From Aurantiochytrium sp. KH105 (taxonomy: Eukaryota; Sar; Bigyra; Thraustochytrida; Thraustochytriidae), in NCBI GenBank assembly GCA_003116975.1, contig BGKB01000176.1, positions 1 to 64,000 on the forward strand: a DNA stretch of 64,000 nucleotides. Reading direction: 5' to 3'. Position numbers and translations under genes: made by a program. Position 1 is the first letter of the stretch, and each line of letters starts with the position of its first letter. The notes below the pieces were generated by a model, which made no database searches, had not been told where the DNA came from, and saw nothing but the letters and a program-made list of their open reading frames with translations. Positions 1-64,000 of this stretch are shown here, one piece after another.

Positions 1-250
1 CACAAGTTGCCGTCATCCCTCGTTGATGGAATTTTATCAAATTAACTACTGTAAAAGATTTTCATTCCTATATAATCAATATATTAAATGATATATATGC
101 AAAATAAGATGCTACACTCGATTATTTATAAATTAGTCAAAAAAAGACCTTAAAATTTACATTAAATAATTTATTACGATTGAGTTTTATTTTGTTATTA
201 ATATATAAAAATACTATCTGTAAATATAATTTTGGGTAAATATCAAAAGA
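1..250. other. AT-rich island, no gene seen
   Basis: This stretch is strongly A+T rich, with many runs such as TATATA and AAATAATTTATT, whereas most of the window is GC rich. No open frame of useful length is present on either strand and nothing in it resembles an RNA gene. It could be an intergenic spacer, a fragment of organellar DNA, or the edge of a decayed element; the sequence alone does not decide. Confidence 0.5.
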
Positions 251-671
251 ACCGTAGGGTGCTGAAGTGGTATTAAATGCCCATGCGGCGCGGCATGACT
301 CTGATACAAGCCTTGGGTTTGGTAATCAGCGCTCACGAACGTGTGAAAGACTCGTTATCTCTGCAGCTTTGCTAGCCTTGTCTGCAGCAAAGATAGCAAT
401 GAGCAATCAGTGATCTTTTCTTATCGCTTTCCCAGCCACCGATGGCGGGCAGGTGCATGCGCAGGCTCGTGGGCGTCCCCACGGCTCTACCTACGCGCGC
501 CTTCGCTTATTAGGCTGGCGAGCGAGCAGACGAACAATCAAACGAGAGACGTGAAATATGTCGTGTTTTAGGAGTTAGAGTTAGAGCTACTTTCGATTTA
601 TCGTCACATACACCTTCATCGACAATTTCAAATACTACTCACATGGAACATTTATTAATGGATTGGATGTG

Positions 672-734
<63 letters not shown>

Positions 735-1289
735 AAAGGTGATTTGATTCTCCTTCCCCCTTCCTCCGCTCCTCCTACCTGACAGTCAACGCTCGTTTGA
801 GCTGCAAAAGGGACTTCGAGCAGCAGCCGGCTGCTGCTCGACTATCGATCAAATTTTCTTTCCCGCTCGGGCTGGAGCTCTGTTTCTCTCAGAAGTCTGT
901 CTCACCCATCCATCCATCCTCCTCCTCCCTTTTCCCATCTGCCGATGTTTGTCGCGTGAGAAGCGTCTCATTCTTTGGTTTGCTTGCACGACCCGACATC
1001 GAGGAGGACGACAATGCGCGGTCGGTCTATTTGTTTCTCGTGTATGGAAACACATCAACGCTCACTGAACCTGCCTGCCGGACGCAGTTCGTCAAAAGGA
1101 AAAATAACAAAAACAAGCAAACCGGTGACCCTAGTTCGTGCGCCGCGCGAGCCCAGCGCGTCCCGCCACATCGCTTCGTATCGTGCGGTGTTGCCTGGCC
1201 CTCGGTTGCAAGGTGAAGCTGTGCGCGCCAAGTGCAGAGAGCAGGCAAGGCTGGGAACAGAAAGGAGGGACGAACGAAAGAAAGCAGTG
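251..1289. other. intergenic region and probable leader of the ankyrin gene
   Basis: No gene is recognised. The segment contains a long CA microsatellite (673-733) and then becomes a CT-rich promoter-like tract (about 745-930). The last 70 bases before the ATG at 1290 are purine-rich and nearly T-free, a composition seen just upstream of several other genes here, so they are probably transcribed 5' leader. Confidence 0.45.
673..733. repeat. (CA)n dinucleotide microsatellite
   Basis: About 30 perfect CA units in a row, with no interruption. It is non-coding and lies about 560 bases upstream of the ankyrin gene. Confidence 0.95.
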
Positions 1290-2519
1290 ATGTCAAGTTC
1301 TTCAGACGCAGCGGCGAGCTCGACGACGCGGAGCTCGGCGCGGAAAACACAAGCGCGAGAAGACCTCAGGCTGCTGCAGCAAGAGCAGAGACGCGCAGGC
1401 GGGCGCGCAGAAGGCGCGTGGTCGCGCACGCGTCGCGGCCAGGGAAAGAAGAGCATAATGAGCGCAGTTCGAGCCGCGCAAGACCAGAGCCGGTGTGACA
1501 CTATTGGCAACGAGGGTGACGCTGTCGCGGTCTGCGGCGTCGCAGGGCAGCAGGACCTGTCAGGACGGCGTAGGTGCGCGACATGGCAGCGCCATCGACG
1601 CCGAAGAAGCGACGGATGCATGCTTGACTGCAATTTCACCGAGGACGAGGCATCTGAAGACGATGGCGAGGATGAAGAATTATCGCAAGTCGACCACGCT
1701 CGCGACAACTCCTTTGTTGCAGACTCTTTACAGAGCCTCTTTTACGCAGCAGAGCAGTGCGCCCAAGGCAACCCACTCGACCGGAAAGCAGGGCGATCTG
1801 CATCGCGACATCCGGGCAACCTTCTTCTTGCTGCGTGCGCACGCGGCGATAAGGCTCAAGTTGAGAATCTCATCTCGAACGAAGAACGCTCAGAGTGGAG
1901 TGCGGACCTCGATGCCGCACTAGTGTGCGCAGCTGGTAAGGGCCTGGTAGCAATCGTACGCCAGCTTTTGAAAGCCGGTGCCGATCCAAACGCACGAGCG
2001 GTCTCTCGAAATGGTGCGTCCGCGCTTATGGCAGCCGTGCATGGGGACCACGTCGATTGCTGCCGTCTACTATGCGTCTATGGCGCCGACGTGCTTTTAC
2101 GGCATCCAAGGAACGCGGTATCTGCTCTGAGTCTAGCACAAGACCAACTTGGTTCGCGATCTGGACTCACGGCCTATCTGAAAGACACGGCCACGAGGTC
2201 GCCCCTTCAGCGTTGCGTTGAATCGCGCGACCTTGAAATTGTGCGCGCAATTCTTCGCTCGAATGTCCACATATCCTCGCATGGTGCAGCAGCAGCTGTC
2301 CGCCTAGGGACTCTTGTAAACCCCTTATACGGCTTGCCTGTAGAGGAAACGCTTGTGCAGGACCTGCGCGCGGCTCTGCAAGAGCCTTGGACCCCATCGT
2401 CTTCACATCTATTCCCAGAGCAGTTTCAGATTCGTGCAACGCTCGTCTTGTCGAGCAGACTGTTACCGAGGGATTTATGGGAGCATGTCATTTCGTTCCT
2501 ACCTCGTCGTGGACTGTAA
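1290..2519 (+). CDS. ankyrin-repeat protein with C-terminal F-box-like motif
   Basis: Predicted 409-residue protein. The first third is low-complexity (Ser/Ala, Arg/Gln) followed by an acidic stretch (EDEASEDDGEDEE). From about residue 177 to 334 there are degenerate ankyrin repeats, clearest in the segment around LLKAGADPNARA and the following GASALMAAVHGDHVDCCRLL. The last 20 residues (LPRDLWEHVISFLP) look like an F-box or SOCS-like helix. Ankyrin repeats bind protein partners, and an F-box-like tail would suggest recruitment of a ubiquitin ligase; that is inference. The frame stays open upstream to another ATG at 1014, but 1290 follows a purine-rich leader like those of other genes here, so I prefer it; ATG 1458 is also possible. 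No intron is needed. Confidence 0.65.
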   Translation: MSSSSDAAASSTTRSSARKTQAREDLRLLQQEQRRAGGRAEGAWSRTRRGQGKKSIMSAVRAAQDQSRCDTIGNEGDAVAVCGVAGQQDLSGRRRCATWQRHRRRRSDGCMLDCNFTEDEASEDDGEDEELSQVDHARDNSFVADSLQSLFYAAEQCAQGNPLDRKAGRSASRHPGNLLLAACARGDKAQVENLISNEERSEWSADLDAALVCAAGKGLVAIVRQLLKAGADPNARAVSRNGASALMAAVHGDHVDCCRLLCVYGADVLLRHPRNAVSALSLAQDQLGSRSGLTAYLKDTATRSPLQRCVESRDLEIVRAILRSNVHISSHGAAAAVRLGTLVNPLYGLPVEETLVQDLRAALQEPWTPSSSHLFPEQFQIRATLVLSSRLLPRDLWEHVISFLPRRGL

Positions 2520-3010
2520 CGAATGTAGGCCTGGACCTAGATCGCGATGGCATTCTGCTCCACCAAGATTGTGTCCCTCTCGATGCTCTTGTTGAAGTCT
2601 CCTTCGCAGCAGATGGTTCAAACCAAGCTTGGGCCATAGGCCTAGCTAAGTTCGAGGGGGACGTGGGCCTCCATAGGCCTAGCTAAGTTCAAGGAAACAT
2701 GGGTCTCCTAAGCTTGAGCTTGATGCTTTGAGCTTAATTCTGGCAGGCCTCGCTTCAAGTCACTCATCGCAAGTCTCTTTCCAGGGTAGTGTGATTCAAA
2801 ACGGTAATCGCTCGAATCACGTCCGAATCGAGAAAGGATGAGAGCGAGCATTCTTCTTTCCCAAAAAAAGAGGCTGTATTCTTAGTACGTACAATTATTT
2901 TCTGACCTGACCTGACCTGACCTGACCGCAGCTGGCTGGCTGGCTGTTCTTGCTCATTGCTGGACAGAATCACTCACGTTGGAGAAGAAGGATACTCGTG
3001 TGGTCGCTAG
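2520..3010. other. convergent intergenic region with short repeats
   Basis: Space between the 3' ends of the ankyrin and ARMC6-like genes. It holds a 20-base direct repeat (CCATAGGCCTAGCTAAGTTC at 2635-2654 and 2672-2691), five CTGAC units (2902-2927) and a short GGCT run (2931-2946). No coding signal is visible. Confidence 0.6.
2902..2946. repeat. (CTGAC)n and (GGCT)n microsatellites
   Basis: Five consecutive CTGAC units followed after a few bases by about four GGCT units, in the shared 3' flank of two convergent genes. Confidence 0.9.
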
Positions 3011-4576
3011 CTAAGCGTGATAGCTCAGACCAAGGTCGCGCAGAGCTGCATATGCGACCTCCTCGCAGATTGGGTGGGCGGCGCGGGCCTTGCGAATGAG
3101 ATCCTCGGCATTTTGATCAAGAATCTGGCCACAGAGATCCTTGTTCTGCCAGCTTGACACCATGTTGCGCAACGTCGAGATGGCCTGACGCTGTACGCCC
3201 GGGGCGTCCGGAAACTGCATCATTGTAGCACAGATGAGCTGGAGGCAGCCGAGACTAGCAATCTTCTCGCAGTTTTCGGGTTGACGCAAGCAGAGGACAC
3301 TAAGACACGAAAGGGCCTGCTCGGCGACGCGCGGGGACGCGGCGTGAGTCTCCATTGCCCGCAAGAGCAGTCCCAGCCCCTTTCCTTTGCCGACGGTACG
3401 CTTGATATCATCGTTGCGGCTCACCGCCATCAAAAGCATGCACGCCTGCGCAGCCACGAGCTCTTCCGTCACATAGGCTTCAAATGCAACGAGCGCGGCA
3501 TCGAGGCCGCCTTCATTCGCAAGGTTCTTGCAAATAAGGTCGTTGACGGCTGCAATGCGCAAGGTCGCCAGCAAAGAGGCAACTTGCGTTTCTTCGGCCA
3601 AGGTCGCTTCGCTAGCGAGAATGGCCACCAGCGGCTGCAAAAGACCGTTGTGATAGTCTTCACCAAGCTCGCGAGCGCGGACAAACGTACCAGGCTGAAC
3701 GCCCGGTCGGCGATCATCGTCGCTGAGAAAGCCACGAACAAAGCGGCATGCCGATGCAACCACGTTGGGATCCTCCGCGTGCGTGCGCAGACTCGAAAGA
3801 ACACGTGCATTCACCTTGGCATCTTTAAGGTTGCGCTTGTTGGCCTCGTGTTTGGCAATGAATTGAGCGAGTGCCTCAAAGCCCGCGTGCTGCACGTCTT
3901 GCATATCTTCGTGGTGGGCAAGGCACTCCACCACGGCCTCGGCACCCTGCAGCGGAAACACCTCGCGGTTCGCAAAGCTCTGGGCGAGGACCTTGAGGAG
4001 TCGCAGCGCTGCAACGACTGCCTTTTCATCTGCACAGAGTTTCTTGCATACAAAAGAGGCCGCTCCAACGGCACCATGGCGCCCGGCTGCCTTGCGCTCG
4101 GCAGGACCCAGCCGGCACGTCTCGGCGAGATGGTCGAGAATCGGCTCAAGGCTCTCGCCGGAGCAGGCTGGGTCCTTGAGGGCCTCCTCGAGGCCGCTCA
4201 CCTCGGCCTTGACGCGTTGGTCGATTTCCCGTTCAGCAGGGGTGGTCACGAGGGCCGAAAGGTCCACACCCTGCTGCTTGAACTGTTCCACTGCGTCCTT
4301 CATGGCTTCTTCGAGGTCAAGACCGAACTCCTCGACGTTTTCCTCGACGACCTCGTCGAACGTGGCCTGCGAGATGGTCTTTTTCTTTTGCTTGGCGGCT
4401 CGTTCGGCCTCAAAGGCGGCCTTGGTCGCGGCCTCGAAAGCTTCTGCGGTCCCGGGCGTTTGCTCTGCAAACTCGCGGCGGATTTGCGCCGCGACATCGT
4501 CCAGACTTGCCGTTGGCAGACTTCCGTCGGCGCCAACTTGCTCGCCGCTCTCGTTGTGGTTGCACGAGCACGACAT
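3011..4576 (-). CDS. ARMC6: ARMC6-like armadillo-repeat protein
   Basis: Predicted 521 residues, close to the usual ARMC6 length of about 500. The N-terminal block ISQATFDEVVEENVEEFG, followed by EQFKQQGVDLS, matches the conserved ARMC6 N-terminal signature. The rest is a helical armadillo solenoid, and the C-terminus (CEEVAYAALRDLG) again matches the family. ARMC6 is a widely conserved eukaryotic armadillo protein of poorly defined function, presumably a scaffold. Start: ATG at 4576 (MSCSCNHNE). The frame stays open further upstream, but that part translates a CTCTG microsatellite into Arg/Ala/Glu-rich sequence and is taken as 5' leader. It is divergently arranged with the thioesterase gene, 500 bases away. 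Confidence 0.88.
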   Translation of the reverse strand: MSCSCNHNESGEQVGADGSLPTASLDDVAAQIRREFAEQTPGTAEAFEAATKAAFEAERAAKQKKKTISQATFDEVVEENVEEFGLDLEEAMKDAVEQFKQQGVDLSALVTTPAEREIDQRVKAEVSGLEEALKDPACSGESLEPILDHLAETCRLGPAERKAAGRHGAVGAASFVCKKLCADEKAVVAALRLLKVLAQSFANREVFPLQGAEAVVECLAHHEDMQDVQHAGFEALAQFIAKHEANKRNLKDAKVNARVLSSLRTHAEDPNVVASACRFVRGFLSDDDRRPGVQPGTFVRARELGEDYHNGLLQPLVAILASEATLAEETQVASLLATLRIAAVNDLICKNLANEGGLDAALVAFEAYVTEELVAAQACMLLMAVSRNDDIKRTVGKGKGLGLLLRAMETHAASPRVAEQALSCLSVLCLRQPENCEKIASLGCLQLICATMMQFPDAPGVQRQAISTLRNMVSSWQNKDLCGQILDQNAEDLIRKARAAHPICEEVAYAALRDLGLSYHA

Positions 4577-5077
4577 CTTTCGTTCCTGTTCTGCTCGGCT
4601 CGGCTCTGCTCGGCTCTGCTCTGCTCTGCTGCTCTGCTGTCTCCACGCGCCCGCACAAAGGAAGAACGCAGGCGAGCTCGCCAAGGGCCCAACCGAGCAG
4701 CTCCGTCTATCGTCGCGCTGCCTTGCTCGTTGCGCAGCAAACGGGTTCGCCCGTGCCCGGTGCCGTCGGCGCTGTCCGCAGGTTGCCGGCCCGATCGATT
4801 AGTCGAGAAGCCCCGAGGTCGCGAAGAGTGACGGTGCTCTCTCTCTGTCTCTCTCCCTGTCTCTCTCCAACGGCCGAGGTCCCCACGTCGCGCACACCCT
4901 TGGCACACACCTCTGCGCGGGGACACCTGCAAACCCACCCCAGCCCGCTGGCGCCCCGCCCCGCTGGAGGTTTTTCTTGCCGATTTGACTGTGTGCGTGA
5001 GCGAGCGCAGAGTCGCAGGCAGACCCGGCCCGGCATCGTAGCACGATCGATCCTATCGCCGTCCGTCGTTGACGCCA
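4577..5077. other. divergent intergenic region (shared promoter)
   Basis: Head-to-head spacer between the ARMC6-like and thioesterase genes, so it must hold both promoters. It contains a CTCTG/CTCGG pentanucleotide tract (4590-4639, purine-rich on the ARMC6 sense strand) and a CT-rich tract (4829-4868). No recognisable core promoter element was identified. Confidence 0.5.
4590..4639. repeat. imperfect pentanucleotide repeat (CTCTG/CTCGG)
   Basis: About ten pentanucleotide units within 15 bases of the ARMC6-like ATG. Read on the gene's sense strand they are GCAGA/GCCGA units, i.e. a T-poor leader. Confidence 0.85.
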
Positions 5078-6013
5078 ATGACGGGACCGAGCAGAGTGCG
5101 ACTCGAGGTTCTCGCGAGCGCGGCTCCTGGTCAAGCGCTCGTGTTCTTCTTTCCGTGGGCAGGCGGAAACCTTGCGCATCCTTCTGTCCGGGCGCTCGCC
5201 AAGGACTTGGCCGCAAAAGGCCACGCTACAACGATTGGCGTGTCGCTTCCGGGCCGCCTTGCTCGGGCAAAAGAACCCGTGTATCGTAGCTTCACGGAGC
5301 TTGTCCCCGATGTCGCCCGAGAAGTCCGTCAGCTTTTACGGAAACAAGCGTGCGCCCCTCGTGCCGTCGTCTTCTTTGGCTACTCACTGGGATCCCAGGT
5401 CGCGTGGCAGACCCTCGAGACGCTCTTGAATCCGAGCGATGTTGACAAGGCTGAGAATGACAGCTTTGACCTGGCTGCATGGCCTGTTCGCCTCGTTGTG
5501 GCCGCCTCGCGGGCTCCTCAAAACCTTTTGGGATCACTTCCCAAGGTCAAGGAGATGAGCGATTCGGCCTTCCTCGAATACATATCGGCCAAAGGAGGGA
5601 CTCCGAAGGAAGTTCTCGACCATGCTGCCTTCCGGGCTCTCATTCTCCCGCCACTCCGAGCTGACTACGAACTCCTCGAAACATTTTCCTTTTCGGAGTC
5701 ACCAGCTGGTTGCTCGCGCGACACCGATGCCATCTTTGGCAACCATGCAAATGTCTCACTAAAGGCTCTTTACGGAAATGATCTCGAAACCATGGATGTT
5801 CTTCCTTGGGCAGGTCTCGTCGGTGCCAAGGGCACGACTGCGAGCGATAACAAGGAGTCCAGCACTTCGCGTTGGCTGGGCGCGCAACACTTTGCCGAAG
5901 ATGGGCACTTTTTTCTCTTTGAGAATGTTGCCTCCGTAGCCGACGCTCTAGCTGCAACCTTCTCCTTTGCTCCCAGTACGACGCCAGGTGAACAAACTAC
6001 TTCAGCATCGTGA
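5078..6013 (+). CDS. type II (external) thioesterase, alpha/beta hydrolase fold
   Basis: Predicted 311 residues, slightly longer than the usual 240-280 for type II thioesterases. The family pattern is clear: N-terminal FFFPWAGG (oxyanion loop), nucleophile elbow GYSLGS with Ser103, a likely catalytic Asp near 235 (YGNDLE) and His277 in DGHFFLF. Such enzymes release acyl chains or clear misprimed carriers for fatty acid, polyketide or nonribosomal peptide synthases. No synthase gene lies nearby; a link to fatty acid or PUFA synthase is only a guess from the suspected lineage. The start is ATG 5078, three codons after a TTG. No targeting peptide or membrane segment is evident, so it is probably cytosolic. 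Confidence 0.87.
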   Translation: MTGPSRVRLEVLASAAPGQALVFFFPWAGGNLAHPSVRALAKDLAAKGHATTIGVSLPGRLARAKEPVYRSFTELVPDVAREVRQLLRKQACAPRAVVFFGYSLGSQVAWQTLETLLNPSDVDKAENDSFDLAAWPVRLVVAASRAPQNLLGSLPKVKEMSDSAFLEYISAKGGTPKEVLDHAAFRALILPPLRADYELLETFSFSESPAGCSRDTDAIFGNHANVSLKALYGNDLETMDVLPWAGLVGAKGTTASDNKESSTSRWLGAQHFAEDGHFFLFENVASVADALAATFSFAPSTTPGEQTTSAS

Positions 6014-6419
6014 TAGCTTTGGGCCTTTGCTTATTATGCTGCTTGCGTGCGTGCCGAAAACGACGCGAATCTATTGTGCCTCTCCGTGCCAAACGTCCTT
6101 CCACTCTAGTATGGTTCGCCTCTGCCAATTTGCTCACGGATACGCTTCTCCGTAGCCGGCATTGCAAGAACACGAATGCCCTTTCCATTTAGAAGGGCCA
6201 GTTGGTTCTTCTTCTCCTTCCTTGCCCACCCCTTGCTACGCCTGGCGAGCGAACACTTTTCGAGCATCATTGTGCAAGAATCCAAATCACCAGGTGCAGG
6301 ATGAGACATGGTTCGATTGCCAGGAAAAGACAAGGTGCAAGACCAGAACAAAAGAACAAGACAGTTGACACAACTGAAGAGATGTCACATGATAATATAG
6401 GCAGTAGAAGACAAATATG
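6014..6419. other. convergent intergenic region
   Basis: A 406-base spacer between the 3' ends of the thioesterase and PAN-receptor genes. Mixed composition; no gene, repeat or RNA structure recognised. Confidence 0.6.
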
Positions 6420-9400
6420 TTACGCTGCTCGCAGTTCGGACTCACGGACGACTTGCTGCCGTGCGCTCGCGGCCGCGCCCTGCCGAGACTGCTGAGCAAT
6501 TTCCACCACGTAGCGAGGTTCACGGGTGGCGTGACCCGCGTCACGGACCTCTGTAATGCGGCCTCGAAGTACCTTGGCCCCAACGCGGTGCACAGTAACA
6601 GGGTCCCCTGGACCAAACTGAGCACGTTGCGTAGGGACGGCGTAAGCAGTTGGATGCGGCTTCTTCAAGACACCGCGCAAGGGTCTGCCACTGGGTGTCG
6701 TGCTAGTCACGGTCCCAGTCGCAGGAGCGGAAGCGGTTTGGGCCAGCTTGCGCTGCAGCGTCCGCGTGATGTGACGCAAACGGACCGCTTCGCCCATGGA
6801 AAGCCCGAGCTCACGGAGCTGGCCCTCGCTGGCAAATGTGACTGCCTCAAGGTCCATGTGCTCGCTCCGAAAGTGGGGAATGTGCTGTTCGAGGTTTGCT
6901 TCGCGGAGCAGGTCTTCCATGCTGCTGATGGGGCGCGAAACCACCGTATTCATGGCCAAGGCTTGCAACTTGGCCTGCTTGAGCGATGGGTTTTCGCGCA
7001 GGGCGGCGGCCCGGCGATCCTCTTCGTCCAAGAAGACGTCGCCGTGCTCGCTAGCCACCAGCACCCCGTCCACTGCGTGCGGCGCGAGAAAGACCTCCAT
7101 GGCGTTCGAGTCGTACCTTGTCGGCCCGCGCCTCCCCGCGCGACCGGCAGCAGCACCTGCAGCAGCGTCGTCGCCTGGCAGGCCCGCCGTTGCCGTCGCC
7201 GCCATGCCGCGCCTCGCTGCCGACGCCGCCGTGGGCGAGGACGCGGGCGTGGGGCCGGGCGTGGGCACCGCGGCGCCCGCGAAGCCCGCGAAGCCCGTCT
7301 CCAGCACCGGCGGCGCGGACCGCTGGTGCCTGGGTGGCAGCGCGGTGTACGGCGCGAGGCCGTCCGGGTCTGGGAACCCGAGCGCCTGGTCCCTCGTGTT
7401 GTTGGCGGCGCCCGCGCGCACAAAGCGGTCGAGCGGCTTGGCGAGGCGCTCGGGGACCCGCTCGGGGCAGCACCGCTGCGCGCAGGCGAGCAGCAAGCAC
7501 AGCAAGCAGGGCAGCACGCAGCAGAGGAGCACCAGCGCCACGAGCAGGATCACCCACCAAGGCACACCGTTGTCGTCGTCGTCGCCTGGGTCAAGGGCCT
7601 CGCTCGTGGGCGCGGTCGTCGTCCCCTCGACGGCGATGGCGACGCGCTGGCCATTCTCGCAGCTCTCGTGCGACGAGGTCGGCAGCGAACTCGCAATGTA
7701 CACCGTGTCTCCGGCGTCGTCTTTCTTGGCCACGAAGCGATAAGAACCCTGCGACGCAGAGGCCAGGACAACAGAACCTGAAAACTCGCAGTTCTCAAAG
7801 GCCGTTTGTGAACTCATCTGCACCACATTGCTGTCTTCGCTGAAATTGAAAAACACAGACTCCCCGACTTCAAGCTCGATGAGCGGATACATGTCCGTCT
7901 CACCATCCGTTGGCGGCGTCCAGTCAGGAGTCCCATCTGGGTTCACACCGAAAACTTCCCCGCACAAGTTTGGGACATCACAGATCACGCCGTCCTCGTA
8001 GCACCGCTGGATGTCGACGCAGTCATCCGGGCCGTCTCCAGTAATGTCATTTCCAGACAGATTGAGGAGCTGGAAATTCGTAAAGGGCTCCATGATTTCG
8101 GCAGGCAAGACGCCCTCGAGGCCATTGTCGGGAAGAACGATCTCCACAACGCTGGCCACAGATTCCTGCAATTTTCGGAACGACGACCACCGTTGCTTGA
8201 GCAACCTACGCCGCTCGACAGGAATCATGCACACTACATATCGGCCCTCTGTCTGCGAGTCCTCATCGCAGCTCGGGTAATTGCAAGGGTCGTCCATCGT
8301 CCCGCACGTGTACCACGACTCACCATTCAGAGCCAGGTAAAAGTCTTCCCACGCTTCAAGTTCATCCTCGGCGAGAGCAAGCGGTGCATTTGTCGGAGAC
8401 GACGTCGGTTCCGCAGTCGTTGGCCTCTCCGTAGGAGATGCCGTGGGAGAAAGTGTTGTCGGCGATGGCGTTGGCCGAAGTGTAGTTGGATATCCCGTTG
8501 GACTTCGGGTTGGCCGCGGGGTCGTGAGTGCAGAGGGCGAAAACGTCGGTGAGAAGGTCAAGCCGCATACCTTGGGGCCAGAGATCCAATTGTTTGCAAG
8601 ATCCAGACCACTATATGTCGTTGTCAGCAGCTCGCACCTTCCCTCGTTTCGTCCTTGAAAGTTGTAGGAGAAGACAACACACGCATCGGATTCAAGGCAC
8701 TCGGCTTGGCATGCCTCGGCAGACTCTATCCCCGTGAGTGTTTCAAAAGGATCATCTGCCCAATGCGCCCCGTCTGCAAAGCAGCTCGTCGGGGATGCCG
8801 TTGGCGTGGACGTCGGCTCCTCTGACGCGGTTGGAGACGACGTGTCGTCTGAACACGAGCGTGGACCTAGTACCCATAGAGGCGCGCTTGTCGTTCCAGC
8901 TTCGATGTTGGAAAAGAGCTCGCACTGGCCTTCATTTGACCCAGATAGCTTGACTGAAAAGTGAGTGCACTCGTCACTTAGCTGGCATGCCGCCTGGCAC
9001 GCCTCAGCGTCAGTGTCTGTGGTAATGGTTTCAAAGGGCTGCTCGCCATCGACGCGTTCATATCGAAAGCCCTCCGTATAGCACTCTGTCGGCGAGCTCG
9101 TGGGGCTACGGGTAGGGGCCAGAGTCGGTACAGAGACGCACGATCGAGGCCCCGTCAGCCAGATGGAAGACGAGGTTGTTCCTGCTTCGATGGAGCTATA
9201 CAGCTCGCACCGTCCGGGATTGGCTCCCGCATAGCGAAAGGCAAAGTACTCGCATCCAGTCGTAAGCGCGCAATTGGCTTGACAGGCGTCAGCGGAGAGC
9301 GCCGATGAAATTGTATCGATTGGTTCCCCTGCTTCGTCTGAGCGTGTAAAGCGCTGACCTTCCGTAAAGCAAACGCTAGGTGGAAACGTTGGCGCTTCGG

Positions 9401-12400
9401 TGGGTGCTCCCGTGGGTCCATTCGTGGTTATAGCACCTGGAGACTGCGTTGGCTCCTGCGTTGGCGCACCCTCTGAGCAGGTCTTGGGTCCATATGCCCA
9501 ATTTGGTGCTTCCGTTGTACCCAAGCTTATGTCTGAGAAAAGCTCGCATTGGCCTGCGTTCGATGCCGAAAGTTTGATGGCAAAGTATAAACAATCATCG
9601 TCTGCCGCGCAAACTTCCTGGCAGGCTTCCAAGCTTGCGTCCGTCGTCGTGACTTCGTAGGGCTGCACTCCGTCGTCTCTAACGAATCGGAAACCATCTG
9701 TGTAGCACTCCGAAGGAGGAAGCGTCGGAGCTTGTGTTGGCTCCGAGCCTGAGTCTGTTGGTGCTTGCGTAGGCGACGTCGGCGATTGCGTTGAATCTGT
9801 TGGGGCCTGCGTAGGTACTGTTGGGGCCTGCGTTGGTACTGTCGGCGATTGTGTGGCTGTCGTTGGCCCTTGCACAGGAGACGACGTTGGCTCAGATAAC
9901 GCACAGGTCTTTGGACCGTATGCCCAATTTGGTGCTTCCGTTGTACCCAAGCTTATGTCTGAGAAAAGCTCACATTGACCCGCATTCGATGCCGAAAGTT
10001 TGATGGCGAAGTATAAACATTCGTCGTCCGCCGCACAAACTTCCTGGCAGGCTTCCAAGCTGGCATCTGTCGTCGTGACTTCGTAGGGCTGCACACCGTC
10101 ATCCCTAACGAACCGGAAACCATCTGTGTAGCACTCCGAAGGCGGAAGAGTCGGAGCTTGGGTTGGCCCGGATCCTGAATCTGTCGGCGTCGTTGGCGAC
10201 TGCGTCGAGTCCGTCGGTGCCTGTGTTGGTGCAGTTGGCGCCTGAGTCGGTGCTGTTGGTGCTTGCGTCGGCACTGTTGGCGATTGGGTGGGTGCGGTTG
10301 GCCCTTGCTCAGGAGACGACGTTGGTTCGGATGACGTACAGGTCTTTGGACCGTATGCCCAGTTCGGTGCCTCCGTCGTACCCAAGCTTATGTCCGAGAA
10401 AAGCTCACATTGACCCGCGTTCGATGCCGAAAGTTTGATGGCAAAGTACTGGCACGCATCGTCTGCCGCGCAAACTTCTTGGCAGGCTTCCAAGCTGGCG
10501 TCCGTCGTCGTGACTTCGTAAGGCTGCACACCGTCCTCCCTGACGAACCGGAAACCATCTGTGTAGCACTCCGAAGGCGGAAGAGTCGGAGCTTGGGTTG
10601 GCCCGGATCCTGAATCTGTCGGCGTCGTTGGCGACTGCGTCGAGTCCGTCGGTGCTTGTGTTGGTGCAGTTGGCGTCTGAGTCGGTGCTGTTGGTGCTTG
10701 CGTCGGCACTGTTGGCGATTGGGTGGGTGCGGTTGGCCCTTGCACAGGAGACGACGTTGGTTCGGATGACGCGCAGGTCTTTGGACCGTATGCCCAGTTC
10801 GGTGCCTCCGTTGTACCCAAGCTTATGTCTGAGAAAAGTTCACATTGACCCGCATTCGATGCCGAAAGTTTGATGGCAAAGTACTGGCACGCATCGTCTG
10901 CCGCACAAACTTCTTGGCAGGCTTCCAAGCTGGCGTCCGTCGTCGTGACTTCGTAAGGCTGCACTCCGTCATCTCTGACGAAGCGGAAACCATCCGTGTA
11001 GCACTCTGAAGGAGGAAGCGTTGGGGCCTGGGTTGGGACTGAACCTGCACCCGTTGGCGTTGTCGGTGACTGCGTCGAGTCCGTTGGTGCTTGTGTTGGT
11101 GTAGTTGGTGCTTGTGTCGGCACTGTCGGCGATTGAGTTGAAACCGTTGGCGCCTGGGTCGGTGCCGTTGGTGCTTGTGTCGGCACTGTTGGCGACTGGG
11201 TGGGTGCGGTTGGCCCTTGCACAGGAGATGACGTTGGTTCGGATGACGCACAGGTCTTTGGACCGTATGCCCAGTTCGGTGCCTCCGTCGTACCCAAGCT
11301 TATGTCTGATAAAAGCTCACATTGACCCGCATTCGATGCCGAAAGTTTGATGGCAAAATATAAACATTCGTCGTCCGCCGCACAAACTTCCTGGCAGGCT
11401 TCCAAGCTGGCGTCCGTCGTCGTGACTTCGTAAGGCTGCACACCGTCATCTCTGACGAACCGGAAACCATCTGTGAAGCACTCCGAAGGTGGAAGAGTCG
11501 GAGCTTGGGTTGGCCCGGATCCTGAATCTGTTGGTGTCGTTGGTGACTGCGTCGAGTCCGTCGGCGCCTGTGTTGGTGCAGTTGGCGCCTGAGTCGGTGC
11601 CGTTGGCGCCTGGGTCGGTGCTGTTGGTGCTTGCGTCGGCACTGTTGGCGATTGGGTGGGTGCGGTTGGCCCTTGCACAGGAGATGACGTTGGTTCGGAT
11701 GACGCACATGTTTTAGGACCATATGCCCAGTTCGGTGCATCCGTTGTACCCAAGCTTATGTCTGAGAAAAGTTCACATTGACCCGCATTCGATGCAGAAA
11801 GTTTGATGGCAAAGTACTGGCACGCATCGTCTGCCGCACAAACTTCTTGGCAGGCTTCCAAGCTGGCGTCCGTCGTCGTGACTTCGTAAGGCTGCACTCC
11901 GCCATCTCTGACGAACCGGAAACCATCCGTATAGCACTCTGAAGGAGGAAGCGTTGGGGCCTGGGTTGGGACTGAACCTGCACCCGTTGGCGTCGTCGGT
12001 GACTGCGTCGAGTCCGTCGGTGCCTGTGTTGATGCAGTTGGCGCTTGGGTCGGTGCAGTTGGCGCTTGAGTCGGTGCAGTTGGCGCCTGTGTTGGCACCG
12101 TCGGCGATTGTGTCGAACCCGTTGGCGCCTGGGTCGGTACTGTCGGCGATTGTGTGGGTGTCGTTGGCCCTTGCACAGGAGACGACGTTGGTTCGGACGA
12201 CGCACATGTTTTAGGACCATATGCCCAATTCGGTGCATCCGTTGTACCCAAGCTTATGTCTGAGAAAAGCTCACATTGACCCGCGTTCGATGCCGAAAGT
12301 TTGATGGCAAAATACTGGCACGCATCGTCTGCCGCGCAAACTTCTTGGCAGGCTTCCAAGCTGGCGTCCGTCGTCGTGACTTCGTAAGGCTGCACACCGT

Positions 12401-14735
12401 CATCCCTGACGAACCGGAAACCATCTGTGTAGCACTCCGAAGGCGGGAGAGTCGGAGCTTGGGTTGGCCCGGATCCTGAATCTGTTGGTGTCGTTGGTGA
12501 CTGCGTCGAGTCCGTCGGTGCCTGTGTTAGAGCAGTTGGTGCTTGTGTCGGCACTGTCGGCGATTGAGTTGAACCCGTTGGCGCCTGGGTCGGTGCTGTT
12601 GGTGCTTGTGTCGGTACTGTTGGCGATTGTGTGGGTGTCGTTGGCCCTTGCACAGGAGACGACGTTGGTTCGGATGACGCACATGTTTTAGGACCGTATG
12701 CCCAATTCGGTGCATCCGTTGTACCCAAGCTTATGTCTGAGAAAAGCTCACATTGACCCGCGTTCGATGCCGAAAGTTTGATGGCAAAATACTGGCACGC
12801 ATCGTCTGCCGCGCAAACTTCTTGGCAGGCTTCCAAGCTGGCGTCCGTCGTCGTGACTTCGTAAGGTTGGACGCCGCCATCTCTGACGAATCGAAAACCA
12901 TCTGTATAGCACTCCGAGGGCGGAAGTGTTGGACTTTGTGTCGGACTTTGGGTTGAGGATTCATCCCCGCAGACCCTAGGACCCCTTTCCCAAATGGAGG
13001 AAGTCTGCGTACCAGCAGATATGTCAGCATAGAGCTCGCAGCGTCCAGGATTTCCTCCTGCATAACGAAAAGCAAAGTTTGTACACGAGTCATCCTCCTG
13101 ACAGAGAGCCTGGCAGGCCTCGACACTTGTAATCTCTGTATATACCACTTCGTCGCCTGTACGAACAAAACGTTCACCCTGCACGAGGCATGAGGCCGGT
13201 ATTGACGAGGTTGGGGAAGCGCTAGGTGCCGGGCTCGGGGCCTGATTTGTGGTGGGCGAATCTGTGGTAAGCACTGCGCTCGGAAAAGGAGTCGGTGACG
13301 TCGTTGATGGCTGCGATGAAGGGGCTGGCGTGGATGACAAGCATGCCGCCTCACCTCGAGACCAGAGTTCGGCGTCCACTATCCCGGCCGAGACGTCTGA
13401 AAATAGTTCGCAGAGACCAGCATTGTTACCAGAGCGCTTGAAGGCAAAGTATCCGCAGCCCGTCGTATCGAGGCAAGTTTGACCACATACGTTTGCAGAT
13501 TCGACAGCGTCCAAACTTTCAATGGGCTGGCCTGCGGTGTCTCGGGCGTACCGAGACCCGGCAACGATGCATGCTTCAGTGGGGCTCGAAGTGGGCGTGG
13601 TGATAGCAGTTGGACTAACAGATGGTGCATTCGTTGGCTGCGTTGCACCCGGTGACAAAGTTGGTGTGGATGTGGGCAGAAAGTCGGACCCATCTTCGGC
13701 ACCCGAGACCCATTCATCGTCCTCCGTGACATCCGCGACATCTGCGTACAGCACGCAGAGCCCGACGTTGTCCCCGGAAAGCTTGTACGAGAAATACCCG
13801 CACTCGTCGTTTGCCAAGCAAAGACTTTGACAAGCGGCCGCCGAGGTGACACCCTCTTCCTCATCGACGAGATTGCCGTCCGTATCAACAATGTAGATCC
13901 CGGCAAAGATCCCATCCGGCAAGGTCGTGGGCGCAGACGTGGGCAGAAAGTAGTCCCCTCCCTGAGATCCCGAGGCCCAGTCTTCATCCTCTTCGAACTC
14001 GCCAAAGTAAATGTAAAGCTCGCACCTCCCGGCGTTCGTCCCTGAAATTCGATAGGAAAAGTACTCGCATTCGGAAAACCCAATGCAAATGTCACGGCAG
14101 GCGACCGCAGAGTCGATATCGTCAATTTGTACCAATAGGTTGTCGCTTGTCTGTATGAAGTGATAGCCAACGTAAATATCGGAGACCGTAATCGTCGGGC
14201 TCTGCGCAGGGCTCGGCGTCGGCGGAAGCGTGTCACACAGGTCGAGGTCACTTTGTGAAAAGTCGCACTCCCAGGTTCCATCGAGGCACTCTGGAATGGA
14301 CAGGCAGCCGCCCATGGGCAAGAGCGTGGTGTTTAGCGTGTTTCTATCCGGAGAAGTCAGCGATGTTGACGAGAGGTTGAGTCTCGTGAGCGCGGTGAAC
14401 CCCAGGAGCATTTCTCGCGTAAGATCACCGAAAAGGCGGTTCTCCGGGAGTAAAATCTCCTCAATCTGATTTTCGTCATTACAGACGATCTGACGCCCGT
14501 TTGAGCTGCAGGAGCATGGGTCCTCGAGGGAAGCGGTGTCATCGCAGTAAATAAAGTACAAATTCCCGAGGCCGCCCGCGTTCATGAGCTCAACAAAGTT
14601 GCTGTAAGCGAGCTGATCCACCACATTGGTCTCGCCGATGCAAAGCGCTGGCAATACCGTGAGCAGCGCGACGATCACGAGCCCTGCCGCTGTCCATTGC
14701 CGTCGCCGCAGATGTGCCGTGGCCATCGTGGGCAT
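6420..14735 (-). CDS. giant multi-PAN/Apple transmembrane receptor with cytoplasmic SAM domain
   Basis: Predicted 2771 residues, no intron. Order: signal peptide (1-35, core LVIVALLTVLPALC); Cys-bearing LRR-like segment (36-165); fifteen PAN/Apple-like modules (about 182-2059), each with spaced Cys and a core like CQYFAIKLSASNAGQCELF, joined by Ser/Pro/Thr-rich PTQ linkers; a second LRR-like piece (2119-2246); a cupredoxin-like domain (2279-2366); one membrane helix (2392-2420, WVILLVALVLLCC); a SAM domain (2601-2664, MEDLLREANLEQHIPHF); and a small barrel-like C-terminus. PAN domains bind carbohydrate or protein, so this is probably a surface adhesin or receptor, with SAM giving intracellular oligomerisation. 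Modules 5-12 are nearly identical. The start is ATG 14735 (or 14726), because the signal peptide follows at once. The frame runs open to 15377 and includes an in-frame ATG at 15209, but through Arg/Ala/Gly repeats. Confidence 0.85.
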   Translation of the reverse strand: MPTMATAHLRRRQWTAAGLVIVALLTVLPALCIGETNVVDQLAYSNFVELMNAGGLGNLYFIYCDDTASLEDPCSCSSNGRQIVCNDENQIEEILLPENRLFGDLTREMLLGFTALTRLNLSSTSLTSPDRNTLNTTLLPMGGCLSIPECLDGTWECDFSQSDLDLCDTLPPTPSPAQSPTITVSDIYVGYHFIQTSDNLLVQIDDIDSAVACRDICIGFSECEYFSYRISGTNAGRCELYIYFGEFEEDEDWASGSQGGDYFLPTSAPTTLPDGIFAGIYIVDTDGNLVDEEEGVTSAAACQSLCLANDECGYFSYKLSGDNVGLCVLYADVADVTEDDEWVSGAEDGSDFLPTSTPTLSPGATQPTNAPSVSPTAITTPTSSPTEACIVAGSRYARDTAGQPIESLDAVESANVCGQTCLDTTGCGYFAFKRSGNNAGLCELFSDVSAGIVDAELWSRGEAACLSSTPAPSSQPSTTSPTPFPSAVLTTDSPTTNQAPSPAPSASPTSSIPASCLVQGERFVRTGDEVVYTEITSVEACQALCQEDDSCTNFAFRYAGGNPGRCELYADISAGTQTSSIWERGPRVCGDESSTQSPTQSPTLPPSECYTDGFRFVRDGGVQPYEVTTTDASLEACQEVCAADDACQYFAIKLSASNAGQCELFSDISLGTTDAPNWAYGPKTCASSEPTSSPVQGPTTPTQSPTVPTQAPTAPTQAPTGSTQSPTVPTQAPTALTQAPTDSTQSPTTPTDSGSGPTQAPTLPPSECYTDGFRFVRDDGVQPYEVTTTDASLEACQEVCAADDACQYFAIKLSASNAGQCELFSDISLGTTDAPNWAYGPKTCASSEPTSSPVQGPTTPTQSPTVPTQAPTGSTQSPTVPTQAPTAPTQAPTAPTQAPTASTQAPTDSTQSPTTPTGAGSVPTQAPTLPPSECYTDGFRFVRDGGVQPYEVTTTDASLEACQEVCAADDACQYFAIKLSASNAGQCELFSDISLGTTDAPNWAYGPKTCASSEPTSSPVQGPTAPTQSPTVPTQAPTAPTQAPTAPTQAPTAPTQAPTDSTQSPTTPTDSGSGPTQAPTLPPSECFTDGFRFVRDDGVQPYEVTTTDASLEACQEVCAADDECLYFAIKLSASNAGQCELLSDISLGTTEAPNWAYGPKTCASSEPTSSPVQGPTAPTQSPTVPTQAPTAPTQAPTVSTQSPTVPTQAPTTPTQAPTDSTQSPTTPTGAGSVPTQAPTLPPSECYTDGFRFVRDDGVQPYEVTTTDASLEACQEVCAADDACQYFAIKLSASNAGQCELFSDISLGTTEAPNWAYGPKTCASSEPTSSPVQGPTAPTQSPTVPTQAPTAPTQTPTAPTQAPTDSTQSPTTPTDSGSGPTQAPTLPPSECYTDGFRFVREDGVQPYEVTTTDASLEACQEVCAADDACQYFAIKLSASNAGQCELFSDISLGTTEAPNWAYGPKTCTSSEPTSSPEQGPTAPTQSPTVPTQAPTAPTQAPTAPTQAPTDSTQSPTTPTDSGSGPTQAPTLPPSECYTDGFRFVRDDGVQPYEVTTTDASLEACQEVCAADDECLYFAIKLSASNAGQCELFSDISLGTTEAPNWAYGPKTCALSEPTSSPVQGPTTATQSPTVPTQAPTVPTQAPTDSTQSPTSPTQAPTDSGSEPTQAPTLPPSECYTDGFRFVRDDGVQPYEVTTTDASLEACQEVCAADDDCLYFAIKLSASNAGQCELFSDISLGTTEAPNWAYGPKTCSEGAPTQEPTQSPGAITTNGPTGAPTEAPTFPPSVCFTEGQRFTRSDEAGEPIDTISSALSADACQANCALTTGCEYFAFRYAGANPGRCELYSSIEAGTTSSSIWLTGPRSCVSVPTLAPTRSPTSSPTECYTEGFRYERVDGEQPFETITTDTDAEACQAACQLSDECTHFSVKLSGSNEGQCELFSNIEAGTTSAPLWVLGPRSCSDDTSSPTASEEPTSTPTASPTSCFADGAHWADDPFETLTGIESAEACQAECLESDACVVFSYNFQGRNEGRCELLTTTYSGLDLANNWISGPKVCGLTFSPTFSPSALTTPRPTRSPTGYPTTLRPTPSPTTLSPTASPTERPTTAEPTSSPTNAPLALAEDELEAWEDFYLALNGESWYTCGTMDDPCNYPSCDEDSQTEGRYVVCMIPVERRRLLKQRWSSFRKLQESVASVVEIVLPDNGLEGVLPAEIMEPFTNFQLLNLSGNDITGDGPDDCVDIQRCYEDGVICDVPNLCGEVFGVNPDGTPDWTPPTDGETDMYPLIELEVGESVFFNFSEDSNVVQMSSQTAFENCEFSGSVVLASASQGSYRFVAKKDDAGDTVYIASSLPTSSHESCENGQRVAIAVEGTTTAPTSEALDPGDDDDNGVPWWVILLVALVLLCCVLPCLLCLLLACAQRCCPERVPERLAKPLDRFVRAGAANNTRDQALGFPDPDGLAPYTALPPRHQRSAPPVLETGFAGFAGAAVPTPGPTPASSPTAASAARRGMAATATAGLPGDDAAAGAAAGRAGRRGPTRYDSNAMEVFLAPHAVDGVLVASEHGDVFLDEEDRRAAALRENPSLKQAKLQALAMNTVVSRPISSMEDLLREANLEQHIPHFRSEHMDLEAVTFASEGQLRELGLSMGEAVRLRHITRTLQRKLAQTASAPATGTVTSTTPSGRPLRGVLKKPHPTAYAVPTQRAQFGPGDPVTVHRVGAKVLRGRITEVRDAGHATREPRYVVEIAQQSRQGAAASARQQVVRESELRAA
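9472..12927 (-). repeat. tandem array of eight near-identical PAN modules with nested 21-base minisatellite
   Basis: Eight copies of a coding unit. Spacing between equivalent points (the Cys codon of SEC) is 426, 435, 435, 477, 456, 498 and 477 bases, all multiples of three. Several differences are 21 or 42 bases, because the linkers gain or lose seven-residue PTQAPTA-type units. The PAN parts differ by only a few residues (for example DGG or DDG in the opening motif). Confidence 0.93.
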
Positions 14736-15305
14736 GTCCCACCACGGACTCCTCTTGCAGGTCGTTTTGCTGCATTCTCTCGTGCTGCTCGTGCAGAGAT
14801 ATGGCACTGGTTTTGGCGAGGATGTGCCTATCCTCTCGTCGCTGGCGTAGTACTCGCGCGGCTCGGTCGCCCTGGCCGTCGCGTGCTTGGTCTGCGTCGC
14901 CGTCTCCGAGGTCGCTGCCCCGCATGGCGATGCCCGAGTCCAGGACTCGCTGCTGTCGCTTCTGCTGCTGCTGCTGCTGCTGCCGCCGCCGCTGCTGCAG
15001 ACGTGGGCGTCCCGGAGCGCGCGCGCGTGGCGCCTGCAGCCGCTGCAGCCGCTGCAGCCGCGCCCCGCCTCGCCGGCGTCGGTCTCCACAGAAGCAGAGG
15101 CCTCGGCGGGTGTCGCCCCCGCCCGCCGCGGCCTCGCGCCAGAACCCGGCGTCTGCGCCTGCCACGGCCGGCTGCGCACGCGCCTCCGCGGCGCCTCCGC
15201 GCGCGCCATGCCCCGCCTCGCCGGCGCTGCGCCGCGTCTGCCGCCCCTGCCGCCTCCGCCGCGGCGCTGCCTGCGCGTCTGCCCCTGCCGCGCCCTGCTC
15301 TGCCC

Positions 15306-15348
15306 GCCTCGCCTCGCCTCTCTCGCCTCTCTCGCCTCTCTCGCCTCC
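15306..15348. repeat. imperfect repeat of GCCTC/TCTC units
   Basis: Alternating CGCCTC and TCTC units. On the minus strand they read GAGGCGAGA, a T-free purine-rich pattern upstream of the PAN-receptor start. Confidence 0.8.
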
Positions 15349-15707
15349 GCGCCGCGCCGCACGGGCGGAGCACGCACGCAGGCGAGGCAGCCTAGCTAGA
15401 GTGCGATGAGTCAAGGCGGCAGGGAGGAGAGGAGTCCAATAGGTACGGGCCCGGGAGCGGAGGCAGGCGTCCCCTCTGCCGCCCGCCGCGGTGGCCGACG
15501 AGACTGTCTACTTCGCTAACTACCTCACAGTCAACGAAGTTCTAACTGCAACACAACTCACTTCGAGCTGCGAAAGCGGAAGAAGCGACGTGGAGGCGAC
15601 GAAGGCGGGCAGGACCAGGCAGGCTCGAGTGCGCGTGCAGAGGCCGAGCCTCGCGCCCGGACACGACCGACCGGCTGACCACACAGACAGACAGGCACGG
15701 GGCCGGC

Positions 15708-15735
<28 letters not shown>
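15708..15735. repeat. (CTGG)n tetranucleotide microsatellite
   Basis: About seven perfect CTGG units in non-coding DNA between the PAN-receptor and hydrolase genes. Confidence 0.9.
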
Positions 15736-15738
<3 letters not shown>

Positions 15739-16784
15739 CAGCGCAGCACAGCATTGCATAGCCCACCTGCCAGCCGCCCGTCGCGGCGCGGCATTCGCGG
15801 CGCGGCATTTCATCTCGTTCACCATCGGGACTGAGCAGCGGCAGCGGCAATGATCCGCAAAGACTGTCGCGCGACGGCGAGAGCGCCGCAGTCTGCTCTC
15901 TCTCTCTGCCTCCGCGGGCTGAGAGCGACCTCGGGGACTCCGATGATCTTCCTCATGGCTTGGAGACGGTGCGTGCGTGCCGCGTGCGCGCGTGCTTGAC
16001 TGTGAGACCTGCAAGCAGCCAGAAGGGGCCTCGCCTCGCGCCTCGCGCCTCGCAGCCGCTCTGCCTTTCCCAACTTGCCAGCGAACCACCGAGCCAGCCA
16101 GCCAGGTGCGCTGCGTTTCGCTGCGAAACGCACGTGACTCTCTCCCTCGACCGTGCCGAGCACGCCCAGGACCGACTGCGACCGCGAGGCTGGCTGGCCC
16201 CCATCTTGCAGCGCGCAGAGGACGATGCTGCCGCGCCGCAGAAACCAGCCAGAAACCAGCAGAAACAGCAGTATGTAACGTGTAAACTCATCTAGGCTCT
16301 GAGAGAGCAGAGAGGCCGGCACGTGCGGGCGCGGAGGCCTCGCGGCCAAGATGGAGCCCCCCATCCGCCCGTCCTGCTTCCACGCCGCTTCCCGAACTTG
16401 GAGGAAGACAGACGAGGCAATCAGGCAGGCAGGCAGGCAGCCTCGAGCACGAGGGGGAGGGGCTCGCTGTCTCGGCCCTCTCAGGGCGGCCGCGCCGCGG
16501 GAAGCCAGGGAGGGGGCGGAGGCAGCTGCAGCTAGCTAGCCCTCCTTTCGGCGCCGCCAAATGTCTGTGTCACCCCAGCGAAACGGCGAGGAACGAAAGT
16601 GCGGCAGCGGGCGGCGTGTGACCGGCGGGCCGATTCTGTGACCGGCAACGTGCAGGAAACCGTCAGCGAGGCAATCGGAGCATCATTACTAGGGAAGGAC
16701 AGTTCAGACCTGCGCCGTGAGATGCAAGACTCTCCAAGAAAGATAATTGTGCAGTAGGCCTACTAGGACTTTCCAAGATGAGAC

Positions 16785-16949
16785 GCAAGTGGCATCGATT
16801 CTACGCAAGTGGCATCGCAAGTGGCATCGATTCTACGCAAGTGGCTACGCAAGTGGCATCGATTCTACGCAAGTGGCATCGATTCTACACAAGTGGCATC
16901 GATTCTACGCAAGTCGCATCGATTCTACGCAAGTCGCATCGATTCTACG
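16785..16949. repeat. 20-base minisatellite, about eight units
   Basis: Tandem copies of GCAAGTGGCATCGATTCTAC with a few partial units and single-base variants (GTGG or GTCG, TACG or TACA). It ends about 40 bases from the stop codon of the hydrolase gene, so it probably lies in or near that gene's 3' UTR. Confidence 0.93.
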
Positions 16950-16987
16950 GAAAAGAGAACAGGAGAAAACTCGAGGGAGAAAGATAA

Positions 16988-18019
16988 TTAGTTCTTGCGC
17001 GAAAACGGGACAAAGCGCTCCGCGACAAAAGGCGCATTCTCAATGACGAGACTGTGGCCGCCGTCCTCAGAAATGTGCTCCTCAAAGTCAGCGCCTGCAA
17101 AAATGGCGCGCATCTCCTCCGCACACGCAAACGGGACACGACGATCCAGTTTGGACCAGCATACCATGCAAGGAACCTCGCTGCGCGCTAGCGCTTCAAA
17201 GAGCGGCTTGCTGGCAGACACAGGAAAGCTGCGCAGCGTCTCAATGTAGGCATCCGCCAAATACCGTTCACGGGCAAGCCGCTTCGCCTGGTAATCGTGA
17301 TAATACTTGCGAATAGCGTCGTTGTTGGGAACCGTCCAGTGCGAATACTGCTCGTCCTTGAGCTTGTCGAGACGCGCCTGCACATTGGCCCGTAGCAGAT
17401 GTTTTGGTACAAACGGGAGTTCTTCCAGAACATCATAGAGTCGCTGCTGCCAAGTAGGAATCGTCTTGTCCACAGCTGACAGACCCGCGGGCACCACCAG
17501 CGTCACCGATGCGACGTGGGCTCGACCGAAACGAGCCGCAAAGCAAGCCGCAATGGCCCCGCCCATCGAGTTGCCCACGAGGTCGATCGGGCCTCTTTCC
17601 CCAATGGCAAATAGAAGCTCTGCAATTTGCCCTGCGTACAGCTCTGGCAGTGAATCCGCACCCATCAAAGGCGCTGTGCTCCATCCGCGCCCATACAAAT
17701 CGAGTCGGAGCACTCTTCGTCGGTGTTGCTCCACGAGAATCTTGCACAAAGGACCATAATCGAGAGTGCAGCCAATAAGGCCGTGCACCAGGACAACGAG
17801 CTTGCCCGAGTTCTTCTCGCCGTCGATGCGGTAGTGGCAGTGCCCGCGCGTCAACTGCTGCACCTTGCCTCCCTCCGGCGGGTTGACCATCTGCCGGGTT
17901 GCCACGGCGCCGCCATCAGCCACGTATGCGCGGCGCTTCGACGAGCGCCACAGCACAAAGGCGATCACAACCAGCGCCGCTCGAACCACGCCAAAGAAAA
18001 CCTCGTCGAGATCGATCAT
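16988..18019 (-). CDS. membrane-anchored alpha/beta hydrolase
   Basis: Predicted 343 residues. An N-terminal hydrophobic helix (about 10-27, VVRAALVVIAFVLW) would anchor it in a membrane, with the catalytic domain following. The catalytic set is complete: LVHGLIG oxyanion motif near residue 78, nucleophile Ser151 in GNSMGG, Asp292 in SKLDRR and His322 in DGGHSL. This is the general lipase/esterase/serine hydrolase fold (ABHD or monoglyceride-lipase-like); the substrate cannot be told from sequence. The start is ATG 18019 (MIDLDEVFFG); upstream the frame continues only from a TTG. It is divergent with the P3B ATPase gene, 468 bases away. Confidence 0.85.
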   Translation of the reverse strand: MIDLDEVFFGVVRAALVVIAFVLWRSSKRRAYVADGGAVATRQMVNPPEGGKVQQLTRGHCHYRIDGEKNSGKLVVLVHGLIGCTLDYGPLCKILVEQHRRRVLRLDLYGRGWSTAPLMGADSLPELYAGQIAELLFAIGERGPIDLVGNSMGGAIAACFAARFGRAHVASVTLVVPAGLSAVDKTIPTWQQRLYDVLEELPFVPKHLLRANVQARLDKLKDEQYSHWTVPNNDAIRKYYHDYQAKRLARERYLADAYIETLRSFPVSASKPLFEALARSEVPCMVCWSKLDRRVPFACAEEMRAIFAGADFEEHISEDGGHSLVIENAPFVAERFVPFSRKN

Positions 18020-18487
18020 CTTTCCCCGCGCTCGATCACCGAGCGTCACGCTATGCAATGCGCGTTCACCGCTCCGCAGCGCTTCATTCAGGTCTGCTGC
18101 TGCTGCGGCTTGCCTTGGGGTTGAACGCAGACTGCGACGAAGATTCAAGCACAAAACTGCGTCTCACTCACGCACCGTGACTCCTTTCATTGAACGCGAC
18201 CATGTGCTAGAACCAAGGCCATTCGGTGCCAATAAATTTGCTGACAAGAGTTGTAGCTCTCTCAAGGCTTGGCAAAGTTCTCCGTGGCGCAGCATGCGCG
18301 CCAGACAACATTCATGGACTGATGGAAAGAGATGACCTGGATCCAGGAAGGCAACTTGAACCGAGGCAATCTCACCTCTGCCAGTCTCGCTGCCAGCTAC
18401 AGCGCACAATGATGACGATGCGTTGAGCAAAAACGTTTCCTTCCTTGCTCGAGCGAACAAGGCGAGGCGAGGCGAGGCGCGGATAGA
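18020..18487. other. divergent intergenic region (shared promoter)
   Basis: Spacer between the hydrolase (-) and P3B ATPase (+) starts. A GGCGA repeat (18461-18479) ends only eight bases before the ATPase ATG. No other recognisable element. Confidence 0.5.
18461..18479. repeat. (GGCGA)n at a start codon
   Basis: Four GGCGA units directly in front of the P3B ATPase ATG, the same GAGGC-type unit seen in leaders of other genes of the window. Confidence 0.85.
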
Positions 18488-21262
18488 ATGGCGGCGACCG
18501 CGGCGGTGGCAGGGCCGCACGGTGCAGCGCAGGGTCTGAGCGACGGCGCAGCGCAGCGTGCCCTGCAAAGGTATGGCCCCAACGAGCCGACGCAGGCCTC
18601 GGTCTGGGAGACGGTCCTGGAGCATCTCGGGCCCCTCGCCAAGAACCCGCTCATCGTGCTGCTCGGCGTCCTCGGCACGCTCGCCTACGTCGGTGGCGAT
18701 GCAGAGACAGGACTCGTTATTTGGGCCATGGGACTTCTCGCGATTGGAATGCAAACCATCCAAGAGTTTAGAGGAGAACAGGCTGCAAGTGCGCTGCGCG
18801 CCCAACTCCGTACTCACTGCCGTGTCAGTCGCGGGCCCGAAGGTGCCTCGCCCGTCCAAGTCCAGGCGCGCGACGTGGTACCCGGGGACCTTCTTCTGCT
18901 CTCCGCTGGGGATCTCGTCCCTGCCGACGGTATCGTGCTTTCTTGCGCGCACTTACGCGTTAACCAGGCCCAGCTTACGGGCGAAAGCCTCCCCGTAGCC
19001 AAACGCGCCGCGAATCCAACGCCCTCGACGCTCGTTGACGCCCGCGCTGCATTTGCGCCAGATGCTGCGTACACTGTTCTCACTGGAACCATGGTCGTTG
19101 CCGGTCATGGCATCGTTCGCGTCACGCACACGGGCGATGACAGCGAGATGGGCAAAACATTTGGCGCCCTTCGCGGTGCTCGCTCTCGGACGGGCTTTGA
19201 CGAGGACATGGACGCGTTCACAATGCTCATGATCCGCTTCATCATCTTCATGGCTCCGACGGTTTTTCTCCTGCAGCTCTGGCGAGGAAACGAAACCCTC
19301 GACGCCTTTCTCTATGCTGCAGCGGTTGCCGTCGGCCTTGCACCTGAAATGTTGCCCATGATCCTCACATATTGTCTCATTTACGGTGCCACAGAGCTTG
19401 CGAAAAAGGAAAAGTGCATCGTCAAGCGCCTTAACGCCTTGCAAGCTTTTGGCTCCATGGACGTCCTCTGTACCGACAAGACGGGGACGCTCACGCAGGA
19501 CTCCTTGTCAGTCAATCGCTCCCTCGACGCCTGTGGCCAGCCCGCCCAAGCGCTCTCCAAGCTGCCGTTGCTGCTTTGCAAACTTTCTGCGCATTTCCAG
19601 TCTGCTGCCGCGAACAACGCCGTTGAACGTGCCATCGATGGGTCGCCCCTCGACAGCTTTGACAGCATCGTGACATGCTTCAGCCTCGTTGACGAGGACC
19701 CCTTTGATTACGAACAGCGGTTCTCGCGTGTGAGGGTGCGTCTGTCCAAGATTACGCAAGCTCCGAGTCCCACGCAAGGAGAGCTTTTCAGCATCCTCAG
19801 TCCCATTCTAGGGCACGTCGGGAACGCTGCGGAGATCTGCATCTACAAGGGTGCTGTGGAGGAGGTGCTTGCGCTTTGCCATGGCGGATATCTGGGGCAG
19901 CAAGGGATCGGCGCCCTCACAGATCTGGCCGCAAACAGTGTCGTCGAGCAGATCCGTGCCACCGGGGAACGCATTCTTGCCGTGGCTATAGAAAGCCCAT
20001 TGAGCCAGGACCTCCTTCTTGCAGGCTTTGTAAGCTTTGCTGACCCGCCCAAACCGTCTGCCGCCCCAGCAATCGAGGCCGTGGAGGCTCTCGGAATCTC
20101 GGTACGCATGTTGACGGGCGACACTGCGAGTGTCGCCACCCACGTTGCTGCGCAGGTAGGCATCCACAATCCGCAACATGTCATCGAAGGGCAGACTTTA
20201 GACCTTGCCCCCGCCGCATCTTTGCGATCAATTGTGCAGTCGTGCAACGTCTTTGCGCGTCTCACGCCGCATCACAAGCGCGTCATCATTCGCGAGCTCC
20301 AGGCACTAGGCCATTCCGTTGGATTCGTGGGTGATGGCGTCAACGACGTGGCGGCCTTGCAGGCTGCTGACGTAGGTATATCAGTGGACTCCGCATGCGA
20401 CGCGGCGCGAGCTGCAGCAGACGTTTTGCTGACACGAAAGTCGTTGCGCATCTTTCGCCCAGCAACACTCATGGGACGGCGCGTTTTTCTCAACATGATC
20501 AAGTACATCAAAATGGCCGCCTCAAGCAACTTTGGGAACATGTGGTCTGTGCTCAGCGCAAGTCTCTTCATTCCTTTCCTTCCAATGCTGCCTATTCAAG
20601 TGGTCACCTCCAATTTTCTCTACGATATTGCCCAGCTTGGCATTCCTTCGGACGCAGTGGACAAAGCACAACTCTCCCGTCCGCTGCGACTCAACATGTC
20701 TTACTTGTTCCGCTTCATCGTGCTCATTGGGCTCATTAGCAGCATCTTCGACAGCGTCACGTTTGCGACGCTTTATTTCATGCTGGGCGCTGACGAGTCA
20801 CAGCAGCCACTCTTCCACACGGGCTGGTTTGTGGAAGGTCTTGTTTCTCAGACGCTTGTGGTCTTTGTCTTGCGACTCAATGAAGACGACCAGCGTTCTT
20901 TTTTTTCGCGACTCCTCCCACGCCCGGCAAAATCTCGTGTCAACAAAGGCTCGCCTGTGAGCGCTCCGCCGTCATCGACGCTTGTTTTGCTTTCGGGATT
21001 CGTTTGCGTATCTGCAGCAACCATGACGCTCGTGCCTTTTGTACGCGAGCTCTTTGGATTCGTGGAACTCCCTCTCGTCTATTGGGCCTACCTTGCGGCA
21101 ATTATTGGCACATATTTAATCAGCACACGCTTGCTCGTCACGCGCTGCGTTTCGGACAAGCATTTGCTTTCGCGTCCGACTACGTCGGGTGCTGCAACAA
21201 ATGCTGGGAATTCTCGCCCGGGGCGATCTCCGGTCTCTCTTGCGGCATCAGTGCTGGTGTGA
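18488..21262 (+). CDS. P3B-type (MgtA-like) magnesium-translocating P-type ATPase
   Basis: Predicted 924 residues, close to bacterial MgtA (about 900). All P-type motifs are present: TGES (164-167) in the actuator domain, DKTGT with phosphorylated Asp330, and GDGVND from residue 615. The MgtA-specific block KYIKMAASSNFGN (about 673-685) and the following LPFLP-type helices place it in subfamily P3B rather than among Ca2+ or H+ pumps. P3B pumps in bacteria import Mg2+; in plants a P3B protein (petunia PH1) acts on vacuolar pH. The membrane is unknown here, and no signal peptide is seen. The ATG at 18488 is preceded by a GGCGA repeat. No intron. Expected helices are present, with several C-terminal segments after residue 670. 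Confidence 0.92.
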   Translation: MAATAAVAGPHGAAQGLSDGAAQRALQRYGPNEPTQASVWETVLEHLGPLAKNPLIVLLGVLGTLAYVGGDAETGLVIWAMGLLAIGMQTIQEFRGEQAASALRAQLRTHCRVSRGPEGASPVQVQARDVVPGDLLLLSAGDLVPADGIVLSCAHLRVNQAQLTGESLPVAKRAANPTPSTLVDARAAFAPDAAYTVLTGTMVVAGHGIVRVTHTGDDSEMGKTFGALRGARSRTGFDEDMDAFTMLMIRFIIFMAPTVFLLQLWRGNETLDAFLYAAAVAVGLAPEMLPMILTYCLIYGATELAKKEKCIVKRLNALQAFGSMDVLCTDKTGTLTQDSLSVNRSLDACGQPAQALSKLPLLLCKLSAHFQSAAANNAVERAIDGSPLDSFDSIVTCFSLVDEDPFDYEQRFSRVRVRLSKITQAPSPTQGELFSILSPILGHVGNAAEICIYKGAVEEVLALCHGGYLGQQGIGALTDLAANSVVEQIRATGERILAVAIESPLSQDLLLAGFVSFADPPKPSAAPAIEAVEALGISVRMLTGDTASVATHVAAQVGIHNPQHVIEGQTLDLAPAASLRSIVQSCNVFARLTPHHKRVIIRELQALGHSVGFVGDGVNDVAALQAADVGISVDSACDAARAAADVLLTRKSLRIFRPATLMGRRVFLNMIKYIKMAASSNFGNMWSVLSASLFIPFLPMLPIQVVTSNFLYDIAQLGIPSDAVDKAQLSRPLRLNMSYLFRFIVLIGLISSIFDSVTFATLYFMLGADESQQPLFHTGWFVEGLVSQTLVVFVLRLNEDDQRSFFSRLLPRPAKSRVNKGSPVSAPPSSTLVLLSGFVCVSAATMTLVPFVRELFGFVELPLVYWAYLAAIIGTYLISTRLLVTRCVSDKHLLSRPTTSGAATNAGNSRPGRSPVSLAASVLV

Positions 21263-21626
21263 TTCGTTCCCCTTTCACAACGAAGGTTTGTCCATTCGAT
21301 TTGATATGACTTTGATTTTGATACTTCTTTTTCTGTTGTTTGTGACGAGTATTTGCAATCAATTCATTCGCTTGCTTTTCTCCACGAGCCCATCGCTCAT
21401 TCGCGACCTACCTTTCATTGCTTTGCATTAGTACGTATAGGCCTCCATGAATCGATCGGGTGGGGGGCCCAGGAAAAACTTCTACAAGCACCTCTTCGAA
21501 TCCGAGTCGGTGCACATAGACCAGTGGCCTAGCCAAAACCATTGGCCTCACAGTAAAGCACGATGACTCGGAAATGGCTCATTTTATAAAATTAACCACC
21601 GCCCACTGATAGACCTGGCCTTTCCA
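21263..21626. other. intergenic region
   Basis: Spacer between two co-directional genes. The first part is T-rich, typical of a 3' flank; the rest precedes the SNF2 start and is unusual here in being AT-rich rather than repeat-rich. Nothing else seen. Confidence 0.55.
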
Positions 21627-24600
21627 ATGTCAACTTTGATTCTGCAAATCGCCAACTACCGCGCAGAGCAAGCCTGGACGCGCGACCGTCACGCCACGGC
21701 GGTCGGGACGAGGAGGACAGCCGCGCCTTCTCCGGGGTCGCGGCGCGCCAAAGCCGCGGTGAATTGCGGCTTTCTCCTGGCAGCCGTAGCTCTCTCCCTC
21801 GCAAAGAGGCACGACGGAGTTAGCGACGAGACGACCGATCTAGGAGACGACAAGTTGATGGTGCACGAGGCGGGCGTCGCCGCTGCTGGCGACGCGGGCG
21901 ACGCTGGCGAGGAGCAGCAGCAGGAGACGGCGCAACAGCGCAATGGCGATGCCGCCGCAGCCCACGCCAAAGCCGAGGCTGCGGCCGAGGCCACGGAGCG
22001 CTTTCTCAGCGGAGACGCCGACGCCGTCGCCGAAACCAAGCCCGCTCACCTCAAGCGAAAGGTGAACATGTCCAAGTCCGTGCTGGACGCGGGCATGCTC
22101 AAAAAGGTGAAAAGTAACAAGGCCGGCGCCAACCGTTGGACAATTGAAGACATTTCCGAAGAGGATCGCGAGGCTGGCATTCCACTCTGGGATATTCAAA
22201 AAGAGGAGCTTCCCGAGGAAACCCAGGAGAAAACGAACGAGGCAGATGACTCCCCCAAGGATGGCAATGAACCCAAAGTAAATATTAATAATGGAGCGCG
22301 AGGTCCCAACGAGGATTCTGCACAGAACATGAGCGATAGCAAAGGCGAGGAGGAAGAAGCCCAGGGAGGAACAGACGGCAGCAACGACGCCAACGGCGAG
22401 AAACATGCCCCCCGAAGAAGTGGGCGCAAACGACCGCAAAAAACACTCAAGATTGAGAATATGGAAGAGTCAAACAGAGACGGTAAGAAGACAGTGAATC
22501 CGGCAGACGTAAAGTACAAACAGAAAAAACCCATTCGGGAGAAGAAAGAACCACACCACGTGAGACTGAACCCAATCTTTTCTCGTGTCCTCAAGCCACA
22601 CCAGGCAGTGGGCGTGTGCTTCCTCTGGTCTCATGTTCAGTCCGCGCGACACAGCGGCTGCATCCTCGCCGACTACATGGGTCTGGGGAAAACCCTCCAG
22701 AATATATCGCTCATGCACACCTTTCTCGCGCATCATAAAGATGAGGTGGACCCGAAACGTAAAACAACGATCCTCGTCGTTTCCCCTACCTCGGTAATTC
22801 TCAACTGGTATCGCGAGATTCACAAGTGGCTGAGCCCGAAGAAGAAGGAAGAGAAGCGCGCTCTAGATCTTTTCAACGTGCAGGTTTTAGACGCGAAAAC
22901 GGGCACGCGGCTCGATCAGCGTCTCGCCGTTCTGAAAAAGTGGCAAGCGGAGGGTGGCGTTCTTCTCACGGGATATGAGATGTTTCGGTCCCTCGCCCAA
23001 GAACCCAAAGAAGGCACAGACTCCCGCAAGGCTCAGCTTGCGCGGGATCTCCTCGTTCATGGGCCCGGGCCATCGCTTGTCATCGTCGATGAGGGCCATC
23101 GTCTGCGGCAAGCCAAGTCACAAATCGTCAAGGCCATGTCGCGTATCAAGACGCGCCGGCGCATCGTTCTCACGGGATACCCCTTGCAAAATCACCTCGA
23201 GGAGTACTGGTGCATGGTGAACTTTGCGAGGCCAGGATACTTGAAAACGAGCGAAGCCTTCAAGCATCAGTTCAAAATCCCCATTGAGAATGGACAAGCC
23301 CTCGATTCGGCGCCCGAGGACGTCAAGTTTGCGCGCTCGAGGACTATCGTCCTCAACGACCTCTTGCGCAGCATCATCCTTCGTCGTGACTCGCAGCATT
23401 TAGCGCGCGAACTGCCGCCAAAATACGAATGGGTCTTGCGCTGCCGTCTCACGGGAAAGCAAGCCGAGCTGTACCGTGCATTCGCGCGAAATCGCGTTGA
23501 CCAGGCAAAAGCGCGAGAAAACGGCGGCGCCTCGGCCTCTCAAAACGGAGGGATCATTGCTGCTTATCATCACTCCCTTTCCATTGTCAATCATCCGGAC
23601 ATCATTTACGAGAAATATCGCCAGCACACACCGCTTGGTAACGAGCGCGGATCTCGCGATTCTGCATACGCGTCGCTCTCAATATTCGTTCCTTCAGACC
23701 TCGGTGATCTCGGCATCAACGTCGTGCAGCAGAACCTTGCCAAGTCGCGACACGACCGCACCGAGGCCACGGTCACTTTCGTCGACGCTGTTTTTGATCT
23801 GAGCAAATGCCCCGATCCGTCGCTTCCCTGGTTCGAGCTTCTCGATGAGGTTGTGTCCATTGATGATTCCCCTTGCTCGCGAGCGAATTTCAATGACCTC
23901 CTCTTTCGAAAGCAAGTGCAAGCGCGCGACATTGGTGCACCCGTGCGCATTATCGTGCGACGCTGGCATCGCGCATCGTGGACGAACGTGCAACTCACTG
24001 CCAAGGTTGCGGCTAGAAAGCTCCAAGACTCCATGGCGCTCATGTCACCAACCCATGCTGCGGCGGCATGTCCACCCAAGGACCCTGAGCTCACGGATGA
24101 GGAGCTGCGAGAGGAGGATCGAAGGCTCGAGCATTTGAAGGATGCCGAGGTGAACCGCACGCTTGCGGAAATGGAGGACGAGGACGGAATCGTGGCAATC
24201 GAGAGCGAACCGGCCACTGCCGGCCAAGAGAGTTCGTACTCTTGGGCTCATCTTCCTCTCAAGTCGTTCAAGCCAGGAAAGCGACTCAGCGACTCGGGCA
24301 AAATGATCATACTCTTTTCTATCTTGAGAAGTGCGCGCCAACAAACGGACAAAGTCATCGTTTTCTCGCAGAGCGTGCAAACCCTCAATGTGGTGCAACA
24401 GATCATTGAGTTCCATAACAGTCGCGTCGAGGAGCAGCTTCGTATCATCGACGATGACGATTCCGAATCAGACTCGGACGATTCAGACTCGGACGATTCA
24501 GACTCGAGCGACGATGACGACGAGGAAAACGAAGAAGTCGTGGGCAAGGTGGACAACGAAAAGACCAACGGCTCACGTACGGACGAAATGAATGCAGCGA

Positions 24601-26762
24601 CACCACAAGGGGACAGATGGAGGAGACCTATTAACCAAGTTGTCGCGGCAGCAGATCTTGAGGAGGACGATGACCATGCCCTTGGCCTCCAAGGCGAAGC
24701 CGCCTCGGGAGGCGCGAAGCGCAAGCGGGAGGGAGCTCCTTTGCTTCGACGTTCGCGGACGAAAAAACTAGCATCATCAACCGCTGCTGATGCAACTTCA
24801 AGTAAGAAAGCTCGGCGAAAGGCTCGCCAAGAGCGTCGCATGAAGATCGAGCCGGGATCAGACGCTTGCCCGTACCTTCCGGGCGTCCGCATCGGATTTT
24901 CGCGCCTTGATGGTGCAACGCCACAGGCGACTCGCAATGCGCTTGTCGACGCCTTCAACGCAGCCCCGATCAAGGACAAATGTGTCTTTCTCGCCAGCAC
25001 GCGTGCAGCGGGCGAAGGACTCAATCTCCAGTCTGCGAATCGTGTCGTCATGTTTGATGCGTGTTGGAATCCATGTCTCGACCACGAGGCCATGTGTCGG
25101 GCGTATCGCTTTGGGCAAAAGAAGCCCGTCTTTGTGTACAGACTTGTGGCAGCCGGCACCATGGAGCGAACAATCTTTGATCAACAAACCAAAAAGGAAT
25201 CGCTCACCTCGCGCGTCGTCGATGCGCGCGCAACGAAGCGCACCGTCACGTCTTCGGACCTCCGCAACTTTTTCAATCTCCGGCGCTTCAATCAACTTCA
25301 ACAGCGGAGTGTCAATACAGACAAGCTTCTCAAGGACATTGGGCACGGGGAGCCCGATGAAGCTGACCTCGAAGAGGCTGACCTGGAAGATGCTGACCGC
25401 GAGGCCCGAGGCGTCGCGGCTGGTAGTGAGAAAAACGAGAGAAACGGCAAGCAGCCGTCTTCTGCTGCAAAGGCTCAAGGAGCAAATCGAAAGAATGGCG
25501 CCGGTACTGGCGCTGAGTCTAGTACTGTTACTGTTGCTGGTTCTGATGAAGGTCAGACCCAGAGTTCTTCGTCATCAGCAAGCGAAGCCAAGACGGAAGC
25601 CATGGAAGACGAAGTAGAGGCTGTCACGGATCCGGTTGTCACCAAAAAGGAAATGCAACAAAAGAGAGGAATTCGCGAGGACCGCGTATTGCAAGGCGTT
25701 CTCCGCAGCGAGCAACAGGGAGGTAAATACATTACCGAATTCTGTTTGGAGGACCTCCTTCTGAACGAGGACGAGGCCGAGCGGCAAACGGAAGAGGCGC
25801 GCGACGAAGCGCTCATGGAATTTCGCGAGCTGGAACGGATCGAAATGGAGCTCATCAAGAGTGGCCGCGCCGACGCAACGAGCGCCCCAGCCCTGGCAGC
25901 CCAAATGTACAACAACGCCAGATCATCTGGGACGGCGAGAGGACGGGAAATGGCTGAATTTAACTCTGGCGCTCGCACTCCGTTTCACTCGACGAACGGA
26001 CGACACTTCCAGGCAAATAATGTCTTCAATAGTGCTTCTGCCTTCCAACAGCTTGTTAATTACAGCAACTACAACCAAGTGCGACAACAAGAGCTGCAAG
26101 CGCGAGCGCAAGTGCCATTGCAGCCGTTCATTGTCTTTCGACATTTGGACCCGAACTATCAGACGCGGCTCGACGATTTCTACATGTCGAAGCAAATTCC
26201 AGCATCCAAAGGGTGCGGCGTCTTTAACAGATTGCACGTACTGGTTATCCGGAAACGCATGCCGGACGCCGAGGATATTATTGAGGAACTGCAAAAGCAC
26301 GGAGCTCTTGTCACAAACGATGCTACGGTATCGTGTCAGTATGTTGTGTCAACGCTGCGTCGGCCAAAGCTCGCGGATATGTGTTCTAAATGGCAGAAAA
26401 TAGCCGACGATCAAGCTCGGGCTACATTCTCAGCGCAGCAAGCTATTCGTTCGGTGTTTAAAACTACAGGCTGGGTTGCTGCTTCCATAGCTGCTGGGAG
26501 ACTTCAGCCTGGCTTTGTTCCCGAGGAGAGTGACTATACGGAGGTAAATCTTGTGTCCAATCCTGTGGGTCCCGCGCCTACCCCCGGTCCGGCAGTATTG
26601 TCATCATCATCATCATCAACGGTGCAAGGAAACAGCACTAGCAGCGGCAGCAATGGCATTCAAAACAGCCAACGGCCCCATGGAAATGGGTCGTTCGGGT
26701 CCGCACCTCAACAAGCTGCAGTAGCATCATCGAACGAGCCCATTGAGCTTTTGGACGATTAA
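21627..26762 (+). CDS. SNF2-family chromatin remodeller of the ATRX/ARIP4 group
   Basis: Predicted 1711 residues, no intron. The N-terminus is acidic and low-complexity (1-310). RecA lobe 1 starts about 321 (LKPHQAVGVCFLW), with Walker A GLGKT (352-356) and Walker B DEGH (488-491). The stretch CMVNFARPGYLKTSEAFK, then the NGQALDS motif, is characteristic of ATRX and ARIP4/RAD54L2. Lobe 2 runs 890-930 and 1082-1172, split by an acidic Ser/Asp insert; it carries AGEGLNLQSANRVV and arginine-finger motif RAYRFGQ (1158-1164). These proteins translocate on DNA and remodel nucleosomes. No N-terminal ADD zinc finger is present, unlike animal ATRX, so it is closer to ARIP4. A segment near 1527-1587 resembles a BRCT fold (tentative). 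Convergent with the glycosyltransferase gene. Confidence 0.92.
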   Translation: MSTLILQIANYRAEQAWTRDRHATAVGTRRTAAPSPGSRRAKAAVNCGFLLAAVALSLAKRHDGVSDETTDLGDDKLMVHEAGVAAAGDAGDAGEEQQQETAQQRNGDAAAAHAKAEAAAEATERFLSGDADAVAETKPAHLKRKVNMSKSVLDAGMLKKVKSNKAGANRWTIEDISEEDREAGIPLWDIQKEELPEETQEKTNEADDSPKDGNEPKVNINNGARGPNEDSAQNMSDSKGEEEEAQGGTDGSNDANGEKHAPRRSGRKRPQKTLKIENMEESNRDGKKTVNPADVKYKQKKPIREKKEPHHVRLNPIFSRVLKPHQAVGVCFLWSHVQSARHSGCILADYMGLGKTLQNISLMHTFLAHHKDEVDPKRKTTILVVSPTSVILNWYREIHKWLSPKKKEEKRALDLFNVQVLDAKTGTRLDQRLAVLKKWQAEGGVLLTGYEMFRSLAQEPKEGTDSRKAQLARDLLVHGPGPSLVIVDEGHRLRQAKSQIVKAMSRIKTRRRIVLTGYPLQNHLEEYWCMVNFARPGYLKTSEAFKHQFKIPIENGQALDSAPEDVKFARSRTIVLNDLLRSIILRRDSQHLARELPPKYEWVLRCRLTGKQAELYRAFARNRVDQAKARENGGASASQNGGIIAAYHHSLSIVNHPDIIYEKYRQHTPLGNERGSRDSAYASLSIFVPSDLGDLGINVVQQNLAKSRHDRTEATVTFVDAVFDLSKCPDPSLPWFELLDEVVSIDDSPCSRANFNDLLFRKQVQARDIGAPVRIIVRRWHRASWTNVQLTAKVAARKLQDSMALMSPTHAAAACPPKDPELTDEELREEDRRLEHLKDAEVNRTLAEMEDEDGIVAIESEPATAGQESSYSWAHLPLKSFKPGKRLSDSGKMIILFSILRSARQQTDKVIVFSQSVQTLNVVQQIIEFHNSRVEEQLRIIDDDDSESDSDDSDSDDSDSSDDDDEENEEVVGKVDNEKTNGSRTDEMNAATPQGDRWRRPINQVVAAADLEEDDDHALGLQGEAASGGAKRKREGAPLLRRSRTKKLASSTAADATSSKKARRKARQERRMKIEPGSDACPYLPGVRIGFSRLDGATPQATRNALVDAFNAAPIKDKCVFLASTRAAGEGLNLQSANRVVMFDACWNPCLDHEAMCRAYRFGQKKPVFVYRLVAAGTMERTIFDQQTKKESLTSRVVDARATKRTVTSSDLRNFFNLRRFNQLQQRSVNTDKLLKDIGHGEPDEADLEEADLEDADREARGVAAGSEKNERNGKQPSSAAKAQGANRKNGAGTGAESSTVTVAGSDEGQTQSSSSSASEAKTEAMEDEVEAVTDPVVTKKEMQQKRGIREDRVLQGVLRSEQQGGKYITEFCLEDLLLNEDEAERQTEEARDEALMEFRELERIEMELIKSGRADATSAPALAAQMYNNARSSGTARGREMAEFNSGARTPFHSTNGRHFQANNVFNSASAFQQLVNYSNYNQVRQQELQARAQVPLQPFIVFRHLDPNYQTRLDDFYMSKQIPASKGCGVFNRLHVLVIRKRMPDAEDIIEELQKHGALVTNDATVSCQYVVSTLRRPKLADMCSKWQKIADDQARATFSAQQAIRSVFKTTGWVAASIAAGRLQPGFVPEESDYTEVNLVSNPVGPAPTPGPAVLSSSSSSTVQGNSTSSGSNGIQNSQRPHGNGSFGSAPQQAAVASSNEPIELLDD

Positions 26763-27043
26763 AAAACAAAATTCTGCCTACGTGCGCGTGTCCTTGTGCG
26801 AGGTGCGATTGGAGTCTAATTTCCAACAAAGAAACCTGCTACTTTCTATTTGTCTTTGTTGCCTTTTATTCTTTGCTGCGGCTGAAGATCTTCTTCTCTT
26901 GAACAAGCTTATTGTGCATGGACACACTTGAAAGCACTTGGCGAGCAAGCATGACAACACAAGCAAAATGTCATGGAGGGAATCAAAAACCACACACGCA
27001 AGGCAGCATGTGTATTTTTTTTATTTTATTTTTACTGAAATTA

Positions 27044-28795
27044 TCAGTCGAGACTTGCACCATATGTTCCTCGCGAGACCCCGCGGCGAAACTTGGCGTT
27101 CTCCGGAATTGGGCCAAATCGCTCCATCGAATTGTGCAAAATCTCCAATGTTTTGGTGCTTTGAAAATCGGCATCTGGCGGCAAAGGCCAAGGGATGACT
27201 GTGCTTGCGGTGTTATTGCACTTGCACCATACCTGCTGGCCAAAGTGACTAAAGCTCTTGCCCTCAGTGTGCGCCCATTTCTGTGCTGGAGCGTAGGTTT
27301 TGGGAAACCAAGCTCTACCGACATGAATCATGGAAACGCCCTGGAGCTTGTCTGCGCGATGCTCCGAGTCAACATCCCGCACCTGAATACGGCGAACAAC
27401 CTCGTGACGAACGCCAACGTGAGCAGCAGCAAAGTTATAACCGAACATCTCCGACGCCCATGCAAGGTCGAGATGGCCATACTTTTGCTTAAAATCTGAG
27501 TCTTTGGCAACCCTGTCCTTGAGCATGATCGTATAGCTGCGCCAAAGTGGCGCGATGGCCGCGAGGTCATCGCGATGAACAATATATGGGACGCCGACGA
27601 GATCGACATCAACGTCGCAATTCTGAAGACACACTTCCTTCCAAAGACGCTGTGCAGTGCGGCTGCCATGGTAATATGCAGGCTCTCCAATTGCATGGCC
27701 AGGCGTGACGCGGTCCACATAGCTTCCGACGTCTTTCAAAAGCCAATTGTCCGGATCAATCACAACGATGACCTCCTCTCGCGGCCTGTCGGAAGACTCG
27801 AACCACTTGGTGATCACATCGGGTTTGTTGATGGGAGAGTACCTTCGCGAGTAAAGCGTTCGCTTTGCCTGGAAGGTGGCCAATCCGGGAACCTGTCCAT
27901 TGTCCGCGAGATCGTCGCGCATCCCGGCCGTCAAAAGGCGTGTCCACGTTGCACTTGACTGCCCACTCGTGAGAAAGGCATAGAAATTCGCCCAGACCTG
28001 ATAGCCGAAATACTCGGATGATTCGCACGAGAATACGATTCTAGCCTTGGCGGCCTGGCCTTGGAGTGGCTTTCGAGGTTTGTGGTCCTGCTGGGCCCAT
28101 TGTGCGTCCAGGACACTATCAGGGATTTGTCGCCTGCTCTGCAGAGATGACTGCCATACGAAGCGAAAGGACTTGGCCGATGGGTAGTTATAGCGCTCTA
28201 CGCAGCCCTCCGACGCGAAAAGGGAGCCCACATAGTAACCGTCGCGCTGGCAGCTGGCGTAAAAGTCAATCTCGGGACCTCCTTCCAGTCGCATCGACTT
28301 TGCTTCGTATTGGCAAACGCCATGGAGCTCACTGCCTCCTGGAGCTTTGGGACGAATAGCAACGAGAGGTGCTCCAGTGCAGCCGTGATCGTTATACAGA
28401 TAGAGCACAGGATCTTGCGCGGCGGCTCCAGCTGTTCCTGCTCCTGCTTCGGCTCCAGCTGCTGTTGTTGTTCCTGCTGCTGCCTTGGCCGCTGCCTCTT
28501 CGGTGGTCAGAGTCACTGCAGCGAGGCGGTCTTGCTGATGATTACCTCGAAAAGAGAGAATCGACGACGCTGCATCCTTCGCCAAGGCAGCCGTCGCTTT
28601 CCCGGCCTCGGCGCGACCCGCGCGCACGGACTCGTGCAGGTCGGCGGTGATGCTATATAGATAGTACACCCAACCCAGGCAAGCGCAAGCAGCGGCTGAC
28701 ACGAGCACGCATGCGAGCACTTGGCGAGCGTTGACCACGCGCCTGCCCCCCGTGACCTCGCGCCGTCGCGCCGCGAACCCTCGCGCGCCGCGCAT
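27044..28795 (-). CDS. type II membrane glycosyltransferase, HPAT/SGT family
   Basis: Predicted 583 residues. A short basic N-terminus, then one membrane helix (about 26-49, VLACVLVSAAACACLGWVYY), then a lumenal stem and catalytic domain, the usual Golgi/ER topology. The C-terminal half aligns by eye with plant hydroxyproline O-arabinosyltransferases and peptidyl-serine galactosyltransferases: ANFYAFLTSG, the DPD metal/nucleotide site (347-349) within VVIDPDNW, VGVPYIVHRDDLAAIAPLW, and SEMFGYNFAAAHVGVRH. These enzymes glycosylate hydroxyproline or serine in secreted Pro-rich proteins. A Cys-bearing module (about 130-230) before the catalytic part is unfamiliar. The start is ATG 28795 (MRGARGF); upstream the frame opens only at GTG. 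Donor and acceptor are not determined. Confidence 0.83.
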   Translation of the reverse strand: MRGARGFAARRREVTGGRRVVNARQVLACVLVSAAACACLGWVYYLYSITADLHESVRAGRAEAGKATAALAKDAASSILSFRGNHQQDRLAAVTLTTEEAAAKAAAGTTTAAGAEAGAGTAGAAAQDPVLYLYNDHGCTGAPLVAIRPKAPGGSELHGVCQYEAKSMRLEGGPEIDFYASCQRDGYYVGSLFASEGCVERYNYPSAKSFRFVWQSSLQSRRQIPDSVLDAQWAQQDHKPRKPLQGQAAKARIVFSCESSEYFGYQVWANFYAFLTSGQSSATWTRLLTAGMRDDLADNGQVPGLATFQAKRTLYSRRYSPINKPDVITKWFESSDRPREEVIVVIDPDNWLLKDVGSYVDRVTPGHAIGEPAYYHGSRTAQRLWKEVCLQNCDVDVDLVGVPYIVHRDDLAAIAPLWRSYTIMLKDRVAKDSDFKQKYGHLDLAWASEMFGYNFAAAHVGVRHEVVRRIQVRDVDSEHRADKLQGVSMIHVGRAWFPKTYAPAQKWAHTEGKSFSHFGQQVWCKCNNTASTVIPWPLPPDADFQSTKTLEILHNSMERFGPIPENAKFRRGVSRGTYGASLD

Positions 28796-29880
28796 GTTCG
28801 CTTTTGGCCCAAAAGAAAGAAAGCCCACTGGCCGACCGACCGGCCGACCTCTGACAACTGTTTTCGACTGTTTTCTTTCGTTGATCGACCCGGAACCGCA
28901 CTGTCGAACTGCTGGCTGACTTGACTCTTGGTTGGATCAATGACTTTTCGATGAGCAATGGCCATGCCAGCGACCGGGACGACGGGGACCAAATGCACCG
29001 ACGGTGTTCTTTTTAAGACCGTCTTTTTATAAGAGCAGGAGCAAAAATATACGGAGATTTGACAGACCCGAAAATCCGCACTTGCGTTTCGCAGACCGCG
29101 GCGAGGACGCCTGGCTTCGGCTTGGCCTGGAGAGCGCGAATCTGGTCTTTTCGAGCCACGAAATTTCGTAGACGGAAAGTTATCGCGTTTGCGGGCCGCG
29201 TGGGGTGGTGGTAATAGGCGCTAATATGGGCAGAGAGTTCCCAGTCGTAATAGGGCAAAGGTAGACGCAAAAGCGCCAAATAAGGTACCAATGACTGTTG
29301 AAATTCCCAGCATCCTGAACAAGCTCCTGGTGTAGTGAGCGATGACGTCTTGTTCGAGGGACCGCTTTGGGGAGTACACTTGCTAAATGTGTTTTGTTGT
29401 GGCACATTTCTTGGTCCTCGTCGGCCTGGGCGTCATGCTTCAACGAGCGGTGCANTGCGCGCCGGCGAGGCGATTGGCTGAAGTGCGGAATATCGCGAGT
29501 GCCAAATCTCCGTACACCAATATGGGAAATCGTCTCCTGGTCTTACGTGGAGACGGTCTTTTAATTTTGATTACGAATCAGGGATGGCAAGGGAATAAAT
29601 AACGGGGAAGATACCAAATGCTTTCGGAGAAGAGTCTGCCATGGTGTGCTTTTATTTGCGAGACCAGCGCCCTTTCGATTTCTTGATTGAGGGGTTATTT
29701 ATTCTGACCACCATTGATCGCGTAAGACCAAGCGTACAAGAGATGCTGTTGCTGCTACTGCTGCTGCTTTCAGTTGATTCCGTACGGCCGGGAAAAAAAT
29801 TTCAGAATGGATCCAAATTCGTTTTCACGTTTTGGCCATATTGCAGTCAGTCAATCAGTTCAGTTGGTTATTGTCTTTTC
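28796..29880. other. intergenic region with inverted-repeat element
   Basis: Spacer between the start of the glycosyltransferase gene and the 3' end of the bZIP gene (both minus). It contains a candidate element bounded by diverged inverted repeats (29015-29560) and one ambiguous base (N at 29455). No gene is supported. Confidence 0.5.
29015..29560. mobile_element. candidate MITE-like element with terminal inverted repeats
   Basis: The left arm (29015-29083) and right arm (29481-29560) are inverted copies of each other. Their inner 34 bases match at 28 positions (tacggagatttg ... tccgcactt) and their outer 10 bases (aagaccgtct) match exactly, with a second block taaga-caggag between. About 400 bases lie inside, without a long frame. 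TTTA is found on both outer sides, which could be a target-site duplication but is low-complexity. It could instead be an inverted promoter duplication. Confidence 0.4.
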
Positions 29881-32800
29881 TTATTGCAGGACGCCAAGCT
29901 GCTTGAGAATGTGCGTTGCATTCCAAGAAATTTCTACTTCGGTAATCTTGTTCCGCTCGCCGAAGGCCACGAAAATGGTCGCATTAAACTCGAACGGCTT
30001 GGGCTCGTTCACAAGCATACCCGTGTACTTTCCTTTAACGACACAGCCCATTTGCGTCCTCGCCGAAGAAGAGACTTCGGCATCGTCGGCATCATGAGCG
30101 TCACCATTCCCTTTGTCCGTTCCACTCGCCGTGCGCGAGTTCCCCGAGCTGCGTACACGGCGCTTGCCGCGTTTGCGCTTCTTGAGCGAGACAAAGTTGT
30201 GGCGCGTAAGCGTCATCTCCGAGAATGCTTTGCGCAGGCGACGAACATAGTTGACGCATTCGTCGATACCATGAAAGGCTCCACCCATGTTAGCGTCTTG
30301 AAACACGCACTGATCATCGAGGAGCTCGTCAGCAAGCTCGATGCGCTCGTCTGGCGTAGAGAGCTCAAAAATCTTGGTCATCTCGATGCAAAGCTTTTCG
30401 CGAAGCCGTTGGTCAAGCTTCGGGACGGGCGGCAGCATCGCGCCAGGCGAAAGCATGGCACCAGGGCTGCTTAGGTCCGCTTCGCTATGCGCTAGGCCGG
30501 CGGACGTCAAGTCGAGGTCGTCGCGGTTGCTGACATGGCTCCCAGCACCGTTGCTCGCGGAACGGGCCATAGCAGCAGCTTTTGCCCGCTTGGCCTCTTC
30601 GGCATCGCGCTTAGCTCGTTCCTGCATGCGATCGCCAATGGTCTTGCTAAAGCTCTCAGGCAAGAGCCCGAGCTGACGCATTACGTCCAAGGCTGCCCAG
30701 CTCACCATGAGCTGCTGAATCTGTGCGCTCCCGGGCACGAATTTGTAGGCAATGATGACACGAAAGGAAACTTGTTTGCCCTCAGGCTTTTGTACAACGC
30801 GTTCGGCAGCGACTTTGATGGCCTTGTCCTTGGCCGTGGACTCACCCTTGGAATCCTCTGCGGCCCCAGCCGCTACCGCGTCGATCCCGCTGGTCTTGTC
30901 CACCTTTGAAAGTTCAGAGGACGAAGAAGAGGAGGACGACGACGATGACGAAGTAGATTTGCCTTGCGATTGCGTGGAAATGCCAGGGCCAGACGTCCGC
31001 CCGAGACCATAGTATGTCCCGGTCAATGTCCATCTTCCTCGCGCCACGTTTTTCCGCGTCATAAAGTTCTCTTCTTTGGCTGTGAGGCCAGTAAAAGAGG
31101 TGCGGATCCGTCGAATGTATTTGAGTACCTTTCCAATGCCCAGAATCACGCGCACCGTGTTGGGGTCGTAAAGAGCAATGTCCGGTGCGAGCGCGGCGTC
31201 AGCGTAACTTCGCAGTTCGTCCTCTGGCTGTTCAAAGAGCTGTTTGAGCACAATTGCACTATTGTGCCGATTGCGCAGGAGTTCTTCGTTTTGGACGGGG
31301 GAACCAGGGTCTGTCTGCCCGCTTCCCTCCGTTTGCGATAGGCGGCCCTCCGCTTCGGGGTTATGCTTTGCCGTCGCCCTCTCGCGGGACAGCGGTGGCG
31401 ACTGCTGTTGCTGTTGCAATTGCTGCTGTGCCTGTCCGTTCTGCGCATCCTTGCCTGCAAGACCCTGTTGCGGACTGGACGACTCGATGCTGAACTTGTC
31501 ATCGATCGTGCGCGCGCTGGTGTTGTGCACAATCCACTGTCCCTTGGACTTGAGTCCCTCGTGGTCGATAGTAGGGTCAAATGATTCGAGATACTTGGCC
31601 CACGCCTCTTTGTGCGCAGGGTCATTTGAATTAAAGTTGTGCACAAAGACCACAAAGCGCGACAGTTGTGCAGGCGAAAGTTCCTGCGCCAAGCTACGGA
31701 AGAGAATCGTCTCCGCGGAGAGGCGCCTCTTCTTCATGACGAGAGTATGCAAGTTCTCTAGCTTGTCCAGCACCGACGCAATGTCTCGGCACATCTCGAT
31801 GACGCGCTGGCGTCGGTCACGCAATTTGAGCTTTTGCTCGCGCGTCAAGCCGAGGCGATTGCAGAGCTCTTCCCAGAGTCCGCCCGTGGTATGAAAGTAC
31901 GACTCGTCTTGCGCACACTGCCACAGGTACATTTTCGTAACGTGCGTCGGCTCGACTTGGCGAATGAGACGAGACAGAATGTGCTTGCTCGCTTCCTCAC
32001 GATTGCGGCCTTGTTCTTCATGTGTCTTGAGGTAGCCCTCCGTGTACTCTTCGAGCTTGACCTTTGCTGCCTGGTCGGCAGTGGGAGGAGATGAAGAAGA
32101 CAAAGAAGCAGAGGTGGAGGCAGGGGCGGCCTGCTTGCTGAGCGAAGCCTTCATATTGGCGACTAAATGCTCGCACTGCATGCGCATACTTTCTTGCATC
32201 TCTTCTGAGCCAAGTTTAAGCTGAGTACGAAGCCGCTCATTCTCCTCCAGCAGCATAGCCTCTCGATCCCTGAGCTTTTGCGTGTACTCGCGCTTACGCT
32301 TGCGGCAATTCCGAACGGCTTCGCGATTCTTTTCGCGTTGCGCACGACTCCGAGGCGACATTGGCGCGTCTACAGCCCCCTTGCGCTTGCGGCCGCCGCC
32401 CCGATTGCCCGTGGCCTTGTTCTGCGCGCTGTCTGAAGGCGACGCAACCTCAAGGCTCGCGCTCGGAGCAAGGCTGACCTGGGGAGCGCCGGTCACAGAG
32501 GATGGCTTTGTCACGGCGCCGCGACCATTCGTGTCATTGACAGTGGCGGCGCCTATTTGCGCTGCAGGAGCTGCAGGGGGAGGGGGCGGAGGTACCGTTG
32601 CAGAAGAGGAGGGCACCGGCCTGGCGACGGCGGCGACAGGGTTGAACGAGAGTGCCGGGTCGCCAGACGCGGAAAGATCATCAATCATTGCGTCTTCAGC
32701 AGCGAGGCCGTCGACTGGCGTTCCAGACGCGTACTCATCAGACGCGTGGCCTTCTGCCACTGCACTGTACGGATCGTTGGCCTGCGCTTCGAAATAGGAC

Positions 32801-33657
32801 CCATATCCAGGAGCCTGAGAACGCTGCGTTTGGTAGTAAGCGGTGCCTCGTCTTCGCGCGCCACTTGCGGCCTCGGAAGCAAACTCGTGCATGGCCGTGG
32901 CGAGGCCCGGGGGTTGGTTGATTTGCGTGCCGCCCATCATGGCATCCATGGCTCCACCAAGATCGTCGGTGAGAGGCACCACCTCGGGCATGGTCGAATC
33001 CCAAAACATGGTGGGACTTTCCTCGAGAAGACCATCTGCCCATCCAAAGCTCCCGGCCGGATCAGAGAATGCCTGGTTGTTCCCCATCCCATAGGCGACG
33101 TCGCGTTTCCCGTAGGCATTATGATCTTCCACTTTCATAGCGCCGTCCCCCATCCCGCCATGTGGGTCAGAATGCGCTGGCGGTAGGGGTTGCTGCACAT
33201 GATGCGCCCGATGACCATGCTGATGGGGTGGGGCGAGATGTGAGTGCTGCGACGGTGGTGGTTGCGCGTGAGTGTTCATCTCGTGTGGATGAGGATGCTG
33301 GTGCTGGTGCTGTGGATGCTGGTGTTGATGTTGAGGAGGGTGCTGCGAGTGATGATGCACATGCTGCGAGTACTGCGGCATCGACTCTGGAGGGTGTTGC
33401 GGATGCATGTGCGGTGGCCCCGGGAGCTGTTGATGCTGGTGCTGGTGCTGGTGCTGGTGCTGATGATGCGGATGCTGCTGGTGCTGATGATCATACTGAC
33501 TCACATGCGGCCGGTGCTGTTGATGTTGTTGCGGTTCGAGACCGTGTGGATCCTGCGGTCCGCCCTGGCCATAGTTATCGATGCCGCCACCTTGTCCCTC
33601 CTGAAGGAGCCACTGGAAGACATCGCCATCCTCCTCGTTATTATTATCCCACTCCAT
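29881..33657 (-). CDS. bZIP transcription factor with duplicated NTF2/SnoaL-like domain
   Basis: Predicted 1258 residues. The N-terminus is very rich in His and Gln (about 24-165). A clear bZIP lies at about 435-500: basic region NREAVRNCRKRKRE (Asn444, Arg452) followed by a leucine zipper (LLEENERLRTQLKL). A mostly helical region (532-686) follows, of unknown family. The C-terminal half holds two copies of one fold, at about 798-990 and 1083-1258; each has a G-I-x4-Y-x-RR-x-R-x2-F motif and ends with a SW-x7-QLG motif, as in NTF2/SnoaL-like barrels. The first copy is interrupted by a Ser-rich insert. It is presumably a nuclear DNA-binding regulator, perhaps with a ligand pocket. The start is ATG 33657 (MEWDNNNEE); the frame continues to another ATG at 34338 but only through GAGGC-repeat sequence, which I read as leader. 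Confidence 0.82.
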   Translation of the reverse strand: MEWDNNNEEDGDVFQWLLQEGQGGGIDNYGQGGPQDPHGLEPQQHQQHRPHVSQYDHQHQQHPHHQHQHQHQHQHQQLPGPPHMHPQHPPESMPQYSQHVHHHSQHPPQHQHQHPQHQHQHPHPHEMNTHAQPPPSQHSHLAPPHQHGHRAHHVQQPLPPAHSDPHGGMGDGAMKVEDHNAYGKRDVAYGMGNNQAFSDPAGSFGWADGLLEESPTMFWDSTMPEVVPLTDDLGGAMDAMMGGTQINQPPGLATAMHEFASEAASGARRRGTAYYQTQRSQAPGYGSYFEAQANDPYSAVAEGHASDEYASGTPVDGLAAEDAMIDDLSASGDPALSFNPVAAVARPVPSSSATVPPPPPPAAPAAQIGAATVNDTNGRGAVTKPSSVTGAPQVSLAPSASLEVASPSDSAQNKATGNRGGGRKRKGAVDAPMSPRSRAQREKNREAVRNCRKRKREYTQKLRDREAMLLEENERLRTQLKLGSEEMQESMRMQCEHLVANMKASLSKQAAPASTSASLSSSSPPTADQAAKVKLEEYTEGYLKTHEEQGRNREEASKHILSRLIRQVEPTHVTKMYLWQCAQDESYFHTTGGLWEELCNRLGLTREQKLKLRDRRQRVIEMCRDIASVLDKLENLHTLVMKKRRLSAETILFRSLAQELSPAQLSRFVVFVHNFNSNDPAHKEAWAKYLESFDPTIDHEGLKSKGQWIVHNTSARTIDDKFSIESSSPQQGLAGKDAQNGQAQQQLQQQQQSPPLSRERATAKHNPEAEGRLSQTEGSGQTDPGSPVQNEELLRNRHNSAIVLKQLFEQPEDELRSYADAALAPDIALYDPNTVRVILGIGKVLKYIRRIRTSFTGLTAKEENFMTRKNVARGRWTLTGTYYGLGRTSGPGISTQSQGKSTSSSSSSSSSSSSELSKVDKTSGIDAVAAGAAEDSKGESTAKDKAIKVAAERVVQKPEGKQVSFRVIIAYKFVPGSAQIQQLMVSWAALDVMRQLGLLPESFSKTIGDRMQERAKRDAEEAKRAKAAAMARSASNGAGSHVSNRDDLDLTSAGLAHSEADLSSPGAMLSPGAMLPPVPKLDQRLREKLCIEMTKIFELSTPDERIELADELLDDQCVFQDANMGGAFHGIDECVNYVRRLRKAFSEMTLTRHNFVSLKKRKRGKRRVRSSGNSRTASGTDKGNGDAHDADDAEVSSSARTQMGCVVKGKYTGMLVNEPKPFEFNATIFVAFGERNKITEVEISWNATHILKQLGVLQ

Positions 33658-35171
33658 TTTTTTCACTGGCTGCTCAACTTCGAACCGCGCCGCGCCGCGC
33701 CGCGCCGCGCCGCGCCGCGCCTCGCCGCGTCGGCTCGCCTCCGTCCGCGTCAGACCAGCCCGCCTCGCCTCGCCTCGCCTCGCCTCGCCTCGCCTCGCCT
33801 CGCCTCGCCTCGCCTCGCCTCGCCCCGCGCGGCTTCGCCGGCGGTCGCGAGTCCGCGAGCCAACGCGCCTGCCTTGGCCTTGCGCCGCCTGCTTCTGCTC
33901 TGCTCTGCTCTGCGCTGCGCTGCTCTGCTCTGCTCTGCCCCGCCCCCCGCGCTGCTCTCCCTCGCCCTGCGCTGCTCCGCGCTGCTCTCGCGCTCCCTCC
34001 CTGCCTGCCTGCCTGCGCGGCCCTCTCCCGCGCCGCCCGCGCCGCTCGCCGCGTGGCCGCCGATTCGAATTTGCCCTCGCCCTCTCTGCCGCGCTTGCTT
34101 CGCCCGCGCGGGTTGCTTCGCCTGCCTCGTCGGCGAGCGCTTTGCTGCGCGCCTCGGGCTGCCCTCCCCTGCTCGCGCGGCCTCGGGCCGGCCTGCACTT
34201 GGCTCCCGGGCGCCGCAAGTGGGCTATCCCGCAGCGCAAGGGAGAGTCGCACTTGCGCGGGTGCCTGGACTCGGAAGGATCTGGGGGGGAAAATGGAGGA
34301 AGGGCGAGGGAAGGGGAACACGGCGGGAAATGGAACATCGGGAAGAACGAGCTGCCAGTCAGTCACAACGAGTGCAGTGCACTGCAGTGCAGTGCCAGGA
34401 CTCTGGCACTCGGACTCGGACTCGGACTCGGAGCAGTGCCACAGTGCCATCGATAAAAACACTCTCAAGGCTTGCTCTTTCTCAGAGTCTGGTCTTGCTC
34501 CAGTCGCCCACTGCTGGCATTTGCCAATGGCAGGTCGAAGGACAGCAATGAGGAAAAGATGGCGACGGCGACGGCGAGCAATCAATGGTGTGCACGTGAG
34601 GGACCAGCGAAAGAAGAATGCAGAAATCTTTATTTTTCATAATGGTTCTAGAATCACAAGCCCAGCCAGCAGAATTCGGAACTTTCATGATTCGGACTGT
34701 CGGTTTGGTGACATTGGGAATGCAAATGCCAATCTGCTCTGCTCTGCTCTGCTCTGCTGCTGCTGCAGCTTCGCATTCCCAAGCCTCCTCCCCATCGAAT
34801 CGTCTCAGCGTTATCGACCACGAGCGCCAATCGAAGACTTCCCGCGTCCTCCGGCCCTTGCATTCCATCTCCATCTCTTGAAGACCCTTTCCTTCCCCTC
34901 GCCCCTCCTCGCGCCCGCCGCCGCAGCTCCTCCGCGCGCGGCAGCGACACGGCCATCGGCGCCTCGCCTCTCCTCGCCCGCGGCCGTCCGGGTTCTGTGG
35001 TTCTTTCTCCGCGTCAGGCCGGACCCCGGCCGACGTGCGGCTGCGCCGGTTGGGTGGCGGCGGCGGCGCGGCAGACGGCAGACCGCCGAGACCCGAGCGG
35101 CGCGGACTCGCGCGCGGCGGCAGGACTCGCGCGCGGCGAGCGGGCGCGGGGCGCGGCGGGCGCGGGGCAGG
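33658..35171. other. divergent intergenic region with pentanucleotide repeats
   Basis: Head-to-head spacer between the bZIP (-) and BMT5-like (+) genes. It contains a CGCGC-type run (33685-33720), twelve CGCCT units (33761-33825) and short TCTGC runs near 33897 and 34739. Open frames on both strands exist only because the repeats lack stops. Confidence 0.55.
33685..33825. repeat. pentanucleotide repeats (CGCGC)n and (CGCCT)n
   Basis: About seven CGCGC units (33685-33720), then twelve perfect CGCCT units (33761-33820). On the bZIP sense strand these are GAGGC-type units in the 5' leader. Confidence 0.95.
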
Positions 35172-36512
35172 ATGGGGCGGCGGCGGCTGACGGGCACGCA
35201 CCGGCGGCGCGACAAGCTCATCTCGCGCCGCAAGCAGCTGGTCAAGGAGACCGGGCGCAAGCGGCGGCGCGAGAAGCAGGCGCACGAGACGCAGGCCCAG
35301 CGCGAGGCCAAGCGCGTGCGCAGCGAGACGGAGAAGGCGCGCCAGCTCGTGGGCCCTGCGCACCGTACTCTTCTGGTCGGCGAGGGCAACTTTTCCTTCA
35401 CGCGCGGGCTGATCCGCGGCTGGGAAAAGGACCAGGCCTCCGACGAGGGACCCAGCGACGTCGAGGACCTCGTCGGCTTCAAGGTGGTGGCGACCTGCTA
35501 TGACAGCAAGGAGGACCTCGTGCGAAAGTACCCCGATGTCAAGGACATTGTGCGCGAAATCAAGGCCTCCGGCGTCACTGTGCATACCGGCATTGATGCT
35601 ACCAAGCTTTTGCAGAGCAAACGGCTGGTACGCTCGCTCGCCGACCTATGCGAGTCCGAAGGGCAAACCTTTCAAGACGATGACGAGCAAGACGACAATG
35701 ACGATGACGAGCAAGACGACGAAGACGACGACAACGAGGACCAAGACGACGACGACGAGCGAGAAGGCGGTAAGAAGGGCAAGACGGTGACCGCGAGCGT
35801 AGGCTTCGATCGCATCCTGTTCAACTTTCCTCATCTTGGATGCGGCATTACCGACACCGAGAAGAACAACCAAGTGCATCGCGAATTTCTCGCAGAATTT
35901 TTCGTGAGCGCGCACACTGTGCTCTCCGCGCAAGGTCAAGTTCACGTCACCATTAAGAGCGGCGAACCGTACGACTCGTGGCGCATCGCCCAGGTCGCTG
36001 TAAATACTGGTCTTTTCAAGGTTCATTCCCAGTTGGCCTTCGATCCGGCCGTCTACGACGGCTACGAGCATCGGCGGACGCTCGGGGCCAACGCCAGTGG
36101 AGATGTAGAGGCCAATACCGACATTACCAAAATGCCTGCGCGTACTTTTGTCTTTATGAAGGCCGATGCCGAGTCGGCGCGGGCAAAGAGGCGCGCCGCG
36201 AGTCGCGAAAAGCGCGAAAAGCGGCGCAGGGCAGCCACTGCAGCGGGCGATGAACAAGCCATGGAAATGTATGAGATGAACGACAGCGACGCCGAGGAAG
36301 AAAATGAGGAGGAAGTGGATCATAACAGTGCTGAGGCAGAAGCGGATGTCGACAGCAATGATGATGCTGACAGCAAGGCGGACGAAGTTCAAGACGAGGC
36401 AGACAAGTCTCCTTCGCCTCAGAACACGGGTAATAAGTCGAACAAGAACAAGATCAACAAGAACAAAACCAAGAAGAAGGGCAAGAAGCAATCGAACAAG
36501 CGTGCAAGGTGA
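35172..36512 (+). CDS. BMT5-like 25S/28S rRNA (uridine-N3) methyltransferase, DUF2431
   Basis: Predicted 446 residues. The SAM-binding motif LLVGEGNFSFTRGL (about 66-79) and the catalytic-site signature RILFNFPHLGCG (FNFPH near 217-221) are diagnostic of the DUF2431/BMT5 family, which methylates N3 of a uridine in large-subunit rRNA in the nucleolus. The basic N-terminus and Lys-rich C-terminus (KKKGKKQSNKRAR) fit nucleolar targeting. Unusual is an almost pure Asp/Glu insert (169-202) between motif I and the FNFPH motif, and a second acidic stretch before the tail. The start is ATG 35172 (MGRRRLTGT). It is convergent with the PHD/BAH gene, 210 bases away. Confidence 0.9.
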   Translation: MGRRRLTGTHRRRDKLISRRKQLVKETGRKRRREKQAHETQAQREAKRVRSETEKARQLVGPAHRTLLVGEGNFSFTRGLIRGWEKDQASDEGPSDVEDLVGFKVVATCYDSKEDLVRKYPDVKDIVREIKASGVTVHTGIDATKLLQSKRLVRSLADLCESEGQTFQDDDEQDDNDDDEQDDEDDDNEDQDDDDEREGGKKGKTVTASVGFDRILFNFPHLGCGITDTEKNNQVHREFLAEFFVSAHTVLSAQGQVHVTIKSGEPYDSWRIAQVAVNTGLFKVHSQLAFDPAVYDGYEHRRTLGANASGDVEANTDITKMPARTFVFMKADAESARAKRRAASREKREKRRRAATAAGDEQAMEMYEMNDSDAEEENEEEVDHNSAEAEADVDSNDDADSKADEVQDEADKSPSPQNTGNKSNKNKINKNKTKKKGKKQSNKRAR

Positions 36513-36722
36513 GCGAGACGGAACCAACCATCACCTTTTTTAGTTTAAACTTAAAAAAAAAATCAAACGCGAATCATGTTTCTGTTCTCTCGTGCCTCCT
36601 CGGGGAAAGCTGGCATCTCTCCCCCTCCCCTCCGGCTTTCTCGTGTTATCCGCGTGCAAAGTGGTGACCTCAATAATCGTAAGTCCCAACTCACATTCTC
36701 TATCAATTCCAGGTATATGCAT

Positions 36723-39700
36723 CTACGCACTTGGGTCTGAAACTGGGGCATTTGCGGTGGACTCTTCGTGTGAGCGCGGCTCTACGTCCAAGGCCTTGGC
36801 CTTGCCCTCCGTCTTGTCATGCAAAAGTGCGAGAAGCGCGTCTCTCTGTGCCACTACAAGATGAAGAGCCTCAGCAAGGCCATGATTGCTCGCTTCGAGA
36901 TTCGCGACACGGGCCGCTGCGTAATGACGAGTCTCCCACGCCGAGGCTGCAAGAACCTCTCGCGGAAAGAACTCAAGCTTGGGGATAGAATGCTCTCCAA
37001 GGCTACGCTGAGTGTCATCGCCAGCGGGGACACCCTCTCCAGAAACCATTCGATCGTGAGCAACATAAGCCGCCAAGGCCTGACCGGGCGTCGCATTGGG
37101 ATCAATGACAGGGGGCGGGGGCAAGTCAAAAATCTCCGCCGGGGGCTTCTCGCCCTCGGGGTCCTCCTTTTCGGCGGCTTCCGGGGGCGACCCAGGTACC
37201 GAAGCCAACGACGATGCAGCGGGCACTGCTGATTTGGAGGACTGTGACGAAGAAGACGACGACGCACGCTGCAAATCGTCCTTTAGCTGCACAGACTTGC
37301 CGCCACCGCCATCTCCTGCCGTGGAACTCCGAGACTTGGACGAGGGTCGCGCGGTCTTTTTGGAGGACGTCGTTGCCTTTTTCGCAGACCTGGTTGACTT
37401 GCTCTTCGACGAGGTCGACGGGCGAGGCGACTTGGACGCCCGAGGCGTCGAGGCCGCCGCGCTCACTGTGAATCCCATGGCGAGCGCTGCCTGCGTGGCT
37501 TGCTCGAGAACGGCGTTGTTGTCGCGCCATTCGAGCGCGCGGTGCTTCCATGCCTGCGACTTTTGATCTTCCGCATTGGTGAGCGAAAGGGCGCGCACGA
37601 GCGCTTCGCCCGCTTGACCCCACGAGGCGTGGTCGTAAATGTACTCGCGATCCGCGATACAGTCCGGACAGAACCAGTCGCCATCGGGCGAGGACTCGAG
37701 CGGCGGCTTGAGACACTCCGAATGGAACTCTGAGTCACATCCATCACATATGACGAGCTTCGACTCATCAGGTCCAGTCAATTTATCGCAAATGGCGCAC
37801 ACAGACCGACCCGTCCCATGAAGAAGAGAAGAGAATGCTGTGCGCTGGCCCTCGACAAAAGCTTGCGACGGCACGAGCGATGCAGGGTCGATGCCCAAAT
37901 TCCGAAGAATCGGATCCGTTTCGTCCGTGACGCGGGCGGCAAAGGCCTCTGGACGCTTGGCAAAGACAGTCTGGCCGTCCACGACGGCAAATGCAAGACC
38001 TCGTTTTGTGCGACGTGCAATCTTGGAACGTCGCAGGGTCATTTGATGGACCTTTTGGCCCCAAAGACTCGCGTCTCGCGTTGCAGCCGCCACACTTTCT
38101 GGGGCTGCGGGCGGCAGCGTCCCCACGTAGGTGGCCTTGCCCTGGGGAATCTCATTCTCTTCGTGGAGCTTGCGCAGCGCCTCGGCCCACTCGCTCTCAG
38201 CAGCCCAAGCTGGATGCAAATAACAAGTAAAGTATTGCGCACACTCGAGGGCCAACTTGCTTCCCACGACCTCTTCCGCAGGCTCCCAGGCCAAGCTGTG
38301 CGCCTCAAGACTGTCCACAAGTCGCATCGCCTCACCGCCACTCCATTCGTTGGCAAGTAGAGGCCCCGTGTACTTGTTAGCAACGCCAAAGACGGCTGCC
38401 AAGGCGTCGACGGCGACGATGCCACGAGACTCTGCGATTGACTTGCCAAAGCGCGAACCAAGAACGCGCGCGATTTGACCTGACTTGGAGTGCTTGATCT
38501 TGATGCGCGCCACGCCATACTCCACGGTGACTGCGTGCCGATACCGCGTGGACGGGGCTCGCTCCTCGCTAGCAGGAAGGGGCCCGCGCACGATGCCGAC
38601 AATGCTGAACTCGGGTACAGCGAGACCGTACATGGTGCACATCCATGACAAGATCTCTTCGGCCAGACTGGGGTTCGAGTAGTCGAGAACGGGCTGAGCG
38701 ACGCGGTAGGGATGCGAACAGCGGTGGAGGACTCGCACGTTGTTGTTGGCAGTGACAAGCCCCTGCCGCCCGAGACCAAAGCATTCAAAGCAAATGTTCA
38801 CGCCCACGCATACTGCGCACTTGATGTGACCCACAAAAGGCATGTTCTCAAAGCAAAAGCTGCACTGGGGCGCCGTGTCGAGCATAGCTTGCAGACCCGG
38901 TATCTTGTGCAGCGTATCGACCTCTGGATCTGACTTTGATTCCGCAATGCCCAGCGTGTAATTGCAGACGCGATCCGACGTCTGGTCTTTTTCGGAAAGT
39001 AGGCGCGAGGAATCGGGCTTTTCAAAACTCGCGAGGAGAAAGCTGTGCATCCAGGGATTGAGCGCTGACCCGGTCTCCATGGATGGGTGATCTGTACCGA
39101 CAAGCTTGTTTGCGCGATAGTGATAGTGGCGCCGTGAAAAGAGAACACGTCGAGCGAGAAGCAGCTTGTCGCGGTATTTGTCGCGCAGACGCGTTCCGAT
39201 CTCCAGCTCCTGGTTCTCCATGGCCGAGGCCGCCCCGGGCGTTGCAGGAGACGACTTGAATCCCACGGGGGACTCTGCGCGCGAATTTGTGGACGCGGCG
39301 GGGGTCTTGTTCTTTCCGCCTCGAGCAGGCGTTCCAGCCACGGAGGAGTCCGCTCCACGGCGCGAGCTCGACCTTGTTTCGGCAACAAGGCCGTCGTCCT
39401 CGACCCCGCCAGTCGTGCTGACGCCCGGCGGCACCCACCCTGATACCTGCGCATCGACGGTGCGCCCGGTCAAGACAGAGCCGGCGATGCCCGTGTCGTA
39501 GGGGGATAAACCTTGTTTTTGGTGCTCAAGGTAGGCAGGGTACGGAAGCACAAGAAGCTTGGCCGCGATCGAAGAGAGCGGCACCGTGTCGACCTCATTA
39601 GAGGAGAACACCTCGTCCTGCAGGACTTGATCAGGCGGAATTAGCGTTTCTTCAGGCCAAAAGAACCAGGCAATGCGAGCTTTGCGCTGGCCATCCGTCT

Positions 39701-40773
39701 CCTCCCACATGGCCTCGATCTGGCCAACATAAAAGTCGGGGGTGGCATTACTTGATTTTCTCCCAGCCCCCTTGGGCGTGCTCGCCTTGGAGGTCTCAGT
39801 GGTCCCATTGGAACCATTCGCGGCTCCGTTCGCAGTTCCATTTGTACTTGCAATTGAGTCTCCGGCAGCGGCAACAGGCTTGCGTGACGGCGAAGCTGGC
39901 TGCAAACCGCCAGATCGTGGAGTGCGGGCAATTCCGGCAGTTGGTGATGTCGCACCAGCCTCGTCGCCTGGGACATTTGTGTCCTTTCCCTCCATTTCTT
40001 CGTCTTCGTCTTCGTCTTCGTCTTCCTCTTCGCCATCTGGACTGATACGAAAGAGAAGGACATGGTCAAGCAGCTTATAGTGAACGTCGGGCTCGTCGAG
40101 ATAGCGGAACTCTGTAAAGTACATTCTCGATCGTGAACGCGTGCCGCCATCTAGAAAACCCTCGCAGAGCCACTGCGAGCGCGAGGCAAGGTCGACACCA
40201 TCGCGGCGACGAAGTACTTTATTCTTGGGCCGCGGCGCGGTGGGCATTTTGATAAAACCCTTGGACACGGGAAACCCAAATGACGGGCGGTCTGACTCGA
40301 GTCGGCGAGAAGCTGGGGACGCCCCAAGTACGGCGCTCTTGCTGTCGTCTGCGGCGTCAAAGTCGGCCCGTCGGCGGGAGGCACGCCGGCCTCCGCCCCC
40401 GGATGGGACAATTGAGCGAGCAGCTTCGGTCGCCAACTGGAGAAGGAGCTTGAGACAGGCTGAGCAGGTTTTGCAGTTTGGATCACGAGGCGCCATTTCA
40501 TCTGATTCAAACTGCCGGTCAAGGCAAGCTGGTACATGGTACTTGCGGGTGCACAAGTCACATCCTTGCCATGTCTTGACCGCGGGAGGAGAACTCGTCG
40601 AAGCGGTTGTGAGGGCTGCAGTTGTTGTGGACGGAGACGCCTCAGGTTTGGGTCCTTCACCACTTGGGTCATTTTCTTGCGAAGCCAGCAGGGCCTCGAT
40701 CGATTGTGCTGGAGGGACGACGGCGCTTGACGCCTCTTCCGACTCATGACCATTGGCGATACCGGATGGCTCA

Positions 40774-40805
<32 letters not shown>

Positions 40806-43172
40806 AGGGACAGGGACAGAAGCAGGGGCAGGTGTGGCACCGGCACCATCATCGATCTCCATGGCATCGGCATTGGCCTCACTCTTGACTCCTTCAACCT
40901 CCATGGCAACAACATTTGCATCAGCGCTTGCATCAGCGCTAGCAGGGAGAGATGATACTGGCGTGGACGTCGTCTGCTGCTGGGGGGTGGCGGAAGTTGC
41001 AGATGAAGGCATGGCGACATCTGATTGCGCAGGGCCATCAGATTGGGGCGCAGAAGAGGCGGAGGTATCAATGTGCTCGTGGCATACAGCGCACTGTGAG
41101 GCAATGCCCGAGCGTTCCATTTCTTGAAGTGTGATTTTGCGTTCAACAGCCATTTGCGCACGGTGCTCGGAGATGGCCTTGCGAGCAAGCTCGAGGGCTT
41201 TGCAAGCGTCGTCACTGAGAGCATAACTTCCCACAACAAAGGTACGCGCCACATTAGGCGCAAGATGCACGCTGGCCTCCCATTTCGAGCCAACGAGCTT
41301 AACACCAAGGGGAAGGTCCGGTACGAGATCGTTCATGCGAATGCCCGCAGCATTGCGTTCGCGGCGGCGCTCTCGTTCGGCTTTTCGATCGCGCGTCCTA
41401 TCCCTTTCGCGGTCGCGCTTACGCTTGAGCTTGCGTTCTCGCTCACGATCGCGGCGTCTATTTTTCGACGGAGGTGGTGTGATGCCCTGAGAGGCGGCGC
41501 GTCGATCACGCATGCGCTCGCCGAAGTTTGGCGGGGGTCCTTCTGGTGCGTTGCGGTCTTTGTGCGTGACATACCACTGCTTGAGGCGCATGCCAGCATC
41601 TTGAATGGAGGGTCGGTGCAGATGATGAAGCTTCATCCAGCAATAGGCGGCATTCACCTGCCCACCTTCCAAAAAGGCCTCGCGAAAGACGTCTGCCATG
41701 GGTAAATGGAGACGATACCGAAGGTCTTCAATATGTTGCGGCGTAACTTCGCCGTCACGCGCCTCATCGTAGTCCTTCAAGGAAGTAAGATTGAGCTTGT
41801 CGTGATTGAAGGAAAAGTGGCCGTCAATCATGAGACTCGAGTCTCGAGGAACGTTTTCTTCATCCTTCGAATCTTCTTTGGAAGATGACTTTTCACCTTC
41901 GCGGGGACCATCCTTGGCGGAGGAGTCTGCGCGGGTCCTTCGCGCAGAGTGCCTCGTTCTTCGGCCGGAGTTGTTGTCCTCCTGATCGCTCATGGATGGA
42001 GTCTGAGGTCCGTTTTCGTTTGCATGGTTCCGCGAGTGACCATTCGCGCCGGTTTTCCCCTCGCTTGTCGTTGCGTTTTCGCTGCTGCGGCCGTTCTCTT
42101 CTTGATCTTGCGCTGCGACATTCTGGGCCTCGCGAGGCCTCTTTGCTTGCGCGCTTTGTTGCACTGACTCGTTTTGGCTTGGTTGACGCGTCCGCCCGCG
42201 TGAGCGGGTTTTCCCGATTGTGTCATGTTCCTCCCCCTCCGCATCTGCGTTTGTGTCTGCATTTGCATCCTCGTCATCAATATCGTTGTCGACGACAGCT
42301 TCGTCATCATCATCGTCATCATCATTATCGTCGCCGTCGTCGTCATCATCGTCATCGTCGTCTTCTTCGTCTTCCTCCTCATACTCTTCTGCTGACGACT
42401 GGTTATCATTGTAAACAAAGCGACCATCATCGTCCTCGTCATCATCCGCTTCCTTGTATGCACCTGCTTGGGGTGTGGCACGGCGTCGCTTGCGGGGGCG
42501 GGACTGTTGCGCAGGCGTGCGGTTTGCAGACGCGGCCTTCCGAGCCGGGGTAGTCCGGCGTGGGGCGGCCCGTTGTCTCTTGCGTGAGGCACGACCCACA
42601 TTGACGTCGGCGTCGACGTCGTCGGCGCCCACGTCTGAGTCCGCGTCTGCGTGCCGCTCACAAATGCAAGGAATGCCGAGCTCTGCCACGCAGACGGGGC
42701 CTCTGGAGGCGTAGAGAAGCCATTCGGGCGCACTGCCCCCGGTGCTGACGAGAACCCAAGAACCAAGACGCACAGCTGCCGCTGCTGCTGCTGCATTTTC
42801 ATTGGTACTTTTGGCGTCGAGCAGTGCCGCTTCAGTGCGCGCAGCGGCAGAAGAAGACGATAAATGGGCGTCGTCGCTGGCGGCGCGGTCAGAACCTTCG
42901 AGCTTAAGGCCAGCGGTGCGCTTACGTGCGACCTGGCGGCGCATGGCCTCGTGGTGCACGGGCTTGAAGGACGGGTCGTCGTGGGGCCTCGCCTCGACGA
43001 CGACACCCGTCTGCCAATTGTCGAACCTATCTTTGGCGAAGATTTGGTCCCCGATGGAGAGTTTGGGCTCGGCCGCGGCGGCGGGTGCGCGGCTATGGCC
43101 ACGGCGCGCGGGCGTGGCGGACGCAGCCGCCGCCGCGGCACCAGAGGCGCGGCGGCGTGTAGCCCTTGTCAT
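36723..43172 (-). CDS. large chromatin-associated protein with AP2-like, split PHD, BAH, ZZ-like and PHD modules
   Basis: Predicted 2149 residues. Order: small Tudor/PWWP-like barrel (36-93, IGDQIFAKDRFDNWQTGVV); long acidic tract (245-316); AP2-like DNA-binding segment (620-675, GSKWEASVHLAP ... RTFVVGSYALS); a PHD-type zinc finger whose first Cys pair (CAVC, about 691) is separated by about 170 low-complexity residues from the rest (CDLCTRKYHVPAC, about 870, and CKTC); BAH domain (about 1001-1218, YVGQIEAMWEE and RIAWFFWPEET); ZZ-like finger (1435-1490, CSFCFENMPF ... HPYRV); and a canonical PHD (1793-1837, CAICDKLTGPDESKLVICDG). The combination indicates a histone-reading chromatin regulator; no catalytic domain is visible. 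The start is ATG 43172 (MTRATRRR), as only GTG lies upstream. Arg/Glu-rich and acidic repeats occur throughout. Confidence 0.85.
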
Positions 43173-43991
43173 GCCGCCGACCGGGTCCGCCCCGCGCGCT
43201 CGCACGCCTGTCAGGAAAGCAGGAAGGGTAAAAGGCGAAGGCAGTGGCAGACGCGCGCGTCGGTGGCGGCGGCTCTCGCGCGCCTTGGCTCCGTCCGGCA
43301 GGGGCGCGCGTCCGTGTGCGCGCGCGGGCAGGCGGGCGGGCGCGACGCGGCTCTGCTAACGTTGGTCTTGCTTGATCTTTCCTCGTCGCATGTTTGCACG
43401 CGACAGTGTGAAAACTAGTTTTTGAACCAATGTAAGATACCAATGGCCTAGTCCAGAGCTAGTTTCTGTACTATGGATTGTTGCTTTTTTGCTCCCTACG
43501 ACAGGAAGCAAGCCAAATTTTAATGAGATGAACAGCCAGGTTCTACAAGCTCCTCTTGTCCATTGCATGGTCGGGAGATGGCACAGCGATCCAGCAGTGT
43601 TCGTCACTTTCTTTAAACATCTCGTTACAAAAAGGGAAAGAAAAGAAAAGAAAAGAAGAAGGAGAAGAAGGATTTCATCGATGGCGTCTCCATCCATGCA
43701 TGCAGGTCGGTCAAGAGTGGTATGTTAAATGCAGCGCAGCGTGCGTTTCGGTGCTGTTGATGTCGAAATGGACGGGTGTGTTGTGTCCCCTGATGTCATG
43801 TAGTAGTACTATACCTACAGCCATGGACCCCCTTCTTTTCTTTTCATTTCTTTTTTGTTGAAAGAAAGGAAAGGGGCGAGAAGCGCTGTCTCTCCTTAGC
43901 CAAGAGGCAACTCCTAGCTTTGCCACAAGAGCCCATTTTGTCTTGAGCACGTGTCTATAACGTAATTTGGAGGTGTGATACGTGCATTTGT
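43173..43991. other. intergenic region
   Basis: Spacer between the exchanger's 3' end and the start of the PHD/BAH gene, both on the minus strand. The right part near the exchanger stop contains A-rich and AAGA-rich runs (43628-43672). No gene or structured RNA seen. Confidence 0.55.
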
Positions 43992-44590
43992 CTATGCTTC
44001 CTTGGCCTCAACGAGGATGGCGTAAATGATGTATCCAAAATAGATGAAAACGAAGACAACACCAATCCTCTTTTCCATGGTCCAACGGTTGAGAATGAGC
44101 GTTGAAATGTAGAGAATGACAGTAATGACAAGCACGACAATGTCAATCTTGAGGTTTCCTCGGTCAACGATGACGGGGTTTCCGCGAATCACCTCGGCAA
44201 ATGCCCACGGCAGCCCGAGCCCGAGCAGGATGTCGAATACATTGGAGCCGACGGCATTTGCAATGGCCATGTCGGCATGCCCCTGTTTAGCAACAATCAT
44301 GGAAGCGATCATATCTGGGACCGAGGTTCCGGCAGCGAGAAGGATGAGGCCCATGATGATGGCGTTGATGCCGAGGATGCAACCAATCTCGCTGGCGAGA
44401 ATGACCGCAAGCTGGCAAGCGGCCCCGATCCACACGATGGACATGACAAATGTTGAAATAAACCAACGGTGAAAGCGGCCATCCTCATTGGAGCAGTCCG
44501 GAATGGTCGAGTGTAGCACAGCGACGAGAGGAAAGGAGATGAAGAAGTAGATCTTCCCTGACAAGGAGTCAGGAACCTCCCACCAGGGGC

Positions 44591-44629
<39 letters not shown>

Positions 44630-45776
44630 CCTTGCCGCCCCCCTCGCCTTCGCCTTGACCTTCGTTTTGGCCGCCGTTGACATTGTTGTTGTTGTCGTCG
44701 TCGTCGTTGGCTCCGTTATTGGCTTTGGGGTTCTGTTCGCCCCCTTGCTGGTTTCCCTGCGCAGAGTGGCTAATGTCGTGCACTTTGATTTCATTCTTGG
44801 AGCAGCGGCCGAGGATGGAAGAGTTGAAAACCATAAAGAGAATGTATCCGCAGTAGGTCAGAACGAGAATGGCCCCTTCAAAGGAGTAGACGAGTCCGAC
44901 GTCGCACGTGAGCGTGTCGTCTGCCATGCTGACAAACATGTCGGTGCCATTGGTATGAGTGTAGCTGTAAGAGCAATTGGTTTCAAGCTCGTCGCAAGTG
45001 GCATTGTGGATAATGATGGTATTCTCATCGTCCACGTAAGTGCACACGCCTGTGTCGTTGATGATGAAGAGGACAAAGATGCCAATGGCCGCAACGTACC
45101 AAGACACGTCTCGCACCACCGGTCGCCAGTCGAGCTTGATGGGCTTGGGCGTGACGGCGGCGCTCATGGCGACAATGATGAGGATGTTGAAGAGAGCACT
45201 TCCCACAATGGTGCCGACGCCGATGGAGTTCTGGCTGCCAAAGGTGTCCGCGATGGAGGTGAAGAGCTCTGGCGCCGAGGAGCCGGCGGCCATGAACGTC
45301 GCACCCGCTACATCCTCACTGAGTTCGAGCTTCTCGCTGATTTGCTCGAGGGAGGGTTCGAAGAAGGTGTCGCAGACAATGGCGAGGGCGAGGAAGGCAT
45401 AAAGAATGATAAGAAGGTTGAGGAATACCTTTCCGAAAGTGCCAGTCTCGCTATTGTTGCACTCGGTTCCGGCAGAGGCGAGATGACGCCTCCCGAGCTC
45501 GAGAAGACTGACATCAGCTTCGAGGGTGTTCGAGCCTGTCTCGTGCCAGAGAGCAAGCACGCCGCAGAGAAGAGCGACGACAGTGAGGCCGGCAAAGACC
45601 TTTCTGAAGACGCGTCGCGTCTGGGACCTCGCTTTGCGGAAAGAGCGCATGCGCGCGGCGAGACGGGATGTCGAGCCATCCTTGCCAGTGTTTGTCCTGT
45701 TGCTAGTGCCGGTACTGCTCCTACTGCGCCATTGTCGCGACAGATGCAAAGAAGAAGAAGAAGAAGAAGAAGGCAT
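43992..45776 (-). CDS. K+-dependent Na+/Ca2+ exchanger (NCKX type)
   Basis: Predicted 594 residues. A Ser-rich basic N-terminus, a first hydrophobic helix (VFAGLTVVALLCGVLAL), then the alpha-1 repeat (GATFMAAGSSAPELF, Glu170) and alpha-2 repeat (LLAAGTSVPDMIAS, Asp488; GSNVFDILLG, Asp515). In the NCKX/CaCA family the Glu and first Asp bind Ca2+, and the Asp at the position of 515 confers K+ dependence (Asn in NCX), so K+-dependent exchange is predicted. The central loop is Asn/Gly rich with a run of nine Asp. It has about eleven hydrophobic helices and acts in the plasma or an internal membrane to export Ca2+. The start is ATG 45776 (MPSSSSSSSLHL); the frame opens upstream only with TTG. Confidence 0.92.
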
Positions 45777-46514
45777 GCTTGCGGAAATGGCTTCGTGTGA
45801 TTGCCTAGGCAATGCTTAAGAAAGCGCTTGCTGGCAGGACCAAAGTGGCTGAATTATGTAGAAAAAAGTGCGTGCGAGCGATACGATCTACAAGACTTTG
45901 CGGGCAGAGCACATGCACGGACAGTCTGCGCGCAGCGGCAGCAGCCGGGGCCGCAACAACAGCGTAAGAGGCTGGATGACTCCTCGAAGGTGTGCGTGCT
46001 TGCGTGCGTGCTTGCGTGCGTGTGTGCTCGCTCGACCTCGCCGCTGCTGCTAAATTTTTCGTTTCGCCGCTGGCGACGAGGTCGAGGTCTTTTTCGTTCG
46101 AGCGCGACGTGCCCGGGATGTCTCGCCGGGTGATGGCGTGAGTGTCGTGCGTCGACGCGCAAGGAAGACGCCGCGAAGTCGCGGCACTCGAAGGGCGGTG
46201 GCGGCGCGCGCGCAGCGCTCTGGCCGCGAGCTCTCAAGGCCAACGACTGAGTATTACTCGTCTTGTGTCTTGGTTGTGCAAAGGAAGAAGAGTAAAGAGG
46301 AGAGAAGCTGGATGGTTCGCCACGCCGTCTCTCCTCGCTGATCAACTGACTACTTGCTTACTTACCGACTGACTGCCTGCCTGGTCAAAACTCAAGCAAC
46401 GAGCAAGTTTCGCCTACCAGCAGCTTGCTTGACCGCTTGAAGCAATATAAGGAAGCACAGGTGGGTGTGTGCGCGGTGCGCGATGCGCGGTGCAGGCGCA
46501 AGTCACCGCAAGAG

Positions 46515-46548
46515 GCTAGCCAGCTAGCTAGCTAGCTAGCTAGCTAGT
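46515..46548. repeat. (GCTA)n tetranucleotide microsatellite
   Basis: About eight GCTA units, self-complementary and therefore able to form a hairpin on either strand. Confidence 0.93.
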
Positions 46549-46812
46549 TAACCTCTCTATAGTTTCGATTACAAAGCAGAGAAGCAAGCGCACTCCGGGA
46601 GACGCGAGGTTCAACGCTCAAAAAAAACTTTCAACACCAAGAGTTCTGCTCCCTTTTCCCCTTTCCCCCCATTCTTTCTTCTTTCCACCGACTGACACCG
46701 CTACGGTCACCGCCCAGGTCCTTGATTGGGAGAAACGGATCGTTTTCGACCCTTTGCTGCATTTGGCCAGTAGCAAGGCCTGCCAGCGGGGGGATAGAGG
46801 CGGGGCGGTGCC

Positions 46813-46840
46813 TTCTCTCTCTCTCTCTCTCTCTCTCTCT
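46813..46840. repeat. (TC)n dinucleotide microsatellite
   Basis: Thirteen to fourteen TC units. Confidence 0.95.
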
Positions 46841-47193
46841 ACCTCGCGGGATATCGTTTGTCCTTGATTGCTCGTACATTTCGTGCGGCCATGGCTTCGC
46901 CTAGCTTGCAAGCTGTCCCTGGTGGCAGCTGCCACTGCAGGGTAGTATCCGGTGATTCCTCCGTGCGCGCTGCACTGCGCCACGCTGCGCAACGCTTTTC
47001 GGTCGAGGCCCTAATTTTTTTTTTCTTGCTGTCCGTCTCGCGTTCTCGCCACCATTGCGCACACCTTGTTTCTCTGCCCGTCTTGGATCTGCGTTCCGCA
47101 GACGAGAACGACTGTCGGCCGCACGGCCTCCTCGACGGACGGTCAAGCCCAGACGCGGGCCGCACCGGCGTCCGCCCGCGCGCGGGGCCCGGC

Positions 47194-47336
47194 TCGAGCG
47201 AGCGAGCGAGCGAGCGAGCAAGCGAGCAAGCGAGCAAGCGAGCAAGCGAGCAAGCGAGCAAGCGAGCAAGCGAGCAAGCGAGCAAGCGAGCAAGCGAGCA
47301 AGCGAGCAAGCGAGCAAGCGAGCAAGCGAGCAAGCG
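47194..47336. repeat. (GAGC)n grading into (GAGCAAGC)n octamer repeat
   Basis: Starts as six or seven GAGC units and continues as about fourteen perfect GAGCAAGC octamers. The octamer is probably a doubled tetramer fixed by a G-to-A change and then amplified. It is non-coding, about 0.9 kb upstream of the B56-like start and free of T on that gene's sense strand. Confidence 0.95.
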
Positions 47337-47430
47337 GGGTTGGCTCCGCCGGCGCGCCTGGCCTCCCGTGCGAGCGTGGCTGTGGCTTGCTTCACCGTCA
47401 CCGGAGAAGTCGCGAGGCTCGCTCGCCCTT

Positions 47431-47460
47431 ACTTACTTGCTTGCTTGCTTGCTTGCCTGC
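47431..47460. repeat. (CTTG)n tetranucleotide microsatellite
   Basis: About six CTTG units between the octamer repeat and the B56-like gene. Confidence 0.85.
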
Positions 47461-48209
47461 GCGTGAGCGAGCGCTACGCAGCCGCTCGCCGGCCGAGGTT
47501 CTTCTGTTGTGCCGCTCGGAGGGCGCGAGGCGAGGCCCGTTCCCGGGCTCCGTCCAGCTCCAGCTCCAGCTCCAGCTCCAGCCCTGGCCTCGCGACGCAG
47601 GCGGGGCGGGCGTCTCGTCTCCATCCGTGCCGCAGCCTCTCCTCCTCCCCTCTCCTCTGCTCTCCTCGCTTGCCTCGCCTCGAGGCAGGCGGGCGAGCGA
47701 GCGAGCGAGCGACTGCGCCATCGTAGTTAGCCAAGCCCTCTCTCTCTCTCTATACCTGGGGGAGGGGGGACTCCGCATTCTTGGCGCTGCCCTGCCTGCC
47801 CTGCCCGCTCCGCTCCACTCCGCTCCGTTCGGCGTCCGCTCCGCCGGGGTTCTGCCCTGCCTGCGCCCCGCCTGCCGCCGGCCAGCTCGCGCCGCGCTCC
47901 CCGAGGCGTGGCGGGCCAGCCGGGCGGCCAGAGCCGCGGAGGCGTGCATGGCACGTCTGCTCGCGTCTGCTAAGAAGAGAAAGACGAGCAGAGGGCAGGG
48001 AGCAGAGCAGGGAAAAGCAGCAGAAAGAAAGAAGGAAAGAAAGAAAGAAAGAAGGAAAGAAGGAAAGAAAGCGAGAAAGAAGGAAAGCGAGAAAGCAGAG
48101 AGCGCCGCGGCAGAACAGCAAACGCGGCGCGAGCTCGGCGCGAGGCAGCAGCAGCAGCGCAGCGCAGCGCAAGTGGAGCGGAGCGGAGCAGGCCCGGCGC
48201 GCGGCCGGC

Positions 48210-48963
48210 ATGGAGACGTGCGTGGCGGACCCGCGCGCGGAGGAGGTCGCCGCGGCGGCGGGCGCGGCGGCATCCGGCGGGCTCGGGACCCTGGGCCCGC
48301 CAAGGCGCAGGCTGTGGCGGCCGAGACCGGCGGCGAGACCTCGCGCGCGCAGCTTGTCCGCGGCGAGCCTGAGGCAGCTGCAGCAGCAGCAGCTGCTGCT
48401 GCAGCGGCAGCTCGAGGCAGAGGCCGGCGACGCCCCGCGGCGGTCGCAGCCGCAGCCGCAGCAGCGGCCGCCGCCGCCGCCGCAGCAGCCGCCGCAGGAA
48501 CGAGAGCTCCAGCCGCAACAGCAGAAGCAGAAGCCGCGCATGGAGAGCCATGACGGGCCGCATGCGCGCCGCGAACCGACGCCCGCCGTCTCGACGGGCC
48601 ACCTGAAGCGCGCGCACTCGGGCCACGGCCCTCACGGCCGCCGCAAGCGCGCGCTCTCGCTCTCGGAGGGTCTCCTCGTGCTCGGCGGCCACGGCAGCCA
48701 CGCTCTCCGCGCGCGTCCTCAGCCGCAGCAGCAGCAGCACCAGCAGCAGCACCAGCAACAAGAACAGCAGCAGCGCCATCCTCAGCCCCGCCATTCCCAG
48801 CAGCAGCCCGCGCATGCTCACCCGGCCGGCGCCAGCGGCCTCGGTCCGAGCCCGGGCCCGGGCCAGGGCCCCTCGGACGCGCGCCCGAGGCGCTTCGCCG
48901 TGGCGCTCTCGCTGCTGCGCCTCGAGCGCGAGCCGCTGCCGCAGCGCCCCTCGCGCGGCGCCA

Positions 48964-48994
<31 letters not shown>

Positions 48995-49207
48995 CCAGCA
49001 ACAGCAACAGCAACCTCAACAGCGCGAGGCCCACGCCGCGCGCGGCGCCAAGCTCGTTGGCGCCAAGCTCGACGCCGCCAGCCTCGACGCCGCCAGCCGC
49101 GACGCCGCCAGCCGCGACGCCGCCAGCCGCAACCTCGACCTCGACCTCGACCTCGGGCTCGCGCAGCGGCAGCGGCATGGCGGCGAGGGCGCCGCCAAGC
49201 AGCGCGT

Positions 49208-49240
<33 letters not shown>

Positions 49241-51098
49241 GCAGCGCGAGGCCAAGGAGCAGCGGCAGGAGCAGGAGGGCGCCGCGCCGCGGAAGCAGGC
49301 GCGCAGGAAGCGGCAGCGGCGGCAGCAGCAGCAGCGGCGGCGCAGACTCAAGGCGGCGCAGGGCCATGGCGCCCTGGGCATGGGCATGGGCATGAGCATG
49401 AGCATGGGCATGGGCATGGGCCCGAACGGCGGCGGCAGACCGGCGCGGACCCGCGTGGGCGACGCCGTGCGCGTGCAGCTCGTGGGCGCCGCCTGCGCGT
49501 GCGGCGCGGACAAAGATGGCCTGCTGCACCGTGCGGAGGACGCCGCCGACGCAGCTTCGGTCGAAGAGGTCGCTGCCGTCATCCACGGGCTCATGTGGAG
49601 CGGGGCAGGGACCAAGCGCAAGTCCAAGGCCAGCAGGACCAAGAGCCCGGGCCTCCTCGCGGGCGGCAGCGGCGGCGCTGGCATCCTGAGCGGCAGCGGC
49701 TCCGGCAGGAAGGCGCGCAAGAGCGCACCCCGGTCCGCGCCCTCGCAAAATTCCTACGGCAGCGGCACCGCTGCCGCCTCAAACCCTGCAATCGAACGTA
49801 CCAAAGAAAGAGAGCGCAGCCTCGACGTTGAGGTCGAGGTCGAGGTCGAAGTCGAGGCGGCCGCGGGCGTGGCGCTCCTTGGCCAAGTTGCAGAGGAGGC
49901 GCGAACCAAGCTTGCGCTCGAGGAGGTTGTGCGCGCCTTTGTGCATCCCTTTGGACGCCGGATCTCATGCTTTGGCGAGCCCGACGGCGCCACCATCCTC
50001 ATCGAAAGCCATGCCGACTCGGACTCGGATTCGGACTCGGAATCGGACTCTGATCTCGACCCAGACAATAATAATGGAAACGACGATGGCGCCTGTCGCA
50101 GGTATGACAAGACAAATGAAACGAAAGGCCAGCAAGGCCTCGCGACAGACCCCGAGACGGACTACAAGACGACAATGAAACGCTTGCGAAAGCGTCTGAG
50201 CGCCGCACTGGCGCAAGGCACGGAGTCCGCGGCCTCGTTGAGCGGGCGAGTCGCAACCGAGGTGATTGCGCAGCTCGCACGCATTGTGCATGCGCGACGA
50301 CGCGAAATGATGTCGAGTGCATCGACATCGTCCAGCGAGCCCCAGCACGGGGCCGCCGAAGACCCAATCGGGAGCTTGCCAGCCATGGAGGCGGCCGCCC
50401 TGATGCTTCGGCACGTGCCACATTGCGGCCCGCGGTATGTTGAGGCCATTCGCACTTGCGTGAGCGAGTGTGTGGCCAGTACCCTGCCTCACGAGGCCAA
50501 GCACTCTCCTGCCGCCGAGTACGCGCAGAGCGCGCTGTGTGCCGCGCTTCGGGCATTTCTCCAGGTCCTTCGCACGCCAAAGGCTGGATGTTCGCGCGAA
50601 GGCCTTGCTGATACCTTTTTATTAATGCTCAACAAGGCCCGACGGCTGCACACTGTGGGTTTACCTGGGGTCGCGGTGGCGCTTCTGAATAGTTGCATGG
50701 CCGAGCTCACCAAGCGCTGCCCCATGGAGACGGCGGGGCACGTCATTCTTCGCATGACGCGGGCCTGGCCGAGCGGAAGCGCAAGCATGATGTACCTGGA
50801 GCTGGTGGATACGTTTTTGCACCTGAGCAGCAACGAGGTCTTGGCGCGGTGCCCTGTCGCGTCGGCGGCGCTCTTTCGCCGATTGTGCTCGCAGCTGCAG
50901 TCTCCAAGCGCTCAGGAGGTGCGTCGTGCGCTCGATGTCTTGGACGCACCGCATGTCATGCTGAACTTTGTCACCACTTCACCAGCCACGCACAAGGCTG
51001 CGCGGGAGGCACTGTACAGTTCATCTCGCGCTCATTGGTCACCAAGCATTCGCGAGCTCTGCGAGCAGGTTTTTGATAAGCTTCTCGACTTTGCTTGA
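48210..51098 (+). CDS. divergent PP2A B56 (B') regulatory subunit-like protein with polyglutamine N-terminus
   Basis: Predicted 962 residues. The first 550 are low-complexity: three Gln runs encoded mainly by CAG, a Met-Gly run, repeats of LDAASRD and Asp/Leu. The last 400 look like a HEAT-type solenoid. The C-terminal 150 align by eye with the end of B56 subunits: ILRMTRAWPSGSASMMYLEL corresponds to the WPKTxSxKEVMFL block, RRALDVLDAPHVML to ERALYFWNNEYIL, and LYSSSRAHWSPSIREL to LYKxSKxHWNPTI. B56 subunits direct phosphatase PP2A to substrates. The match is divergent and several signature aromatics are lost. The start is ATG 48210 (METCVADPR); the frame continues upstream through repeats only. 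Confidence 0.7.
48724..49241 (+). repeat. three CAG-type polyglutamine tracts
   Basis: Runs at about 48724-48773, 48966-49020 and 49207-49241 encode Gln-rich stretches of roughly 10 to 18 residues, with some His, Asp and Pro interruptions, in the N-terminal half of the B56-like protein. Confidence 0.9.
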
Positions 51099-51373
51099 TG
51101 CGAAGCTCTCTATTTGTTCTTTATAAAAGAAGAGGAGAGGGGAAAGGAGAGAGAAAAAAAGGAGTCAGAGAGCCTTTCGGACTCTTTCTTTGTTGGTTGA
51201 CACGTACGTAACACTTTTACACACATACACTGCGCGCGCAGCATCCTGCTTGCCATGCTTTTGCTTTTGCTTTTGCTGTTGCTGCGCTTTGATTATATAG
51301 CTAGATTTACCTACCTCTCGTTTTATCAAAAAGATCTATTTCGTGGTCACGAAGTACGCCTCAGTGTTAGGTC

Positions 51374-51398
51374 ACCGCAAAGCGCGGCGCTTTGCGGT
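51374..51398. repeat. perfect 25-base palindrome
   Basis: Two 12-base arms (ACCGCAAAGCGC and its reverse complement) around a single central G. It is non-coding, about 280 bases past the B56-like stop, and could be a hairpin or a binding site for a dimeric protein. Confidence 0.85.
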
Positions 51399-52687
51399 CT
51401 GAGGGCCGTGGAGAATTTCATTGATCAATTTGCTCGAAGTAAAAAGAAATCCATCTCTTCCATCTCGTTGTGGAAGCGAACACATCAATTTGATGTGAAA
51501 ACGAGATCTCTAGATGACATGGAAAATCATGCATGTCTTGAGGCAATCTCTTTTTCTCCTTTTCTCGACCCAAGACTTCGACCCAAGACTTCGACCAAAG
51601 ACTCCGAAAAGGAGATAGACCATGGCCTGACGTGAGGCAGGTCACCCACAAAAGTTCCCATGTCTTTCAGAAGTCGTGGCTTCGTGTTGTCTAGTGGAGA
51701 TAAGCTGCGTACGAGATGGTCAGCGATACCGAAGTCATGAGGCCAGCTTGACTATCAAAGGGGAGTCTCATGAAAACAAGTTGCCATGATTTGCTCATGC
51801 CGTGGAGGAGGGTGCGAAATAGGTTTCTTCACCAAGAGGCGTCACATTTAGTCAAACCAACAGCGCTTGTGACAAAGAGCATGTCCACTTCAGTGGATCA
51901 TACAGGCTGTAACTACAGAAATTTATTGAAAGGTCAATTGTGGGCTCGTAGTAGTAAATGCGAGGACTAGCCTGTAGACGACCTTGACTCCTTGGCCAAG
52001 CCTTGATCTTGGCTAAAGCATGTTCCTAGATGTTCCTCTTACTTTGCTCTGCTGCTAGCAACCCTCTAGGCCGGACCAGTGTGCGTGAGTCTAGGTGGTG
52101 CATGTCTCACGTTCGAACGGTGTAGAAAAGCGTTCGCTTCCCAGTGCTTCCGCTCCACCCCTCTTTCCCCCCAAATCCCCGCCGCCGCTCCCCCGGGGCG
52201 ATGTCTGGATCCCGGCGAGAACCCGTAAATGCCGTTACGTCATGGCCACTGCACGCCCTGCACGTCTACGGTCTCTTCCTTCCTTTCCCCCCTTCCCTCC
52301 CTCCTTCCCTCGTTCCTTCCTGTGCTGGGATGGCGTGTCTGACCGCTGCCGATTGATTGTCCGTCTACGACAGGGGCCAATTTCGTTCCTGGAGAGCGGT
52401 GTCACTGGCCATGGTGGCCAGTCGTCACGTGAGCTCCGAGAAAGGCCGCCACAAGCGCCGCGACGCAGTTTTCTTCGCGTGACTGTGAGGCAGAAGCGAT
52501 GCAGACGTCGAGGCGGACGTTCGCGACTCCGGTGCACCTCAGGTCGACTCGTCACGGTGGGAGCAGCTGTAGCAGCTGCAGCAGCGAGGTGGGGTGGCAG
52601 CGGCGTGGGTGTCTCCTTGCGAGCAGCAGCAGCTGCCATGGCTGCAGACGCTTGCCTGCCTCCTTGACGACGACGACGACGTTGGCA

Positions 52688-52729
<42 letters not shown>

Positions 52730-55700
52730 ATCATGGACGAGGCCGTCGGCTACGACTCGGAGATTCTTTTCTCAACGGCTGCCACCGCTGACGTCACGAA
52801 GACCTGAAGAAATCATTGCGCAGAGCAACTTGGGGGAGCGCGCTCGCACACACGTATGCGTATGCGTGCGTGCGTTCGATGGGTCGGTCGTATCGCTTTC
52901 GCGCGCAAATTGCCGTTGGGGACGGCCCGGCCGCGGTGATTCTGCCAGCTGCTCTGCAGCCAGCAGCAGCTCATCGAGTGCCTGGTCTCGCCCGCGTAAT
53001 TCTGGGCAGGCGGCCCGAGACGTGCGGTCGCAGAGGGGGGGTCAACTTGGAAAGCGAACCTGGTCGGCGGAAAACTAGGATGAAAGGAACAGGCAACGTG
53101 CGCGCGGCCGTAGCAGTGGCCGGCGTGTTTCCGTCAAGTCCTCCAGAAGGAAGGAAAGATGCGTCCATCACCCGCCATCGGAGGCGCTTCGGCAGCGGCC
53201 GGCGCAGCGCAGCCCACGGCTAGCAGGCTGACTCGTTGCTAGCGGTGCGGATGGATGGTTTGATTGGCCGCAAGAGCGCGCGAAACGCACGACTTTGAAA
53301 ATTTTCTCTTTGGACTGCAGTTGTCTTTAGGCCATTGTGTTTTGTTTGTTTGTTTCTTTCTTTCCCCGCACGATGAAACGTGTGCATGCACATCCAGCCA
53401 CACTCCTGCCAAGCCAGCCACAGCCATCCTCTGCAGTGCGGCCAGTGCTGTTGCGCTGGTTGGCTGTTTGCAGTTCGGCCCTGTCTACAGGGCCGTTTGC
53501 AGCCAGCAGCAGCTAGCTGTGCTGGCTGTTGGCCGCCAGCAACACCTACGAGTTTTCAAAATTGCTCTCAACCTCCCAGATGCGAGTGAGTCCACGTCGT
53601 CCGCGTCCATCCATTTCCTTGGACCATCTATCCATCCATCCGTCCACCAATCGTTTTCCTCCGTAGCAACGACGCGAACTCGAACTCCGCCGCCGACGGC
53701 CGAAGAACCGCGTCCTCGCGCCAAAGAGAGCAAGGGTTCCAGGATGCGAGAACGACGGTTAGCGGCCGTTGGGCTCGTGCGGGACGCGGTGCCTGTGTCC
53801 CGCTCCCTTTCTTCCTGCGCCAGCGCAACGCAAGACGCAGGCTCGCGCAACGGTCTGAGCCGGGCTCCACGTGCGGGAGGCCAAGGTGGCTGCGGGACGG
53901 ATGTGGGCGTGCGCGCTTTTTTTTAAATCCCACATGGACCCCGCACAAGTCGTTCTGCGGGCCTGTCCACCGGCTTGCGTTCTGCGGTCAGCGGACTGAA
54001 GAAACGCCCTGTATGCCCCCATTCTAGAGGGTTTGGGTCCGGGTGACCGGGTGACCTAGGGGGGCCCTCGCGGAGTATTGGGTGTAGCGGTGCGAAACGT
54101 GGCGCCTGTTCTCTGGGCGTCTCGCGCGGTCCAAAACTTGGTCCGCGTCGCGCGAGAGGCAGCAGCTACTGGAGGAGGGGAGTGAGCGGGAGGTGGGGGG
54201 AATGCGGGCGTGGCTGTGTGTAGGCGGCGGCCTCGCTCCGCCCGCCCGCCTGACGTCACTTCGGCCGTCACTCGTGCCACGTGGAGCGCGCCCGCACTTT
54301 CCCGCATGCCGCCCGCAGCGCCCGGACCGCGTGATGCTCGCAGGCGGGGCGGCGAGGCGCGCTGCGGGCACGCGCTGCGGGTGCCGCGCGGGAGGAGGTC
54401 ACGTGCGCTGGTCTCCCGGCCGATCGCCGCGCCGCCCTTATTGTTAGTCATCCATGGCCACGCACCGTTGCCGCTGCAGGCTCTGTTCGTAGGCTTCGCT
54501 CCCGTGGTGCAGCAGCAGCAGCAGCTGCAGCAGCGTGGCAGAGGTGGCTGCGGCTGCTGCCTGCCACGTGCCAGCCCGCCCTTGGCCTCTCTCCCTCTGC
54601 CCTCGCCTGCCTGCCTGCCTGCCTGCCGCGAAAACTGCTCGCCTGTCCTGCTTGCTAGCAGTGCTCGTGAAAAAGTAAAGGCGCCCCGCGGAGAGAAAGG
54701 CTTCCTTTCCTTGCCGCCATGGGATGCACCGCAGAAGCTCGCTCGCTCGCACGCACGCAGGCACGCAACGCTCGCAGGCGCGGGTGCAGACGCAACGCGG
54801 CAACGCGAGCTCGCTGTCGCAGGCAGGTGCACTGCCGACACAGGCAACGCGTGTGCATTCGTTCGAGCCGCGCGCCCGCGAAGAAGGCGCGCAGAATTAT
54901 GGCCTCCGCGGCCCCCAACCCGGGCGAGCCTCTGCCTGCGAGCGCCGTGGCGACGACGCTGCACGTGCGACGCGTCGCTGTCGCGAGGAGGAGCAGGGCC
55001 CTGCAGGCGGCGACGTGGCGACAGGCGTCGCACGTAGCTGCAGCTGCATTGCTGCTGCCACTGCTGCCGCTTGCCGGAGCAGCTCTAGATGCAGGCGGCT
55101 GCGGCTCGCGACTGCGACGGAAAGCGAAACCAAGAGCAAGCGGCCTCGCGGAGGACGTACGAATGAAGGCACGTGCTCGACGCGGCCAGCCATGGCCAGC
55201 CAGCTGAAAGGGAAAGAGACAGGAAAGGAAAGAAAACCCGAGGAAAAGTAGCTAAAGCCACCGTCATCATGATCGGCGAGAGCGAAAGATAGCGTGCCTT
55301 CAAGAAATGAAGAAAAGAAGATAAGATAAGCAAGGTGTGCGCCTGTTTGTCTGTCGCAGTCGCTGGTCGGTCGGTCGCTCGGACGCGCGTGCACGCGCCG
55401 CACACACCTCCCCGCTGGCTGCTTGCCTGCACACAAATTAAATACACGCGCACGCGCACGCGCCCGCCGCAGTCCGTCTGCCAGGAGGAGCTGTCTGCTG
55501 CCGGCGAGTACGTACTCGTCTCGCCTCGCCTCGCCTTGACTTCGGCCCCGGTCCCGACCGGCGCCGCCGCGTGGGCGCTGTCGCGCGCCCAGGCCGAAGC
55601 GCGAGGTTGGCAGGCATGCCAGCGAGGGAGAGGGAGGTCGATCGCCAAAACGTAGCGTAGCACCGCCCGCATCTTCCCGCAGCGTTGACCCACACGTCAC

Positions 55701-55791
55701 CGCGAACACTGTGGGCCGCAGTAGCCGCTGCGGGCCCGCTGGCCGTCTCGCGAGCGGCCGGGCCGGCTGGCTCGCTACGCGACGCGACGCA

Positions 55792-55792
55792 G

Positions 55793-55825
<33 letters not shown>
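55792..55825. repeat. (GCAA)n tetranucleotide microsatellite
   Basis: About eight GCAA units, T-free on the sense strand of the downstream CCT-motif gene. Confidence 0.93.
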
Positions 55826-55930
55826 GCGAGCAAGAGCGCACTGCCAGCGACGAAGCGGCGACAGCGCGGCGGGAGTCTGCGCCTGCGCCTCGCGGCTCCC
55901 TCCCGCCTCCCCGGGGCCTCGTCCGGCACG

Positions 55931-55949
55931 GAGAGAGAGAGAGAGAGAG
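55931..55949. repeat. (GA)n microsatellite
   Basis: Nine to ten GA units about 1.1 kb upstream of the CCT-motif gene. Confidence 0.9.
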
Positions 55950-56913
55950 CCCATGCCGCGGGTCGTTCACTCTTTCGTTCGTGCTCCCTTCCCTCAGGCT
56001 CCTTCGCTCCTTCGCTCCCGCGCTCCCTTCCGCGTCAGCGAGAGAGTGTCAGACAGCGAGTAGCCGGCGGCCGTCCGTCCCTCTATCAGCGAGACAGTCG
56101 GTCTCAGGCAGTCGCTACCGGGCCAACAAAGGCAGGCACGCACGCAGGCAGGCAGGCACGCAGGCAGGCCGACGTCGCCTCGGCACGCGGAGGCGCGCAG
56201 CCTGGCAGAGGCGGCCGCCCCGCGCCGCTGCGCTGCTCGTCCTCCGGCCGGCCGGCGCGCCCGGTCTGCTGGCTGCTGGCCAAGATGAAACTCCGCTCGC
56301 CGCGCACCCGCGCCGCCTGCGGTGCGAAGGGAGGCCGACACGCGAGGCGCAGAGAGGCAGGCAGGCAGGGAGGGAGGGAGGGAGGAGGCCGCGAACAGAG
56401 CCAGCCTGCGACGGAGCAAGGCAAAGAAGCGGAGCGCTTCGTCCATGGCGCCCGTCCCTCCCGTCTCTTGCGTCGCTGCGACGCCGGCGGAGACCCGCCC
56501 TGCACGCTGCAAGCTGCCAGACAATGCTGCAAGCGAGGCGAGGCGAGGCGAGGCGAGACGAGACGAGTCCGGCCGCCGCGATGGCCGCGACGCGACGCGA
56601 GGAGACCTCGCGAGAGAGAGCGAGAGCGAGCGAGCTTCGTACAGTCGCTCACGCATCCTGCTAACCCAAATACCTCACTTTCTTTCCCTCTTCTACTTTC
56701 CCCCACCCCGCCCCGCAGTCTGTCCCCGCCGCCGGCGCCGCTGCGGGGCTGCCTGCCTGCCCCTACTCTGCCCCTCCCCTTCCTTCCTGCGTGTTTCGAA
56801 TTCAAACCATCTCTGGAAGCGGCGGCGGCGCGAGCAGAGCGCGCAGAGCAGGGAGCAGGAGGAAAGCAAACAGGCAAACCAGGATCGAGATCGATCGATC
56901 GCGCGAGTCCGAT

Positions 56914-56943
56914 CGGCAGGCAGGCAGGCAGGCAGGCAGGCAG
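56914..56943. repeat. (GGCA)n tetranucleotide microsatellite
   Basis: Seven GGCA units 75 bases before the CCT-motif gene ATG, probably within its 5' leader. Confidence 0.93.
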
Positions 56944-57016
56944 AGCAGCGCGGCGCGGCGCAGCGCAGCCGAGCAGAGCGAGCGAGGAGGGAGGAGGGAG
57001 GGAGAGCGCAGGCAGC

Positions 57017-58105
57017 ATGATGGAGCCGCACTGCGAGGCCGCCGCCGAGGCAGCCCGCGCGCTGTTCTACCTGCACGCATCACCGGCGCTGACGCCCGCC
57101 AAGGCCGCGGACCTGATGAGGGCCGGCCTCGCGGCGCAGACGCCCGCCGCGCTGCAGCTGGACGCGCCCGCCCACGACGGCGCCGAGGAGAGCGACGACA
57201 CCGAGAGCGGATACGGCAGCGCATCCCGCGACATGCTCGCCATCAAAGAGAGGAAAAACGGCAGCGGCAGCAGCAGGCACGCGCCGAGTAGTGGTACCGC
57301 CGCACCGCCACGCCGCCCGCGAAGCCGCCGTATCATGCTGCGCAAAAACCGCGACGCCGCCGCATTGTACAAGAGATCCGTCGACGAGGAGGACGCACAG
57401 CAAGAAGAGGAGGAGGCCAAGGACGATGAGTCAAGTCGCGGCGAACATGGCGATGACGCCATGTCCGTGGTCCAGGCCTGCGACATCAACAACAACAACA
57501 ACAACAGCAGGCACGGAGGCGAGGTCGACGACGACGATGACGACGACGACGACGATGATGATGAGGACGTCGAGTTCGCAGAAACCCGCTCCGAGCCCCC
57601 TGGCCTCGGCGCAGGCTCCACGCCCAACACGGCCCTCGCAGCCCTCCTCAACCTCAACCGCGCCTTTATGCATGGCGCATACCCTTCTGTCGCCGGCCCT
57701 TCCTCGACTTCGGCCTCCGCCGTGGCCGCCGCCGCCAACCTCAAGGCGAACCCGTCGCATCATGGCCACATGGACTCTCTCTTGCAAGGCGCCTCCATGC
57801 TTGCCGACATGCCCGCCGCCGCCGCCCGAAGGGCGCGATCCAGCTCTGTCGCCGTCGTCGAGAAGCGCTTCTCCCGCGACGCCATGCCTGTCATGCGCAT
57901 GAGCAAGGTCGGCGCCTACTCGCCTGATGAGCGCAAGCGCCTCATTGACAAATTCCTGCGCAAGCGCGAGAAGCGCATCTGGCGCAAACGTGTAAAGTAC
58001 AATGTTCGAAAGAACTTCGCGGACAGCCGGCTCCGCGTCAAGGGCCGCTTTGTCCGCAAGGAGGACGAGGAGCAGCTTCGCGAGCTTCTCGTGCTCTCTT
58101 TTTAA
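57017..58105 (+). CDS. CCT-motif (CONSTANS/TOC1-type) nuclear protein
   Basis: Predicted 362 residues. The C-terminal 55 residues (about 305-360) form a clear CCT motif: ERKRLIDKFLRKREKRIW, then RVKYNVRKNFADSRLRVKGR ending FVRKED. In plants this motif mediates nuclear import, DNA contact and assembly with NF-Y in CONSTANS, and is the effector of TOC1-type clock proteins. Upstream are an Ala-rich start, basic and Ser/Gly stretches, an Asn run and an Asp run (about 170-184). No B-box, GATA or receiver domain is present, so only the CCT part can be assigned. The start is ATG 57017; the next codon is also ATG. The frame remains open far upstream through repeats that I read as leader. Confidence 0.85.
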   Translation: MMEPHCEAAAEAARALFYLHASPALTPAKAADLMRAGLAAQTPAALQLDAPAHDGAEESDDTESGYGSASRDMLAIKERKNGSGSSRHAPSSGTAAPPRRPRSRRIMLRKNRDAAALYKRSVDEEDAQQEEEEAKDDESSRGEHGDDAMSVVQACDINNNNNNSRHGGEVDDDDDDDDDDDDEDVEFAETRSEPPGLGAGSTPNTALAALLNLNRAFMHGAYPSVAGPSSTSASAVAAAANLKANPSHHGHMDSLLQGASMLADMPAAAARRARSSSVAVVEKRFSRDAMPVMRMSKVGAYSPDERKRLIDKFLRKREKRIWRKRVKYNVRKNFADSRLRVKGRFVRKEDEEQLRELLVLSF

Positions 58106-59162
58106 AAGAAAGTCGCCCAAATCGCGCGCTGCGCGCTCCCCACTCACTCACTCACTCACATCCTTCCTTTCTTACCTACCTACCTCCCGACCGCCCGGCT
58201 GGCCTGACTTTCCTGTCTGCGACATTCGCCGGCCAGCAATGCAAATAGACAATCAGGCAGTCGGAAACGACAACGACAGCATTCCTTGCTACGGTCTTCA
58301 CCGCAAGCCCGACATTCCTCACCACTTCCTTTATCACTGCCAAACACAACATTCTGTGAACGGCTGCCTCCCTCTGCGCTTGCTTCCGAGTTGATGCGCC
58401 AATGACGTCCGCGATAGCAGCTTGTCCGCGGGAAAGCTAGTATAAGATGTCATTGTGCCACTCATGCTTGGGTTCGCGGCGCGCACGTGCACATTTTTGC
58501 CTTGCCAAGATTTAGTCATCGTTAGTAGTTTAGACCTTTTCTGGTACTGCAATGTTGCATCCCTATTTTACTTTTCTTTTCCTTGCGCTTCTACAATTCT
58601 CAAAGTGCTCCCCAAAAATTGGTTCCAGCGGCGGCGGTCTTACAACTACGAAGCGCCGTTTGCCATGCCAGCTTCAACACAAAAGTATCAGCTGCAGCCA
58701 GATCATCGTTGAAAGAGCAAGTCGTGGGCCGATGAAAAGTCATCATGAGCATTCCTGCACGCGCTCGTGAAGCTGCCAAGTTCTTTGTCTTGTTTTTCTT
58801 GCGTGGTTTGCAGATATTTACTGGTATCACAGCCACATCATCGTTGAAGGAGCAAGTCGTGGGCCGATGAAAAGTCATCATGAGCATTCCTGCACGCGCT
58901 CGTGAAGCTGCCAAGTTCTTTGTCTTGTTTTTCTTGCGTGATTTGCAGAAATTTACTGGTATCACAGCCACATCATCGTTGAAAGAGCAAGTCGTGGGCC
59001 GATGACAAGTCATCATGAACATTCCTGCACGCGCTCGTGATGCTGTCACTCTAGCTTCGCAAATGAATGGACGAAAGAATGAATAACTGAATGAACGAAC
59101 GAACACAACAACAAAAACAACAATGATGTTAATCAGGAGGGGGGGTTGGGTCAACGAGGCCG
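58106..59162. other. convergent intergenic region with 135-base tandem repeat
   Basis: Space between the 3' ends of the CCT gene and the WW/SH3 gene. It contains an ACTC run (58139-58159) and two and a half copies of a 135-base repeat (58702-59040). A minus-strand frame crosses the repeat because 135 is a multiple of three, but shows no known domain and overlaps the WW/SH3 3' end. Confidence 0.6.
58702..59040. repeat. 135-base tandem repeat, 2.5 copies
   Basis: Copies begin at 58702, 58837 and 58972 with ATCATCGTTGAA; the third stops after about 69 bases. The copies differ at only a few positions. Probably in the 3' flanks of two convergent genes. Confidence 0.95.
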
Positions 59163-61508
59163 CTATTGCGCGGGAGTGAGATAGCTCGTTGGGACAAGGC
59201 CATAACGATCGTCCTGGAACTTGACCTGGCACCAGCCATCCTCGCCTTGTTCCATAACCTGACACACCTCACCAGCCTGCGCTGGGACTTCGTCGGGATT
59301 CGCGCCGGATGGCGCAAAATTGTACACAACATAGGCGTACACTGCAGCTTGAGCCTGAGCAGGTGGCGCCGGAGGGGGGGCTCGCTTCTTGGGTTTCTTC
59401 TTAACCTTCTGCACACCAGGATCGACCCACGTCGACTCGCCCGTGTCCATGTTATAGTAGTAATTGGTCTGATACTCTTCTGAGAACATGGTGACCCAGG
59501 GTGAGGCTTCTTCCTCCTGAGCAGGGGGCGGGCCCAAGGGCAAGGGTGGGGTATTCGCAACGCGAGCTTGCATCGGGGCTCCGCCCGAACCCGAAGAGGC
59601 AGAAGCCGCAGCAGCAGCCGCAGCAGCAACGCCTCCGCCGCCGCCTCCACCAAAACCGCCGCCGCCACCACCACCACCAAAACCACCGCCGCCACCACCG
59701 CCGCCGCCGAAACCACCGCCGCCACCGCCAGCGCCTCCTCCACCGCCGCCACCGCCGCCGCCGCCAGTCTTGGGCGCGACCGTCTGCACATTGCTACCGA
59801 AGAGAGACGAGGGATGCACGCCATCACGAACCATGGAGTTCTCCACTGCACCTTGCGGCAATCCCGCTTTTTGCATTCGTTCGTATTTGCCCATATCTGG
59901 ATGATCAGAAGGCAAAAGCTCCAGATTATCGTCAGCACTGCTGGCAGAAGGAGCCCCACCGCCGCCTCCACCGCCTTCTGTGCCAACCTTGGGCCACTTT
60001 TTCGCGGGAGGCTTGCTCGAAGCTGCGGGAGTGGGCGCACCACCACCGCCGCCACCGCCGCCGCCACCGCCGCCACCACCAAAGAGACCAGCCAGGGCAG
60101 CATGCCTATCGGCAATAGCGCCAGAAAGCTTTACAGAAGCCGGATGACTTGTGGCAGCAGGCGTCGACGCTGCGCCGCCGCCGCCACCGCCGCCGCCGCC
60201 GAAGATGCCCGCAATTGCAGCTTGCCTTGCAGCAATGCCACCACCCCCAAGCTTGACAACGGGTTCTTTGGCGGGTGCAGGCTTCGAAGCCGCTGCTGCA
60301 CCGCCACCAAAGATTCCTGCGAGTGCCGCCTGCTTTGACCTGATGCCTGTGGCGACATGGCGATGCTCCTCGGGCTCTGGCTCGGGATCCTTCTCCACGG
60401 ATTTGTGGCCGCCTCCCGAAAACATTGCGCCAAGAGCACGAAAGGATTTGCGGATTGAACGAGCACCCGATGAACGCTTGCTCGCGGCCGGTTTGGCAGG
60501 AGGCGCAGGTTTGCTCGCGGCAGGTTTTACAGGAGGCGGAGGTTTGCTCGCTGCAGGCTTGGCGGGAGGCGGAGGTTTGCTCGCCGCTTTCGCAGGAGGC
60601 GGCGGTTTGCTTGCCGCCTTGGCGGGAGGCGGAGGCTTGCCGGCGGCCTTGGCAGGGGGAGCCGGCTTGCTCGGCTTGCTCGGCTTTGTCGGTGCTGCAG
60701 CAGCACCGTCGCCAACGCCAGGCGCCGGAGCCATCGTCATCGTGTCTTGACCAAAGACGGACGAAGGATGCACGCCATCTCGAATCATCGAGTTCTCGAC
60801 TGCACCTTGTGGGAGACCAGCCTTCTTCATGCGCTCGTACTTGCCCAAATCGGGATGCGAAGGATCCACCACCTCGAGACCTTCGACAAAGTTGCCATCT
60901 GCGCCGCCAGCGTCTTGGTCTACTTCTTCTTCCTCCTCAAAGTCTTCCTCTGCGTCCGTTTCTTCAACTTCGGCAGGAGGAGGTCGTACCGGAGGAGGCG
61001 GCTTGGCGACTGGGGCAGCCGGCTTGTTGCGAGGCGGGGGCTTGGGCTTGCCCTTTGGAGGCGCTGGTGGCTTGACGATACGGGTTGACACGGGTCGCGC
61101 CCGAGGCGGGACAGGCGGCTTTTCGGAGACCCGCGGCAGTGCTGGCGGCTGAGGCGGAAGGTCAGCCTCTGCCAAGGCCTCGGCCTTCATGGACTCGACG
61201 CGCTCCTTGGACGCGCCCTTTGGCGGTGCAGGGGGCACGGGTTTTGTCCTGGTGATGCTCGGCTTGCGCAGCGACTTGATGGACTTTTTCATAGACTTGG
61301 TCTTCTTCGCCTTGGGACCTTTCCCGGACCCTGATCCAAGCGTCCGTGGTTCGGGCCATCCCTCCGGCAGATGGCCGTACTTGGTAAAGACGGCCTCTGC
61401 GATCTCCATAAACGTCCACCGCTCGAATAGAGGCTGCACATTCTTGACGCGCGAGGGGTCAACCTCCTCGTAAAAGGCCTCAAGCTCTGCCACCGACTTC
61501 TCGCTCAT
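59163..61508 (-). CDS. WW- and SH3-domain adaptor with proline-rich and WASHC3-like motifs
   Basis: Predicted 781 residues. Order: a conserved N-terminal helical segment (ELEAFYEEVDPSRVKNVQPL); basic and proline-rich regions (SKPPPPAKAA repeats); a motif LGKYERMKKAGLPQGAVENS with a DGVHPSSVFG end (about 212-250), resembling the WASHC3/CCDC53 motif; three ...QAALAGIFGGG-type segments followed by polyglycine; a second copy of the WASHC3-like motif (532-570); more polyglycine; a WW domain (667-697, NYYYNMDTGESTWVDP); and a C-terminal SH3 domain (723-781, VYNFAPSGANPDEVPA ... YGLVPTSYL). This suggests a scaffold linking proline-rich ligands to actin regulators. The start is ATG 61508. It is adjacent to, and possibly downstream in transcription from, the riboswitch-bearing gene. 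Confidence 0.85.
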   Translation of the reverse strand: MSEKSVAELEAFYEEVDPSRVKNVQPLFERWTFMEIAEAVFTKYGHLPEGWPEPRTLGSGSGKGPKAKKTKSMKKSIKSLRKPSITRTKPVPPAPPKGASKERVESMKAEALAEADLPPQPPALPRVSEKPPVPPRARPVSTRIVKPPAPPKGKPKPPPRNKPAAPVAKPPPPVRPPPAEVEETDAEEDFEEEEEVDQDAGGADGNFVEGLEVVDPSHPDLGKYERMKKAGLPQGAVENSMIRDGVHPSSVFGQDTMTMAPAPGVGDGAAAAPTKPSKPSKPAPPAKAAGKPPPPAKAASKPPPPAKAASKPPPPAKPAASKPPPPVKPAASKPAPPAKPAASKRSSGARSIRKSFRALGAMFSGGGHKSVEKDPEPEPEEHRHVATGIRSKQAALAGIFGGGAAAASKPAPAKEPVVKLGGGGIAARQAAIAGIFGGGGGGGGGAASTPAATSHPASVKLSGAIADRHAALAGLFGGGGGGGGGGGGGGAPTPAASSKPPAKKWPKVGTEGGGGGGGAPSASSADDNLELLPSDHPDMGKYERMQKAGLPQGAVENSMVRDGVHPSSLFGSNVQTVAPKTGGGGGGGGGGGAGGGGGGFGGGGGGGGGFGGGGGGGGFGGGGGGGVAAAAAAAASASSGSGGAPMQARVANTPPLPLGPPPAQEEEASPWVTMFSEEYQTNYYYNMDTGESTWVDPGVQKVKKKPKKRAPPPAPPAQAQAAVYAYVVYNFAPSGANPDEVPAQAGEVCQVMEQGEDGWCQVKFQDDRYGLVPTSYLTPAQ

Positions 61509-62670
61509 GGTGGGCGAGTGCGTGCGTGCTTGCTTGCCTGCTTATTTGCTTGCTTGTTTGCTTGTGTGCGTGGGCTGGCAGGCCGGTGAACACCGCGCAA
61601 GGAATGGAGTGGAGCTCGCCCCTTCGCTCGCTCACTCGCTTCCTCACTCGCTCGCTTCCCCGCTCGTCCGCTGCGCGGGACTCCGCCGCCCTCTCGCGGC
61701 CGCGCGTTCGCAGCGTGCCCCCGCGCCGGCACGTGCACCGTCACGTGTTCGCGCTTTGCGCTTTGCCGCCGCTTCGCCGCCGCGCCTGCATCCCTCCCCC
61801 TCTCCCTCCTCTGTTCCGCTGCTGCACGTGCCTCGCGCGAATGGACGCGAATCGAGTATGCGGAGATTCTGCACTTGCCACGCGTGCGCCGCAACTCGTC
61901 TATGCGCGCCCGCAACTACGCTATCCCTCCTTCCTTTTTTTTCCTTTTCTTTTCTTTTTCATTCTTTTTTCTTTTCCCGCGGCAGCCAGCTGCTTCCTGA
62001 CCTGGCCCAAGTGGGGTATTTAAATTGCTCCATTGTCCGAAGCGTTTGACCGACTTGCGCGCGAGGGACACACGTCTCGCGACCTCGAGGTTAAAAATTT
62101 TGCGAGTCGGTGTGTGCACGCGCTGCACGCGCACACTCGCCGCCGAGACCTGCTGCTGCTACTACCTGGACCACGGCACGCAGGACAGACGGCCAGCCAG
62201 ACTCGTCCTGGGCACGAGGTACGGATGCCGGACAGGCGATCGCTCGCTCGCTAGCTCGCTCCTTTCCTGCTTTCTTCCTTCGTTCTTCACAACTGGCTGC
62301 TGCGCCCGCACAGACTAGGCCCTACGAGACGTACGAACGAGCCCGGCCCCATCCCGCGTTCGTAATAAGGCCTGCACGCTTTCTACCTGTGGACAATGGG
62401 CTTGTTGAACTTGGCTGTCACGATCAAGACTCCGACTTGCGCACACTTCAAGTTAGTTGTTGGCGGCATGTACTGTATAGAAGTATTGGCGGTCGCTAAG
62501 AAGGGGGAAGGGGTGTGCGCAGGCAGAGGTGAGACCGATGGCGCGTTTGGCGAAGCGAAGCGAAGCAACTCACCGAACGACAGACGGACTCCTAGCACTC
62601 TGGCTCCATGAGCATGGACGAATGAATGAATGAATGAACGAACGAACGGATGGGAAGGAAAGTCATTGAT

Positions 62671-62930
62671 AATTGGTTTTGATTTTCTCGAGATCATCAA
62701 GACGCACATGGCGCAAAAGGGCGAGAGATTGTTGTACCAGACAAGGAAAAAGGACATCGACAAAGTCTTGACGTTCTGGCGCCATGGATATGGATGATCG
62801 AATGATTGATTTCGGAAAAAAAGAAATGAAAAAGGACATTGAAAATTGATTTTGTTTTCTCGAGATCGTCCAAACGCACGTGGCGCAAAAAGGTGAGAGA
62901 TTGTACAGTCAAGGCAGAAGGACATTGCTC
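62671..62930 (-). repeat. two diverged direct copies of a 90-base element
   Basis: 62671-62760 and 62844-62930 share long matches, including TTTTCTCGAGATC and TGGCGCAAAA, and GAGAGATTGT. Both lie just past the riboswitch on the same strand, so they may be part of the 3' UTR or poly(A) region. Confidence 0.8.
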
Positions 62931-63046
62931 TACTCGCTGCGCTGACCAGACAGTCCCTTGAGAGAAAAAAAGACGCCATGAAGACATCGATCTCAAGAGA
63001 CGTATCGGCCAGATGCCGCAGCAGCAGCAGAAGCGAGCGCCCCACC

Positions 63047-63121
63047 TACTCCCTTCGCAAGAATTACCAATCTGATCAGGTTCAAAGGGTTTGATCTCAG
63101 CGACACTAAGTCGCACCCCCG
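63047..63121 (-). promoter_or_regulatory. TPP (thiamine pyrophosphate) riboswitch aptamer
   Basis: Read on the minus strand, the sequence carries the ordered THI-element consensus: GGGGGTGC (63120-63113), a P3 hairpin GCGAC-TTAGT-GTCGC, CTGAGA (63100-63095), ACCC (63091-63088), TTTGAACCTGATC, GGTAAT and TTGCGAAGGGA (63060-63050). The CTGAGA and GAACCTGAT segments form the pyrimidine and diphosphate pockets in known TPP riboswitches. The short P3 resembles eukaryotic forms. The P1 closing stem looks weak. It begins about 190 nt past the stop of the folate-receptor-like gene and on the same strand, hence probably in its 3' UTR, where plant THIC also carries one. It should repress or reroute expression when TPP is abundant. 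The WW/SH3 gene start is about 1.5 kb further on and is a less likely target. Confidence 0.92.
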
Positions 63122-63313
63122 ACCTTGACTGCAAAAACATTTCACATCCGCGCAAGTGGTGCGCTTCGAAACGATGCGAGCTGGCTAAATCGCTTGGCTG
63201 ACCGGCGGAAGAGACCACGCATGCAAACACGCGTAGCGTTAATCCGCTCGCGGCAGCCCTGCATGCGAACCTATCTCGCGTTCCTGAAGGAACGTTGGGA
63301 GAGAGGACGCAAT

Positions 63314-64000
63314 TTAGGCGAGACCAACGTTGCGGTCACCATTGACAGAGGACGGCGTGGGCTCCGGGCCGTTTTCGCCAATCTTGTCAAAGTTTTCGGG
63401 GGCAAAGACGGGCTTGCCCATGCGCTCGCGGCGAATGAGCAGGCACGACCAGCAGGCCGCAAGGAAGGCGGCCACCGAGAGGACCACAATGGCAACGATA
63501 GCGCCGGTAGAGAGCTTCTCCTTCTCCTCCTCGACCTCGGGGGTCAGCGACGGGCACGAGAACCAGTTGCCAGAGACCTCACCGTCGTCATCCTTGCAGG
63601 TGATAAAGAGGTCGTTCTGGCAGGCCTCGAACCAGGAGTCGCAGTAATCGGCCTGGATGGGCATCTTCTCCATCTCCCACTGGTTAAAGTCGGGGTTGCC
63701 GGTGTGGTCCTCGTGCGGGGCGTACTTGCGGAAGAGACCAGCGTTGACGTCGCACTCGTAAAAGCAGTACTCCTGCACGAAGAAGCGCTCGCACTGCTGG
63801 CTCAGGGTCTGGCAGCGGTTCCAGTTGAACTCAGCGCCGTAGGCCTCGCGCATGTACTCGGGGCTCTGGACAATGTCGGGCGTGCAGCACGAGTTGTCGT
63901 TCCACGGGTGGCACTCGGGCAGCTGGCGGTCCGTCTGGGGCACGTCGTGGCTGTAGTCGTCGTACTGGAGGTGGCACACGTCCGTGTTGCTGTAGTCCTC
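63314..64000 (-). CDS. folate-receptor-like (FOLR family) type I membrane protein, 5' partial
   Basis: The last 228 residues are in the window; the frame is still open at the right edge. The visible part matches the folate receptor/riboflavin-binding family: CHPWNDNSCC, then FNWNRC, QQCERFFVQEYCFYECD, and YCDSWFEACQNDLFITC with spaced Cys that form conserved disulfides. A single membrane helix (AIVAIVVLSVAAFLAACWSC) and a 40-residue cytoplasmic tail follow, so it is membrane anchored rather than GPI linked. Animal members bind folates. Given the TPP riboswitch about 190 nt after the stop, this one more likely binds thiamine or a precursor for uptake; that is inference. The signal peptide lies outside the window. 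Confidence 0.87.
   Translation of the reverse strand, partial: EDYSNTDVCHLQYDDYSHDVPQTDRQLPECHPWNDNSCCTPDIVQSPEYMREAYGAEFNWNRCQTLSQQCERFFVQEYCFYECDVNAGLFRKYAPHEDHTGNPDFNQWEMEKMPIQADYCDSWFEACQNDLFITCKDDDGEVSGNWFSCPSLTPEVEEEKEKLSTGAIVAIVVLSVAAFLAACWSCLLIRRERMGKPVFAPENFDKIGENGPEPTPSSVNGDRNVGLA

Follow-up and report, generated by a model that had tools for sequence, protein, structure and literature searches.

TPP aptamers in connection with FOLR-type genes have been published for prasinophytes, rhizaria and diatoms (PMC4260697, PMC9544697). In Micromonas, the PF03024 gene ATS1, which has a riboswitch, showed an 80-fold rise without thiamine (PMC4260697, McRose 2014), and according to the available text of that paper 3' UTR TPP aptamers are present in several Micromonas and at least 14 of its riboswitch genes seem unspliced (PMC4260697). 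The FOLR genes of the diatoms Halamphora and Fistulifera also carry TPP aptamers, and the authors propose receptor-mediated thiamine uptake (PMC9544697). The initial annotation of the DNA studied here had mentioned, in general terms, FOLR-TPP pairs in marine algae, and ATS1 of Micromonas (PMC4260697) and the genes of the two diatoms (PMC9544697) show that this was correct. For the TPP riboswitches of plants and fungi the precedent is splicing (PMC5882874, PMC7390266). Those of the fungal urea-transporter genes are intronic, and in them an alternative partner near the 5' splice site competes with the local P1 (PMC5882874). Among the labyrinthulomycetes, the broad group that includes the thraustochytrids, a riboswitch has been described for SSSQ of Aplanochytrium kerguelensis, a sodium:solute symporter gene (PMC4260697). 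The locus described here bears on how 3'-UTR TPP aptamers could work in protist genes without evident introns, in a setting where B1 supply is thought to be limiting for marine protists.

The locus described below lies on the minus strand of a stretch of 64,000 nt from Aurantiochytrium sp. KH105, and this whole stretch is referred to as the window. The locus resembles ATS1 in that a TPP aptamer is tied to a folate-receptor-family gene; however, Micromonas is a green alga in which the gene's thiamine response was measured, and the available text on it, figures and supplement aside, describes for ATS1 neither a long-range P1 nor an additional hairpin nor a 17-nt element (PMC4260697). It resembles the diatom genes in that a gene with a FOLR domain has a putative aptamer in its 3' UTR, and differs from them in its SLC19 partner, which the available text on the diatoms does not mention (PMC9544697). 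With the fungal urea-transporter genes it shares the combination of an uptake gene and long-distance pairing of a P1 strand (PMC5882874), but here P1 itself is long-range and the 3' region that contains it has no clear splice sites. With SSSQ it shares the labyrinthulomycete host and a putative uptake function (PMC4260697), but the gene is a different one: sodium:solute symporter (SSF) genes carry TPP riboswitches in other protists, yet none of the three SSF places of the present genome, on contigs C145, C67 and C319 (L033-L035), coincides with a TPP match (0/3). FOLR genes carrying TPP aptamers, and a labyrinthulomycete riboswitch in another gene, were already known (PMC4260697). An SLC19-linked TPP riboswitch or the present architecture is unreported in the full-text literature searched (most subscription journals, figures and supplements lie outside it), and within that scope four features are new: the SLC19 link, the long-range P1 around an extra hairpin, the 3-nt P5 insertion and the 17-nt element.

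Results

Based on a covariance-model search, minus-strand positions 63130-63032 matched RF00059 over the whole model with 45.6 bits (E 9.7e-8 for the 601 nt searched, and E 2.9e-6 when calculated for the 76-Mb genome). Because this score is under the gathering score of 54.3, scanning the window against Rfam at default settings gives no hit. All aptamer elements that had been read from the letters were found in order on the minus strand, namely GGGGGTGC from 63120, CTGAGA, ACCC, GAACCTGATC, GGTAAT and GCGAAGGGA ending at 63050, and the full-length match, though under the gathering score, bears out the observation of a TPP aptamer. The modelled aptamer pairs were standard at 17 of 17 positions in 4/4 sequences, and the CUGAGA, GAACCUGA and GCG motifs, which we take to be the TPP contacts, were invariant in all four aptamers of the genome, together with P2, P3, P4 and P5. 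In the alignment to the RF00059 consensus P3a is absent from the window aptamer, and the family's local P1 directly behind P4 is missing, three of the five pairs at that place being non-standard. The exact string of the P5 insertion (Table 1) was absent from viral and prokaryote contigs, one scan each, which has no bearing on other eukaryotes. Folded in isolation by energy, the aptamer did not give the aptamer shape (z -0.43). A proof of covariation from the aptamer pairs alone was dropped, as one pair had changed on both sides and 423 of 500 shuffles reached as high a value.

Table 1. Positions of the features of the riboswitch locus in the window
Feature	Positions	Strand	Basis or remark
Folate-receptor-like gene, 3' part (PF03024), one open frame	63314..64000	minus	stop codon TAA 63316-63314
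Proposed donor-like GT, reads GTTCGC	63269..63270	minus	weak, unsupported
5' arm of long-range P1, UGCAGUCAAGGU	63122..63133	minus	contains acceptor-like CAG
TPP aptamer core (P2, P3, CUGAGA, P4, P5, GCG..GGGA)	63050..63120	minus	RF00059 45.6 bits; pair check
3-nt insertion AUU in P5, at the boundary of the third and fourth pair	63069..63071	minus	common to the four aptamers of this genome
Extra long hairpin (P6), flanked by P4 and the distal P1 strand	62916..63046	minus	predicted folds
3' arm of long-range P1, GCCUUGACUGUA	62904..62915	minus	pairing tests
AACAAA, poly(A)-signal-like A-rich stretch	62851..62856	minus	starts 12 nt before the 17-nt element; putative function
17-nt element TTTCAATGTCCTTTTTC	62828..62844	minus	genome-unique to the four riboswitch loci

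The gene upstream of the aptamer is folate-receptor-like, as had been proposed: the whole protein of 315 aa scored 98.2 bits against PF03024 (cut-off 29.8) and its window part 86.1 bits, the ATG lying outside the window at contig position about 64261. The protein has a signal-peptide-like start, then a FOLR domain and, towards its C terminus, a single transmembrane stretch followed by a short tail; the hydropathy windows that reveal this stretch start at residues 248-260. The copies of the protein on two contigs differ by one residue. The distance of about 190 nt given earlier between stop codon and aptamer also holds, with 193 nt from the TAA at 63316-63314 to GGGGG. In an alignment to folate receptor alpha, the Asp of FIQD is replaced by Glu and the Trp-Arg-..-Arg of SWRKER by Phe, Asn and Glu; in folate receptor alpha these residues are presumably folate contacts. 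The predicted receptor structure had a mean pLDDT of 29.3 and was set aside. PF03024 was found at six places in the genome, five of them above the cut-off, and two of the six, the C176/C3 pair, had a TPP match, while the eight loci comprising the four other FOLR, two TPK and two TMP-TENI places gave none at E up to 5. At locus L013 (1-2742), one of the other PF03024 places and without a TPP match, the folate-receptor-type domain is fused to a domain of the C-type lectin kind, and by eye the tail of the protein resembles a membrane helix.

Genome-wide, four RF00059 matches were obtained at E 0.001 or better (45.6-45.9 bits), in a search that scored 49 of 1,986 first-look candidates and may therefore miss weaker aptamers. 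The pattern CTGAGA-N0..30-ACCCNNNGAACCTGA occurred at four places in 76 Mb, which are the same loci, and its reversed control at none. The four loci represent a FOLR gene and an SLC19-type carrier gene, each on two contigs (C176, which is the window, with C3, and C239 with C191). In BLAST between the pairs (E 1e-5) the sole match was a 92-nt aptamer stretch (82.6%). Four-fold sites differed within the pairs at 6/136 and 16/275 (4.4% and 5.8%), which suggests that the members of a contig pair are haplotypes or copies from two subgenomes; the four loci therefore count as two independent genes. The FOLR, SLC19, TPK and TMP-TENI matches are paired across contigs, the pattern of a diploid or hybrid assembly whose copies were left unmerged.

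The bases before the core pair with a distant downstream strand, forming a perfect helix of 12 bp in the FOLR gene (partner strand 205 or 207 nt on) and of 16 bp in the SLC19 gene (151 or 154 nt on), with the same pre-core start base in both genes. Aligned from this anchor, 12/12 pairs were standard in both genes, five having changed on both sides, two on one side and five being unchanged, in a comparison that used distal strands already picked as best partners; with the alignment slid by 1-4 bases, 2-7 of 12 pairs were standard. Among natural positions sampled from the window and L005-L007, which can include the aptamer loci themselves, anchored helices of at least 12 bp were found at 92/19,955 and of at least 16 bp at 15/19,955. 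When the downstream stretch was dinucleotide-shuffled, a duplex energy as low as that of P1 was reached by 11, 1, 0 and 0 of 1,000 shuffles. In natural window sequence 863 of 2,482 were at or below C176 and 188 of 2,482 at or below SLC19, and as the duplex energy is thus ordinary in natural sequence it was dropped as support for P1; we rely on the unbroken anchored helix and the covariation.

The P6 hairpin was predicted at all four loci, its sequence differing between the FOLR and SLC19 genes. In the predicted fold the pair probabilities of P1 without ligand are near 1 save for the end pairs, and the shape with aptamer and P1 exceeds the free minimum by 8.8-12.9 kcal/mol. Five changes between copies fall in predicted P1, P6 or aptamer pairs, and pairing is kept in four, which is too few to weigh. 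In terms of pairing potential, the long-range P1 closes the aptamer and P6 together and so places the aptamer within one strand of a long hairpin. As the prediction has P1 paired even without ligand, P1 may serve as a scaffold instead of a switch.

Further downstream, about 53-68 nt past the P1 duplex, both genes have the 17-nt element, which lies 276 or 278 nt after the core start in the FOLR gene and 236 or 239 nt after it in the SLC19 gene. It was first spotted by eye in an alignment and tested afterwards: at 0 and at 1 mismatch it occurred at four places in the 76-Mb genome, all of them riboswitch loci (control 0), and in 2,000 shuffles of the downstream regions of both genes the longest common string was 15 nt. 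An ATTAAA starts 20 nt before the element in the SLC19 gene. From aptamer to element the FOLR copies differed at 4/193 and over the next 300 nt at 91/276, the latter counted in an alignment that was forced across a large indel, whereas the SLC19 copies showed no conservation drop past the element (10/154 before vs 27/283 after, p 0.37). A conservation drop was rejected as a general mark of the mRNA end, as it is seen in FOLR only and the pooled figure masked SLC19 (14/347 from aptamer to element, 0/34 in the element and 118/559 in the following 300 nt, gap columns left out). Pairing of the element with the aptamer or the upstream UTR was also rejected because the energies are ordinary, 29 to 126 of 200 shuffles being as low; one SLC19 copy has such a helix, likewise of ordinary duplex energy. 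The sequence data are consistent with an element that may mark the mRNA end. In the FOLR 3' region there is also a 62-nt direct repeat (82%; 62671-62732 and 62843-62904), with degenerate partial copies of the 17-nt element near it at 62743-62759 and 62911-62927, and the presumed FOLR 3'-end module seems to be duplicated in tandem.

One PF01770 gene was detected in the genome, at two places, and the aptamer is present at both (2/2). Its SLC19-type protein scored 89.7 bits (cut-off 27), and the nearest solved chains are the human thiamine transporters 2 and 1 (2.5e-11), with the folate carrier somewhat behind (1.1e-9). Human SLC19A2 and SLC19A3 are of the same family, but distant, and we know of no riboswitch in animals. 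Of the SLC19A3 thiamine contacts Glu32, Tyr113, Glu110, Asn297 and Glu320 (PMC11447181), the carrier appears to keep four and has Gln for Glu110, the alignment score being no more than -0.1 bits in the section with Asn297 and Glu320; at other contact positions Phe56 is replaced by Trp and Trp59 by Asn. Folate specificity of SLC19A1 has been assigned to Arg133 and Gln377 (PMC9794768), which, via Glu120 and Met384 of SLC19A3, correspond to Thr and Ser in the carrier, the second-half alignment being weak.

Five families of B1 synthesis were sought (HMP kinase, thiazole kinase and ThiG lie outside this set), and thiamine pyrophosphokinase was present with 118.2 bits. No match in the genome was obtained for ThiC or for THI5/NMT1, the same searches being positive in 13/14 and 12/14 control genomes, respectively. 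The TMP synthase (TMP-TENI) search gave two partial matches of 27.8 bits, the one tested being a nitronate monooxygenase (180.7 bits), and the Thi4 search 11 short N-terminal matches, of which the best, the sole one tested, is an amine oxidase. Since only thiamine pyrophosphokinase was clearly found among the five families, import followed by phosphorylation is the likely B1 route, without de novo thiamine synthesis, and this fits the thiamine requirement reported for several thraustochytrids (PMC12734794). Because the gene set suggests that thiamine is not made de novo, we regard the FOLR and SLC19-type genes as putative B1-uptake genes.

Discussion

The reading we prefer, to which we would give about an even chance, is that of a working TPP riboswitch on B1-uptake genes that acts at the mRNA 3' end. 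As part of this whole explanation, and with the same evenly divided confidence, the window element would be a TPP riboswitch that is divergent in its build and belongs to the 3' UTR of a gene from the folate-receptor family. Plentiful TPP would bind the aptamer core, and the bound core would alter the formation of the mRNA 3' end at or near the 17-nt element, or the stability of that end, so that less receptor and carrier would be made; when B1 is scarce, both would rise. The receptor-like protein would bind thiamine or a precursor and pass its ligand to the SLC19-type carrier. We infer that 3'-end formation or mRNA stability is the best candidate mechanism for control by TPP. A more detailed picture, in which a B1-requiring eukaryote has a regulon of a thiamine-binding surface receptor and an SLC19 carrier, with the aptamer in one strand of a 3'-UTR hairpin and the 17-nt element as a non-splicing readout, is less likely than not and should be taken as tentative.

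Characterised eukaryotic TPP riboswitches act by alternative splicing (PMC9544697), and control of this kind had been proposed in the initial annotation. As in plant THIC and fungal genes, TPP would then alter the use of splice sites in the 3' region, and the spliced messages would be unstable; the donor could be GGUAAU inside the P5 loop, with the junction after its first G, or the unusual GT upstream. All four aptamers contain this GGUAAU (+53 or +56), and an acceptor-like CAG stands ahead of the core. The letters named as splice sites, TTTTTGCAG ending at 63129 and a GT at 63270, do exist, but they found no support as sites. A GTRAG donor is absent from all four sequences between the stop codon and 200 nt beyond the 17-nt element, where weaker GTRA sites are present; no acceptor with at least 11 pyrimidines in 15 is common to the FOLR and SLC19 genes; and the CAG of the proposed acceptor lies within the long-range P1 helix, with pair probabilities near 1. 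The splice-site feature of the plant THIC type was not found by the rule used, under which weaker sites are possible. Both coding regions, moreover, read as single open frames. Control by splicing appears unlikely, and the proposal is not supported in the form in which it was made.

It is slightly less likely still that the aptamer binds TPP or once did while regulation has been lost, its conservation reflecting another role of the 3' region. A precedent exists in the diatom THIC gene, whose conserved 3' TPP aptamer failed functional tests and gave no thiamine response, as the available text reports (PMC9544697). The unliganded folds, which disfavour the aptamer shape, point in the same direction, and so does the stretch from stop codon to aptamer, which differs between copies at 6/300 and is about as conserved as the core (p 0.27). 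Against loss of regulation stand the core, which is among the least changed non-coding parts (1/177, gap columns left out, vs 22/411 at four-fold sites, Fisher p 0.004), and the retention of the device by two unrelated genes whose P1 helices show compensatory changes. That the P1-P6 hairpin would be a target of a double-strand RNA nuclease, with TPP gating the cutting and hence mRNA decay, is very improbable: the long hairpin is predicted at 4/4 loci with most P1 pairs near probability 1 without ligand, but its sequence is unconserved between the genes and the 17-nt element would be left unexplained.

Returning to the riboswitch acting at the mRNA 3' end, the aptamer, the distal P1 and the genome-exclusive 17-nt element, found together in two unrelated uptake-type genes, offer a concrete candidate for an expression platform. 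The second uptake-type gene, SLC19, ties folate-receptor-family proteins to B1 and adds weight to the proposal that eukaryotes have a thiamine receptor. Taken from the sequences, this suggests that the microbe tunes its vitamin B1 uptake through direct RNA sensing.

As to the surroundings of the two genes, the next gene downstream of the FOLR gene (59163-61508, minus strand) encodes a proline/glycine-rich protein of 781 aa with WW and SH3 domains and a match to CCDC53 (WASH subunit). Convergent with the SLC19-type gene (L006, 5249-8908, minus strand) lies a gene for a 1220-aa protein with ApbE, fumarate-reductase-type FAD-binding and FAD/NAD oxidoreductase domains.
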